Part shown: positions 1 to 64,000 of the stretch, piece after piece
How the letters are laid out: every line of letters begins with the position of its first letter
Position numbering within the stretch: the stretch's first letter is position 1
NCBI GenBank assembly: GCA_949987565.1
Contig: OX465115.1
Location: 3,940,004-4,004,003 of the forward strand
Length of the DNA stretch: 64,000 bases
Reading direction: 5' to 3'
DNA from: Luidia sarsii
Taxonomy: Eukaryota > Echinodermata > Asteroidea > Paxillosida > Luidiidae
Made by a program: the position numbers and the translations under genes
Notes under the pieces: model-generated
Told to the model about the DNA's origin: nothing
The model's database searches: none
The model's input: the letters and a program-made list of their open reading frames with translations, nothing else

Positions 1-3000
1 CGAAGAGACTAATTTGTACAGAAATGACTCAAATCTCTGCATGAGGTATAGCTCGCACACACAACCCCTACAGCGCTTGGCTTGAGTTCAATGTCAAAAG
101 CACAGTCTCACACATGGGTGCTCACTATATTACTGTATCGCAACGCGATGAAATCAAGCAAGAGGGAGGGGGGTAGGCGCCAAATCAGTCCCATCCTGCT
201 TGGCTGGGTCGATCGCGATGTCGTCAGTCCGTCTTGACTGTTGGTCACAGGATATGATACAGCAGTCAGCACTGGGTTTCCGCTAGCCCCCCACCCCCCC
301 CCCCCCCTCCCCCCCAAAAAAATGCCAGCCTTGGCTATACAGCCAAAGTCAATGACACTACCAAGGGTCACAAACTTGCCTACTTTCTAATTACACCAAT
401 GTCCTCATAAGTCAACTGCAATGCATTTTGGAATTCATTTTTTGTTTTAGCATTTCTAGTAAAACTGTGGTAGGCATATCAGTTTTTTTTTTAAATCCAT
501 GCCATTTTTTTTTCAAATTGAAAACTTTGAGAAAGGTTGTAAAGAAAATCATTTAAAATTGGAAGGGGGACCAGCCACACCCCCATGGAGGCTGTCCATG
601 GAGGCTGTCCTTGGTGACATCATAGGGTGACAACTCGGGCCATTACTCTTGTCGGGGGAAGGTTACATGTGTAAATTGTACATTTATGTACATGTACAAT
701 ACATGTATGTACATGTATACAAACAGTCAGTGCACGTTTTATCAATTGACAAATTTGTTGACATGCCAGATTCGTTGCTGAAGTGAAGATTGCAGTAGTT
801 GAATAAAGGTGTACATTGTATATATTTGTACAGTATGTATTATACGTCGTTATGTCATACCCCCCGAAGTGACTGGCAGGCCATTCGAAAAAATGATGGT
901 TTGCAGGAACGCGAATTCGACCACCAAATTCCATGATTTCCCTCTTTATGAAACTCGTAGGTGAGTACACAATGTACATGTAGCACATAGGTAAATGTAG
1001 GTTATTTTTAAAACCCAATCAGATAATCCATCATTTTTCTCTGGGTTTCATTCCCCTTTAATCAGTTTGTACCATTTTGTACCAGTTTTACAAAGTTCTA
1101 CATGTAAAAGACAAATGGAAACGACAACTGCCTGGGGACTGGGGAATTTGAAACAGTTTGTTTTCGTTAAAATTGAAGAGAAAATCTGACTGGACGACTG
1201 GCAAAGGAGCCAGGACCTCTGGATCTCAACTCACTGGCAAGTCTGTCAAATGACCACAGAAGCAACTGAGAGCCAAGAGCCAAAATCTATTCGTCAAAGT
1301 CATGTGCCTATGTACATGTACGTACAAGAGCAAGGGCTGATGCTTATCGGATGATGTCCTGAAGATGATTATCTGTGCATCAACTTGCCCCCACACAGGT
1401 ACAGTTGTTGGCAAGCGTTCAACTCATCACATGACTAGTGGTGCACGATCATTGGCAAGCATCCAACAACGTAATGCAGACAGTGCTTTAGACTATGTAC
1501 ATGTCCTATCTGTGGCCCATAGAGCCTCAACATACTGTACATGTATGTACTGTACATCCACAATATGTCCAAACTGATCTACATTACTAAGCAAATTATC
1601 AGACTCCATGGGATTAGGGGAAACTCTACATACATGAACACTGTACATGACTACACTGTACATGTACACGTATCCGAATTATACGCTACACTAAACGGAA
1701 CATACATGTACATGTATGTACAGTACCAAATAAGTTTCTCAATACAGCAAAACAAAAATCTGTCCCAGGTCCTTCGTAATTGGTGACAGTCGTCTAGCAC
1801 CTCAGCCTTTGGTGACATCCCAGTGTGAGGTCAAGGTTCACGATAGTTGATCTACTTGTTCACTGGTACGCTGCATATCGCTCATTTGTACGCACTACAC
1901 TTGTAACTAGAATTAATAAGGAAAACCAGTGGAGCGAAAAAAAAACATCTCGCAAGTCTACAACTGTAAAAAAAAAAATGAGTCCAACAAACAAAGGAAA
2001 AACTGACTGGGAACTTTCGAACCAATTGAAAAATTTGCAAAGAAAACTTTGACTGGACCGGGACTTGAGCCTGAGAGAGCACAGGGACATTAATCCAGAG
2101 GTCTCAGGTTCAAGTACCGGTCCGGTCCGGTCCAGATTTCTTTGCCACTTTTTCAAAATATAAATAAATATGAAAGATTTAAGTCTCGATAGAGTCCCAA
2201 CAGAGAGGAGGTTGGGCTATGTTGGTTGTTTCTCTCCCATAAGTTCAGCAGAACCAGCACTGCGAAAATTACGTCTGCGTGAGACGCCATCTTGTTTCCA
2301 CAATACCTCCTGGTACCGGTATCGCTTGTTTTCTTCCTGCATAATGCATACAATAACTGGTACTTCGCGACCATAACAAACATGCATCGGCAGCATGCAG
2401 AATACTTGATGCTATGTATGCATGAGGGATTCCGCGCTAAAAGCAGGGGTCACCATCACTTGCTACTCGCTATCTTTACACAGACTGATTTACAACATCG
2501 ATGCAAGTTTTGGGAGGTCTGGAATCTGGATCGCGGATTTTCGTTACATTAACCCCTCTTTTTGGCGTAATGTAGGGGAATTCGGGGGTTAAGTATCTAC
2601 ATTTGTACATGAATTGCTTTTAAGTTTCACAGGACTGTACAGTCACCACAGTGTACATGTACATGTACATAGTGTGTAGCTCAGATTTGTGACTTTTTAA
2701 CGTCAAACAGAACCCTGGATTTGTTTTTCCTGCAGTGAGAAACAGACTTCAGAATCTGTGGGCTTCGGAATCCAGCGCTTTGTCAACAAAGCATGTCTCT
2801 AATTGGAATCCATTCAACCATAACTGCAAACTGTAAACACTATGTAAGATATGGGGTCAATGCACTATTAAGAAAATGTTTACCCACACATATGTGGGTG
2901 AAAGCAGTCTTCTTACACACCACAATCGACAATACATCATTAGAGTAATCTGTAATCAGTCAACACTGCATGTGAAAGACAAATTGGTGCATATTTCAAG

Positions 3001-3384
3001 TTTTCCAACAACATACTGTACAGTAAGTTCCTTTATTGTGAAAAACAAATGAAAGGGGCCTAAATTAGACTGGCAAACAGGCCTCACTGCTCATGTGTGC
3101 TGACTTGTCGCAGTTGTCGATATACACATTTTGTAAATTGGCGGTTCTCCCAAGGAATTTGTGGAGAGTGTTCACAGTTACTTGCTTTTTTTAGTTGGGT
3201 TGACAGCGAGCACAAAACCCAAAGTCCTCAAGTACCTCAACAGATGTTGGCACTTGGCTGACCTGTGATTTCTGGTATATGATTTGTTTGGCAAGATACT
3301 GTAGAAATGTACAAGAGCATTCAACAAAATGCTGTTGGAATCTGAATGAAAATGGGGATTATGGGGGTATGAGATATACAGCAA
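1..3384. other. Gene-free stretch, repeat fragments
   Basis: No ORF here has the look of a conserved exon. The stretch holds a C-rich/A-rich homopolymer run near 287-325, many copies of the self-complementary word TACATGTA/TGTACA (dense at 660-730, 1500-1740 and 2640-2680), and a degraded tRNA-like SINE piece at about 2042-2150. A gene with short unrecognised exons cannot be excluded. Confidence 0.6.
2042..2150. repeat. tRNA-derived SINE fragment (rearranged)
   Basis: The segment has an antisense SINE piece (GACTGGACCGGGACTTGAG) running into a sense piece with a B-box-like GGTTCAAGTACC and the tail TTTCTTTGCCACTTTTTC. It matches the SINE family that recurs at 30845, 41995 and 53200. The head and tail orientations disagree, so it is a rearranged copy. 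Confidence 0.6.
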
Positions 3385-3560
3385 TTAACCCTAACGTTCC
3401 CAACTTCACAAAATCCAACACCAGGTTTTGTTGGAATTTGTTGGATTAGGTACCCAAAGGATAGCACACTGCTGCTGAATTTTGTTGGAGTTTGTGGGAT
3501 TTATAGGTACCAATGACCCAAGGAGACACTGTTGGAGTTTGTTGGGTTAGGTACAAATGG

Positions 3561-3880
3561 TCAGTACACTGCCACACACACCAACACCTGACCAGAAAAT
3601 GACCAAGAGCTCCTGGGTAAACTCACCCACGAAAGCAGTGTCAGTACACTTTCACACACTCCAACACCTGACCAGAAAAATTACCAAGAGCTCGTGGGTA
3701 AACTCACCCACGAAAGCAGTGTCGGTACACTTTCACACACTCCAACACCTGACCAGAAAAAGACCAAGAGCTTGTTGGTAAAGTAAGTAAACTCACCCAC
3801 GGAAGCAGTGTACATGTAGTGCACTGCTACAAACTCCAACACCTGACCAGAACATGACATAGAAGACACATTGTCGCATT
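3561..3880. repeat. Minisatellite, ~80-bp unit
   Basis: About three and a half tandem units start at 3561, 3641, 3722 and about 3809 (period 80-82). Each carries CAACACCTGACCAGAAAA and GGTAAACTCACCCACG. The array lies in the left arm of the TTAA-flanked element and is much shorter in the right arm, so it expanded on one side only. Confidence 0.8.
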
Positions 3881-4119
3881 TTGTTGGGATGGGGACAAAC
3901 CCCCTGCAGCAATGCATAACACCAGGGTACACATCTGTACCCAACCTAACCAAATCCAACACATGCAGACTGTTGGATTCTGTGAGGTTAGGACTTACAT
4001 GTACATGTAGGTACTAATGGGTTCTTAATATCTGCCCAAATGTTGGATTTTGTTGGGTTAGGTATATGTACATGAATGCTTCCCAGTGAAAGAGCCTAGG
4101 GGATTAGGGGTTTAATGGT

Positions 4120-6780
4120 TTTAAAAATGCTTCTGGCTGGTGGCCTACCCCCGGCAAAGACTACATGTAGGTCGACTATTAGGGAAGTCTGCCAAAATAA
4201 GGGCAGGAAAGTGGATAGTTCAGGCCTGTAGGACCACTGGCAGGAGTTCAAATTGTGGCTGAAACTTTCTCTCTGAATTAATTATAAGATAAACAATTTC
4301 TTTAAATACCACTTCCAGAAATATGATACTAGCATCATTCATACATACTGTATTTCAATTTGATGAAGCCTGTTAAATCACCCATTCAAGCAACAAACTT
4401 ATCACCGGACAACAAGACAAATATGAACAGTGGACGCTATCTTGTCTCCAAAGTTTGATCAGGCACAATGAGTGTACACTCCTACTTGGTGAGAAGCAAT
4501 ATATTGAACAGCGCCCAATGAAACGGCGATAATCCACTTGTAATCTGGACTTGATAGATAAGGGGACTTAGGGGAGGGAGCTTTATGTAGTGGATTGGCA
4601 CACGGGGGTTGGGGACTAGAAACTGCAGACCAGTAATGACTTCATAGAGTACTTGTAAGGTATGCATGAAGTCTTCAGTTATTACAGTGCAGAAAAATCC
4701 AGGGAACTCCAGGGAAATGGATGAAAAAGTTTAGCTATCCGCCTTCGAGTGATCAAGATGTTACTCTACATAGTGGGCTTGGTGGCATACTGATCATTAC
4801 ATAGTCTACACTGGGCTTGAAACAATTCACTTGCTACATGTAATGGCTGTGCATAGTACGTGCAATAATTATGTACAATTGATACATGTATAAACTCATG
4901 ATATTGATACTCATCTATCTCATAATATGGAATAAAATGATCTCCAAAATGTTGAGGGCCAACATTGTGATCCTAGCAGAATGAGTTTGAAAAAAAAAGG
5001 GATTGAAAATTCACTCCTCGCCGGAGCTTTCTCTAACATGTCTAAAGCAGACGGCCTTTGCGTGTGAAAACAGTCCTCTTCTGATTGAGAAACATCAGCC
5101 CCTCTCACTTTGTCTGCATTGAATGCAGCCAGTTGTGGCTCAATATTTACTGTTAGTGTATTTGTAAAGCAGTACATCGACACTTACTATGCTACTATGC
5201 TAACTGCACAATGGCACATAACATGTGTACATATGTGCACATGCTACTGTACATGTTTGTAGCATTTGTGCCATGTAACCTACTGTACAGTACACAATGT
5301 TTACATTTTTCATTCAGCTGTAGTTGATCTGACAAGCAAACAAAAAGTACATGTATACATATGTACTACGTATTTGTGCTACCTATGGCATGGCATACTC
5401 CTGAAAATACTGTAGGTTAGGTTGGTAGGAAAATGTTGGGGTTTAAAAATGCTGAGACATGAGTCATGTACAATGTACAGTAGTACATGTACAAGTACAT
5501 GTACTGGCCAATAATACCTGTATAAAATCGGACGTTGGAGCCAACATACATGTAAATATGATTTAAATGTTGCTTGATGTAAATCACTGGTCATGCCGTC
5601 AAAATACTAGTTCTGGAAGCCAAAAGAACTATTTTTTGTTTGGCCAAACGTACTGCGCTGGTGTAGCCTACCACAATTTGAAATCCCTTTTGGTATGGTT
5701 GACTGATGCATCGCATTGTACATAATTACATGTATGTACAATATACATGGTGGCTAGCGTCATACAAATAATGTCTTTCAAGTTCAATGAAGGGTTTGCC
5801 AAATCTCTGTCCCGCCCAGCGTGTCGCAAACACTGATCACTCGGGAGCTTTGATGTGAGCTTGAAAAGAGCTGCAGACAGCCTGGGTGCGGTTGGAACCC
5901 CGCAAATCCTGTTTTCTACTGCAGACGTCTCCATCCACCACTGGACCGACGGGCTAGTCGATGATGTCTGGCAAATTCAAAGGTCTGTGTACATAGTCAT
6001 CATAAATGTGGTGCTCCAATTTCCATTATGAAGGCAATCAGGCAAAGCACTGAGCAACTACACATTTATCAGGAAGGGCACAGCCTCTCAGGGGATCAAA
6101 TTCAGTTGCACACCTATGTAAAATTTATGTAAGAGGGCATGAACTCTGCAGCCAATGACACAAAACATTGCATTTACATGTACATGTACGTCCTATAGTA
6201 TCTACTTATGGCGCAATCATTACAACATAAACATATGCGCTATAACTTGAAATCAATTTCACAAAACTCAACTTGCATTTTCACGTACAGTAATTGAAGG
6301 ATGCGCGCGTGTGGTTTTTCATTATTTTTACATTAAAAACGGGAATTACCGGAGTCTGACGCTCTCTTGCAAATTTATCTTTGACAATACAAATTCTACC
6401 TCACTTAGCTTTCAGTGCTAGTGGTTTTTCAGTAGAATCGTAATTTAATTATTATTTCATTACATTTTAGTTAGTTAGGAAATTATCCCCACCCAGAAAA
6501 ATTGAATGCACCCTCTAAAATTTCGCAATTGTCAAGTGAATCCAATATACGATTTGTTCAGTTGCGAAACATTCTCTCAGCTAAAGTGCTCTTCAACATT
6601 CACTTTGGGTTAACATGCTCAGTATAAACGCCATGTTACGACGTGCAGCAATGAATACATGTACAGTGTACAGTACGTCACCTAAAGTTACATGTACCGT
6701 TACTACCATATGCCAAATGTTAGTCGTAAGCCACCTATTTGCACCCTATTCCAATAGTGCGTATAAGCAATAAGATATGT
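4120..6780. other. Interior of the TTAA-flanked element, no gene seen
   Basis: No coding potential is recognised. There are scattered TACATGTA palindromes (5220-5560, 6170-6190) and, at about 6030-6070, a fragment of the AATCAGGCAAAGCACTGAG repeat family that forms a tandem array at 41 kb. Confidence 0.5.
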
Positions 6781-7282
6781 ACCCTAACCCCCTAGGCTCT
6801 TTCACTAGGAAGCATACCTAACCAAGCAAAATCCAACATTTGGGCAGAAATTAGGAACCCATTGGTACCTAACCTCACAGACATGAATGACAGTCTCCAA
6901 CAGTCTGCAAGTGTTGGAGTGTGTGGAGTGTGTGGCAGTTTACTGACCATTGATACCTAATCCAACAAACTCCAACAGTGTCTCCCTGGGCCATTGGGTA
7001 CCTTATCTAACAAACTCCAACAAAATTCAGCAGCAGTATGCTATCCTTGGGGTACCTAATGAATCCAACAAATTATCCAACGAAACCTGGTGTTGGATTC
7101 TGTGAGGTTGGAGAACGTTAGGGTTAAAGTGGAGTTACACCTTAAACTGTTTGTTTTCTGACATCAGCTGCACTGGAGATGGTGTACAAGTACAGCTGTA
7201 CATACAGTATATGCTGACTGGCGGACTCCACCCCAGCAAAATCGTACAACAATTTGGGCATGTTGGGAAGGTAGCCAACTAC

Positions 7283-7400
7283 GGACTGGATACTAGCTCA
7301 GATGGTACATGAAGATCACTGGCATGTTATGTAAGCCAGAATTCCCTGGTTTAATTCCCGGGCCAGTCCCATTTACAGCGCTTATTTTCCCCTAAACAAA
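7283..7400 (+). repeat. tRNA-derived SINE copy (degenerate)
   Basis: An A-box-like TAGCTCAGATGGT at about 7288 is followed by a B-box-like TTTAATTCCCGGGCCAG. It resembles the better-preserved copies at 41995-42140 and 30845-31060. Confidence 0.55.
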
Positions 7401-8059
7401 CAAAAAATTACCAAGTAAACCGAGAGAAACAAACGCAAGCAGATACTGAATAGCAATTAGCAATCGATGGGAAAGATAAGTTGAACCAACCGACGACCAC
7501 CTGGGACCATGTTCCGGCCATCAATATGACAAACATGTGGGCGCTGTGTACATGTTTACTGACTTAGGGCAATGCAGCATGCGCATTCACACAATTATTG
7601 ATGTAAATCTGATGACCATTGTCACCAAGAACTAGAATTTTATGGTACCGGGTAATCGTTTTTGAAGTGTCTTCTTGGTAATTGCCTCCCAATTTTCACT
7701 CGCTCAACTCACAGTCAGTGATTTGATAATTGCTTCAGGCTTTTACTTAGTTTTAATAATAGAGAAATGTATTTCTTTCAAATCCTTGCGATGCATTTTC
7801 ATTTCATTTTAGTTGTTCCATCTGCTCATTAATTACCCTGGGGAAAAAAATTATTTAAAGGAACCTCTCCACTTTGCTAAAATTTCAAAAATGCAGGACT
7901 TTGTGTGACATTGAAAGTTCATCGGCCATATCTACATCACATCATTATCTAGTGTTGTCCGTTTTGAAAATAAATTGAACTTTTGAAATCATTGCATATT
8001 TCATTATTTTACACTTGAGGCAACAAAGACCATGGCTAGACCATGATGGAGTAATCCAG

Positions 8060-8210
8060 TCTCCATGTAGTCCAAGTAACTTGGGACCCTGACTATCGGC
8101 CTTTTATTAGAAATTGTTGGAGAAGGTCACCCCACCATTCCCCCTTCCAACAATTTCAAAAAGGGCGATTGTAATGGTCCAAGTTACTCGGACTAGTCTC
8201 CATGCAAAGT
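8060..8210. mobile_element. Small foldback element (MITE-like)
   Basis: AGTCCAAGTAACTTGGGACC near 8070-8090 is an imperfect inverted match to GGTCCAAGTTACTCGGACT at about 8177-8195. Inside it, ATTGTTGGAGAAGG pairs with CCTTCCAACAATT. The whole ~145 bp can fold into one long hairpin. No target-site duplication was confirmed. Confidence 0.5.
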
Positions 8211-10480
8211 AGTACAACCCAGTTCATTGGTCTATGCTAAGAAATAATATTATGAAGTATGTTGATTCTTGAGTCGTGGTTCAGATTTGAATCCATAAAT
8301 ATTGCCCTGTCCAGTTAAATGGAACTATTGAGTATTGGTCGTCATGGTATTGGATTAATGTTTTATCATGGCCTTTTAAATCAGCAAATTCATATAATAT
8401 TATTAATAATATTATCAGCATTATCGATGGTGAAAAACATGGTCCTGGGACAACGTCGCGCTTGTCCTCACATTGACCTGTCAACATTCGGACACGATAA
8501 AGTAAAAAATATGGTTGGGGCGAATTTTAACTTACTACATCACTGTACATGATGTAGCCAGGGAGAATTCAATAACGTTTCGTTTAGTAGATTTTCCTGC
8601 TATTATTTGTTGACAGCAAGAGCAAGGGGGTTGGTGGTATTCTATGGCAACTGAACGGACGATACAGTCTCGTAAAAAAAAGATCTAATCCGTAATCTAG
8701 TCCCATCGTCTGACTGCGGGCTATCCAATAAGAACGCTGTGTTGGCAAGACCACGCCATTAATAAAAGAAAATACATCAAAATGACTCACCAAAACAAAA
8801 CCAAGACCCTCGTCGAAAATGCCAACGACGACTTTCAAAAAACCGACCTCCCTCCCTCGCACTCAACCCCCTGGGAAGACGTGGGCCACTTACCGGGTGC
8901 AAACGAACACTCGTCCGTCAGAAAGTTGCAGGGATTCTGGCCTGAAAATCGGGTGTGAGCATGGCAGTGCAGCCTATGGTCCAATACGTGTACATGTGTT
9001 GAACTCGTAAAAATCGTCTAGCACGAGGCTTCGTATGTATACAACACGCAGCACCGTTATCCCTGCATATAACGCGCACCCTTCATTTTTTTTTATTTCA
9101 TCAATGAATGAGGACATACATATTCATGAGTGACGTCTGCAGAGGATCACGCGATCGTCCCACACGCCGCCCTCACGCTGTGCGCGCGGGGACTATGGCG
9201 AGATTTCGCGTCAGACACTACTACGACGATGCGGCACTGCTAATTATTATTATTATGGTGTCTTTCGTCGAGGAAAATTTACCCATTTAAATTTATGCAC
9301 AACGACATAGTAATCTAGAATCTTAGTCATACCATTACCATAGTCATACCAGACCCGGATGCGTTGGCGGGTGGTTCGATCCTCAGCTTGGTATTTTTTT
9401 TCGAAAAAAACAAAATCTAGTGCATATGTAATAAAATTATATTATAAATTAGGACTGAGATTTGGTGGTAAATTTTCTCCTCAATTTGGGTGTTCATATT
9501 TGAATCAAACGGCTCATTACACTTCAGGCAAAACATAATAACAGTGAAATTACAAAAAATAATTACACAAAATAATTAGCAAACCTGACCCCCGATCGAT
9601 CTGTATATCTGTCTTTGAGAAAGGTCCCGGTACGATCGGAATGTAAGTTTGTCACTTGCATAAAGATTTTATGAATATACTGGCCAGGGAAATTGACTGG
9701 ACCGGGATTTGAACCCAAATTCGCCTCTGTTTTACAGCTATGCCAGACCTCGATCGTACGTACGTATACCACCAGAGTGTCCCTTACATGTTGGCCAAAT
9801 AATCATAGGCTATAGCTATAACAATACCAAGTTATCTAAGTTGTCAGTCGTCGGGTTCACGGGGGCACCCGTCACACGAGCAGTAAAGAGAATGCTGAGG
9901 CAGACAGGGTATATCATGCAGCCGATTCTTCACAATCGAGTTGAAAATAATGTAGTACGACTCGGAAAGAGTATAGCTGTCAGTTCCGTTTGACGTCATT
10001 TTAGAGTTAAGGCGTTATAGGCAGTCACGGGGAAACAAGTTGATTGTCTTTCAGTCCCGTCTTTCATTTGTCTTCAATGCGAAAAATCTTCGACATTTAA
10101 AGTATAAAATAATGATTATGCAAAAATGCTTACAGACTAAAATGACCAAAAAGCGAATAATCAACAATAAGGCTTAGTTTAGGAGGGTCTTACGTTTCGA
10201 TTCTAGAATGACCTTTCTCAAAGGCAGAATTGATCCAATCAAAATAATAGGTTTAGCTATATCTATATCTAAAAAAGATTGATAATTTTTTTAATCTTTT
10301 TGTATGGACTTTGCAAGAGTATATTTTTTTTATTGAAATTTATTTTGCCATACACGTACGTACACTGGCATCATCGTACAGTACTTCAAGTTCAATGTTT
10401 TCCTTTTTCCACCCGTACCGAAAACCTCCCCCTTTCTTCATTAGAATAATTTATTTTAATGAGCAACCAAGAGGGAACGA
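8211..10480. other. Intergenic, no gene recognised
   Basis: No conserved protein is visible. The stretch contains an antisense SINE head at 9689-9735, a tRNA-like B box near 9386-9400 (GGTTCGATCCTCAG), and two degraded copies (9613-9640, and 10184-10240 antisense) of the GAGAAAGGTC...GGATCGAAACG hairpin family discussed at 40691. Confidence 0.5.
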
Positions 10481-10503
10481 ACTGGGCGCTGTCTGTCTGC
10501 CGA

Positions 10504-10639
10504 CCAATCACATCGCCACATACGCTTGGGTTTTCGTGGGGCGTTTTCCCTCTGAACCAATCACAGAGGCCCTGCCTCAGGGCGGCATTCTTCGTCGCTG
10601 CTCGATATCGACTCTTGAGGGCGCTGTGCATTATACAAA
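10504..10639 (+). promoter_or_regulatory. Likely YEATS4 promoter with two CCAAT boxes
   Basis: Two ACCAATCACA sites (CCAAT at 10504-10508 and 10557-10561), about 53 bp apart, lie 80-135 bp upstream of the YEATS4 start codon. NF-Y boxes at such distances are common in TATA-less housekeeping promoters. The transcription start is not visible in the sequence. Confidence 0.5.
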
Positions 10640-13600
10640 ATGGCGGATTTTGGGCACGATTCCGGCGGTAGAGTGAAGGTTAGTCCGTCATTGCCATTCA
10701 TTCTAAAGCCTTCATGTTTTAGAAATGTATGGGAAAGGACACATATGAACTCATTAATGATAGGAGACTGCTCACGAATAAAGATAACGATTAGATCTAG
10801 GGCAAGCGGCCCGTCAAAAGTTACACGTGAGGCTGCCCTACTCCTAGTTGCGGTAACCGTAACCCTCATCCTCCCGAAGGTCGGAGACCTGAGGGTTACG
10901 GGAACGTATGTACAAAATTATAGCGAGGTTTTTGTTTTTACCATTTTGGAAACACCACTGTCCCGATCGCCCCCTTTTTCCACCCTTTTGAAAATCGCCA
11001 CACACAATCTAAGGACATGCACTTGATCCCAAATGTATACTGAATGTGATCAGATAACTCAAAACATCGTGGGTAAAATACTTTTCCGAAAAACGGGCAG
11101 AAACTCACCAAAATACTGTCTGTAAATGTCCCGTCAACGTCTCCGCCAGGTTCGGAATCCGAACCTGGCGCCTCGACCAATCAGCGCTTAGTCTCGTGAC
11201 ATATTCCCGCACGACGGCTATTTGTTGTTTCGCAATAACAGTCCACACTCGTGGTGCGCGCGCAGGTCATCGTCCTGTGAAGAGCCGACTGGTACTGTAT
11301 ACAACCATGGATATGCGCGCGCACCACGAGTGTGGACTGTTATTGCGAAACAGCAAATAACCGTCGTGCGGGATATACGTCACGAGACTAAGCGCTGATT
11401 GGTCGAGGCGCCAGGTTCGGATTCCGAACCTGGCGGAGACGTTGACGGGACATTTACAGACAGTATTTTGGTGAGTTTCTGCCCGTTTTTCGGAAAAGTA
11501 TTTTACCCACGATGTTTTGAGTTATCTGATCACATTCAGTATACATTTGGGATCAAGTGCATGTCCTTAGATTGTGTGTGGCGATTTTCAAAAGGGTGGA
11601 AAAAGGGGGCGATCGGGACAGTGGTGTTTCCAAAATGGTAAAAACAAAAACCTCGCTATAATTTTGTACATACGTTCCCGTAACCCTCAGGTCTCCGACC
11701 TTCGGGAGGATGAGGGTTACGGTTACCGCAACTACCCTACTCCGTACTCGCCTGAGTAACTTACTTAAAATCGGTGTTTCTTTTTAACTTGAGCTTAAGG
11801 CCAGGATTCTACCATTCTATTTTTACAGTCCATTCGTTCAGATCACGCTGCAAACATTTACCCCGAATTCCAACGACTCGTCTATTTTTTCCCCCAAGCA
11901 TTGTACTGGAGTGCTCAACTTCATTGTGTTGTTGTTGTTGTTGTTGTTGTTTTTCACAGGGCATTAACCTTGTCAAGCCCATCGTGTACGGAAACATCTC
12001 GCGCTACTTTGGCAAGAAACGGGAGGAGGATGGACACACTCACCAATGGACAATCTACGTCAAGCCGCACCGGAACGAGGTGAATAAATGCTATCGAAAA
12101 CCTAAACCCAAATCAGACCACCAATTCAATTTAATTAATTTAAAGTGTGATGTAGACACATTTATCCATTGTCTGGCACAACCACTTGCCCAGAAAATTT
12201 GACATACCGAGGACTGTCATCTAGTTCAGTAGTTGACACATACATTCCACATGATCATGAATTTGGGGAAAACTTTAACTTTTTAAGTCCAATTAGGATT
12301 TTGTCCACCTGTTTGCATTGAAGGTATTAAACTAAAAGGTTTCCCCAATTTCTGTTCGCACACGTCTAAGTTTCCAAATTTTCAGAGGGTCGGATGTTTT
12401 GATCCTAGCACTAGCAGGAAGATCTTTTTCAAAGGCAGGGGAAAGGTCAGTGATAAAAAAAAGATGGCAGGTTCTCTCGTTAGCTCTGCAATGAATGTAT
12501 CCCTGGGGAGAAGAGACTGTGGCCAGCGGGCAGCCATAAGATAGGAGGCAGAGGACAGTTGAGAATGAACTGAAGAGCATGGGGCTTGGCCTCAAGACAG
12601 CCCCCTGAGATCAGCTGCAAGACAGAGCCAGGTGGAGCTCCTCTGTGTTACCTCGAGCGCCAGACTGCTCGGAGGAGGAGTGAGTAAGTGCCAGGGTTAG
12701 CTGTTGCAAAGCTTTACGATGCATCGTAAGCCAACTTACGATCGATGGCCCATCGTGTGTTGTGGTAGGCCGTGTGGTTTCTGTGCATCGCTCATGGTCT
12801 TGCCATTGATCGTAAGTTACCATGAGTCTGGTGATGAGTTTGGATTTCACAAAGCTTTATGATGCATCGTAACTCAACTTACGATGGATGATAACCCATC
12901 GTAAGTCATGATAAGTCGTGTGGTTTCTGTGCATCACTCGTCGTCTTGCGATCAATATCGACCGTAAGCTGCGATGAGTTTGGTGAAATCGACCGCAGGT
13001 CTTCGGCATTTGGGAGGTAATGGGTCGGCTCATTCCTTTGCCAAAACGAGTTCGTAACATCTTGTGCCGCTCAGTTAAGCACAGAGTAAGGATCCGATTA
13101 AGACAACTCGTTCCTTCGGGCCAAGTCAGGTCGTACCATTGATCCATGGAGAAAATAAAGTGTAATTCATCGCTGAAATACACCCAGTAGTGAGTACTGA
13201 TACATGTCATCAGTTTGTCACGGATGAGCTTAAAGCCCCTACACAACATTGGTCGAGGTCAAAGAATAGCATCCATACGTTGTCTGATCCAACATATGCA
13301 TGAAGTAGCACACCTGTGAACATTTAAGCTCATTCCACCAACCGAGTCTAGAGAAATTAGTGAAAAAACACTTCATTTGTTTCGCAAAAATGCAGCATTT
13401 AACGCCGTACTGTTCCGAAAAATAGTTTAGATCTCGGTGAGACGTAAACTATTTCTTTTACTCATTTCTCCCAAAATACAACATTTTAGGCAGAAATATT
13501 TCAGTGAGAGGTTTCTACTAATACTATAACCATCTTCAAACTGTAAATCTGTGAACATTTCTGTTTTTCAGTTTTGACAGATTCACATTGTTCCCATTAA

Positions 13601-16600
13601 ATTTTGTCCTCAACTCCGCAGGATATGTCGACATACGTCAAGAAAATTCAGTTTAAGCTGCACGAGAGCTACACTAATCCAATTAGAGGTATGACCATAT
13701 GACAAACAAGATTTGCATAATTATCTCAAGATAGTTGCCCTTCCTAATGTGTAGTAAGCGCTGTATGCTCAGTGCTTTGTGCTTTGCCCGATTGCCTGCT
13801 GATCTGCATCAGTGAGAATGTACATTATTCAAAGAGGGTTTGCCCTACGCAATGTGTAGTTAGCACTCTATGCTCGGTGCCTTGCCAGATTGCATGGTGA
13901 TTAGCATCGGTAAGAATATACTTATTTCAAAGAGGGCTTGCACCAATTGACATAATGAGCACTGTATAGTCAGTGCTTAGTGCTTTGCCTGATTGCCTGC
14001 AGGATAGATAAGATATGATGACTAATCAGAAGGGGGTCCCATTTAAAGGTTGGATAGCTCATCATGTTGTTAGAGCACTGCTACGTTAAGCTTGAGGCCC
14101 GGGTTCAAATCCGGGCCCAGTCAAATATTCTCCACTGTTCTCATGAAACGATGAATCAAAATTACTGGTGCATTTTCGTGTCTTACAAGAATTGACTCGG
14201 TGAATCAGGATTTAATATCTTTACCAAGGCTCGTATTAAACACCTCAGGCTCTTGTTTTTTTTTGTCTTTCCTCTGCTCTGGGGGGATCAGTTGTCAGTA
14301 AACCTCCCTACGAGATTCAGGAGACGGGCTGGGGCGAGTTTGAGATTATCATCAAGATTTTCTTCGTGGATCCCAACGAGAGACCGGTAAGTTTTGTCCC
14401 GAGGAAGTAAATAAGTCTTCAACTGAAAACAAATACGATACTCTTACTATGCAGTGTACAGACATATTGCAACTTTCTGACATAAACTGACTAAAATGCT
14501 AATCTTAAACGCAGAGGGCCTTACAGTTCGATCCTCGTAGGACCTTTCCTCAAAGGCTGAAGTTGAAAACGAATGCAATCAATTTGGGATGCGATCGCTG
14601 GAGATATGGCAGTTAACTGCTTCTGACTGGCACCACCACCCCATTAGGGATAGTTGACTGATTTCGTGAAGGCCGCAGTCTACGGACCGGATTGTTTAGG
14701 TGGTAAGATCACTGGTGTGATACAGCCACAGTTGGGTTCAAACCTGATCCGACAACATTTCCGTAGCCGTTTTGTATGAAAGTGTTTACAGATTTCTCTC
14801 AGGCTTCCTTCCTTTTTATTAGGATTTACCGTCACTGAATGCCTTTCAACCCCATAGGAATGCGATCTATATCCGACCACACAAAATAAACATTTTAAAA
14901 AAGAAGAAAGATTCTTAATGCACGGTGACTGCGCAAACTTCACCACAAACAGCCTGAAATCTCATCATCTCTATGATAAACAAACGAGAGAACCATTGCG
15001 ACAGGTATGCTTTATGCTGTGTTAATCTCTTTCCTCTCTTTCCAGGTGACATTGTACCACTTTCTGAAGCTATTCCAGACGGACACTAATCTCTTCCTTG
15101 GCAAGAAGACCCTGGTTTCTGAGCACTACGACGAAATGGTATGCCCCGCGGCTGCTGCACTGCACCATATCAACTCAAATGACTACCTACCCTAACCACA
15201 TAGTAGTCCACTTTACTCTTGAAGTGCAACAGGGATTTGTTTTCTCTGAAACAATTCATTGGCCTTCAGTGATTTTCAGGAAATGACTTTGTCGGTCACT
15301 TACATCCCTGCTAAAGTTCTTCAAAAACTGTTGTGTGGGGAGCTGGCACGGTTGAGTCAACCCCTTTCCCAATTTCTATTTTGCTGTCTCAAACAAAAAC
15401 ACCACACATTCTTGAGAAGAGTAGATTAGGATATGGTGAGACTATGGTCAGCAATAGATATTAGTCTACTAGAGCAGTGGTGCAATCCTACTCCACCCAA
15501 TGGAGAATTATGGGGTCTGGAATTCTTGGGAGGGTATAAAATTGCAGTTTTTCGAGTCGCAGCTCATCGACCTACATGTACGTGTCCTAGAACTATGCAA
15601 ATCTAAAGCAAGATCGCTCGCAGAAAGACAACGCGGGAATTAATGGACCCAAGCCCGGGTTTTTGGGGGGTGTGTAGATCCTTGCGGGACCTTTCTCAGA
15701 AGGTCCGGCGCAGATTGAAATCTCGGGTCCCTCAAGCTGGGGAGATTTGTGGACAGTTTTGGCGGCGGTATTGCGACCTCGAAATAGACCCACCTGCATT
15801 TTGATGAATCTTGTGTCGTCTTTGCCCGTTTCTTCCTCGTAGATCTTCCAAGACCCCACAGCCATGATGCAGCAGCTACTGTGCAGCTCCAGAGTCCTGA
15901 CGTTGGGGGCGCACAAACACGAGACAGACTGTAAGCAAAGTCCTCCTGAAAAAAATTATAAAAACAAACAAAAACGCCGCATAACAGTCCCTAGTCATGC
16001 GTAATTTGGAAGAAACAGAAAAATAGCCACAGAAATTAAATTCAGAATCAGATTGAAATTTTGTTTATTGGGAAAAAAATGGTTGTTGTTCGCATCGGAG
16101 TGACAGTAGGGGTGCGATCCCTGGAGATGTACAGCAGTCAGTGGGTCTGACTGGAGTCCCCATCGCAACAAAGTTGGTTGATTATTTGAGAAAGGCCGCC
16201 ATCTAAAGTGCTGGATAGCTTAGGAGTGCCGTTTCCTTAAACTAGGGGGTTCAAGCCATTGTCCGCGTACGGTTATGTTTTCTTTGCCTTTTTCCCCCCT
16301 CCAAACTATTTTATCTGATGTTGATTGTTCCACACTCCGGCAAAGACTAGTTGACTATTTGGGAAGGCCACCATTTAAGGGCTCGATAGCTAAGATGGTA
16401 AGAGCGCTTAAGTCTGTAAGCAGTTCGCATCACTGTCGGTATAGAGTCCGCCAGCCTGGCAAAGACAAGTTGACTATTTAGGGAGACCACCATCTAAGGG
16501 CTGGATACCTTAGATGGTAAGAGCGCTGGTATGCAAAACCAGAGGTCTCAGATTCAAGTTCTTTGCCAATTTTTCATTTTTGTTTTTAAACTTCCTAGTC

Positions 16601-16840
16601 GGAATCGTTTGAAGGTCATTTGATTGATTTTTAATTGTCCCAGTTAACGAGCTGGAGGAGAAGACAGTGACCGCCCTGCAGTCGGCCCGGAAGAAGATCC
16701 GCTTTGAGATCACGGAGCTGAACGACAGGCTGAAGCAGAGCAAGGACACCATCACCCACTTCAAGGAGGAGATCAGGAAACTCGAGGAGCAGGAGCGCAA
16801 GAAGGAGCGGGAGAAGGTCAAGGAAAAGGTCCCCTCGTGA
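10640..16840 (+). CDS. YEATS4: YEATS domain-containing protein 4 (GAS41), 7 exons
   Basis: This is a histone acyl-lysine reader and a shared subunit of SRCAP and TIP60/p400-type chromatin complexes. Exons: 10640-10678, 11960-12079, 13622-13688, 14292-14386, 15046-15138, 15843-15930, 16644-16840. All junctions are GT-AG and in phase; the sum is 699 nt, 232 residues, against 227 in human. The N-terminus ([13 protein letters not shown]) and the block [15 protein letters not shown] follow the family closely. The YEATS fold spans about residues 14-135; the acyl-lysine pocket residues are present as LHESY (66-70) and GWGEF (88-92). Residues about 170-225 form a charged coiled coil ending [13 protein letters not shown]. 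The start was chosen because it aligns with the family N-terminus and follows two CCAAT boxes. Neighbours are unrelated in function. Identification rests on recalled homology and is strong. Confidence 0.97.
10845..11734. mobile_element. 890-bp palindromic foldback transposon, 9-bp TSD (MULE-like)
   Basis: The arms 10845-11264 and 11314-11734 are almost perfect reverse complements around a 49-bp spacer. The ends are TAGTTGCGGTAACCG and CGGTTACCGCAACTA, and CCCTACTCC is repeated directly outside both ends (10836-10844 and 11735-11743). A 9-bp target duplication with very long TIRs is the hallmark of Mutator-like foldback elements. It lies in intron 1 of YEATS4. Twin 80-codon ORFs, one per arm in opposite strands, are a consequence of the palindrome and show no family signature. 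Confidence 0.88.
12700..12995. mobile_element. CGTAAG hairpin MITE, two copies in tandem
   Basis: Two ~145-bp units each contain AAGCTTTACGATGCATCGTAA, TTACGAT...GATGGCCCATCG or similar, GTGTGGTTTCTGTGCATC and a closing GAGTTTGG. The terminal words TTTCACAAAG and TTTGGTGAAATC are inverted matches. The same family occurs at 21588-21726, 44572-44695 and 50137-50283. Confidence 0.75.
13020..13220 (-). pseudogene. Possible Tc1/mariner-like transposase remnant
   Basis: The minus-strand translation contains [17 protein letters not shown] followed by [10 protein letters not shown]. This resembles the second-aspartate block of Tc1/mariner transposases (a W..V.FSDE..F pattern followed by W..G). No intact ORF or flanking TIR is seen, and the stretch is squeezed between two MITEs. 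This is motif recognition only; a chance match is possible. Confidence 0.4.
13234..13575 (-). mobile_element. TTAA-type MITE (family A), truncated copy
   Basis: TTAA at 13230-13233 is followed by AGCCCCTACACAACATTGGT, then a sequence collinear with the reverse complement of the complete copy at 56076-56381 (ACGTTGTCTGATCCAACATA, AACGCCGTACTGTTCCGAAA). The other end is missing. It lies in YEATS4 intron 2. Confidence 0.8.
13735..14015 (-). repeat. Three tandem units of the GCAAAGCACTGAG repeat (reverse)
   Basis: The units carry CAGTGCTT(AG)TGCTTTGCC-GATTGCCTGC and read as the reverse complement of the 95-bp minisatellite at 41056-41500. They lie in YEATS4 intron 3. The shared unit at two loci shows that the family is dispersed as well as tandem. 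Confidence 0.75.
14049..14122 (+). repeat. tRNA-like SINE head
   Basis: TTGGATAGCTCATCATGTTG (A-box-like) and GGGTTCAAATCCGGGCCCAG (B box closed by a G/C-rich stem) lie 50 bp apart. The stem ends do not close into a tRNA acceptor of correct length, and the copy sits in an intron among relatives, so it is a SINE rather than a tRNA gene. Confidence 0.65.
14640..14760 (+). repeat. SINE copy in YEATS4 intron 4
   Basis: It has the 5' block CACCCCATTAGGG...GAAGGCCGC followed by a diverged A box (TTGTTTAGGTGGTAAGA) and B box (GGGTTCAAACCTG). The layout is the same as in the copy at 30845-31060. Confidence 0.6.
16080..16600 (+). repeat. Cluster of tRNA-derived SINE copies (YEATS4 intron 6)
   Basis: Three successive partial copies carry GCCACCATCTAAGGGCTGGA-type 5' blocks, A boxes (GATAGCTAAGATGGTAAGAG, ACCTTAGATGGTAAGAGCGC) and, in the last one, AGGTCTCAGATTCAAGTTC plus a CTTTGCCAATTTTTC tail ending 45 bp before the exon 7 acceptor. 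Confidence 0.75.
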
Positions 16841-16848
16841 GGTCACAT

Positions 16849-17110
16849 GACAAGTCACATGGTGGGATCTCAAAAGGGGCCGAGGACGTCATTGCACGAG
16901 ATAACATGACAACTTGTCATTGACAAGTCACATGGTGGGATCTCATAATGGGCCGAGGATGTCATTGCACGAGATAACATGACAACTTGTCATTGACAAG
17001 TCACATGGTGGGATCTCATAATGGGTTGGGGGCATCAATGCATGAGGTCACATGACAAGTCACATGGGGGCATCCCATAATGAGCCGAGGACATCAATGC
17101 AGGAGGTCAC
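16849..17110 (+). repeat. 73-bp minisatellite in the YEATS4 3' UTR
   Basis: Units beginning GACAAGTCACATGG start at about 16848, 16921, 16994 and 17051 (spacing 73, 73, 57). The array begins immediately after the stop codon (16838-16840) and lies upstream of the AATAAA at 17305, so it should be transcribed in the mRNA. Confidence 0.8.
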
Positions 17111-17304
17111 ATGATCTCCTGATAAAACTAAAAACCGCACATAAAACCTCATGTTGTGTCGTCTGAACTAAACTTCAGTGAATAATTACAAGCTCCCTTC
17201 TTTGAGACTGGAATAGCAAAACCAAAATCTTAGGTTTGAGTGAGTACTGGTAAAGGCAGTAAGTGGGATCTTTTGTCTCCAACACTAAACTGAAACCTTG
17301 GAAT

Positions 17305-17310
17305 AATAAA
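17305..17310 (+). terminator. Polyadenylation signal of YEATS4
   Basis: A canonical AATAAA lies 465 bp after the stop codon and is followed by a T-rich stretch (GACTTTGTTTTAG). No nearer canonical signal was seen. Confidence 0.6.
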
Positions 17311-17612
17311 GACTTTGTTTTAGACTGGGTCGCTAATTAAAAACCAAATTACTGTAATGTGTTTTTCACAGGGAAAGATGTAAATAAAGTGTACAGTTAT
17401 TGTAAAAAAAGGAATACTTTCTTCTGCTGGTGTAATTTTTGTGCATTTCTAATTCAGACCACTTTTTTGTATGTGCTGGGGTTTGAAATCCTAAAATATT
17501 TTAGAAATTTCGGTGTGAAATTTCAGATGTCTCTTTCTGGTGCAGATGATTGAGGAATAAGAAGGAAAAAGACGAGGAAAAATCAAATGTGAATGACAGA
17601 AGATGGACAAAT

Positions 17613-18172
17613 TAAGAAAGCTGGTAGACAGACCAGTGGGTGAGATCAAAGGGAAGGGCAAGCAGTAGGGAAGGGATCAAAGGAGGAAAGCTGGTAGACA
17701 GACCAGGGTGAGATCAAAGGGAAGGGCAAGCAGTAGGGAAGGGATCAATGGAGGAAAGCTGGTAGACAGACCAGGGTGAGATCACAGGGAAGGGCAAGCG
17801 GTGGAGAAAGGATCAAAGGAGGAAAGCTGGTAGACAGACAAGGGTGGGATCAATGGGAAGGGCAAGCAGCAGGGAAGGGATCAATGGAGGAAAGCTGGTA
17901 GACAGACCAGGGTGAGATCAAAGGGAAGGGCAAGCAGTGGGGAAAGGATCAAAGGAGGAAAGCTGGTAGACAGACCAGGGTGAGATCACAGGGAAGGGCA
18001 AGCAGTGGGGAAAGGATCAAAGGAGGAAAGCTGGTAGACAGACAAGGGTGGGATCAATGGGAAGGGCAAGCAGTAGGGAGGGGATCAAAGGAGGAAAGCT
18101 GGTAGACAGACCAGTGGGTGAGATCAAAGGGAAGGGACAAGCAGTAGGGAAAGCGTCAAAGGAGGAAAGCGA
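17613..18172 (+). repeat. ~67-bp minisatellite, about 8 units
   Basis: The units carry GGAGGAAAGCTGGTAGACAG, CAGGGTGAGATCAAAGGG and AAGGGCAAGCAGTAGGGAAG. The same unit in the same orientation forms a second array at 43120-43530. Single reverse-orientation units sit inside dispersed repeats at about 19590-19650 and 40795-40885, which shows where the arrays came from. Confidence 0.88.
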
Positions 18173-18180
18173 TTACCCTA

Positions 18181-19359
18181 CACCAGCCAGTGGACGTGTC
18201 ACGCGTTGACCCCAAATTTCTCGTCCACACAAATCGAATGTCACGTGAGCACAGCGAAAGCGGCCTTGAAAAAGGCTTCGGAAAATTGTCGTTTTCTATG
18301 CCTCAGCGTATCAAATCCTTTCAAATCCAACTTTTCTAGGTAGTTGAAGATCTAATGCGTGCCTCCAATAAGGTTTTTCTTTTCCAAAAGGATGATTAAT
18401 ATGTATTTTGAGGGTTGTTATTTTACCGAAAAATCGACTGAAAAAGTGCGACGTAAATTCTTATTTTTCTCGACGAAAACAAAAGTCTCCTCTTAGCTGA
18501 GGTAATCATGGGAAAGAGTGTACCTTGATCTAGCAAAACCCCGTGAAGATGATGTCGTAGGTGTTTTAAGAATGCGATGTACACCTGAAGTTCTCAACGA
18601 GTCCCCCACTTTTTAACGTAGGGGATCGGCCGCCATTATTCGAGCAGGAAAATCCGTGACCTTGTGACCTGAATGGAAAAGCGCGCGCCCTGATTGGACA
18701 ATGCCAAGTTAGCCTGCTGAATATTAATAAGTCATTGCTTGGGCACACATGTACTGTACAGTACATGTACTGCACGGCCGGGTATTGTAATTGTGATTGT
18801 GTACATGATATGTACAGTACACGTACTGTACATGTACTGTACATGTACACGAGCAGACCATGATTGTGTACGGAAATGGGCCTACTTCGGTGAAATCTCG
18901 CGAAAGTCGCCAATTTTCAGTTGGCGATTTGAGCCGAAAACGGAAAGGCTCCTCCTTGTATTATACATGTACATAAAGCATTCAATCTCCCCTTTCTCGT
19001 GAAATATGTGGTTTATTTCGACTGTTTTTAAGAATTCGATGTACACCTACGGAAAACTGGCCGTCGGATTTTGGTCCAGAAAGTATGCATTTTTTGGTCG
19101 CGCTGTTACATGTCCAAAATATTAACGAAAGTGGACATATTTGATATGAAAATAGAGAGCACGATGTCAGCTATCCACTTACCACGCCATCTTGGCAGCA
19201 CCTATGCTACATCGGGGTATTTTCCTGTGTTTTCCGTAGTCTCGAATTCAGTCTCGCAAAACCTCGTGTAAGCCGCGGCGCAAATTCGTGCGTGACCCCG
19301 GACGAGAAAACTCGGCTATAAAGGCCCGTACGCGTGACACGTCCACTGGCTGACACGCT
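18181..19359. mobile_element. Foldback-ended element, ~1.2 kb
   Basis: CAGCCAGTGGACGTGTCACG at 18184-18203 is the reverse complement of CGTGACACGTCCACTGGCTG at 19333-19352, and TTACCCT occurs outside both ends (18174-18180 and 19360-19366). Further inverted similarity inside the arms is patchy (TCTCGTCC, GTGACC). The middle has dense GTAC palindromes (18745-18850). No transposase is seen. The exact ends are uncertain because the outermost TIR bases do not match. Confidence 0.6.
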
Positions 19360-19429
19360 TTACCCTCTTGTAAAGATGTAGGCGTACAATTTGATATTTA
19401 ATTGATTTCTTATCTGGCAAAGACTAGTT

Positions 19430-19775
19430 GAACATTTAGGAAGGCTGATTCAACCACATGACCTCAACATCCAGGAGGGAAATGCATGGCATATTTTATC
19501 AATAATCCTTCGTTAGTGTTCACTTCCCCAATTCTCTCTTTGACTATTTCCCTTTGATGTTTCCCCCCTATACTACCTAATCCTTGTCCAAACCCCCGCC
19601 GTTCCCTTTGATCTCACCCTACCAGTTATATCCTCTGTCTGCAGTCCGTGTCCCTGTTGCTCTCTCCTTCCTAATAATTATTATTATCATTGTTTCTGTC
19701 CCTGTCATTCTGACTATGAGAATGGTCATGCTAGGAACGTCAGGTCGGGCCCCTACGAAATGACGGCTGCAAGCT
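19430..19775 (+). repeat. Dispersed repeat copy (family F, with degenerate hairpin core)
   Basis: The copy is collinear with 40625-41030. It has CACATGACCTCAACATCCAG, then TTAGTGTTCACTTCCCC, TCTCTCTTTGACT, TTTGATCTCACCCTACCAG, TGTCCCTGTCATTCTG, and ends with AGAATGGTCATGCTAGGAAC-GTCAGG, a degraded version of the GAAAGGTCCTGCTAGGATCG hairpin. Confidence 0.65.
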
Positions 19776-20501
19776 GGGTCTAGACTTGGGCTAGTGTTTT
19801 CATTTCTTTCATTTCTTACGATATCGCGGGCATTTTACGAACGAACTATGGAACACAGTTTTCAGGTGAATGCTCTGCACATAACAGGCGAGGTAAACCT
19901 TCAAGTTCAGTGCCAAAGCACAAGCTACGTGCATGTACACGTACATTGTCAGGAGCTTGCGTGACGTGGACGGAGCCCGAGTCTGACCCATGGGTTCAGT
20001 ATTCGGCCATAAAGGTTCACTCGCATTGATCTCCTTAATGATTATTATGGAGATCGATGCTCACCACAGAGAGCTCTATAATAGAGCTCTATGATGTTCA
20101 CTCATTTTTAGCCATGCTGGAGTAAGCGCGTGATGTGACGTCAGAGGTCAATATAGAGCGCTGCGCGTGCGCGCGTGCGAAGTATTCGAACGCACTCATC
20201 AGACTGACTTTCGCCCATAGAGCTTTTTGCTTCCGCCACTTCGCGTGCGCGTATCTTTGCGTCACCTTGAGCGTGGGCGCGGTTTACAAAGGCGTTCTCG
20301 CGCACTTGAGATAAAATTAAAAATGGTGACTGGTTTTTAACTTTATTTCAGTACTCAATAGACAATTGCAATATCAAGCACGGCTCTTTGTCGAGGCATA
20401 GTGGCTCTTTCTTGAAAGTGGATTATCTACTGACGTACGTAAGACTTGGGTAACAATGTATTTCAGTTCCTGACTGTAAAGAGATATAAGGTAATGTTAC
20501 C
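19776..20501. other. Upstream region of the TSP1/PYG-repeat gene
   Basis: No gene is seen. There is a perfect palindrome AGAGCTCTATAATAGAGCTCT (broken by nothing but its centre) at about 20072-20092 and a CpG-rich block at 20100-20300, which may be the promoter of the gene starting at 20502. No TATA box or initiator can be assigned with confidence. Confidence 0.4.
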
Positions 20502-23500
20502 ATGCGTTTCTCGTTGACGCTACTCTCGTGTTTCTTCGTCATTGAAATCGGTAAGTTTAGGCTGAGGCCTAGTACTAGTACTCACTACTAGTACTACTAG
20601 TACTTTAGTATTACTACTATTACTAATAGTAGTAATACTAAGTAGTAGGCATTATAGCCTAAAGCAGTAAAGGCATTATTAATAATGATTGTGTCTCACA
20701 CATACTGATCCATACTGTAATATGGAACGAGAACTAGAAACACTAGTAGTAGTACTAGTAGTAGTACTAGAATTACTCATCATTAGTACTAGTACTATAA
20801 AAGTATTGCACCAAGCGAATCATATTTCTTACAATCTGCTAAGCTACGAAAGTTATAGGCCTATCCCAAACTACTGTTTTAAAACTGCCTTCTTCATTAT
20901 TCACACAATAATATCATTTTTCTACCTTTCACGAAGTTATAATTATACTTGTTTGTTGAGACTTGCATTATATACTTAGGCCCTAATGAATTGGTTAACT
21001 CATCCGCGCAGAACAATTTGTACATTTTGTGTCAGCTTAGACATTGTACGTCGAACAGCTACCTTCGTGTTCACCTTGTCGACCGAATGTGGAGAAAACT
21101 TGCCTTCCAACCTTCAACACGCGATATTTTCTGAACACTTTTTTTTTTCAACTTGCAAACATGAGTGCTACTTCGTGGTGACGCTGACGAATTTGATGGT
21201 TTTGGTTATTATTTTGTCAGTAAGGCAGTTTGTGACAATTTTGGATCACTCAGAGGTTATTTGAGATTGGACAAGGGTTCGAATAGACTATTGTTGAAGG
21301 GAATTATTGGGTAAGACGAAACTATAATAATTATTGGGTGCAGAACTATACGCCTAATATATTATTTTACGTGGTCAAATCTTGTCAAGTAGTACACGTA
21401 ACTTTGACTTGCGCTAATGGGTCTACTCTCTAAATGCAAAAGCGTGAATAACCCACTCGCACAAAGAGTGACATTTCACTCAAGGAAAGCCAAAACCACT
21501 CATAAAAACCACTGCAAGCTATGTGAAAACCGCTAAGAATGGAGTAAAACGGCACTCTAGAGAGGATCAGCCTGGGGTGGATTTCACAAAGCCTTACGAT
21601 GTATCGTAACTAACTCAACTTACGATGGATAACCCACCATAATTTGTGATAGGCCGTATGGTTTCTGTGCATCGCTCATCGTCTTGCGATTGATCGTAAG
21701 TTACGACGAGTTTGGTGAAATCGACACCAGGAGTGGTCCTCCATAATTATTGTGGCCCCTTACAAGAGTGGGTTTTCACTCCACTGTGAGCGGTTTTCAC
21801 ATCTTTTAAAGTGTTTTTCATTCTTTTTGAGCAGTTTATTAAGATGAGAAGCGGTTGTTCACTCCTTGAGATAGTGAATTGTTCACTCTTTTGCATTTTA
21901 GAGAGTGAGGCCTACAGAACGATTACCCAACCAATGCTGACCGATTAACAATGTACTGATTTCTTTTGCGTGCACCGCACAAAGCCACCGTGTCCGGTCG
22001 GGACTCGTGGGGCAAGTGGTCGGCGTGGGACCAGTGCGACGTGACCTGCGGCGGCGGGGGAGTGCGGGCCAGACTGCGGGAGTGCCGGGCGCCGGGCGGC
22101 GGCAGCGGCTACAGCTGCACGGCCGGCGAGCCGCTGGATTTCACCCCGTGCGGAGAGCAGCCGTGCTCGGGCGGCGGGGCAGGCAAGAATAACGTCCATC
22201 CCATCCCGTTCTAGTTTTCGTCTAGATACCAGCAACAAAGCATGGTCGGACCGTTGGGCGGGTAGTTGCGGGAGAAATCAGTGCAGATTCCCTCGGGTAT
22301 ATATCCGGATGGCAAACGTCACGGTGGTGGTGCGCGCATGCAGCTATAGCGGCGCGCTGTGCACGTCATCAGTGTTATACTTGCCGCTTGCCGTATCGAG
22401 CTAGACCCTGTGTTTCGTTTCTGAACTCAACCGGAGTTTTGGAGAAAGAAAAAAAAAATCACGAAGTTACGTGCTTCGCCATGGATCTGTGCGATAAGAA
22501 TACGGCCAGTTTGTCATCCATACCCACGAAGCTTTGCGATGATTTGCAAAAAGGTTTATTTGGTGGTCTAATTTGGGTTTAGGATTTTTCCCCAGACACT
22601 TACGGTGAGAATATTAGCTCATACACAACATTGGTAAGATTGAAAACAAATGTTTACAGATTTACATGAAACATACAATTTGAAGATGGTTATAGTAGAA
22701 ACCTCGCACTAACATCTGTCTATTATTATGGTGTAATTCTGGAGACAAAAGTAAAGAAATAGTTGATGTCTCACCCCGAGATCTAAACGATTTTTCGGAA
22801 CAATGCGTTGAATGCTGCATTTTCGCGAAACAACTAAAGCGGCTTTCACTATTTTTCTCGAGACTCGGTTGCCAGATTGAGCTGAAATGTTCACAGGTGT
22901 GCTATTTCATGCATAATGTTCCATCAGACAACGTATGGATGCTATTCTTTGACCTCGACTAATCTTGCCTCGCTGCAAAAATCCCCTTTTTCAAAAACCC
23001 GAGAGCACTTTGATCTCATTATGATCCTGGCCTAGACGAAACTACTTCATGTACCCACTATGGATCATATCATAACAATAAAAGAACACAGTGAGGGATT
23101 TTGAACACACATTTTGGCCTCACGAGTCCACAGAATGGGCGTGAATGTAATAACACTACAGCAGTATAGGCCTATCACTATTCAACTATCCTATCCACAA
23201 GCACACACTTTGTAATGAGATTCTACGAAAATACCGGTACCTGTGCCAACAAAACTCACCCAACATTCCAGGAAAGTCGTCTTCTCCGTTTCCACAATCT
23301 GCTGGAAGTTGCAGGGACGTCGGCAGAGCTTTGAATGTTGAAGACAAGCCCGGTGCTAGACGACGCGCGCCGTGCACATGTCGGGAGAGAGGCCGCCGCC
23401 ATGTTTTAATTCCACTGTTGTGATGACGTACGTCGTGACGTTGCGTGACGCGGGCCGCGATCTCAGTGGCTAGAAGTCAGCGCTTGGCATTCTGTCTACA

Positions 23501-24766
23501 ATAGAGGGCGTCCTTCACGACCGTGCCGGCTCTCTTTTATTCGGGTGTTCTCGTGCCCGACAAACGGCGACGAAAGTGCGATTTAAGATCGACAGAGTAA
23601 CGAAAACAGCAGCAGCAGCAACATCAACAGCAACAACAGCACACGGTGCTTCGATAAGCTTCTACACAAGCCAGCAGGCCCGGCTGACTGTGACGTCATC
23701 ACCTTTCCCCTAAATTACCGTAATCTTATAATGGGACTTTTATTGCAACGAAAAACTCATTATTAACTGATTAAAATTGTTGATAAAAGGCATCGGGTAT
23801 GAAAAAAAAATCAGTAGAATATCCAATTTACATTATTTCTGCATAACGTTGTCCGTTACAGCACCAAATCCTTACGGCTACGACACGCAGAATGCGCCCC
23901 AGCGGCAACCTGCCGGCCAGGGACGACCACAGAAGCCGCCGAGCCAGCCAAAGCCGAACCCGTACGGCTACGACACGCAGAACGCGCCCCAACGTCAACC
24001 CGCCGGCCAGGGACAACCGCAGAAGCCGCCCAGCCAGCCAAAGCCGAATCCGTACGGCTACGACACGCAGAACGCGCCCCAACGTCAACCCGGCGGCCAG
24101 GGACGACCGCAGAAGCCGCCCAGCCAGCCAAAGCCGAATCCGTACGGCTACGACACGCAGAATGCGCCCCAACGGCAACCCGCCGGCCAGGGACGACCGC
24201 AGAAGCCGCCCAGCCAGCCAAAGCCGAACCCGTACGGCTACGACACGCAGAACGCGCCCCAACGTCAACCAGCCGGCCAGGGACGACCGCAGAAGCCGCC
24301 CAGCCAGCCAAAGCCGAACCCGTACGGCTACGACACGCAGAATGCGCCCCAACGTAGACCTGGTGGTGGCCATCAGGGACGACCGCAGCCCCCGCCGCCC
24401 GCTCCACCGGGCAATCGCGCCCCGCCGCCACGGCAGCCGCCACCACCACCACCGCCCGGCGGCCCGCCGGCAGCGGGCGACCCGGCCTACCGTCCGCGGC
24501 CAGCTGGTCGCCGTCCCGCCGCGCCCGGCCCGCGCCCGGACCAGGCGGGGCCGGGGCCGCCCGGCCTGCCGTCCGGTCTGCTCGACTTCACGGAACCCAT
24601 CGGGTTCGACGAGCCGGACACGGACTTCGACAACGAGTTCCCTCTGCAAGACGAACCGTCCTCTGCTGCTGCTGACCCCGTGAAGACCAGCTTTTACGAT
24701 CCCATCTCCGCGTGCACTCTGTTAATCCCTGCGTTCACACTGGTACTGACGTCGTCACTGTGCTGA
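20502..24766 (+). CDS. Secreted or GPI-anchored TSP1 protein with PYGYDTQ repeats, 3 exons
   Basis: Exons: 20502-20550, 21985-22182, 23862-24766, giving 1152 nt and 383 residues. Exon 1 encodes a signal peptide (MRFSLTLLSCFFVIEI). Exon 2 is one TSP1 module: WGKWSAWDQC (stacked tryptophans), CDVTCGGGG and six cysteines. Exon 3 carries five complete and one partial 30-residue repeats (PNPYGYDTQNAPQRQP + AGQGRPQKPPSQPK), a proline-rich stalk, an acidic patch (DEPDTDFDNEF) and a hydrophobic C-terminus ACTLLIPAFTLVLTSSLC that fits a GPI-attachment signal. All introns are phase 1. Intron 2 uses a GC donor (CAG then GCAAGA) and a normal AG acceptor; the frame works only with it. The downstream gene shares the TSP1 and PYG motifs. 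I do not recognise the orthologue; function in adhesion or matrix contact is inference. Confidence 0.8.
20560..20790. repeat. Palindromic ACTAGT/AGTACT microsatellite
   Basis: Intron 1 begins with runs of TAGTACTAGTAC, TACTACTATTACTAATAG and TAGTAGTAC that are largely self-complementary between 20570-20650 and again at 20735-20800. Confidence 0.75.
21422..21910. mobile_element. Foldback element with a CGTAAG MITE nested inside
   Basis: ACTCTCTAAATGCAAAAG at 21426-21443 is inverted against CTTTTGCATTTTAGAGAGT at 21888-21906. Inner blocks also match inverted: CACTC(G/T)...GTGAAAACCGC against GCGGTTTTCAC. Between the arms lies a CGTAAG hairpin MITE (21588-21726) bounded by TTTCACAAAG and TTTGGTGAAATC. 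It lies in intron 1 of the TSP1/PYG gene. Confidence 0.75.
21588..21726. mobile_element. CGTAAG hairpin MITE (nested copy)
   Basis: It has the same internal order as the copies at 12700-12995: CCTTACGATGTATCGTAA, CAACTTACGATGGATAACCC, GGCCGTATGGTTTCTGTGCA, ATCGTCTTGCGATTGATCG, AAGTTACGACGAGTTTGGTG. It can fold on itself through repeated CGTAA/TTACG words. Confidence 0.8.
22616..22965 (+). mobile_element. TTAA-type MITE (family A), degraded copy
   Basis: The copy is collinear with 56076-56381 from ACACAACATTGGTAAGAT to GACAACGTATGGATGCTATT. The terminal AGCCCC words are lost at both ends. It lies in intron 2 of the TSP1/PYG gene. Confidence 0.75.
22966..23861. other. Rest of intron 2, no gene seen
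   Basis: No coding segment is recognised. A CpG-rich, CAG/CAA-rich patch at 23440-23660 (AGCAGCAGCAGCAACATCAA) might be an alternative promoter or first exon, but no convincing ORF or donor was found. Confidence 0.45.
23866..24385 (+). repeat. In-frame 90-bp coding minisatellite
   Basis: TACGGCTACGACACGCAGAA recurs every 90 bp (about 23872, 23962, 24052, 24142, 24232, 24322). The unit length is a multiple of three, so every copy keeps the frame; differences between units are mostly synonymous (CAGCGGCAA versus CAACGTCAA, AACCCG versus AATCCG) with rare replacements (A to G, R to Q). Confidence 0.93.
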
Positions 24767-24913
24767 GCTGAATCTATATTCATTTGCCGTGGACAGTGTT
24801 GGACTTGTTTGATTAAAACCGACATTTTGACCAGTGTCCGTCAAAATACAAAATGGTGACAATCATTATTGATAAAAAAAACTCAACTCCATGGTGGATT
24901 GTCTTTTTAGGCC

Positions 24914-24919
24914 AATAAA
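24914..24919 (+). terminator. Polyadenylation signal of the TSP1/PYG gene
   Basis: AATAAA lies 148 bp after the stop codon in an AT-rich 3' flank. Confidence 0.5.
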
Positions 24920-24954
24920 GTCCATGGATCAACAAACACATAACCTCAAGCAGG

Positions 24955-25110
24955 ACCAATCATTATTGGACAAAGCATTTTGTCCAAATATTCATTCTTT
25001 GAACAAATGAATTTGTATCTGTTTTGTCCTAGTCACTGTGCCTTTGAGAAAGGTCCCGCTAGGATCGAAACGTCAGGCTCACTAAATTTTGACAAATAAA
25101 TAAATGAATT
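24955..25110 (+). repeat. Family F fragment with hammerhead-like hairpin core
   Basis: It contains TCACTGTGCCTTTGAGAAAG, GTCCCGCTAGGATCGAAACG, TCAGGCTCACTAAATTTTGA. It matches the two direct copies at 40691 and 40964 and carries the best-preserved GATCGAAACGTC. Confidence 0.7.
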
Positions 25111-25594
25111 TCGTTAGCCTAACGAACTGCTGAGTTTGTACCTCCGAATTGGCTGCATTATTATGATTAAACAAATTTGCAAAGTTGACTGCCAATAAAG
25201 GTACCATAATCAACTGCACAAAACAAGTACACGTTTTCTGTTTAATTGGGCTCTTTTAATATCCCCCCCCCTCCCCCGACCCGGCTTCGCGTTCGCGTGA
25301 TTGAGCAGCGAGCGTTGGGCGCCACGCGCCCAAGTCAGCGCGCCGCGCGCGCCTCCGGGTAGCTTTGAATTATTTTTTGAACATCGCTGTAGCGCGAACA
25401 ATGCCGCCCGCAAAGTGCTAGCACGATTGTGTCAGATGATAAATCTCAGCCCGGAATGGCAAAATCCTCAATGGCAAACTCTTGCTGGGGTCTGTGCACG
25501 TAACATCCACGCTGGAAACGAACAATAAATTCGGTCGAGTACTTGCACTGGTCTCAGTTCCTTGCCTCAAAATGGTCAGTCTCTCAGTCTCAAG

Positions 25595-28500
25595 ATGACT
25601 TCCCGAAGTGCTCATTGGCATTGGATGCTGCTGCTGATGGTTACAATAGCCGAGAGTATACAACTAGTACAAGGACAAGGTAAGGCTGAGAAGTGATTTG
25701 GTGAGATGGATAAAATTACTTCACCCTTTCTTTTTCCATAATATTTTATTATGTACTGTTTATGTCATCCAATAAGTTTAATAAGTAAGACTAGTAAGAG
25801 CGCTGGTGCGTGAAACCAGAGGTCTGGGTTCAAATCACTTGGCTGACCATTGATTTCTTGGTTTCCTTGCAGAGCCGATTCCGGTGCGTCATGAGTACGA
25901 GCCTTACGGCCCGAGGCAAGATCTTCAACCGGGTAAATTTGAGTTTGGGAACTTTACAAAATGCAATGGATCCTTTACGAAGGTCATTGGAGGGTCGAAA
26001 TGGGTTATGGGATGTGCTGGGGTGGCGGCGATGCCTGTTGATGACAGGACCACTTGGGAGGAGAATGCAAAGGGCAGGGAGCACTGTTCAGATCCCAACT
26101 GAAAGCATGCAGCCTCTGTCCGCATAGACAATAAACATCGGCAAGGCCGCCTACACAAGCAGGGAGTTACAGAAGGCACAACGCCCCCTCGCCTAGCTAG
26201 CTCTGCGGTCAACTGCCCTCACTGTGGCAAGCTCTGAAGGGGACGGGTGGGCCGGTATCCTTCGTATGAAGCACCCTCCATGACTTCACCCCGGCTCCAC
26301 CAAATTTCCTTCGTCGGACCCGACGGGTAGCCATCATCATCCAAATTTCTGGCCATGACCAAAGCATGGTACATGTGTGTTATTTTCCCTAAAGGGCAGA
26401 AACCTCCCCTTCTCTTTCTGTCTCTTCCTCTTTCCCTCTCTTTTCTCTGATATCCCCTCCCCCCTTCTTCCTCTCCCAGCCGTGCCGGCGGACGGGGGCT
26501 GGGGCCAGTGGAGCGAGTGGCAGGTCTGCTCGGTGACCTGCGGTCGCGGGGTCAGAGTTCGCGACCGGCGCTGCGACCGGCCGCCCCCCGGCGCCCACGG
26601 TGGCCATCCCTGCTTCGGCCAGAGAGTGGCGAGCGAGTCGTGTCAGGCCGCGCAGCAATGCCAAGCCCAAGGTACGCTTGCTTGGACAGCGACCAGAGAA
26701 CAACTTGAAGTACCCACAGTAGCCCCGAGAAAAATGTAAATCAAATCTGAGTCTGCTCTACAAATACTTCCATGGAAGGTGTTCCTCTGGTCTGGCCGAC
26801 TTGGTCCCCCAGTCAGGACATTTTAAGCGAGCAACCAGGCTGTTTGCCTCCTCTCACCCAATTTTTCAGGTGAAACTTCAATTCAAGCGCAGACGGTTAT
26901 GGCGAGTCGTACGGCGGTGCTGAGCTGTTTCGCTGGCTCGTATATGCAGCGGCACCCGACTGCCACAGTAGCCTGGTACCGCAACGCAGTTAAATCACTT
27001 CGGTGACCATTAATCTCTTCTTTCTTTTGTTTCCTTAATACAGAGCCGATACCTATGGTGGCGCAGAAGGGACATTGCAAATCGCAAATATCTGCAAAGA
27101 TATTTGCAATTCGCATATTTTGTCGCAAATATTTGCGCAAATATTTGCGACCAAATGTGCAATTCGCAAATTTTGTCGCAAATATTTGCGCACATATTTG
27201 CAAATCGCAAATTTTGTCGCAAATATGTGCGCATATATTTGCGACAAAATCTGCGAATTGCACATTTTGTCGCAAATATGTGCGCAAATATTTGCGACAA
27301 AATCTGCAATTCGCAGATTTTGTCGCAAATTTTTTTCAAAGAAGCTAGGGGGCCCAAACCAGTAGTGCTGTAGTGTCGAGATATACATGTATATAGTTCG
27401 TAGTGTCGCATGACTCACTGTGCGGTGCCTTGGTCAAAGGTCGCGTAGTGCGCTGTGGCCACCCCCCCCCTACAAGGTTACAGCACAACGTGAAATGGGC
27501 CTGACACTGTGACTATAATACCGAGTCTCACGGTGTCACGGAACATACACAGCCCTGTTCTTCAATCTCCGTAAATTATACCTTTCCATTCGTTTACAAA
27601 GTAAGAAAACTTCAAAAATCCGTTCGTGACTGTCAACAATACTCCATACTCCAAGTCCCATCGTTGAGCCGGGTCTCACCTCTTCTTCCTTCATGGTCTA
27701 ACACTGTGTGTAGTGATCATCAGCGGTTTCTTATTTTTGTGGCCCTCTAGCTTCTTTGAAAAAAATTTGCGACAAAATCTGCGAATTGCAGATTTTGTCG
27801 CAAATATTTGCGCACATATTTGCGACAAAATGTGCAATTCGCAGATTTTGTCGCAAATATATGCGCACATATTTGCGACAAAATTTGCGATTTGCAAATA
27901 TGTGCGCAAATATTTGCGACAAAATTTGCGAATTGCACATTTTGTCGCAAATATTTGCGCACATATTTGCGACAAAATGTGCGAATTGCAAATATCTTTG
28001 CAGATATTTGCGATTTGCGATGTCCCTTCTGCGCCACCATAGATACCGGCTCGTCCCGCGTACGAGTCTTACAGCCCAAGGCAAGAATTTCAACCGGGTA
28101 AATTTTACTTTGGCAACTGATGCAATGGATCCTTTTTACGAGGGCAGCCATCTTGTGTTAACCGCCATTCAGAGCGGCGTTAACCAAAGCGAGGCTGTGA
28201 GAGGTATACTTTGGTGAACGTGTCCGAATTCATTGGCTACGGCTTCAAATAACACACGAGTCTATGGAAGCCTCTACTAGTTAGCAACCAGCCAATTCCC
28301 GTAGACTTGTGTGTTAGGCCGTGTCCGAATTCATCGGCTACAGCTTCAAATTCCACACACGTCTATGGAAGCCTCTATAGTTTAGCGGCTGCAGCCAATT
28401 CCCATAGACTTGTATTGAGCCGTTTCCGGATTAATTGGCTACGGCTGCAAATTATACACGAGCCTATGGAAGCCTCTAGTTTAGCGGCTGCAGCCAATTC

Positions 28501-31500
28501 CCATAGACTTGTGTGTTAGGCCGTGTCCCAATTCATCGACTACGGCTGCAAATTACACACGAGTCTAGGGAAGCCTCTAGTTTTAACGGCTGCAGCCGAT
28601 TCCCATAGACTAACACTTGTGTGTTAGTTCTGGCCATGACTTAAGCATGGCATATCTTCGCTACAGGGCAAAACACTCTTTCTCTCTTCCTCTCTTTTCT
28701 CCGATTCTTTTCCCTCTTCCTCTCTCAGCAGTGGACGGGGGCTGGGGCCAGTGGAGCGAGTGGCAGTTCTGCTCGGTGACCTGCGGTCGCGGGGTCAGAG
28801 TTCGCGACCGGCGCTGCGACCGGCCGCCCCCCGGTGCCCACGGTGGCCAGCCCTGCTTCGGCCAGAGAGTGGCGAGCGAGTCGTGTCAGGCCGCGAAGCA
28901 ATGCCAAGGTACGCTTTCATGGAGAGCCACCAGAAAGTACCCACAGTAGCCCCGAGAAAAATGTAAACCAAATCTGAGTCTGCTCTACAAATACTTCCAT
29001 GGAAGGTGTTCCCCTGGTCTGGCCGACTTGGTCCCTCCAGTTAGGACATTTTAAGCGAGCAACCAGGCTGTTTGCCTCCTCTCAACCGTACACTCTATCT
29101 ATCCCAATGTGTAGAACAAAGAGGTATCAGGCTAGAGCAGCTTCTTGCCACGTTCTGCTTCTCTCTGGAATTCATTTCCTAATTCGTGTTTCCCACATGC
29201 CTATGATCTTGCCCTTTTTAAAAGAGGAATGTCAATCCTATATCTCCAGCCTTCCCGATTTCTTCCCTATCCCCTTTCCTTAGTCCTTAACCTTGAGTGG
29301 CTTTATATAGCCTTGTTTCGGGCAAATCTGCATAAGTAGAAAAAAAAGTCCGCCCAGGCACTACCTCGCATAGAGCCACTGAAGTACTAACACTTGCCAA
29401 CCACACAATTGGATTTGGCTCGATAATCATATATCCATATCTTAGTGCGCATGGAAGTTACCGTATGTCTCAGTATGGAAACAGCAAGTGCCACACGGAA
29501 CTGACTATTACAGGCGATCTTGTTCGGAAAACTGAACAAAAACTTTCAGGTGAAACTACAATTCAGGAGCAGACGGTTATGGCAAGTCGTACGGCGGTGC
29601 TGAGCTGCTACGCTGGCTCGTATATGCAGCAGCACCCGACTGCCACAGTAGCCTGGTACCGCAACGACGAACCCGTGGAATTACCTGGTAAGGGATGCGG
29701 TAGGAGTGGTGGGGAGGCTGGGGATTAGGCAGGGCAGGTGGAGGCAGGGCCGGCAGATGGGGTTGGGCGAGTTGGGGCAGGGCAGGTTGAGGCAAGGGTG
29801 GGTTGATTGGGATGGGGCAGGGCGACTTGGGGCAGGGTAGGGTGAGTTGGGGCAGGGCAGGCATGGGAGAGGAGTGGGTTGATTGGGGTAGGGTGGTGCG
29901 GGCCAGGGCGGGTTGGGGCAGGGCTGGGTTGATTGGGGCAGGGTGGTGCGGGCCAGGGCGGGTTGGGGCAGGGCTGGGTTGATTGGGGCAGGGCGGTGCA
30001 GTTGGGGCAGGATGGAGCAGGCCAGGGCGGGTTGTGGCTGGGCTGGGTTGATTGGGGCAGGGCGGTGCAGTTAGGGCAGGGTGGTGCAGGCCAGGGCGGG
30101 TTGGGGCAGGGCTGGGTTGATTGGGGCAGGGCAGTGCAGTTAGGGCAGGGTGGTGCAGGCCAGGGCGGGTTGGGGCGGTGCAGTTAGGGCAGAGTGTTGC
30201 AGGCCAGGGCGGGTTGGGGCAGGGGCGGGTTGTGGCTGGGCTGGGTTGATTGGGGCAGGGCGGTGCAGCTAGGGCAGGGTGACTGACTGACTGACTGCAT
30301 TAATTGATTGAGTGACATATCAATGGATTGATTAATTGGTTAATTAATATGCTAGCGGACAATTTGGAACTGGTGAACCTGGCAGACCTTCAGATAGCCT
30401 TTGTAGACAAAAAAGACGAAGGGATCTACGCATGTGCCTTCCAGCAAGATGGCCACCTGGTCTACAATACTGCCATTGTACTCAAAGGTAAGCCTTAGCA
30501 CGCAGGAAAACCGCATTGGCTATGGCTGCAAATGACATGCATGCATGTGGAAGCCGCTTCCTCTATCGTATGAGACCAATTCGCACAGACTTGTTTTGTA
30601 TTTCCAGCTCAAGATAGCAGTGTAGGCCTTCTTCTATAGTGGCTTTTGAAACGCTGAAATGATTTTCATTTTGACATAAAAACATTTTTTTGTTCCATTT
30701 ATTTGGCAGTTAATCTAATTTTGGATCACATTTTGGATGAAGGTAAGAGATAAGTCATTTCATTTGACTTGTTTGTTGACTAATTAATTCATTCATTACA
30801 ATTTGTTTACAACAATTGGCTGTTTGCATCTGAATGAAAGCGGGTGTGTGTGTGATCCCTGGAGATATACAGCAGTTAAATTGCTTCTGACTGGCACCCC
30901 CACCCCGGCAAAGACTAGTAGACAATTAGGGAAGGCCGCCATCTAAGGGCTGGACAGCTCAGATGAAAGTGCACTGGTATGCTAATCCAGAGGCCTTGGG
31001 TTCAAGTCCCGGTCCAGTCAAAGTTGGCAAATTTTCTTAGCCAATTTTTCATTTTCTAAATTCGAATCATTAATAGATAAGTTCTTTAATATGTTTGTTC
31101 ATCCATCAATCCATTCGTTTGTCGGTTCGTCCGTTTCTCCGTCCGTCAATCCATCCACACACTTATGTTCCGTTTCTTTCTCGTAGACAAGATTCATTTG
31201 ATGCACGTGTTGTGGCCCATCTGCCTGCCCGTCCTACTACTAGCTGCTGGACTCTGCTCAATTAGGGGCGAGATTAAGAGGTAACCATTCACCCTAATGT
31301 ACAGATCAATAGGGGCCTACACCTACCGACCCACCAAACACCCGACCGACTAACGAACTGATGGGACGATCGACTGACCGACTGATTGACCAGTCGGCCG
31401 ATTGCCGGACCGAAAGACTGACCGATCAGCCGAATGACCAACCCACTGATTTCTACCATCCGATAACAGGTACAAGAAGAAAGGCATGCCGGCCGAGGTG

Positions 31501-32031
31501 GTGGCTGAAATCAAGCAGAGGAAACTGGAGAACAAACGGAAAAAGGACGAGGCCAAACGTCAGGCCAAACTGGACAAGCAGGAGCGCAAACGACAGAAGA
31601 AGGCGGCCGCTGCCCCCGAGAGGCAGCCCCTCGTAGAGGAGGGGGGTGCCGCGGCACCTGCGCCACCTGCGGCGCCTTCAGCACCTGGGCCGAGCGGGCC
31701 TGCACCGCCCCCGCCACCGGCACCTGGGGCACCTCCACCACCGGCACCTGGGGCACCTCCGCCACCGCCGGGGCCTGCGGCACCCATGGCACCACCTATG
31801 GCACCTGCAGCACCACCTATGGCACCACCTATGGCACCTTCAGCACCGCCTATGGCACCTCCAGGCCCTCCTGCAGGCCCACCACCTAGGGCACCTCCCC
31901 CGGGCCCCAGTGGGCCACCTCCCCCGGGCCCCAGTGGGCCACCCCCTCCGGGCCCCAGCGGGCCGCCCCCGCCCCCACCGGGCGGTGGTGGGGGACCTCC
32001 ACCTCCCCCTCCCCCTCCCCCACCCCGTTGA
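25595..32031 (+). CDS. Type I membrane receptor: PYG motif, 2 TSP1, Ig, TM, proline-rich tail
   Basis: Proposed exons: 25595-25679, 25873-25932, 26480-26671, 28729-28908, 29550-29687, 30356-30487, 30710-30742, 31187-31280, 31470-32031; 1476 nt, 491 residues. Exon 1 is a signal peptide (HWMLLLMVTIAES). Exon 2 encodes a short HEYEPYGPRQDLQPG motif similar to the upstream gene's repeat. Two TSP1 exons follow (WGQWSEWQVCSVTCGRG, six cysteines each, nearly identical). The Ig domain is split over two exons, with VLSCYAG (first Cys), ATVAWYR (Trp) and DEGIYACAF (D.G.Y.C). The membrane segment is LWPICLPVLLLAAGLCSI. The tail starts basic (KRKKDEAKRQAKLDKQERKR) and ends in ~120 residues of PPMAPP and PSGPPPPG repeats suited to EVH1, SH3, WW or profilin binding. 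Ectodomain introns are all phase 1. Two intervening exon copies (26873-26986; 27043-28094) are broken and must be skipped. Orthologue unknown; UNC5-like order is not matched. Confidence 0.78.
25780..25845 (+). repeat. SINE fragment at the duplication edge
   Basis: It carries AAGACTAGTAAGAGCGCTGG and CCAGAGGTCTGGGTTCAAAT (B box). The left boundary of the tandem exon duplication falls in or right next to the B-box sequence. Confidence 0.6.
25831..26986 (+). repeat. Tandem duplication, unit 1
   Basis: Unit 1 runs from the intron sequence AAATCACTTGGCTGACCATT through exon 2, TSP1 exon and the first part of the Ig exon. Unit 2 begins at about 26990 with AAATCACTTCGGTGACCATT and continues to the complete Ig exon ending 29687. 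Matching introns retain long near-identical stretches (for example CCACAGTAGCCCCGAGAAAA at 26716 and 28938), so the event is recent or homogenised by gene conversion. Confidence 0.88.
26873..26986 (+). pseudogene. Truncated Ig exon (duplication breakpoint)
   Basis: The acceptor TTTTTCAG and the frame are intact and the translation parallels the complete exon 29550-29687 up to VAWYRN. At 26986 the exon is fused to intron sequence (CAGTTAAATCACTT), loses its last ~8 codons and its GT donor, and reads into a stop at 27003-27005. Because neighbouring exons are phase 1, skipping it keeps the frame. Confidence 0.85.
27043..28094 (+). pseudogene. Exon 2 copy split by a foldback transposon
   Basis: The exon starts after ACAG (27041-27042) as AGCCGATACC, is interrupted at 27054-28041, and resumes with GATACCGGCTCGTCCCGCGT to the donor CCGG|GTAAAT at 28094. 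Ignoring the insert and one TSD copy, the reading frame still corresponds to the intact exon 25873-25932 (PIP..., YE.Y.PRQ...QPG) with no stop. As it stands it cannot be a normal short exon. Confidence 0.82.
27054..28041. mobile_element. 988-bp foldback element with ~295-bp TIRs and 6-bp TSD
   Basis: The ends TATGGTGGCGCAGAAGGGAC and GTCCCTTCTGCGCCACCATA are perfect inverted copies flanked by GATACC (27048-27053 and 28042-28047). The arms (27054 to about 27350; about 27745 to 28041) are filled with alternating TTTGCG and CGCAAA words such as GTCGCAAATATTTGCGC, so each arm can also fold internally. The ~395-bp centre (27351-27744) is unrelated single-copy-looking DNA without an ORF. Non-autonomous; superfamily uncertain. 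Confidence 0.88.
28205..28625 (-). repeat. ~95-bp tandem array, related to 50290-50660
   Basis: Four to five units carry GAATTCATTGGCTACGGCTT, CACACGAGTCTATGGAAGCC and GCTGCAGCCAATTCCCATAG. It is the reverse complement of the array at 50290-50660; one more half unit lies at about 30510-30600. It is absent from the corresponding intron of duplication unit 1. Confidence 0.8.
29080..29345 (+). pseudogene. 3' fragment of a non-LTR retrotransposon (reverse-transcriptase tail)
   Basis: Two overlapping frames give RTKRYQARAAS and then PRSASLWNSFPNS ... AYDLALFKRGMSILYL. The arrangement R.RYQ...PRSASLWNSLP....LALFKRG is the typical extreme C-terminus of LINE reverse-transcriptase polyproteins. A one-base frameshift separates the two parts. 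A CCTTGTTTCGGGCAAATCTG 3' tail follows. It is inserted in the intron of duplication unit 2 and is absent from unit 1, so it is younger than the duplication or was lost from unit 1. Confidence 0.75.
29690..30285 (+). repeat. G-rich minisatellite
   Basis: About 600 bp of GGGTTGATTGGGGCAGGGCG, GTGCAGGCCAGGGCGGGTTG and related words in the intron that splits the Ig domain, directly after the donor at 29687. G-runs every 6-10 bases could form G-quadruplexes on the transcript. Confidence 0.9.
30845..31060 (+). repeat. tRNA-derived SINE, near-complete copy
   Basis: Order: GATCCCTGGAGATATACAGC, CACCCCGGCAAAGACTAGTA, GGAAGGCCGCCATCTAAGGG, A box GACAGCTCAGATGAAAG, CCAGAGGCC, B box GGGTTCAAGTCCCGGTCCAG, tail TTTTCTTAGCCAATTTTTC. 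This is the reference for the shorter copies in the window. It lies in the intron before the membrane-segment exon. Confidence 0.8.
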
Positions 32032-32107
32032 ATCATCCAATCATCCGGCACAGTGGAGAAAGTCTGGCCGGGTGACTGAAAAGCAGCAAGGTTCAGATTG
32101 TGCGAGT

Positions 32108-32385
32108 GTCTGCTTTCAATAACATTAATTGCTCCGTCTGTCTGTCTGTCTTTCTGCATCTCTCTGTCCGTCTTCATCTGGCTTTCTGTATCTCTGCCTG
32201 TGTCTTTCTGTATCCCCCTACCTGTCTCTGTCTCTGTCTGTCTATATCTCTTTCTGTCTCTCTCTATCTCTTCCTCTGACTGTTTCTCTATCACTCGGTG
32301 GCACTCTTTGTCTCTATCACTCTTTCTGCCCCAGTCTCTATTTGTCTTCCTCGTTAAGTCTCTCTCCCTCTGTCCGTCACAATGT
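32108..32385 (+). repeat. Pyrimidine-rich (TCTG/TCTC)n tract
   Basis: An imperfect CT-rich microsatellite (CTGTCTGTCTGTCTTTCTGC and similar) lies in the 3' flank of the membrane receptor gene, before its AATAAA. Confidence 0.8.
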
Positions 32386-32475
32386 TGACTGGTGGAAGGA
32401 TTAGACTACAAAGTATCATTGACGATGCATCAGTGGTTAAGAAACGTCTCAGATCCAAATTTGAAGAAAAAAAGG

Positions 32476-32481
32476 AATAAA
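32476..32481 (+). terminator. Candidate polyadenylation signal of the TSP1-Ig receptor gene
   Basis: AATAAA about 445 bp after the stop codon, beyond the CT-rich tract. Confidence 0.4.
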
Positions 32482-34009
32482 AGTTGGCTTCAATTTTCCA
32501 ATGATCTTGCCCCACTGCCTGGTTTATTGTGTGCCAAGGACAGAGTACGCCATCCCGATACCCACCCCAACCCCTCAAGTTCTCTCTGTACTAACGCATC
32601 AGGACTCGCCATCCTGAGGTGGGCTATAGTATAGTTAGTCCCCGGCATACACGTAACCCTCACCACTATTGGGACTCTTTACACCCGAGGCCTTTCCACC
32701 CTCCACAGCCGTTCTCCGAGAATTTCTACCCCCAAAGAAATGATCAAAGCAGAATTCGAAAGCCAACTGGAAATTAGCACGACACTCACAGCAGACTTAT
32801 ATCCTCGTAGGGATTGTGCTCGTCCGAATCACTACAATCTCGAGGGCCCGACATGACAAAGCCTACCCCAAATGGTACAATGTGGTGCAGTGTATTCCAT
32901 TGGTTCTCTTGTGAGAATTTGGAAAGCCTGCACCGGAATGATCAAAATCAAGATTTGGAAAAAAGGGGGAGTTTCTCAATGGGCCTGCTATAGGATGGAA
33001 CCTACGTGACCTATGTCTGGGTGATTCGAGACAATATCAAAGCAGTTGGCAAGATCCTTTGTGTTACTCTCTCAATTTGTAAAACTGGTCTTATCCTGGG
33101 GGTTGTAATAGGGACAAGTGACCGATCTTTACTTTTTGCCCTTGATCAAATACGGCACCAATCACAGGGGTTGGCTTTCTCTGACGTCGATATCGGACTT
33201 CCAACATTTTCCTTTGGGGTTGCGCACAGCCATAGAGTTTCTACTTTTTTTAGAATGTGTATCCCTGTCCAAAAGAAAGAGACAGCAATGTCCCCGGGGA
33301 AATTGCCAAAGTATGTGATTGTAGGTCTATCCACTGTTGGGGAAAATTAACAGGAATTTGATGTGCTATGAGATGGGCTTCTTACAACAACAACAAAACA
33401 AAAAACAAAAAACGACCTTCCCACAAAACCGAACAATCAACAAAAATTAACAAACACACAAACAAACAACCCCAACAAATCAACAAACAAACAAATCAAC
33501 AACAACAACAAAAACAAAGAAAAATTGAGACTGCTTTAAATGGCAGTAGTTGTGTTCTAATTTCTCTCAGAGGCTGAAAATACATTCCAGAATTGGGGAA
33601 GGTGTCAAAGTATGGTACAATCTATTTCAAAATGGCGGTCGCTTACTTCAAAATGATTGCGAGCATTTTGGCAAAACCTCGCAGGTTCGGGAAAACTTAA
33701 AAGTTAAAAACAGTTTTTTCTGGTTTTTTGTTTTAATGCAGCATCTCTGAAGAAAAAAATAAAACATCTTAGTATATATATATTTGTTTTCAATTTCTCA
33801 CTAAAGGGCTACAGAAAATAACACACATACTGTACATGCACATGTTTGTCAGAGAGGAGTGTTATAGTCATTCCACCAGCTCAGAATTCATTAGTCCTTT
33901 CTCTTGGGAAATCTTGAAAACAGAGAGGGGGGAAAAGTGATGGTTATTCATGACACTTGTCTTAAAACTGCTTTGTCTGCTCTGTTTTCTTATTTTGTCG
34001 TGTTAGTTT

Positions 34010-35025
34010 GGACTTTATTGTTGATGGTGTTACTGTTTTCTTTGCTCTTGACGATGTTACCGCTGCTGTTGTGACTTTTGTTGCTGTTGTTTACCGCTGC
34101 TGTTGTGAAGTTTGCTGCTGTTGTTGCTGTTATTGCTGTGAATTCTGTTGCATGTGAATGCTGCGAATTCTGGTTGTTGCTGTGACTTGTTAGTGTTGTT
34201 AATGCGGCTGTTGTTGCTGTGACATTTGTTTTTGTTTTTGCTGTGAATTGTGTTGCTGTTGTTGCTGCTGTTGTTGCTTTACTATTACTGTGTTTTTGTT
34301 GATGTTATTGCTGTTGCTGTTGTTGCTACTGCAGAGGTTGCTACACTCGATATGATTCTTGCTGTTGTTATTCTTTCCTGTTAGTGCTGCTGCAGTTAGT
34401 TACTGTTGCTGCTGTTACTGTTGTTCTTGCAGTTACTGTTGCTGTTGTTGCTATTATTGCTGTTGCTGCAGTTACTCTTGATGTTGCTATTGTTACTGCT
34501 GTTGCACTTACTGTTGCTATTGTTGCTGTAGTTACTGTTGCTGTTGTTGCGTTTACTGTTGCTGTTGCCGTTACCATTACTGTTGCTATTGTTACTGTCA
34601 TTGCTGCAGTTACTGTTGCTATTGTTACTGTCATTGCTGCAGTTACTGTTGCTGTTGCTACTGTTGTTGCTGCTGCAGTTACTGTTGCTGCTTTTTTCTA
34701 TTGTTACTGTTGCTGTTGTTGCTGCAGTTACTGTTGCTGTTGTTGCTATTGTTACTGTTGCTGCTGCAGTTATTATTGCTGTTGTTGCAATTGTTACTGT
34801 TGCTTTTCCTGCTGAAGTTACTGTTGCTGCTGCAGTTATGGTTGCTGTTGTTGCTATTGTTACTGTTGCTGCTGCAGTTATTGTTGCTGTTGTTGCTATT
34901 GTTACTGTTTCTGCTGCAGTTATTGTTGCTATTGTTATTGTTACTGTTGCTGTTCCTGCTGCAGTTACTGTTGCTGTTGTTGCTGCATTTACTGTTGCTG
35001 TTGTTGATGATGCTGTTGTTAACTA
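34010..35025 (+). repeat. Compound GTT/GCT/ACT trinucleotide-type repeat, ~1 kb
   Basis: About 1 kb consists of GTTGCTGTTGTTGC and GCAGTTACTGTTGCTG words with period 3 and an overlying 15-24-bp order (TTGCTATTGTTACTGTTGCT). Every frame is open for long distances, giving Leu-rich, Val/Ala-rich or Asn/Ser-rich translations; this comes from composition, not coding. Confidence 0.9.
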
Positions 35026-35484
35026 TAGAATCCACAACTGGCCAAACACATCTTAGACAGGGGAGGTTCCCCGGCGAGCAAAAAGAACAGAAACAAAGAA
35101 AACCAAAATAATTAAAATGCAAGACAAACCGAAAAATTAACTTCTGTCAAATAGACAGAGTACCAATGTACCATCTTCATTTTGTCATTTTGCACTCTGA
35201 TTGGGGAATATGTTTCCGGAGCAAAATATCCGACCAAAATAAACACCTAATGACATTATTACATACAGCTTTACAGGTACAAATACACACTCGTTGCGTC
35301 AGAATGTAAAAGATATTCTCCTCTCCTCTGTATTTTATACATGTGAGAACATTGACGCCGTAATGTTTTCAGGAATAAAAAAAAAATGATGTAAATTTAG
35401 GTACAGTTTTTGGCCATGAGAGAGGGTTTGTGGGTACACTGCACATGCAGTGTCTCTTGAGGAAAAGGGCACAGTTCTGAGGAG

Positions 35485-35605
35485 AACAAGTGAGTGGGAA
35501 CCAGTGAGTGGGAACCAGTGAGTGGGAACCAGTTAGTGGGAACCAGCTAGTGGGAACCAGTTAGTGGGAACCAGCTAGTGGGAACCAGTTAGTGGGAACC
35601 AGGGA
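35485..35605 (+). repeat. 14-bp tandem repeat
   Basis: About nine copies of AGTGGGAACCAG plus two variable bases (TG, TT or CT). Confidence 0.9.
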
Positions 35606-35719
35606 ACCTAATGCGAGTGTGCCAGAACACCCTGGTCAAACCCATGTTTCTCTCACCGGTTCCCTTCAGAGCCTACCCATCTTCTTATAGGGTCTGTGCA
35701 ACAAAACTTGGATTACTTC

Positions 35720-36406
35720 CATCCATGCTACAGAACTGTTTTGCAATGTTGCTATCAACCAAACTGTTTTGCACACTCCTTCTGGGGGGTGCATTTGCAA
35801 ATTTTCAGGGTTTTTTGCTAATGAGAATTTTAATATTCACGAGCAAATTTTGTGATTTCATCACAGGATCATGCAACAGAAACCCAATTGGTTGAATGGG
35901 TACAAAAGTTTCTAAAAAATGTCTTGTCTTTCCTGCAGACCCATCCCTAAACCTGTTGATTTACTGCCAAAATGTGTGCTTCATAATCATTTTAGTGAAG
36001 GAGTTTTTCATCAAACCTAATCCAGAGGGATTAATTTGCAGTTGGAAAGTTTTTCTGACGTGTTTTAAAATGTGGGTGTCAGTAAACTCGGTCCGTAACC
36101 AACTTGGTCCCAGTCAACTCGGTCCGTGACCAACTCGGTCCGTAACCAACTGGGTCCCTATGAGAAAATGTGCACAGAGACTGTTGGTCACGGACCGAGT
36201 TGGTCAAGGACCGAGTTGACGTGAAATCTTCCTGACATGACCTTACAATAGCGCCCTCATTTTTACAAGGATATTTGTAAAGGTAAAGAAGATGACCAAT
36301 TTCTGACTCCACTAAGAAAAAGAAGCTTGCAAATAGTTTGTCCACTTTAGATCCCTAGATGACAGCAGAGTTTGAGCTCGGCCGTGATACTGATTGCAGA
36401 GACCCT
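35720..36406 (-). mobile_element. TTAA-ended MITE (family E) with an internal inverted repeat
   Basis: The right end TGCAGAGACCCT abuts TTAA (36407-36410). The same end in inverse orientation is at 57603 (TTAA then AGGGTCTCTGCA). The body shares CATGCTACAGAACTGTTTTG, TGCAACAGAAACCCAATTGG and TTTCCTGCAGACCCATCCCT with 57640-57850. The left end of this copy was not located. A separate ACTCGGTCC inverted repeat is embedded at 36085-36225. Confidence 0.6.
36085..36225. repeat. ACTCGGTCC direct and inverted repeats
   Basis: GTAAACTCGGTCCGTAACCA, CAACTCGGTCCGTGACC and CAACTCGGTCCGTAACCAAC are direct repeats; GGTCACGGACCGAGTTGGTC and GGACCGAGTTGAC follow inverted after a 50-bp loop. The RNA would fold into a long hairpin. 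Confidence 0.8.
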
Positions 36407-37455
36407 TTAAGACACACACCAGCAAACCCTCACTTATGTTCTACGCCCACCACGGACACACTTCAAGATCCTTACCCATCTTCGCTCGGCTGAAAAGGCC
36501 GAAGCAGCTGCTGGTAGAGGAATCGGTAACCATCTCGACTCAAAAAAAGTTACAACATGACTTGTTAATTGTAACTGTATTGCATTCGTTAAGAACAAAA
36601 TTACTTTCTCAAAACATTCCTTTTTTTATTCTTCCGAGGGAGGGGGAAGGATGTCTATAAAGGGAGGGGCTCTATATTGGGGAAAGGATTTCAACACTCT
36701 CAACAGACCCTTTATGATTATCACCGTGCCGCCATCTTGACGGCAAACTGATAATAACAGACTAGAGCACATAGCATGCTCCAGTTTGAACAAGCGAGGG
36801 CGCCCTAGCCTAGTGCTTGACCTTCTGGCCTCACACCAGGGGGTACTCTACCCTATTGGGCAATGCGGGCATTGGATCAACAGGGAGCCTTCGCATGTCA
36901 TTGCATTTTTCATTCTTGTGCACCACTGTGGTACCCAATATCTGCATGAACTTGCCAATGGCACAGAAACACAATAGGTTATCTGCTAGCCAAAAATAAC
37001 AAAAAAACAACCTACCCAACCACAGACATGCATGTATAAAACATTCTATAGACAGTGTCCATCAAAAAAAAAAAAAGTCAGGATACCGTAATGCCACAGG
37101 GACCAATCTAACATCAATGAGTGCACGCCATGTCACATGTATACAAGCACATGTTAGTTAGCATGACACTATGAGTATCCCAACGCCAATTTTATTAGGC
37201 GGTGTACACATGTGTGCATGTACCATAAACATACATAACCTTTAAACGGAAAAGTGTTTGACAGACTGTGATGGCATGGAGGCTGCCATCTAAAAAAAAT
37301 TGCCTGTATAATTTTTTTCCGAAAAGTGCCGTAGTGTCATAGAGCCATGGGAAAATATGAACGCGTGTCACGCCACACGAATGCAAACATGTGGCGGTGC
37401 TCTTTACTTCCGCCCATAGTTTGACGCTGGTCGGGTCCCCCATGGCATTACAGTA

Positions 37456-37865
37456 TCCTGACGTCATTTCTAATAGACGCTGACCATCTATAGGTTATAT
37501 ATGTCTATGGTGGCAGTGTTCTTTACTTCCGCCGATAGTTTGATGCTAGTTGGATCCCCCATGGCATTGCAGTATCTTGACGTCATTTCTAATAGACGCT
37601 GACAATCTATAGGTTATATATGTCTATGGTGGCAGTGCTCTTTACTTCCACCCATAGTTTGATGCTAGTCGGGTCCCCCATGGCATTGCGGTATTCTGAC
37701 GTCATTTCTAATAGACGCTGACCATCTATAGGTTATATATGTCTATGGTGGCAGTGTTCTTTACTTCCGCCCATAGTTTGATGCTAGTCGGGTCCCCCAT
37801 GGCATTGCGGTATCCTGACATCATTTCTAATAGACGCTGACTGTCTATAGGTTATATGTCTATGG
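37456..37865 (+). repeat. 120-bp tandem array, ~3.5 units
   Basis: TGACGTCATTTCTAATAGAC recurs at about 37458, 37578, 37698 and 37817. Each unit holds a TGACGTCA palindrome (the CRE consensus), CTATAGGTTATATATGTC and CCCCCATGGCATTGC. The last unit has TGACATCA instead. Confidence 0.9.
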
Positions 37866-39141
37866 TCTCTGGTGTGTACAACCAACCTGTATGCTGCCAT
37901 CTAGAGTTGGGGACCCTTTCCTCCCACAATCCTCAGCCCAGCAAAATATCTGACAACTGTAGAAACAGACTCAATCTATTAAGTTCATCTGACGAGTACC
38001 ACAGGTTTTAAATCCAATCACTGTCCATCACATGATATATTCTCCACAATTTTTTTGGGGGGCGGGAAGGGGGTTCAAATTCCCCCGAAAAAATGGAAAA
38101 AATAATAAAAAATTATGAAAAAATAAAAATCAAATTAATTGGGCAACAAAGGGAAAACATTTTTTGCGGCCAGAAGGTCTACTGTAACACTGTATCGAAA
38201 ATCTTGATCTTATACTGTATAGTCAGAAGTTGGTGAAAGAAGTTTGCCGATTGTCGTAAACTTCTCTCTGAGAAGGCAAATTGTTCAGTCTGAGCGGCTA
38301 TTTGAAGTCCAACAGCGCCCTCTACATAAAGCGCAACCTGCGCTCATGAGCCTCTTTGGGGGATTCTAGATTGGAGAGCGCCCCCAAGAGTTTATTGAAA
38401 GTCAGTCGCAAGGATCGGGGCAATCGTGAACCTTTTTTTTTGTCTTAAGCTCCAGTTCATGCTTGGCCTACGTTATCCAAAAGCTGAACAACACTTTCGA
38501 GTGTTCTTTGTTGAGGAAGAGGCAGGAGCCTTTTGGTGTTTTTTTTTCTAATGGAGTTTCTTCACCAATAACCAAAGTCCTGCCATTTTCAAGCCTGGCA
38601 CTTGGACAAGATAAATGGGGATGAAGACAGAGCCAGGTTATGAAAATGCCCCTACATGCTAAATGCAGCCCCCACCTCCATCTCCCAAAAGCTGGTTACC
38701 GTACTGGCTAATTGCAAATCCTTACAAACTGCCTTTCAATGGTCCCCTTCTTTCTGTCTGTAGAAATCCCAACAAATTTACCTCCTAAACAAACCTATAC
38801 ATTATAAAGATGAACGTTTCCGTTGGCTCACTCATATGTCACAATGTTGTTGTGAACCGACAAAACAACTTCATGTCACTTTCCATGCTGACAAACCTCT
38901 CGTACTGAGCCTATTATGTACAATCAGGGTACACATCTTACCATTGGAATTATTATTTTTCTTTTTTTTTCTTCCTTTTTTTTTTTCTTCTTTTTTGGGG
39001 GGAGAAGGGTCAATACCAAAATACCAGCCTATCAAAGATTGTACACAGGGCATCTCAACACTCAATAGAAATCCTAGTATCACATTTGACCACCAAAAAA
39101 TAAAATAAAAACAAGATCTTCATACAATCATTTCTGTAACA

Positions 39142-39144
<3 letters not shown>

Positions 39145-39178
<34 letters not shown>
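39145..39178. repeat. (CT)n microsatellite
   Basis: About 17 CT dinucleotides in a row, in the expected 3' region of CTDNEP1 (read as GA on the transcript). Confidence 0.9.
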
Positions 39179-39181
<3 letters not shown>

Positions 39182-39331
39182 AGTTTTGTTGGGGAGTGGA
39201 TTTTTTTTTTTGTATACAAATTTATGACAATAATAATAACAATAATAATTATGTGGATAAGCATGTACATACAATAGCCTGACCTGGAAGGAAAAGGGTC
39301 GGGTCGGGTCGGGTCGGGGGTTCGGTCTGAG

Positions 39332-42300
39332 CTACGTTCTGTGAACTGCCTGGTGAACGTTCCGCCGGAGAACGGAGCGTACGTCGCTGGTGAAGCGCAT
39401 GGCGTCCAGGATGGGCAGTAGGCCCAGAAGACCAATGTCTGTCGGGTCCGAGAGCCACGATTTGATTGGAATCCCATTGTCTGTGGAACGAGCGCCAGGG
39501 AGGAGGGGGGGAGAATAAAAAAAATAAATTAAAACAAGTCAAATGCTGTCCGTTTAAAGGCCGTATACAACATTGGTATAAGTCAAAAGATTGCCACCAT
39601 TAACCACTTCGCGCCGGGGGGGTTTTCAGCGCCGATGACCGCCATACGGGGGTTTTTGAACAATGCATCATTTTAAAATCTTCCTAAAACAATTGGAACA
39701 ATATATTTCTGTGAAATAAATCAATAAGGGTATACTATGGGTACAAGAGAGTAAAACCTGGCACAATTCGGACGTCGTTGTGGCCTTTGTCAAGAGATTA
39801 TCCGTTCGAAAAAGGGCCCTTTGTGCGTCGTCAATGGACCGTAACGGACGTGTGTGTGTGGGTACGGTGCGTGTACGCTGCTGACAATCCCTGACCGCAG
39901 ACTCCAGCCTCCACTCCAGGCAGTCAAATCTTCGAGTTGGTCGGCCACAAACGAGCGTACAGATTACGGTAAAGAATGTGGGGGGAATTCCAATGCCAGA
40001 CCGACGACCGTTGGGCTGTGTGGCATGCAAAGACAATGTCCCCCGCGTGCTTTCAGCTGCAGCGCGGTATCCCTCGATCCTCCACAGTAAAAGTCCCACA
40101 ATTGCACAATTACTGCTGCTAATCTTGCAATTCATGTGGCAACGTGCGTCAAAAAGGGTCTTTGTACTGATTCATATAGCTTTGTTCTAAGCTGAAAAGA
40201 GTCTTTGTTTAGAATGTGGACAATAGTGGTGCCCGGATTCGGAGGGCCCCGTTGCAAAGGCAATCCAATTGACCTCCGGATTCGGAGGTCCCGGCGCGAA
40301 GTGGTTAAACAATCCCCCCCAAAAAAAAAAGTTTTAGCTCAAATGGTTATCTGATGAAGTAGAAAAAGGTAAAAAGCCGTCACGGTTTTCGCACTGTTCT
40401 GCAGCGTAAGAAATAATTCATTACTCAGTAATAAACTATTTGTCGATGTTTGAGTGAAGATTTCTCGAGAAGTACAGCATCCCAGGCCGTACGATTTCAA
40501 CATGAGGATTCTATCATGACCATCTACAAACTGTGTCAATTAGAAGGAAATCTGTGGACATGGATGTTTTCCAATCGTCCCAATGTTGCATTGGGCCTTT
40601 GGGCCAGGAGCAAGAAGTTAATGCAGCGTCTTCAGACAAATCAACCACACGGGCTCAACACCCAGGAGGGGAATGAATAACACCTTGCAGCTTTGAGAAA
40701 GGTCCTGCTAGGATCAAAACGTCAGGCCCACTCAATTTTGAGACCTTGCAGCTTTCTGATAATCCTTCTTTTGTGTTCACTCCTCCACACTTCTCTCTTT
40801 GATCTTTCCCCCTCTTTTAACTAATCCCTACCCTACTCCTTGCCCTTCCCTCTGATCTCACCCTACCAGCTTTCCTCTTAGTCCTTTGTTTCTCATGTGT
40901 CATATTCACTCTCTTCACCCCTTCCTTTGTGTACATGTATCTGTTTTATCCTTGTCACTCTGCCTTTGAGAAAGGTCCTGCCAGGATCGAAATGTCAGGC
41001 CCACTAAATTTTGAGACCTTGCTTGTTTACGTAAAATCCCTCTTTCACCCTTTCCAATCAGGCAAAGCACTGAGCATACAGTACTAACTACATGTCTGGG
41101 TAGGGCAAACCCTCATTGAATTGCATTCTCACTGATACAAATCACCAGGCAATCAGGCAAAGCACTGAGCATACAGTGCTGACTATATGCCAGGGTAGGG
41201 CAAACCCTCATTGAATTGCATTCTCACTGATGTAAATCACCAGGCAATCAGGCAAAGCACTGAGCATACAGTGCTAACTATATGCCAGGGTAGGGCAAAC
41301 CCTCATTGAATTGCATTCTCACTGATGTAAATCACCAGGCAATCAGGCAAAGCACTGAGCATACAGTGCTGACTATATGCCAGGGTAGGGCAAACCCTCA
41401 TTGAATTGCATTCTCACTGATGCAAATCACCAGGCAATCGGGGCAAAGCACTGAGCGTACAACGCTGACTATATGTCGGATAGGACCCTCATTGAATAAA
41501 GTCTCAATTCCTCACCAATGCAGATCACCGGGCAAACAAGCAGAGCTAACTGCATTTCAAGTAGGGCAAACCCTCATTGTTTTGCCAATGTGTTGGAGTG
41601 AAGTCCCTCTCCCTCTAACCCTCCCTCAGATCTATATGGGGCAGCACTTACCAGGGTATAACTTGTATGCACCCGGTGAGTTATCAACTATAAAAATACT
41701 GGAGAGGTCTGAGCTGACTGCAGAAAGATCCTTTGTGTAGCTGCCCGAATCTAACGTACAGTGCTGTGGGCGCAAGCAGAACAAAACACAACAATAAGCA
41801 TCCTAACAGGATCATGTCAGACAAAGTCATAAAGTCTAATCACTAGGGTCATTCCCACTACGAAAATAATCGCGAATTGAATCGTGATTCAAAAACCTTT
41901 TTTTGGGGGGGGGGGGGGGTCGTGTCCACACACGCCAAATAAATCGCGATTCAAATCGTGATTCAAATAATTGCATTTACTTGGTGCAATGGAAACGGCC
42001 CTACTGAAAGACTGGTTGACTATTTGGGAAGTCTGCCATCTAAGAGCTGGACAGCTCAGATGGTAAGAGCGCTGGTATGCCAAACTAGACGTCTCGGGTT
42101 CAAGTCCCAGTCCAGCCAGAGTTTCCTTTGCCAATTGTTGATGCTGTAAGAAGAGCTTTGGACTGTGTACCGTTGATCATGTGGCTACACATAGCGCAAC
42201 ACTTTGACTGACTGATAGGCCAGCTGTGGGTGGGGGCATGCCATAGCATTGAATGAGGCCGAGGTTGAGCTCAACTTGGATAGGCCAGCTGTGGGTGGAC

Positions 42301-45300
42301 TGGAGGAGGAGGGCATGCCATAGCATTGAATGAGGATGAGGTTGAGCTCAACTTGGATAGGCCAGCTGTGGGTGGACTGGAGGGGGCATGCCATAGCATT
42401 GAATGAGACCGAGGTTGAGCTCAACTTGGACAGGCCAGCTGTGGGTGGACTGGAGGAGGAGGGCATGCTATAGCATTGAATGAGGCCGAGGTCAAGCTCA
42501 ACTTGGATAGGCCAACTGTGGGTGGACTGGAGGAGGGGGGCATGCCATAGCAATGAATGAGGCCAAGGTTGAGTTCAACTTGGATAGGCCAGCTGTGGGT
42601 GGACTGGAGGAGGAGGGCATGCCATAGCATTGAATGAGGCCGAGGTCAAGCTCAACTTGGATTTGGTGAAATCGGCCGCTGGACCTCAGAAAGTTCTGGC
42701 TGCGATGGAAACGCCAGTCAAACTTAAGCAACGTGTTTGTGCCTTGTCCAACACCCACCTGTCTGTAATAGCGTCTTTTTAAGATCCCCCTCCCATTGTC
42801 AAGTTTTTCAGCTACTGGTGACCCGTAGATTTCCATACTTGCTGTAAATATTACAAGATCGTACCATCGACTGACCTGTAACACATCCAAAAAACAAATC
42901 AGATTAAAACTCAGTGTTCGAATGGGAAAATGGGAAAATTCTGGCAGGATCTCACTAACAGGTGCAATGATAAGAACACGGAGAGGGACAGATACATATC
43001 TAGGGTGAGTAGTACACTGTTACATGGTACGTGTATGGGTGACAGATGGTGGTTCAAACATGTTGTCAAAGGAGAAACGCTGGTAGACAGACCAGGGTGA
43101 GATCAAATGAAGGGATCAACAAAGGAAAGCTGGTAGACAATGCAGGGTGAGATCAAAGGGAATGGATCAAAGGAGGAAAGTTGGTAGACAGTCCAGGGAG
43201 AGATCAAAGGGAAGGGCAAGCAGTAGGGAATGGATCAAAGGAGGAAAGTTGGTAGACAGTCCAGGGAGAGATCAAAGGGAAGGGCAAGCAGTAGGGAAGG
43301 GATCAAAGGAGGAAAGCTGGTAGACAGTCCAGGGTGAGATCAAAGGGAAGGGCAAGCAGTAGGGAAGGGATCAAAGGAAGAACGCTGGTAGACAGTCCAG
43401 GGTGAGATCAAAGGGAAGGGCAGGCAGTAGGGAAGGGTTCAAAGGAGAAACGCTGATAGTCAGACCAGGGTGAGATCAAAGGGAAGGGCAAGCAGTAGGG
43501 AAGGGATCAAAGAAGGAAACCTGGTAGACATTATTCATTAAGCACTAAGATTCACTAAGATTATTCACTAAGCATCTATAAATCAGTTGCATTTTCGGCT
43601 TCAGGTGCTCAAGATCTTTCACAAAGGAAAAGCAGGAGAAATTTCATGCCACGTTGAAGGATACTCACGACATTTAGGAAGAAGTCGACATGAGGTCTTT
43701 TGTAAACATAGAATCTCTCTGGAAGTTTATCTATCGTAACCTTGAAAGACAAATTGGAAAAACAATCAATCAAAGAAACATTTTAATAATTTTTTAAGGG
43801 CGGATCAGGTCTCGATTTCAAGACTTCTGGTTTTACGTATAAGTGCTGCAACCACCCGAGCTATCCAGCCCATAGGATTATTGTACCAGTGCTGTAACCA
43901 CCTGTGCTATCCAGCCCATAGGTTTAATGTACCAGTGTTGTAACCACCTGAGCTATCCAGCCCATAGGTTTAACATATCAGTGCTGTTACCACCTGGGTT
44001 ATCCAGCCCATAGGTTTAACGTACGAGTGCTGTAACCACCTGAGCTATCCAGCCCCATTAGGTTTAATGTATCAGTGCTGTAACCACCTGAGCTGTCCAG
44101 CCCATAGGTTTAACGTATCAGTGCTGTAACCACCTGAGCTATCCAGCCCATGTTGTAACCACCTGAGCTATCCAGCCCTTAGGTTTAACGTACCAGTGTT
44201 GTAACCACCTGAGCTATCCAGCCCATAGGTTTAACGTATCGGTGCTGTAACCACCTGAGCTATCCAGCCCATAGGTTTAACGTATCAGTGCTGTAACCAC
44301 CTGAGCTATCCAGCCCATAGGTTTAACGTATCCGTGCTGTAACCACATGAGCTATCCAGCCCTTAGACTCGGGCCAGTTGCTTACCTTAAGAACAAAATC
44401 AGGTGGTATACTGGGTCTGTTTGGCCTCATGAGACTGGCGTGCTGTGAGTGGACTAAGGTCTCATCCAAATCCAACACCATGATCTTGCGTTTGACTAAC
44501 GCTGAAGAAGAAAAAGAAAACACCCCCAAAACAAGAATAGATCATGTTATCGGGGCCTGTGGGGGTCAATTCCACCAAAAACTTTGAAACAGCTAATCGT
44601 AGGACGATAAGCAATACACAGAAACCATACTGGCCTGGCCCTATCATAGGTATGGGTTATCCATTGAGTTAGACATTGTAAGGCTTTGTGGAAAAACAAC
44701 CCTGGCTCTTAACTTGGTATCTTGTGAGGCTAGCCAAGATTCTGTAGCCAAATTGTTAATGAATGGCTTAACAAATCTCTTCAAATGGTAAAACAACTCA
44801 AGGAAAAGCTGACTGGGAATGTAAATTTTGAAGAAAAAAAAAAATTCATAATTTGGCTAGACTCTGACTTGAACCCAAGACGAGTTCAGGTCCAGTAAGA
44901 GTCTTCAGTCACTAGACCATTTTTTCTGAAATTCGAGCCCTGGTGTTTTAGGGGATCCTTTTTTTTGACGAGGCTGCACTTACAGAGTTTGTGTTTGGAG
45001 AGTGGAGACAAAGGAGCATAGGCATAGCGGATTGTCTGGTACTGAATTATCTGCAGAAGGGACAAAATGGACAACATCTCAAAAAGGTTAATCCAATCTG
45101 ACAGTCAACTGTGCGTAATCAATGGAGCGGATTATGTTGGGAATCACCCTTCAGGACCAACAGAAGCGCGAGACCTGGATCAGAAATCCAACTGGAGTCC
45201 TCAGTCCTGGACATCAACTACATCAGTATTCAGCAAAACACAGATGGGCAGGGCATAATGCATTTGCTAGGTTTCCAGACAATAGATGGACCATCCGAGT

Positions 45301-47130
45301 GACTGAATGGCCGAAAAAATATGTATCTTTTTGGCAGACAATCGCGATGAATGGTATACTGGAAGACTTGGAAGTTGGAAGGAGTTTGAGAAACCAGAGC
45401 AGGACTCATCATAGTCATCGTAGTCATAAAAATAATATCATACACGGTGGATTTCATGACTTTTCCTGGCCTAAAACTAGTGTCAGTAGTGAGTGTCAGT
45501 TTGGTTTGAAATGGTCCGAGTATCGAGTACACACAGACAGAGGTAGGTAATTAGGTATGCATTCACTGTAGCCCTGGCCTAAGTAAGTTGTATCCTCCAA
45601 TAACCGGTTTTCGACGATATAGGGACTTTTCTTCAAACTGAACAATGTGAACGAAAGTTTCACACTAAAAGAGGTCCCAGTCACTTTCTCCACACCACAG
45701 ACTATTAGAATAATCATAGAGAAGGTTGATCAAGCCTGTCACTTCCGTAAGATTACCCGGTTTTGTTGACGTCCGCGGCGCACCGCGCAGTAAGCATCGT
45801 CACCTATTTTCGTCAGTGGTGTTTAGTAAGGTGTCCCAGTGCAGCCAAACGCAAAATAAATTCTTAAAATAACTCAAAATGCTGTGTGGCACTGTAAAAT
45901 TCTTCTCTGTATGTTTTTTTGTGTTCATCTTTGTTTTTGTTTTTCCACACTGCTTCTAACACTTTCCTCAAATCATTCATAATTTATACTTAAAACGTAT
46001 TGGTCTGGTTGATGTCTTCTTTTGTGACGTATAAAAAAACTCCACAATACCCCTTCTCGCTGCTTCTTCAGTTATGACCTTTCCCAATGTCACTCCAGAG
46101 ACACATTTCCTCCTTCTTCGTACTTTCTCTACCTGCCCTTTTATTTTTTTCATTTAAAAAAAAAGCCTATTGGGCCATGTTACTTTTTGGCTTTGAATAA
46201 TAATAAAAAATAAATTTAAAAAAATATATAAGCAAGACGCCCTATAGGACTAGGAGGCTCCATAGTTTTTACCCTGAACGGACTGCCTCAAGTTGCGTGA
46301 TATATTTTTTTCTACGGATGTTGGGGTTTGTTATGGTACACTCAGATTTTTTTTAGGACCAACAATAAAGAAAACTGGAGCTTCGAAGCAACTGCCAATT
46401 TTGTACCTAGGAAAATAGACCCAGAAAGAGCAACTTTTTGAATAACACGAGTTTGGCCTACTGGAAAAGCCTTAAATTTCCACATTTTCGGTGACGGACA
46501 AGAGCAGGAAACCAACTGTAAGATACGAAGTCTGAGATCGTTATACGGAGTTGTTTTCATAGTGCGATGTGAGCTAGAAGGCTAAGCGTCGAAAACGTGA
46601 AGCGTCGAAAACGGGGGTTCCCACGATACTGTAGTTGTACTACGAGTACGAGTACGATCAAAAGTCAAAACTGAAAAAGGAGTGTAAATAACTTAACTAA
46701 GTAAAAAGCTAGTTAAAAGGCTACAGTTGCTGTAACTAGTTCACAACGCCAATCAACCATTCCCGGGTCAAAGTTCCACTTTTTTGAAAATAAAATAAAC
46801 AGGAGCCAGAGTTAGACTTTAGAGGTCGTACACTTTCAACTCAATTTCAATTCAAGTTTCAGTTTAAACTTTAGTTTGAGCGAGGCGAGGACTTATTCAA
46901 TTAACTAGATTTATGGTGTTGTGTACTGCTAAGATATGCAGCAAAAGCCAGGTGATATGATCTCGGCCATGGCTGCTTTTTAAATAAAAGCCAGTGAACA
47001 CGGATATTATTTTTGGCCACCTTACCTTTCTGGTGTTTTTGCGTATCAAGTAACACAGCGCTTCCCACACTTTCGAAGCCACCAAAAACACCATCCGAAC
47101 GCCCATAAGGATTATAGTTCGCATCGACAT
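39332..47130 (-). CDS. CTDNEP1: CTD nuclear envelope phosphatase 1 (Dullard), 7 exons
   Basis: A HAD-family Ser/Thr phosphatase of the ER and nuclear envelope; in animals it dephosphorylates lipins (with CNEP1R1) and restrains BMP receptor signalling. Exons on the minus strand: 47130-47026, 45050-44984, 44501-44386, 43740-43669, 42875-42759, 41763-41652, 39480-39332; 738 nt, 245 residues against 244 in human. All junctions are GT-AG and in phase. Exon 1 gives an N-terminal membrane anchor ([17 protein letters not shown]). The catalytic motif DLDET is at residues 68-72, motif II VIFTAS near 128-133 and motif [11 protein letters not shown] at 182-190. The C-terminus [16 protein letters not shown] matches the family. 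The start at 47130 gives the expected length; a second Met two codons on is possible. Its promoter is shared, head-to-head, with the ankyrin/C2 gene. Introns hold most of the repeats of this interval. Confidence 0.96.
39558..40605. mobile_element. TTAA-type MITE (family B), interrupted by a second TTAA element
   Basis: TTAA (39554-39557) is followed by AGGCCGTATACAACATTGGT. The far end near 40585-40605 reads CCCAATGTTGCATTGGGCCT. The body after 40309 (AAGCCGTCACGG, ACAGCATCCCAGGCCGT, TTTCAACATGAGGATTCTAT) is collinear with the uninterrupted copy at 61162-61500. It lies in CTDNEP1 intron 6. Confidence 0.8.
39604..40304. mobile_element. Nested 701-bp TTAA element (family C)
   Basis: The ends CCACTTCGCGCCGG and CCGGCGCGAAGTGG are perfect inverted copies between TTAA at 39600-39603 and TTAA at 40305-40308. 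The homologous position in the copy at 61162 has one TTAA (ACCATTAAACATCCCC), which is the empty site. No transposase ORF is present. CC-starting ends and a TTAA target point to a piggyBac-like non-autonomous element. Confidence 0.88.
40625..41035 (+). mobile_element. Retrozyme-like dimeric repeat (family F)
   Basis: Two direct copies of a ~58-bp block (CTTTGAGAAAGGTCCTGC, TAGGATC.AAACGTCAGGCC, CACTAAATTTTGAGACCTTG) begin at 40691 and 40964, 273 bp apart. Each block forms a hairpin GGTCCT-GCT-AGGATC followed by GAAAC, resembling stem II and the GAAA of a hammerhead ribozyme; the preceding box is TTTGAGAAA, not the required CTGANGA. Diverged copies lie at 19430-19775, 24955-25110 and elsewhere. 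Confidence 0.55.
41056..41580 (+). repeat. 95-bp minisatellite, ~5 units
   Basis: AATCAGGCAAAGCACTGAGC occurs at 41056, 41151, 41246 and 41341 and in varied form at 41436. Each unit also has GGTAGGGCAAACCCTCATTG and TTGCATTCTCACTGATG. Single related units occur at 6030, 13735-14015 (reverse) and 56530. It ends 75 bp from CTDNEP1 exon 6. Confidence 0.92.
41995..42140 (+). repeat. tRNA-derived SINE copy
   Basis: GGAAGTCTGCCATCTAAGAG, A box GGACAGCTCAGATGGTAAGA, GCGCTGGTATGCCAAACTAG, B box CGGGTTCAAGTCCCAGTCCA and tail TTTCCTTTGCCAATTG. It is in CTDNEP1 intron 5, antisense to the gene. Confidence 0.85.
42216..42665 (+). repeat. ~65-78-bp minisatellite, 6 units
   Basis: TAGGCCAGCTGTGGGTGGAC, GGGCATGCCATAGCATTGAA and GAGGTTGAGCTCAACTTGGA alternate six times; units differ by the presence of GGAGGAG. 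It ends ~95 bp from CTDNEP1 exon 5. Confidence 0.9.
43075..43530 (+). repeat. ~67-bp minisatellite, second locus
   Basis: The unit and orientation are the same as at 17613-18172 (GAAAGCTGGTAGACAGTCCA, GGGAGAGATCAAAGGGAAGG). About six units lie in CTDNEP1 intron 4. Confidence 0.88.
43850..44370 (-). repeat. Tandem array of SINE A-box half-units (~47 bp, ~11 copies)
   Basis: On the plus strand the unit reads GTAACCACCTGAGCTATCCA + GCCCATAGGTTTAACGTATC + AGTGCT. Its reverse complement contains GGCTGGATAGCTCAGGTGGT, the tRNA-like 5' half of the SINEs seen elsewhere here, without the B box. The array ends 15 bp before the donor of CTDNEP1 exon 3. Confidence 0.88.
44572..44930 (-). repeat. Degraded CGTAAG MITE and antisense SINE
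   Basis: 44572-44695 carries TTCCACCAAAAACTTTG, AATCGTAGGACGATAAG, CACAGAAACCATACTGG and TAAGGCTTTGTGGAAA, matching the CGTAAG MITE. 44790-44930 is an antisense SINE tail and B box (ACTTGAACCCAAGACGAG). Confidence 0.65.
45085..45350 (+). pseudogene. 3' fragment of an RTE-like LINE reverse transcriptase
   Basis: One frame reads [20 protein letters not shown], then ...KHRWAGHN...ARFPDNRW, then [11 protein letters not shown]. The sequence of blocks M-R-.-M-L-G-I, W.GH.AR..D.RW and V.EW.P is the usual C-terminal end of RTE-type LINE polyproteins. The upstream RT domain is absent and the ORF degrades after residue ~75. It lies in CTDNEP1 intron 1 in antisense orientation to the gene. Confidence 0.78.
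45351..47025. other. Rest of CTDNEP1 intron 1
   Basis: No gene or named repeat is recognised; the DNA is AT-rich with A/T homopolymers near 46150-46230. Confidence 0.45.
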
Positions 47131-48518
47131 CCGTGCGGGTCAAGTTTACGTCCAGGCCTCGGAGCAAACTAGAACTCGGCGAGCATCTCAGCTTGACAGC
47201 ATTTCCAGGCCGAAAAGAGAGAGGAGGAATCCCGTAATTTACACGAAGCTCGCCCTGGGTTCGCTAGCACGGGAAGAGGTGCACAGTCGCCATTTCTATC
47301 CCATGAGCCACCTCTTTCCTTTTTCCGGGCAGTCTGGTGCACGGCGCAGCTGGCCTGTTCACGGTGAACGATCCAGCGAGGCGGATGCCAGACAGCACCC
47401 AGCTTTAAAGGGACTGTGTCGCGTGATTCAGTCAGCTTGAAATGCAACGATAGATTAATCAATAATTAATCCTCGTATCACCTTTGCACCCACACAACGC
47501 AATCACCCCTTAATTACTGAACGAATTCAAGCTCGGAATTGTATTAAAAACAACGCAGAAATACACAGCCAAGTCTAAGAAAGTAATGGCATTTATCACT
47601 CTGACCTGACACAAACATTTAATGAGCCCGTTAAATGTCTTTCCTCGATAATCTCCGCTAAAGCTAATTATAGTTTCAATATTCATGATTGAAAACAACC
47701 TTATCATGAATATGGATGAACTAGTATTATTGTCTTCTGGCTGTTTCAGTCTGTGACAGTAGCTGGTAGGATCGAAACATCAATTAAGACCTCTTCGAAA
47801 TTGCATTCATTATCATGCATTCATTGCAATCTCGGAGTCTCAGTGGGCCTACATTTTTAAAAAATACATAATTAGAAATATAGACATGCATATGTTTCTT
47901 AATTGAATGGCAAACAAAAACCCACCGAAAATCGTATCAATTAATATATTTATTTTTGTTTCCTCGTATTCATAATGTTGATACATGTACATGTATAATT
48001 TGGCAGTTACTGCGTGTTCAATATTTTTTATAGTAATTAATACAAAAATGTTGCAAATTAAGTGCTAATATTTTGCAATAAAATAGAAATATTTATTCTT
48101 AAATTGAATGAAAAAGAAGTAAACTTGTGAGTTGTACTGCATGTACAATAATAATATTTACTAGTAATAAAAATATACTAGGTAAATAGCCATTGAATAT
48201 ACTCGATCGGGTACCATCAAAATTACTGAGATTATCTAAAAAGAGTTTAAGAAAATATCGACAGTCCAAAGGTGTTATCGATACTGATGGTGTAATTCAA
48301 CACCCGAACCGGATGCGATTTTTCCGCCAATACGACATGCACAAAAAATACGGGAGGAGGGGGGGGCGAGGGGGAGGGGCTATACCATGCCCACTTCAAA
48401 ACGATAATTGAGTGACCTGAGAAAATTTCTTCATGCACCTGTGACCTGTGCACGTACGTCGGGGGGGGGGGAGGAGATCGCGAACCGGATGTAGGGATGT
48501 TCCCTGGTGCGCGTCGTC
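47131..48518. promoter_or_regulatory. Shared head-to-head promoter region
   Basis: The 1.39 kb between the first codons of CTDNEP1 (-) and the ankyrin/C2 gene (+) contains both promoters. The CTDNEP1 side (47160-47420) is GC- and CpG-rich; the ankyrin side has a G-rich tract at 48350-48475. The middle (47850-48190) is AT-rich. No TATA box was assigned. Confidence 0.55.
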
Positions 48519-51500
48519 ATGTGCACCATGCGTCCTAATGCGGCGGTGCACCAGCGACCAAGTGTGATCGACAAGTTAGCGTCGTTGACAGCGAGTTCGA
48601 TACAATTCATTCACATTAGCAGCGGCGGGATGAGCTTCGAAAGCAGCATTTCTCAGGGCGGAAAGCTCAAAATTACGGTAAGAATGTCTATCTAAAAATC
48701 GTCTTAGTGAAAGGAGTGAATTCGATCGCCCTGATGTGATCCAAGTGTCGTGTTTGACAATTGAAGAAGTTTTATTACAACTTCTAGTTCTTGTTATTTT
48801 TAATTTTAGCAACCGGCAATGCGGCATCCACGCCTAGTGACAGTGCAGTGCGCCCTTGACCTTTCTTGCAAAACTTCCTTGAGATGTCAATTTAAATTTT
48901 CATCTCGTATTAACTATTATAATTATCACTTTTATCAATATCAGGCTGCGTTCACGGTGCCCGGGAAAGTTACAATGAATATTAACACATTGTTTTCTTG
49001 AAATCCACGAAGAAAAAGTTAGTTACTTACGTGATTCATGGAATGATGGAGGTAGAGAGGGATTGTAACGTCAATGAAATTTGACCTGAATCACGACTAC
49101 AGTACAGTACAATTTTACAAAATGGTGTGTGCATCTAAAACTTTCTTCATGTAAATTTCAAAACGTTTTGAGTACCTGGTGTTCTGACGGAATGGTTATA
49201 ATTTTAGCTGTGAATGGTTGGTAAAATAACACACATTCAGGTTTTGTGGCAGGGCAGAGAATTTGCGCAATAACTTTCGAGTTTCGGTCTGACTTTCTGT
49301 CACTTTTTCATCAACTGATAAAGGAAGCAGTAACTGAACAGGGATGCAAGTCCACCTCACATTCACACAAATTCTGTCATTCTTCACTCAAATCATGATA
49401 GTTGGACCCCCTTTCCAAACAATGGAATCAAATTAAGTAAAACAAATTCCAGAATAGAGGTTTTTCACAATTGTCTGCAGGAGCGTCCAAATCCGCAAAA
49501 GCGCATGCAAATATCGAATCTGAGTTTTTCCATTGGTGATTTGATGACTCGAAGGTACACTTCTCGTTCCAAGTACGTGCGCGTGAATTGAAAGCTGACC
49601 GGCAAAAAAGCAAGTGATTGAGTGGAAAGCCTCCATACGAAAAACATCTTTGAAATAAGGAAATATTGAGCCAGATGCTTACACACAAATCCAACTCCAG
49701 TTGGTTTTTTTTCATGCCTAATCTGCCCTTTTAATTATCCTCGACCCAGATGGCGGTGACAGTAAGATGAGGCATGCGGTCCCACCCTGACGACCGACGC
49801 CCGGATTTCAGATGGAGTTCGTCGACACCAAACTCCACGAGGCCGTGCGCTACGGCGACACCAACCTGGTGGAGAGCGCCCTCAGGGACGGCCTGGACCC
49901 CAACGCCATCGGGCTGTACCGCTGGAGCCCGCTGCACGAGGCGGCCAGCGCTGGAGACCTGGACATCCTCTGGCTGCTCCTGCAGTTCAAAGGTCAGTCC
50001 AGACCAGCGACCGTTCTTCCCACATCAAACTCGCAGCGTAGCGTCCTTTCGTTTGTGCGCGTGAATCCGAAATCCCAGCAGGAGATACATCTGTAACCAG
50101 CTGATAATTTCAGCGTCCAGTCCAATCAGACTGGTGGTCGATTTCTTCAAACCCATCGTAACTTGCGATCAATCGGAAGACAATGTGTGATGCCAAGAAA
50201 AACATTTGGCCCATTTCAACTTACAATGGGTTATCGATTGTATGTTGAGTGAGGATGAATCGTAAGGCTTCATGAAATCCTGCACAGTCTTCAACACACC
50301 AAGTCAATGGGAATTGCTAGACTCGCGTGTAATTTGAAGCCGTAACCAATGCAATCGGACAGTGCCTGACACACAAGTCTATGGGAATTGGCTGCAGCCG
50401 CTAAACTAGATGCTTCCATTGACTCCTGTGTAATTTGAAGCCGTAGGCAATAAATTTGGTCACAGTCTGACACACAAGTCTATGGGAATTGGCTGCAGCC
50501 GCTAAACTAGAGGCCTTCATTGACTCGTGTGTAATTTGAAGCCGTAGCCAAACAATTTGGTCACGGTCTGATGCTCAAGTCTATGGGCATTGGTTGCAGC
50601 CGCTTAACTCGGGGCTTGCATAGACTCGTGTGTAAAATGGAGCCGTAGCCAAAGAGCTTTGAAACATGGGTCTCATTGAAGACTTTTATTTTGTCCCCTA
50701 GGCGACCCCAATTGCAAGGACGACCTCAACGGCTGCACTCCGGTCCACTATGCTTGCATGGAAGGACATGCTGAGTGTCTGCAGGCATTACTGGACATGG
50801 GAGGGCGCTGTGACATTGCCAACGCCGATGGAGAGACTGGTTTGGATGTAGCCATCGGAAAGTGCCGGGAATTGCTGGACGAACAAAGTACGCTGACCTT
50901 TGGATTACCCCAGTGCCTAAGGTCGCTGTCTTGGTGCCCCTTGGTACTTCATGTCAATACATTGGTGCCCCTGGTCATTGCCTTGGCCGCCCTGGGTCAT
51001 TGCCTCACTGCCCCCTGGTCATTGCCTTGCTGCCCCCTGGTCATTGCCTTGGTGCCCCTGGTCATTGCCTCAGTGCCCCCTGGTCATTGCCTTGCTGCCC
51101 CCTGGTCATTGCCTTGCTGCCCCCTGGTCATTGCCTTGGTGCCCCTGGTCATTGCCTCAGTGCCCCCTGGTCATTGCCTTGGTACCCCCTGGCCATTGCC
51201 TCAGTGCCCCCTGGCCATTGCCTTGGTGCCCCTGGTCATTGCCTTGGTGCCCCTGGTCATTGCCTTGGGGCCCCTGGGTCATTGCCTTGGGGCCCCTGGG
51301 TCATTGCCTTGGTGCCCCTGGTCATTGCCTTGGTGCCCCTGGTCATTGCCTTGGTGCCCCTGGTCATTGCCTTGGTGCCCCTGGTCATTGCCTCAGTGCC
51401 CCCTGGTCATTGCCTCGGTGCCCCCTGGTCATTGCCTTGGTGCCCCCTGGTCATTGCTTTGGTGCCCCTGGTCATTGCCTCGGTGCTCCTATGGCATTAA

Positions 51501-54500
51501 AGCCCCTACACAACATTGGTAAGATCGAACAACAGAAATGTTCACAGATTTACATGAAACTTATACAGTTTGAAGATGGTTACAGAAGAAACCTCGCACT
51601 GAAATATTTCTGCTTAAAATGTTGGATTTTGGGAGAAAAGAGTAAAAGAAATCGGCTCTCACCGAGATCTAAACTATTTTTTCGGAACAGTACGGCGTTG
51701 AATGCTGCATTTTTGCAAAACAAATGAAGCGGCTTTCACAATTTTCTCGAGACTCGGTAGGCGGATTGAGCTGAAAATTGGGCTTTAAGTGGAGTTACGC
51801 CATAAACTTACGCTTTTCCCAACCCACCCTCTCCACAGGAGATGAAGAGCTGATCCATGAGTCGGTGAAAGGAACGCTCGAGCCGAGTCGCGGTGAGACC
51901 AAAGCCAAGCAAGACAGCCGGCCTGAGTCGCCCGGCAAGGACTGCGAAGGTAGCACCTCCCCTACCCCTTCCCTCCGCGACGGCCTGCCCACGGCCTGGG
52001 ACTCCATCGAAGTCCAGGAGACAAGAGCAGAGCCCTTGAGTGACGCGGGTAAGTCTGCAGCAGGGAGCACCAAGGTTGTTTGATTTAAATCACTTTATCT
52101 AAATCATTGATGTAAATCATGATTTAAATCACTTTAATTTTTTTTAATATTTTTTTTTATTTTAAGCAAAATAGTCTCTTACTGCAAGAACTTTAAAAAG
52201 ACTTTACTTTGCACATGAACAACTGTCGTATGATGTATGCTATACATCTTACAAGTCAGTGATGAGACCGCTTTGTCTTTTGTCATTGGGCCACATATAC
52301 ATGTATGTAGCCCACCCATATGTTAGCATTTTAGCAAGGGAGCAGTACACATGTGGTATGCTTGTAGCTCTTGGCAGTCAGGAATTTTTTTTTCATGGAT
52401 TTCCTGTGTTTCGGTGCATTTGAATGATCACGATGGTGCTGTCACTGCAGCATTTAAAGCAAACGGGGGGTGTTTAAAGCAAGTGTTGTCACAGAAATCA
52501 AAGTTGTGCCCACTTCATCGTCTGCGTTATCAATGTCTGACTATATGTGACGCTTGCTATGAATCTCTTGCATTTGTGAATCTCTTGCGTTTGTTTGAGA
52601 AACACGACCGTCCACCGACCCAACCCCCATCCATCTTTCCATCCATCCATCCATCAATCTTGAAGACAGTTACCTGGATTCAGTAGCCAACGTGAGACGA
52701 CCTCTTGTCTTCTCTCTGATCAGGTACCGGTTTTCTACAGCTCTCCTTTGAGTACAACTCGCACACTTCCATCTTGAAGATTCGCGTCTGGAAGTTGGAA
52801 GACATCCTCCTGCCCCCAGGTAACCGGATTCCCGCCGACCCTAGTCAAGAAAGAAACGCATTTACCGTAACAAACAATCAAACTTTCATATGTCCCAAAT
52901 CCCCGATCAATAGACTTCTTCTTTCCACGTTGTTCCCTCTGATAATCCAACGGCTGCCAATCCAATCTCCGCTGTACATGACCGACCCATCAATTAGAGG
53001 CATTGCTGACTAGAGGCTGGACCATTCACACTCCAGTCAAGCACCCTGGCACCCAGTACTGGACAAACCGAGCACAGTTATCAATTGAGACCGCGTCTCA
53101 ATTTCTTGACAAAGGCTAGCAGTCCGCAGCCAAATTGTCGCTTCCTTCAAGCCGACATTGTGAGCCATTGAACAAAATCTATCTTTGAGTCAAACAAACC
53201 AAGGAAAAACTGACTGGGAACTTTTGAACAAATAAAAAAAATTGGCTTAGGAAACTTTGACTAGACTTGAACCCGAGACCTCTATCCAGCTGGTCTCGGG
53301 TTCAAGTCCCGGTCCAGTCAAAGTTTTCTTTGCCAATTTTTCAGTATCTAACTTCATGAGGTTCATGATTTGCTTTTTTCTTTTTTTTCCCTTTACAGCC
53401 GAGATAGCGAGCATCACGCGCATCAGCGTCCGCAGTCGTCTCCTCCCGGACAAGAAGGGAGAGACCAAACGCAAGACGGAAGAAGCCAAGATCGAGGATT
53501 TGGAGAAGATGCGGACGAGCATTGTCAGCGTCAAGCGGAAGGTGTCCAAGGAGAGCTTCAAGGCTATCTATTTGCCGTGCGTCTTCCACTTCACCCGTCC
53601 TCTGGAGTACAAGAGCATCAGCAAGGATACTGTGGCTGCCAAGACTCTACATCTGGACGTCAATGTGAAGCAGCGGTACTCCAGCAAGAGCTTCACGGTG
53701 GCTAACCTGCAGCTGCCTCTTCGAGAAGCCGTGCGGCGACTCAGGAAAGCTCGGTACCGCCTCCACCCCTGCATCAATTACTCCATGCCGGACAACATTC
53801 ACTCCTACGACCCCCGAGATCTGGTCATCGTCACCGAGGGAATGTACAGCAATAAGACTGTCAGTAATCCCAACCTCCGCGCAGAATCGAAGAATAGTCT
53901 GCGGCTGGGGGCCGAGGATCCACGCCGAGCTACCAGCGACATCAACCTGAAGTCGGTGCGCTGTCACTCGGTTGAGAGCCTCCCGTCGGTGTCTCTGAGC
54001 ATCCCCAGCGATGAGCTGGAGGACGAGGAGGAGGAGGAGGACTCTGCTCTGAGGGCCATCGCCGTCCTGAACGATTCGCCTCGCTCCGCCTCGAGCCGCA
54101 GCCAGAGCAACCCCGAGGTACACGTTGTGGAGATCCACGAGATGAACACGCTGCCAGGAGCTGCCGAGGAGGACCTGGCGGAGGTGACGGTCGAGGCTCC
54201 CAGAAGGAAGCACAGCACCAGCTCCCCGAACATCCCCATCCTCCTTGTAGAGGACCTTGAGGCTGAGGCCGCCCCAAAGAGGTTGAATCGACCGACCTCT
54301 CCACCGAATAGACTAGCAGTGCCGCCTGTTACCTACAACAGGAGGCGCCAGCAAGGGTCCTCCAAGCAGCTGCCAAAGGCAGATGGTCTCGGTGCTCCGT
54401 CAAGCCGAAGAGCCCAAGAGCCTCCCAGACCGGGCAGAGCAGTTGCTACATCAAATCCAAAAGCATCGGGCAGTTCGGGCACCCCTGAAGTCACGAGCTT

Positions 54501-55644
54501 CGCCAATCCGGTGGGAAGTCCCCGCAACCGGAATCTCTCCGACGTCGAGGACAGGAAGAAGGCAGTCAAGGCCATCATCCTTGAGAAGAAGACCAAGAAG
54601 CCTAAAGAGGGCCGGCGCAACCTGCTGAGAGCCTTCAGCGAGCAGGACGGCATCGATTCCCCCGTCTTTGAACCGGATGAGAATGGAAGTCGGAGCCCCG
54701 TCGAGTACAGCGAAGTAAGCGAACTCCAGGAGTCTCCCGGCCACTTGTCGCCGGCCAAAATCAGCCAGGCCCTCGGTCAGCAACGTCCGGCGAGGGACCA
54801 GAAATCGTCCCGGACCAAAGCCAAATTGGAATCCAAGGTGGCCTTGCCCCTGGCAGAGCTGACTCTCGATCCAGAGCATCTACCCCGGATGCAGACCATC
54901 TCGGAAACGCAGTTCAGCCATTCGGGCGCCGTCGGTCACTCGACGCCCAAGAAGAAGACCTCAGGATCTCACGGGAGGTCCTCTCAGATGCCCTCCGTCT
55001 CCAGGGTCCTCAGCAGCAGTCCCTCCGAGATGAGCTTCCCCCAGCCCGTCACCCGTGGCCTCTCTCACACCGAGCTGAAGAGGCCCACCTCGCCCGAGAA
55101 CCGCCCGGACTCTCCGGAAGGCCCTCGCGCTGAGCCTGGCTCCCGGAGTCCCGGATCTGAGGCAAGGGTGCATTTCCTGTCGGAGACCCATCGCGCCGAG
55201 CGCAGGCACCAGCAGAGCACCCCGGCTCGGAGGATCAAGTCTCCGACCCGTCAGCCAGACCCCAAGACGCCCAAGACGCCGGGAACTGTCCAGATAGAGA
55301 TGACGGCGCTTCAGCTGGACCCTGACCACCAGCGCCGGATCTCGACGCCGGAATTCAAGCTGGCGATGTTCCAGCGGACCGGCCGGGACCCGCACCCCAC
55401 CGAGCGCTTCGTCCGGCGCCTGCACGGCAACCGGCTCTTGGACTCCCAGGGGGAGGACGTGGACCCGTTCCTCGTCCCCGAGACGCCCACTGGATCCCCA
55501 ATGGCGGACGACTCGAGTGTGCGCCAAGCGACTCCCACCAAGAGCGGAGTGCACGACCGGAAGAAGAAGACGCGACCGAAGCAGGCAGAGGTGATGCCGG
55601 CGGAAAACCTCTCCGTGATTCGAGTCAAACAGAGCGTCCTCTGA
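48519..55644 (+). CDS. Ankyrin-repeat/C2-like protein with long Ser/Pro-rich tail, 6 exons
   Basis: Exons: 48519-48677, 49812-49992, 50702-50887, 51839-52048, 52724-52819, 53399-55644; 3078 nt, 1025 residues, with junction phases 0,1,1,1,1. Exon 1 (ATG at 48519 or 48528) is supported by an open frame, a strong donor (ACG|GTAAGA) and phase agreement; without it translation could start at the ATG opening exon 2. Ankyrin repeats: LHEAVRYGDTNLVESALRDG, SPLHEAASAGDLDILWLLLQ, TPVHYACMEGHAECLQALLD and a partial fourth. Exon 5 and the start of exon 6 look like a divergent C2 sandwich: LQLSFEYNSHTSILKIRVWK, then RISVRSRLLPDKKGETKRKT and FKAIYLPCVFHFTRPL. Acidic Ca-binding loops are not evident. The remaining ~500 residues are low-complexity with many SP sites (RPTSPPNR, RPTSPENR), an acidic DELEDEEEEED run and basic blocks. 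A scaffold or trafficking role is inference; I cannot name the family. Confidence 0.8.
50137..50283 (-). mobile_element. CGTAAG hairpin MITE copy
   Basis: TTTCTTCAAACCCATCGTAA, CTTGCGATCAATCGGAAGAC, CAACTTACAATGGGTTATCG and ATCGTAAGGCTTCATGAAAT: reverse orientation of the copy at 21588. It lies in intron 2 of the ankyrin/C2 gene. Confidence 0.7.
50290..50660 (+). repeat. ~90-bp tandem array, 4 units
   Basis: Units: ACACAAGTCTATGGGAATTG, GCTGCAGCCGCTAAACTAGA, GACTCGTGTGTAATTTGAAG, CCGTAGCCAA. Inverted relative of the array at 28205-28625; ends just before the exon at 50702. Confidence 0.88.
50930..51495 (+). repeat. 21-22-bp minisatellite, ~26 copies
   Basis: Units of TGGTCATTGCCTTGGTGCCCC and the variant CAGTGCCCCCTGGTCATTGC follow the donor at 50887 by about 45 bp. 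Because 21-bp units keep the frame and contain no stop, all three plus frames stay open and run on from the ankyrin exon; the GT at 50888 and frame continuity to 51839 show the array is intronic. Confidence 0.88.
51501..51784 (+). mobile_element. TTAA-type MITE (family A), internally deleted
   Basis: TTAA (51497-51500), AGCCCCTACACAACATTGGT, body as in 56076-56381, then a deletion after TTGAGCTGAAAATTG and a terminal GGGCT with TTAA (51785-51788). It ends about 50 bp before the exon 51839. Confidence 0.8.
53200..53345. repeat. Inverted pair of SINEs next to a splice acceptor
   Basis: An antisense SINE (AAACTTTGACTAGACTTGAA, CCCGAGACC) is joined by a 12-base loop to a sense B box and tail (GGTCTCGGGTTCAAGTCCCG, GTCCAGTCAAAGTTTTCTTT, GCCAATTTTTCAG). 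The two halves pair over ~35 bp. The right half ends 54 bp before the exon at 53399. Confidence 0.85.
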
Positions 55645-55954
55645 TAAAGGCATCGATGATCCAAACTGAATCAAAGACCACAAGTAATTTATAATCACAA
55701 CATTTTGTACGCAGCTGATGAAAATATCGCCATTGATCATACCACAAATTGTCCATACAGTTTTGGGTATTTAAAAAAAAGTGGTTACTTCAAACCTCAC
55801 CTTTTTTTTATTACAAATGGCAGAATTGATTTCTCTTTTAATTGTTTAATTCTTAACATAAATTATTACCCAGAAATAGACAAGAGGATGGTACTTTTAT
55901 GGTTTATACATTTCATTATTTAATGCAATGACAATATTTTTATGCAAAGCTCAT

Positions 55955-55960
55955 AATAAA
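55955..55960 (+). terminator. Polyadenylation signal of the ankyrin/C2 gene
   Basis: AATAAA about 310 bp after the stop codon, in an AT-rich 3' flank with no other candidate nearer. Confidence 0.6.
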
Positions 55961-56075
55961 TGAATATTACTCATTAATCCGTCCAAACTTTATTCCGTGC
56001 TTTTGTACAGATATGTCCATAACATGCGTCAAAAATTGGATTTTTAAGCCTTGTTTTGTACAGTACATGTATTAA

Positions 56076-56381
56076 AGCCCCTACACAACATTGGTAAGAT
56101 CGAAAAACAGAAATGTTCACAAATTTACATGAAACTTATACAGTTTGAAGATTGTTATAGTAGAAAGCTCGCATCACTGAAATATTTCTGCCTAAAATTG
56201 TATTTTTGGTGATCTACATTTTAAACTATTTTTCGGAACAGTACAGCGTTGAATGCATTTTCACGAGACTCGGTTGGCGGATTGAGCTGAAATTTTCACA
56301 GGTGTGCTATTTCATGCATATGTTGGATCAGACAACGTATGGATGCTATTCTTTGACCTCTACCAATGTTGTGTAGGGGCT
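56076..56381 (+). mobile_element. Complete TTAA-type MITE (family A), 306 bp
   Basis: TTAA (56072-56075), AGCCCCTACACAACATTGGT at the left end, ACCAATGTTGTGTAGGGGCT at the right end, TTAA (56382-56385). The terminal 20 bases are perfect inverted copies. This is the reference for the copies at 13234, 22616 and 51501. Confidence 0.92.
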
Positions 56382-57602
56382 TTAAGGGTCAATAAGGGTT
56401 TGCCATACCTGACAATGCTCATTGCTTTGCCAAGTTGACTGCTTAGAAAAAATGCGTCTGCACTCTGCACTAGAGAGCTGGAGTAGGACTAGCAGGTTCG
56501 AATCCCACCTCGGGTTTTTCCTTTCAGCATACAATTGGGCAAGGCACTAAGCATACAGTGCTGTCTACACATAGAGTAGGGCAACACCAAATTGGATTGC
56601 ATTCTCAGTTTCTCACCAAGGCAATGATGATTTTTATATCTAATGCTGTAAACTTGTTAAATTCTATTCTATTTTATTCAGACAGTGTAATTAAAAAGCG
56701 TAGATTTCTTGTAATGCTAGCATACACAGATGTTGTCACACGTGAGAGTGCACATTGGTCAGTAGGCAAGAAAATGCTCACCTGGGATATCTATGGCATT
56801 GACACAACCCTGTTGTTTCATATCCAAATTGGTAGAAATCATATTTGGCACATTGGGTTTTGTTCATGTCGGCAAAATGTAATGGTCTTTTGAAATACTT
56901 TCACATTTCATAGGGATTATATGGGGAAATCAGTTCCTTTTGGAAGCTGAAAAGCTTGGATCCAAAATTATATACATGCATAATTATGAAAGCTTAATGT
57001 GAAAACGAACCCAATTGACCTCACTATGTACGATTGCGTTTTGTCGGTCATAACCATGAACTGGTTCAAATGTTTCTATTTGGCTTGGCGCAATGAAAAT
57101 CAGGGCGCTTCAGCACATACCAGAGTAACTCTCAATAGACGGTTGTCGGGGGAAACTTTGATGTGGAACAAGAGCCAAACCAACTCTCGGTTGTGACTGA
57201 AAAAAGTAATGCAACCATGTACCTAACTAACCAAAAATGCTTACTGACCCAAACAGGTGACCCAAATTCAGGCACGTTTCTAAGGGGGAGGGGGGATTTG
57301 GGGGCCTAAGCCCCTCCAAAATTCATCCAAGCCTTTGACATTGCGCCAAAGACCTCCTATTCCAATACCAATGGTACTCTGCCTACAGTGTAGAGTACAC
57401 TGTGTACTCGCATCTCTAATTCTATTACTGTGCTTACATCTTTGCTGATAGAGCTAAACTGTTGCTCATGTGGTTTAACCTTTGCACAGCATTTCAAAGA
57501 ATTATAATTCAAACTTTTGGTTTCGCTAGGTGTGGCAACTACTTACATACATTCAGGCTTCACTTTTTTTAAAATCACTTTCATTATTGAGCAACATTTT
57601 AA

Positions 57603-57850
57603 AGGGTCTCTGCAATAGACATTTTATCACTTAAATCCATGCTACAGAACTGTTTTGCAATGTTCCTAACAATCAAACCAGTTTTTTTTTAACTCATTCT
57701 GTGGGTGTATCTGCAAGTTTTCAGTTTTTGTGCTAATGAGATGTTCAATATTCATGAGCAAATTTGTGATGTCATCATGCAACAGAAACGCAATTGGTTG
57801 TGTACAAATGTTTCTGAAAATTTCTGGTATTTCCTGCAGACCTATCCCTA
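57603..57850 (+). mobile_element. TTAA-ended MITE (family E) fragment
   Basis: TTAA (57599-57602) then AGGGTCTCTGCAATAGAC; the body is shared with 35720-35945 (ATGCTACAGAACTGTTTTGC, GCAACAGAAACGCAATTGG). The right end was not identified. Confidence 0.6.
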
Positions 57851-58649
57851 TGAGGGTAGACAAAGGGTTGGTTTGCAATGACCCTGTCTACCAATTGACA
57901 ATTGTATTCAAGCACCTGATATGGTTAGACCATAGTTCGACAAAGGGTCATTTTGCAATGACACATAGCAGTCGTATTGATATTTCCTCTGAAAAATGTC
58001 CATTGACTAATGCACGCATGTTGTACCTCTGTCATTACCAGCGTTTTGGGAAATAATGGTGCTTAGTCATGTGACCACTAGTTAATAATTTTATACACCA
58101 ACAGTCTAATGATAATGTGCAACAATGTGGTATTTCTATATATATTACATATATACACTATGGTATAAAGCTTTAGACAATTTGTATTCCCTTACATTTA
58201 GTTAGCATTCAGTCCCCCCCCCCAAAAAAAAACACATTAAAATGGTGGTACATGCATGGGAATGTACATTCGAACCATAAAAGGCACTACGAGCTTCTAC
58301 CAAAGACTCGGTCAATTCTCCTAGGAAAAGTCAACACGCTCTTCAACGTCAACATGCTCCCCTAGCTGCCTAAACATTATTGTCGGACAGCGCGGACCAA
58401 GCGCGCTCGCTGTGCGGCACGGGTACTTCCTGAGCAAAGTATTGGAGGACTAGGGAGCATGTTGACATTGAAGTGCGTGTTGACGTCGAGGAGCTGCACA
58501 AACGCGCTCTATCTATTTTTTTAGGGGGGGGGTTGAGAATTATTGTACATTGCAACACGAAACGTGTGTCCAATTTACTGCCGGTCCCATTTCCCAGAAA
58601 AACCTAAATCCAGTTTTACATACTGTACGTACATGAACATTGAGTCAAA

Positions 58650-58910
58650 CCATGGAGGTCAAACAAAAAAATAAGGAAAAACTTACTGGGAATTAACTTT
58701 TGAACAAATTGGCAAAGAAAACTTGCATTGGACCTAAACTTAAAAGATTAAACCCATTAACGTACCGGTGCTCTTCCATGTGACTGTGCTAGTATCCAGA
58801 CCTTAGAATTAGATGACGGCCTTCCCTAAAGTTCTAATAAAGTAATAGTGTATAATAGTCAACTATAGTCTTTGCCGGGGCGGGGGCGCCAGTCAGAAGC
58901 AGTTCAACCA
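58650..58910 (-). repeat. Antisense tRNA-derived SINE
   Basis: Tail AATTGGCAAAGAAAACTT, weakened B box, TTAACGTACCGGTGCTCTTC, ATGACGGCCTTCCCTAAAGT, TTTGCCGGGGCGGGGGCGCC. It is the reverse of the full copy at 30845-31060. Confidence 0.75.
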
Positions 58911-59101
58911 TGAATGAATATTGAAGTGAATCGTCTTAATAGTTGCATGACATTCTACTTCAGCTCGTTTCTACTTCAATTAAAGATCATCGGAGCTGTA
59001 TGGATGGGGAGTGTATAATGCTGGGAGTTGCCACTCGGGCCAGAAGTGAAGGCTCGGGAAATGGACCGGAGAGGGAAATGTCGGGACGTCCCTCGCTCAG
59101 C

Positions 59102-59974
59102 TCAGACATTCACGTACGGCCTATCGTCATTCCAACCCGGCGCTTTCAAGTTCAAGCGGCGAACGGCGAAGACCGGGACAACCGAAGCTCGCGATTTGGC
59201 GGCTGGAGGCGAGGCTACGGCAGCCGGTTCCGGCTCCCCCGCCACCGCCCGGCTCGTCGCCGGCGACTCGGCGGCTGGAGGCGAGGCCACGGCGGCTGGA
59301 GGCGAGGCCTGGCTCGTGGATTTGGGCACCGACGTGGGCACAGAGTAGTGGGGGAAGACGTCCACGGAGCTGACCGAATTAGAAGCCGCCGCTTGGTCAC
59401 CATCTCCGCTTTCCTCTCCCCCCCTGCGCGACGGTGGTTCTTCGCCTTTCCGTCGAGTCCAGCGGGCGTACCCCGCAACCGATACCCCGACAGCCAGGCA
59501 CACAACCACCACCCAGACCCAGAGTGCGGGGTGGATGGATCTAGTCTCCTCCCGAGCCGTCAGGTTAGTCCCCCCTGACGTGCAAGCCGGTGGTGCCTCC
59601 GGCCCGTTCCCGAGTGAGATGTTGTACCAAGCGCTCCCGTCACTCGCGGCGCAGGACAGAGTGAGGGCGCCCTCTCTCAGTGTCGCCGTGGGCACCGTAA
59701 CCCGGCCGGACCCGTCGCCCCAAAATTCGCGACCACTGCCGGACACCAGGGTCACATCGGCGGCCGTCTCGTTCAGACGACACTCCAAGCTGACGAACTC
59801 TTCGTCGTGCGCCGACGACGAAAGGCATACCCGGGGTCGGCTCGGTGATTGGCCAGCACCAGTCACGAGGCCCACGGGGTCGCCGGGGGTCACACTATCA
59901 GCGCCCCACACGCCGCCGACGCCTAGGAGGCAGGCGAGTCCGAACGATGGCCACAGACACCGCCAAATCCCCAT
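59102..59974 (-). CDS. Intronless type I membrane protein, Ig-like ectodomain, C-terminal YVNV
   Basis: 290 residues in one open frame. The start at 59974 (MGIWRCLWPSFGLACLLGVG) was chosen because it opens a clean signal peptide; the frame also has a Met 14 codons upstream. The ectodomain (~120 residues) has four cysteines (RPRVCLSS, LECRLNE, LTLSCAASDG, PPACTSG) and three N-glycosylation sites (NET, NIS, NLT) and reads as a divergent Ig-like fold. The membrane segment is HPALWVWVVVVCLAVGVSVA followed by WTRRK. The ~120-residue tail holds VFPHYSVP, twofold AVASPPAA and the extreme C-terminus PYVNV. A phosphorylated YVNV would fit the pY-x-N-x Grb2-type SH2 consensus, and V-x-V also fits a class II PDZ ligand. 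The next gene (61854-63587) has the same strand, architecture and lack of introns. Orthologue not recognised; surface signalling is inference. Confidence 0.72.
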   Translation of the reverse strand: MGIWRCLWPSFGLACLLGVGGVWGADSVTPGDPVGLVTGAGQSPSRPRVCLSSSAHDEEFVSLECRLNETAADVTLVSGSGREFWGDGSGRVTVPTATLREGALTLSCAASDGSAWYNISLGNGPEAPPACTSGGTNLTAREETRSIHPALWVWVVVVCLAVGVSVAGYARWTRRKGEEPPSRRGGEESGDGDQAAASNSVSSVDVFPHYSVPTSVPKSTSQASPPAAVASPPAAESPATSRAVAGEPEPAAVASPPAAKSRASVVPVFAVRRLNLKAPGWNDDRPYVNV

Positions 59975-61161
59975 GTTCACCAGCTTAACTCTGCTCCGAA
60001 GCCCGTTCTGCGACAATAGCTATAGCACACACGCGCACTGAGAACAGCATCTTGTTAACCAATACACCGCGTACCGCGCGCTCCGTCTTTCGTTTCACAG
60101 AGCCCACGCACATTATACTATCATACTCTCACAACTTCACATGCACACTGTAATCCGAAGCTTTATAGATTCTCAAAAAGCTATCCGAGAAAAAATGCGG
60201 TATTTACGGCCTAGCGGTTTTCCCCTCGAGTTTTCGAAGAAGTAGTTTCACTTTTCGCTGGCGAGAACTGTTTTTCTTTTTCTTTTGTTATTCAAAAACC
60301 GCTTGGGTAATGAAACCAGTGGTATATTAGATATTAAATGTTTTATTAGTACACCACTGAAGTTGATTCTGGCAATATTTTTGATAAGTTGAGAGAACAT
60401 ACAGTTCAAGTTCCCGCAAGATTAGCTTTATGATTCTACGAAAAAGCTTAGTGAGTGGCCTGAAAAATACCCTGTAGTGTATGCACGGAAAATAATTATG
60501 TAAAGCCTATTTGATTTTGGAGGGGGCAATTCTTCAAAGAAAATAATCAAAAATTAGACACCTCACATTTTATACAAAAACCAACCATTCCTATTTTGGA
60601 GGAATCATTCCTCTTTTTTGGTAAAGATTCATCACTTTTTACAAGCTCTTGACAGTAGATTACGATTTTTGGATTGAAAATACACATGTATTCCTTAGTA
60701 TTCCTTTAAGATAGGTTGGCAGCTATGTATACATGTACATTGTAATTCAAAGATCACACGATTTCGGTTGCAAGACGTTCGCTTAAGATTCCAAGAAGTG
60801 ACGTGCACCCAGTCCATTAAAGCAACACATTTCTTATAATAATTGATGTAAAAAAAATCCCCGCGTACTGTTTCAGGAAGTTTGGGGGAAAATAAGTTTC
60901 GCTTTTGGTTTTCACAGAGCTGGGAAAACCAGGAAACCGAATTCATAACACCTGTGGAAATGGATCTTTAAAAAAATATTCTTTAAAAGGGAAACTCGAC
61001 TTTAGCTGAAAAGCTTAGGGGAGGGAGTGCCATGGGAGTGTCGAAGCCAGGTTAAACATCTCTTTGTCAGAAGTATGGTCGTACGGCCGAATTCCCTTTC
61101 CCAACTTCGGTATATGTAATAGCCGACTGAATATCGTGATAATTATTCGATAACATCGAAA

Positions 61162-61500
61162 GGCCCTATACAACATTGGTATAAAGGTCAAAAGATTGCC
61201 ACAGTTTGTGTGTTAAACCATTAAACATCCCCAAAAAATCAATCCTGTGAAGAGTTTTGCTGAAATGGTAATTTGAGAAAGTAGAAAAAGGCAAAAAACC
61301 GTTACGGTTTTTGCACCGTACTGTAGTGTATAAGAAATAGTTTATTACTCTCGAGAAATAAACTAAACAATGAGTGAACATTTCTCGAGGAAAACAGCAT
61401 CCCAGACCGTAAGATTTCAACATGAGGATTCTATCATGACCATCTACAACTGTTTAAATTAGATCTGTGGACATCGATGTTTTCCGATCTTCCCAATGAT
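61162..61500 (+). mobile_element. MITE family B, uninterrupted copy
   Basis: AGGCCCTATACAACATTGGT, then AAAGATTGCCAC, an intact ACCATTAAACATCCCC and AAACCGTTACGGTTTTTGCA, to TTTCAACATGAGGATTCTAT and CTTCCCAATGATG. Compared with 39558-40605 it lacks the 701-bp insert and keeps a single TTAA at that position. Its own right terminus is decayed. Confidence 0.78.
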
Positions 61501-61609
61501 GTCTGGAAATCTCCTTGCACATGCTGTAATGTTTACGCTTTAGTTCTGTGATTGTCATTTTGTTTTACTACACCAGTCAAATTGCCTAAAATAAAGTAAA
61601 TCTAGCTAA

Positions 61610-61695
61610 AAAATTGGCAAAGGAAACCTTGACTGGACCGGGACTTGAGCCCGTGACCTCTGGATTAACGTACCAGTGCTCTTCTAAAGAAAATC
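61610..61695 (-). repeat. Antisense tRNA-derived SINE fragment
   Basis: AAATTGGCAAAGGAAACCTT, GACTGGACCGGGACTTGAGC, CCGTGACCTCTGGATTAACG, TACCAGTGCTCTTCT: reverse complement of tail, B box and anticodon-like region. Confidence 0.8.
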
Positions 61696-61853
61696 TAGGC
61701 CTATTTAAAAAAAACATGTTATCAAATCTAGCCGATAGGCCCTATATACAGTAATTACAACCGACACGGTTATCATAAAAACAACCAATATCATCATATC
61801 GATGAAAATATCGATGACACCCAGCATCGTCAGAGACACGATCGCGACTGATT

Positions 61854-63587
61854 TCAGACGTCGAAGACCGCCGAGGACACCTTGTCAGCTACGTGCTGGG
61901 CGTAGGGCCTGATCACCGGTAGAACGCGATGGACCGGAGGCTTCCCCTTCTTGATGGGCAGCGCGTAGACGGGCGGTGCGGGTGCGGGTGCGGCTCTCGC
62001 CTCGTCGACGACGGTAGAACCGCAGGACGTGTTCCCGGCACCCAGTCCGGCTGCTGGGAGGATGGGGTGCGGGAGGACGGTGGTGGCGGGCTCTCGCTCC
62101 GATCTGATCGGGGAGTGGGTGACGGGCGTGGGTCGGCGCTTGGCGGGTACTGTCTCGGGCGTTTGCTCGAGTCTGGATCTCGTTTCTGTCAACTTGCCGG
62201 GGGTCGACATGGTCAGGGTCCCAGTGGGGAGAGACGTAGCCTGGGCATCGATCATCCTAACTTGGTTCATCACACTAAGAAGCGGTTGTTCTCCCTCCTC
62301 CCCTTCCTCCTCCTCCTCTTCCTCCTCCTTCTCCTCCTCTTCCACCTCCTCCTTTTCCTCCTCTACCCAGGGTGTACCAGGGCATCCGCTAACAGCACCC
62401 CTGGCAGGAGGAGCTCTCATCACCGCCGCTCTTCTGGCTCTTCGTACGTGGACCGCGGCGCACTGGAGAGCCACGCCGGCCAGGCCTACCACAGATAAAG
62501 CGATGGGCAAGACGATCCCTGTCCGGGTCAGTCCCCGATGACAGGGCGCGGTGGCGTAGGTTCCGTTGGGGCACGGATAGAGAGTCAGGACCCGACTCGT
62601 GTGGTTGCGCCCACTCCCCAGGGCGGTGCAGGAGACGCGCACGGCCTCTGCGTCACCGGCACCGCGGGGAGCCACCGGGACGCGCAGGGTGGCGCGCGCG
62701 TCCCCCGGGCCGGCGTCCAGACGCGCCGAGTCGGGCGCGGCCGCCGCCGCCGCCATTGGCAGCGACCAGGCGTAGCCCGCGCCCGACGCGTTGCCGGCCC
62801 AGCGCGCCACGCACTCGAGCGCGAGCGTCGCGACGCCGCCCGACGCAGCCGGCGCGCTCTGGTCGCCGAGGAGACGGACGCGGACGAGGGCTGCCTCCGG
62901 GCTGCCCGACGGGGTCAGGGTGCAGCTTCTGTTGCTCCCCTCGCCTCCCGGGCCTCCCCCTCCCACCGTGCACGTGAACCTCTCCAGCAGGTCCGCCTCT
63001 CGCTGGATGGGGTAGGGCAGGCTGTGCTGCCGCCCGCTCACCGTCAGCTGAGCCTGGAGGATCGCTCGGTCCGCCGATCGCCAGGTCAGTTTCTGCGGCG
63101 CCCCTGTCCACTCCGGTACCTCGCAGACTAAAATCACCGTCTGCCCCACCACGGGGCTGGGCCTCGCCGGCACAGTCCGGCATTTGGGAGTCGGTGGATC
63201 GACCACCGTCAGATATGTGCACGGCGATAGAAATTCTTGAGGGTCTGTCTTAAAGCAAGCGTACATCCCCGTATCGGCATACTGGACACCCCTAATGGTG
63301 AAGAGTTGACGGTTAGGCCCGGGGCTAGTGATTGAAAACCGACTTTCATCGATGTCAGAGCTGAAGGTCACACTACCGCACACTCCGCGTGTATTGAGAG
63401 AAGAGAAATTGCATTGCGTACTGGAGAATCCCCATTGTACACTGCAGGCGTCTCCACTGGTTCCAATATCGCAGAGAAATGAGGCATTGCTGCCCACAAG
63501 TACCGTCAGAGGCGCCGGCGCTCCGGTACGACTGGACGCGGTCGCGAGACCCAGAGTCAGGCAAAGGACCGCCGTGCGAAGCGCCAT
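61854..63587 (-). CDS. Intronless type I Ig-superfamily receptor with acidic and tyrosine-containing tail
   Basis: 577 residues in one open frame. The start at 63587 (MALRTAVLCLTLGLATASS) opens a signal peptide; the frame extends 44 codons further upstream without one. Three Ig-like domains follow: V-like with VGSNASFLCDIG, SVQWGF and DTGMYACFK (D.G.Y.C signature); a second with VILVCEVPEW, LTWRS and RFTCTVGG; a third with LALECVARW, YAWSLP and VRVSCTALG. Membrane segment GIVLPIALSVVGLAGVALQC. The tail has a Glu-rich run (VEEEKEEVEEEEKEEEEEEE), then QPLL, VYALPIKKGKPP, RPYAQHV and the C-terminus SSAVFDV, a class II PDZ-type end (F-x-V). The codons are very GC-rich, unlike the flanks. With the gene at 59102 it forms a same-strand intronless pair. 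I cannot name a family; a recognition or adhesion receptor is inference. Confidence 0.78.
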   Translation of the reverse strand: MALRTAVLCLTLGLATASSRTGAPAPLTVLVGSNASFLCDIGTSGDACSVQWGFSSTQCNFSSLNTRGVCGSVTFSSDIDESRFSITSPGPNRQLFTIRGVQYADTGMYACFKTDPQEFLSPCTYLTVVDPPTPKCRTVPARPSPVVGQTVILVCEVPEWTGAPQKLTWRSADRAILQAQLTVSGRQHSLPYPIQREADLLERFTCTVGGGGPGGEGSNRSCTLTPSGSPEAALVRVRLLGDQSAPAASGGVATLALECVARWAGNASGAGYAWSLPMAAAAAAPDSARLDAGPGDARATLRVPVAPRGAGDAEAVRVSCTALGSGRNHTSRVLTLYPCPNGTYATAPCHRGLTRTGIVLPIALSVVGLAGVALQCAAVHVRRARRAAVMRAPPARGAVSGCPGTPWVEEEKEEVEEEEKEEEEEEEEGEEGEQPLLSVMNQVRMIDAQATSLPTGTLTMSTPGKLTETRSRLEQTPETVPAKRRPTPVTHSPIRSEREPATTVLPHPILPAAGLGAGNTSCGSTVVDEARAAPAPAPPVYALPIKKGKPPVHRVLPVIRPYAQHVADKVSSAVFDV

Positions 63588-64000
63588 CTCGACCGCGCAG
63601 AGGGACGCTGCGCTGCGCTGCTGCGCTCCCGATCCCGGGCGGCGCTGCCAGGAAACGTGAACGGAAATTTTCAACCAGCTCTGTGCTGACGGACTGCCGC
63701 AGCGAGGTATGCATGCCAATAAATTACGAATGACGACGATGGATAGACCTATCTATAGACTAATGTTGTTTCCAACTTTCGTTTAGCAATGACGCTTCAC
63801 GTGATGCGGAAATTATTCACAGGTAGGCCTAAAAGGATCGCCTGGACATAAGAAATGGTTGGTTAGGTAAAATGTTAATTATCCATGTTCACTGCCACAA
63901 CCAACTGGAAAAATATCACACAAAATCCAGAAAGGCTAAATCTCAACATCGCAGACAAGATGTTTTCGACGAAGGACTTCCAAGGTTCAACCCGACGCGA
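63588..64000. other. 5' flank of the last receptor gene
   Basis: GC-rich up to about 63710 (likely 5' UTR and promoter of the minus-strand gene), then AT-rich DNA to the window end with nothing recognised. Confidence 0.5.

What the first reader, a model, noticed from the sequence alone, without database searches (positions are those of the whole stretch)
25831..29690. Tandem exon duplication caught in progress, adding a second TSP1 domain
A segment holding exon 2, the TSP1 exon and part of the Ig exon was duplicated in tandem. The breakpoint cuts the first Ig exon at 26986, and the duplicated exon 2 is split by a transposon. Since all these exons are phase 1, skipping both broken exons yields a protein with two TSP1 domains and one Ig domain in frame (491 residues). 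This is a rare direct view of domain gain.
Basis: partly seen in the sequence, partly recalled or inferred. Interest (0 to 1): 0.75.

Follow-up and report, generated by a model that had tools for sequence, protein, structure and literature searches.

The report
Starfish gene with duplicated TSP1 exon
Part of a starfish cell-surface protein gene was copied in tandem, giving it a second intact exon for a TSP1 domain beside two broken exons, so the gene could make a protein with none, one or two such domains; this is a real but known kind of event, and it does not look recent.

Summary
In a starfish-like gene (signal peptide, exon 2, TSP1, Ig split over two exons, transmembrane helix, proline-rich tail), 25828-26986 was duplicated into 26989-29666. 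The left copy's Ig exon is cut at 26986. The right copy's exon 2 carries a 988-bp foldback-type element with a 6-bp target-site duplication. Both TSP1 exons are open, symmetric (phase 1) and have good splice sites; skipping both broken exons gives 491 residues with two TSP1 domains. A search of the own genome found the TSP1 exon only here. The four starfish gene models found have one TSP1 or none, and Acanthaster isoforms X1 and X2 differ by exactly this exon, so it was probably an optional cassette before it was copied.

'Caught in progress' is not supported: non-coding parts upstream of TSP1 differ by 11%, exon 2 by 20%, and each copy has large stretches the other lacks. TSP1 and intron 3 differ by only 2-5%; later gene conversion is a suggestion. 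Whether a two-TSP1 mRNA exists is untested. A fish dmrt1 gene has nearly the same layout, so this is a new member of a known kind.

The parts
25595..25679 (+). Exon 1, signal peptide; outside the duplicated unit; ends in phase 1
   Evidence: signal peptide by inspection
25828..26986 (+). Left copy of the duplicated unit (end of intron 1, exon 2A, TSP1-A, truncated Ig exon)
25873..25932 (+). Exon 2A, 60 nt, phase 1-1, intact
25984..26346 (+). 363-bp stretch of intron 2 in the left copy that does not align to the right copy; no other copy in the window
26480..26671 (+). TSP1 exon A, 192 nt, phase 1-1, splice sites intact
26870..26986 (+). Truncated first Ig exon (IgA): acceptor kept, donor lost; frame closes at TGA 27004
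26987..26988 (+). Duplication junction: 2 bases that match neither parent
   Evidence: read by eye
26989..29666 (+). Right copy of the duplicated unit
27044..28097 (+). Exon 2B, split by the element: 1054 nt between its splice sites, not a multiple of 3, stops inside
27054..28041 (+). 988-bp foldback-type element in exon 2B; inverted ends 98% alike over 306 bp; 6-bp target-site duplication at 27048-27053 and 28042-28047
   Evidence: folded
28145..28627 (+). 483-bp stretch of intron 2 in the right copy that does not align to the left copy; mostly a 101-bp tandem repeat (28188-28579)
28729..28908 (+). TSP1 exon B, 180 nt, phase 1-1, splice sites intact
29088..29543 (+). 456-bp stretch of intron 3 in the right copy only
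29550..29687 (+). First Ig exon of the right copy (IgB), complete, with donor
30356..30487 (+). Second Ig exon; outside the duplicated unit
30710..30742 (+). Short stalk exon (33 nt)
31187..31280 (+). Transmembrane exon
   Evidence: hydrophobic stretch by inspection
31470..32031 (+). Cytoplasmic exon: charged stretch, proline-rich tail and stop

Best explanation
This is a real intragenic tandem duplication in a starfish TSP1-Ig transmembrane gene. A break in intron 1 was joined to a break inside the first Ig exon, probably by end joining (2 unmatched bases at the join; inferred). This left a donorless Ig fragment between two copies of exon 2 plus TSP1. Exon definition should skip the fragment. 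Exon 2B was also spoiled by a foldback-type element, and productive mRNA must skip it too. Because the exons concerned are phase 1, the gene can still give in-frame mRNAs with two TSP1 domains (491 aa), one (431 or 427 aa) or, by phase, none. The single TSP1 exon was probably already an optional cassette, as annotated in Acanthaster, which would have made an extra copy easy to tolerate. Shown: layout, phases, open TSP1 exons, starfish gene models with one TSP1 or none. Inferred: splicing, expression and the order of events.
For: Repeat order and junction. 2 of 2 own-genome matches to the TSP1 exon lie here (the tool warns that such counts are lower bounds). Phases and 491-aa product. Two TSP_1 stretches in the 380-residue front part, six cysteines in each copy. 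IgA reaches a stop at 27004, its best in-frame GT scores 0.6, and there is no AATAAA or ATTAAA on the + strand in 26600-29600. Acanthaster X1 and X2 differ by exactly the 59-residue TSP1 exon. TSP1 stretches by Pfam in five relatives: X1 one, X2 none, Patiria none, Asterias one, Amphiura two. TSP1-A has fewer differences than expected had it drifted freely while B stayed fixed: 4 of 176, binomial P about 0.03.
Against: No transcript was available. In the aligned part the TSP1 copies differ by 3 amino-acid changes and 1 silent change, no sign of protein-level selection; gene conversion could explain their closeness as well. The IgB acceptor scores poorly (-0.3) and IgA's better (7.4), so splicing into the dead exon could compete. 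The splice weights are recalled vertebrate values.
Confidence: 0.62

Rival explanations
1. The duplication is real but one TSP1 exon is not used: mature mRNA carries a single TSP1 (E2A to T1B, or T1A to IgB), and the other copy is on its way to loss.
For: TSP1 differences are 3 replacement to 1 silent. Forms with one TSP1 or none are what the starfish gene models show. Both single-TSP1 splices are in frame.
Against: Both TSP1 exons keep open frames, both splice sites and six cysteines; the 12-nt length difference keeps the frame. TSP1-A is closer to B than free drift would predict, though gene conversion could explain that.
Confidence: 0.25
2. Assembly artefact: two alleles were laid end to end.
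For: Tandem joins of haplotypes are a known assembly error (recalled). TSP1 and intron 3 differ by only 2-5%, which could be allelic in a marine invertebrate.
Against: Differences are 11-20% in intron 1, exon 2 and intron 2, with long unalignable stretches. The join falls inside a coding exon with 2 unmatched bases. The window has no N, and no third TSP1 copy was found in the assembly.
Confidence: 0.07
3. The truncated Ig exon acts as a poison exon: its intact acceptor draws T1A splicing into a stop at 27004, lowering output or giving a short secreted TSP1 fragment.
For: IgA acceptor scores 7.4 against -0.3 for IgB; the stop begins 18 bases after the break; possible donors lie at 27600 inside the element (7.5) and at 28097 (6.6).
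Against: No good donor close to the exon and no poly-A signal on the + strand in 26600-29600; an internal exon without a donor is normally skipped (established exon-definition model, recalled).
Confidence: 0.06

Closest known systems
dmrt1 of the flatfish Solea senegalensis (PMC7605655; abstract and passages seen)
   Same: Intragenic tandem duplication whose edge cuts an exon: layout I-II-III-I'delta-II'-III'-IV-V, with a truncated exon left between the two copies; a mobile element lies at the locus.
   Different: There the broken exon is the first, the paper proposes a SINE as the cause, and cDNA was studied. Here the broken exon is an Ig exon, an element splits a second exon, and there is no cDNA.
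Duplicated H2d exon of vertebrate COE/EBF genes (PMC2394523; abstract and section 14 read)
   Same: A tandem copy of an exon adds a motif to the protein; intron phase decides whether both copies can be used together.
   Different: The authors propose that COE needed a new donor site to bring phases into line, and found no skipping of the exon. Here the exons are already symmetric, and an Acanthaster isoform model lacks the exon.
TSP1-Ig transmembrane proteins of starfish and a brittle star (Acanthaster LOC110979143 X1/X2, Patiria, Asterias amurensis, Amphiura)
   Same: Same order: optional TSP1, one Ig, hydrophobic stretch, proline-rich tail.
   Different: The four starfish models have one TSP1 or none; the window has two nearly identical ones. 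The brittle star has two by Pfam, much less alike than the window's pair by inspection, so a separate event is likely.
Tandem exon duplication in general, often giving mutually exclusive exons (recalled; PMC6071210 seen in a search listing only)
   Same: Neighbouring near-identical exons of the same phase in one gene.
   Different: Here two broken exons lie between them, and using both copies is compatible with the frame.

Membership tests
Intragenic tandem exon duplication | Two adjacent copies in the same order and orientation, introns included | tested here: met
Intragenic tandem exon duplication | One join between copies, inside one gene | tested here: met
   Junction at 26986/26989; TSP1 exon found at two places in the genome, both here
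Intragenic tandem exon duplication | Physical linkage on one molecule | not testable with these tools
   No reads held
Functional domain gain (two TSP1 in one protein) | Both exons open, symmetric and with splice sites | tested here: met
Functional domain gain (two TSP1 in one protein) | mRNA joining 26671 to 28729 | not testable with these tools
   No transcripts; the best protein hits are 69% identical or less over the Ig-TM region, so none looks to be from this species
Recent event ('in progress') | Copies nearly identical throughout | tested here: not met
   Upstream non-coding 21 of 191 different; exon 2 11 of 56; long unalignable stretches
Echinoderm TSP1-Ig transmembrane protein family | Ig-TM-charged region homologous to the starfish proteins | tested here: met
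   67-69% identity over 95% of residues 172-345 to Acanthaster and Patiria
Foldback-type transposable element | Long inverted ends with internal repeats | tested here: met
Foldback-type transposable element | Target-site duplication | tested here: met
   6 bp at 27048-27053 and 28042-28047
Foldback-type transposable element | Further copies in the genome | not tested
   Genome search unanswered on 14 of 14 tries for the element; no second copy in the window

The most novel reading that the evidence does not exclude
The element itself may have secured the two-TSP1 isoform: its inverted ends would fold the pre-mRNA into a stem of 311 pairs whose base sits on the last intron base of the exon 2B acceptor (27043 paired with 28052), hiding that exon from the spliceosome and making T1A join T1B, so that a transposon insertion locks in a domain gain.
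Probability: 0.08. Interest if true: 0.6.

Novelty: new member of a known kind. Interest (0 to 1): 0.36.

Why it matters
If the two-TSP1 mRNA is made, it shows how a protein can gain a domain despite messy breakpoints: when the exons are symmetric and the domain is already optional, broken by-products can simply be skipped. Relatives with one TSP1 or none give the likely before-state, and RNA from one animal would settle the outcome.

Tried and rejected
Recent event: rejected on divergence and unalignable stretches. Rescue of IgA by a nearby donor: the best in-frame GT within the exon (26908) scores 0.6; the best of any frame before the stop (27002) scores 3.3 and breaks the frame; the gene's donors score 6.2-11.2 (weights recalled). 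IgA as a last exon: no AATAAA or ATTAAA on the + strand in 26600-29600. Gene conversion over TSP1 and intron 3: kept only as a suggestion. The two-rate scan was matched in 0 of 300 permutations, but its best low tract runs from the last bases of intron 2 through the Ig exon (20 of 495 against 31 of 229), so coding constraint can contribute; intron 3 against upstream non-coding gives p = 0.02, with TSP1 silent sites p = 0.0075. The upstream non-coding count includes 4 bases of exon 2. Segment borders were chosen by me from BLAST and repeat output; gapped columns were left out of the counts. Species: not resolved; of 85 papers (15 listed) the nearest genome size in the listing was Astropecten irregularis, 475.80 Mb against 470.9 Mb here, which is no identification. 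Literature: one search found no paper; the papers listed (3 of 3; 3 of 3; 10 of 25; 8 of 27) do not name this gene in title or abstract start; (5 of 6 listed) was for the element and led nowhere. Protein searches scored only the 7992 and 7991 candidates sharing most words, so relatives may be missing; (445 candidates) missed Asterias and Amphiura.

Full report
What is there. The window lies in a 470.9-Mb genome of 227 contigs. The gene's best database relatives are starfish proteins, so it is taken to be a starfish; the species was not resolved. The gene runs on the + strand: exon 1 (25595-25679, signal peptide), exon 2, a TSP1 exon, an Ig domain on two exons, a short stalk exon, a transmembrane exon and a proline-rich cytoplasmic exon ending at 32031.

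The duplication. Five direct-repeat families link the two halves in the same order, with BLAST E-values of 1.5e-165, 1.5e-51 and 1.3e-20 between them. The left copy is 25828-26986, the right copy 26989-29666, with two bases between them that match neither parent (by eye). The join cuts the first Ig exon at 26986. Exon 1 and the exons after the first Ig exon lie outside the unit. A DNA search of the whole own genome with the TSP1 exon gave two matches, both here; the tool states that such counts are lower bounds.

Broken and intact pieces. The truncated Ig exon keeps its acceptor but reads into a stop at 27004; its best in-frame GT scores 0.6, against 6.2-11.2 for the gene's donors (weights recalled from the vertebrate consensus). 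Exon 2B is split by a 988-bp element with inverted ends 98% alike over 306 bp and a 6-bp target-site duplication; it now measures 1054 nt, not a multiple of three, with stops. TSP1-A (192 nt) and TSP1-B (180 nt) are both open, phase 1-1 and flanked by good sites; the joined front part has two PF00090 stretches, and each copy has six cysteines. Using only one TSP1 exon gives 431 or 427 residues, also in frame.

Relatives. Three searches gave five proteins with the same architecture: four, a fifth (Amphiura); one search found three of them again. The other eight hits matched over 13-33% of the query, carry TSP1 domains, and were not used. By Pfam, TSP1 stretches are: Acanthaster X1 one, X2 none; Patiria none; Asterias amurensis one; Amphiura two. 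Acanthaster X1 and X2 are identical except for 59 residues that are exactly the TSP1 exon. So in starfish one TSP1 exon is the likely starting state, and it was probably an optional cassette. These are database gene models, not transcripts checked here; the sample is four starfish models from three species, and two of the searches were capped.

Age and history. Differences between the copies, counted over 724 ungapped columns (51 differences), are: end of intron 1 with the first 4 bases of exon 2, 5 of 45; rest of exon 2, 11 of 56; intron 2, 5 of 45 and 11 of 101; TSP1, 4 of 176; intron 3, 8 of 184; Ig, 7 of 117. Stretches that do not align are 363 bp on the left and 483 and 456 bp on the right, besides the 988-bp element; whether each is an insertion here or a loss there is not decided. 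This does not look like an event in progress, though no clock was available. The rates differ along the unit. A scan for a low-difference tract was matched in 0 of 300 permutations, but its best tract runs from the last bases of intron 2 to the end of the Ig exon, so coding constraint contributes. Non-coding DNA alone gives p = 0.02, and adding TSP1 silent sites gives p = 0.0075. Later gene conversion over TSP1 and intron 3 would explain this; it is not proven. The Ig fragment differs as expected if it drifted freely while the other copy stayed fixed (7 seen, 6.4 expected); TSP1 differs less than that (P about 0.03). Against protein-level selection, 3 of the 4 TSP1 differences change an amino acid.

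How it most likely works. An internal exon without a donor is normally skipped (recalled), and a 1-kb exon with stops would destroy the protein if kept. The likely productive mRNAs therefore join E2A-T1A-T1B-IgB, or leave out one or both TSP1 exons. The RNA of 27000-28130 folds into one long hairpin (minimum free energy -658.9 kcal/mol; no shuffles at this length). Its stem has 311 pairs between the arms and starts at 27043, the last intron base before exon 2B, paired with 28052. It may help hide that exon; this last step is speculation.

Known parallels. The dmrt1 gene of Solea senegalensis has the layout I-II-III-I'delta-II'-III'-IV-V with a truncated exon between copies (PMC7605655, abstract and passages). 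The vertebrate COE genes gained a motif by tandem exon duplication (PMC2394523, abstract and section 14). The case is therefore a new member of a known kind, with an unusually clear anatomy.

Noticed in passing
23771-24766 (+): Upstream open frame of 331 aa with a 90-bp tandem repeat (six copies) coding for a 30-residue proline- and glutamine-rich unit and a hydrophobic end; no Pfam match at E 0.01.
   Followed up: no
29819-30310: G-rich minisatellite in the intron between the two Ig exons.
   Followed up: no
28145-28627 and 50317-50655: The 101-bp tandem repeat in intron 2 of the right copy has an inverted relative (about 81% alike) at 50.3-50.7 kb.
   Followed up: partly
61854-63752 (-) and 59102-60019 (-): Two long open frames on the other strand; the first matches Ig domains, the second has no Pfam match at E 0.01.
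   Followed up: no
34020-35000: Long imperfect trinucleotide-like repeat, GTTGCT-rich.
   Followed up: no
28726-28731: The TSP1-B acceptor reads CAGCAG, a tandem acceptor that could give products one residue apart, both in frame (by inspection).
   Followed up: no
P0005 (Asterias amurensis protein): Its N-terminal part repeats a unit around PYDVSNQGIGRGQGSP several times, so the region before TSP1 also grows by repetition in this family.
   Followed up: no
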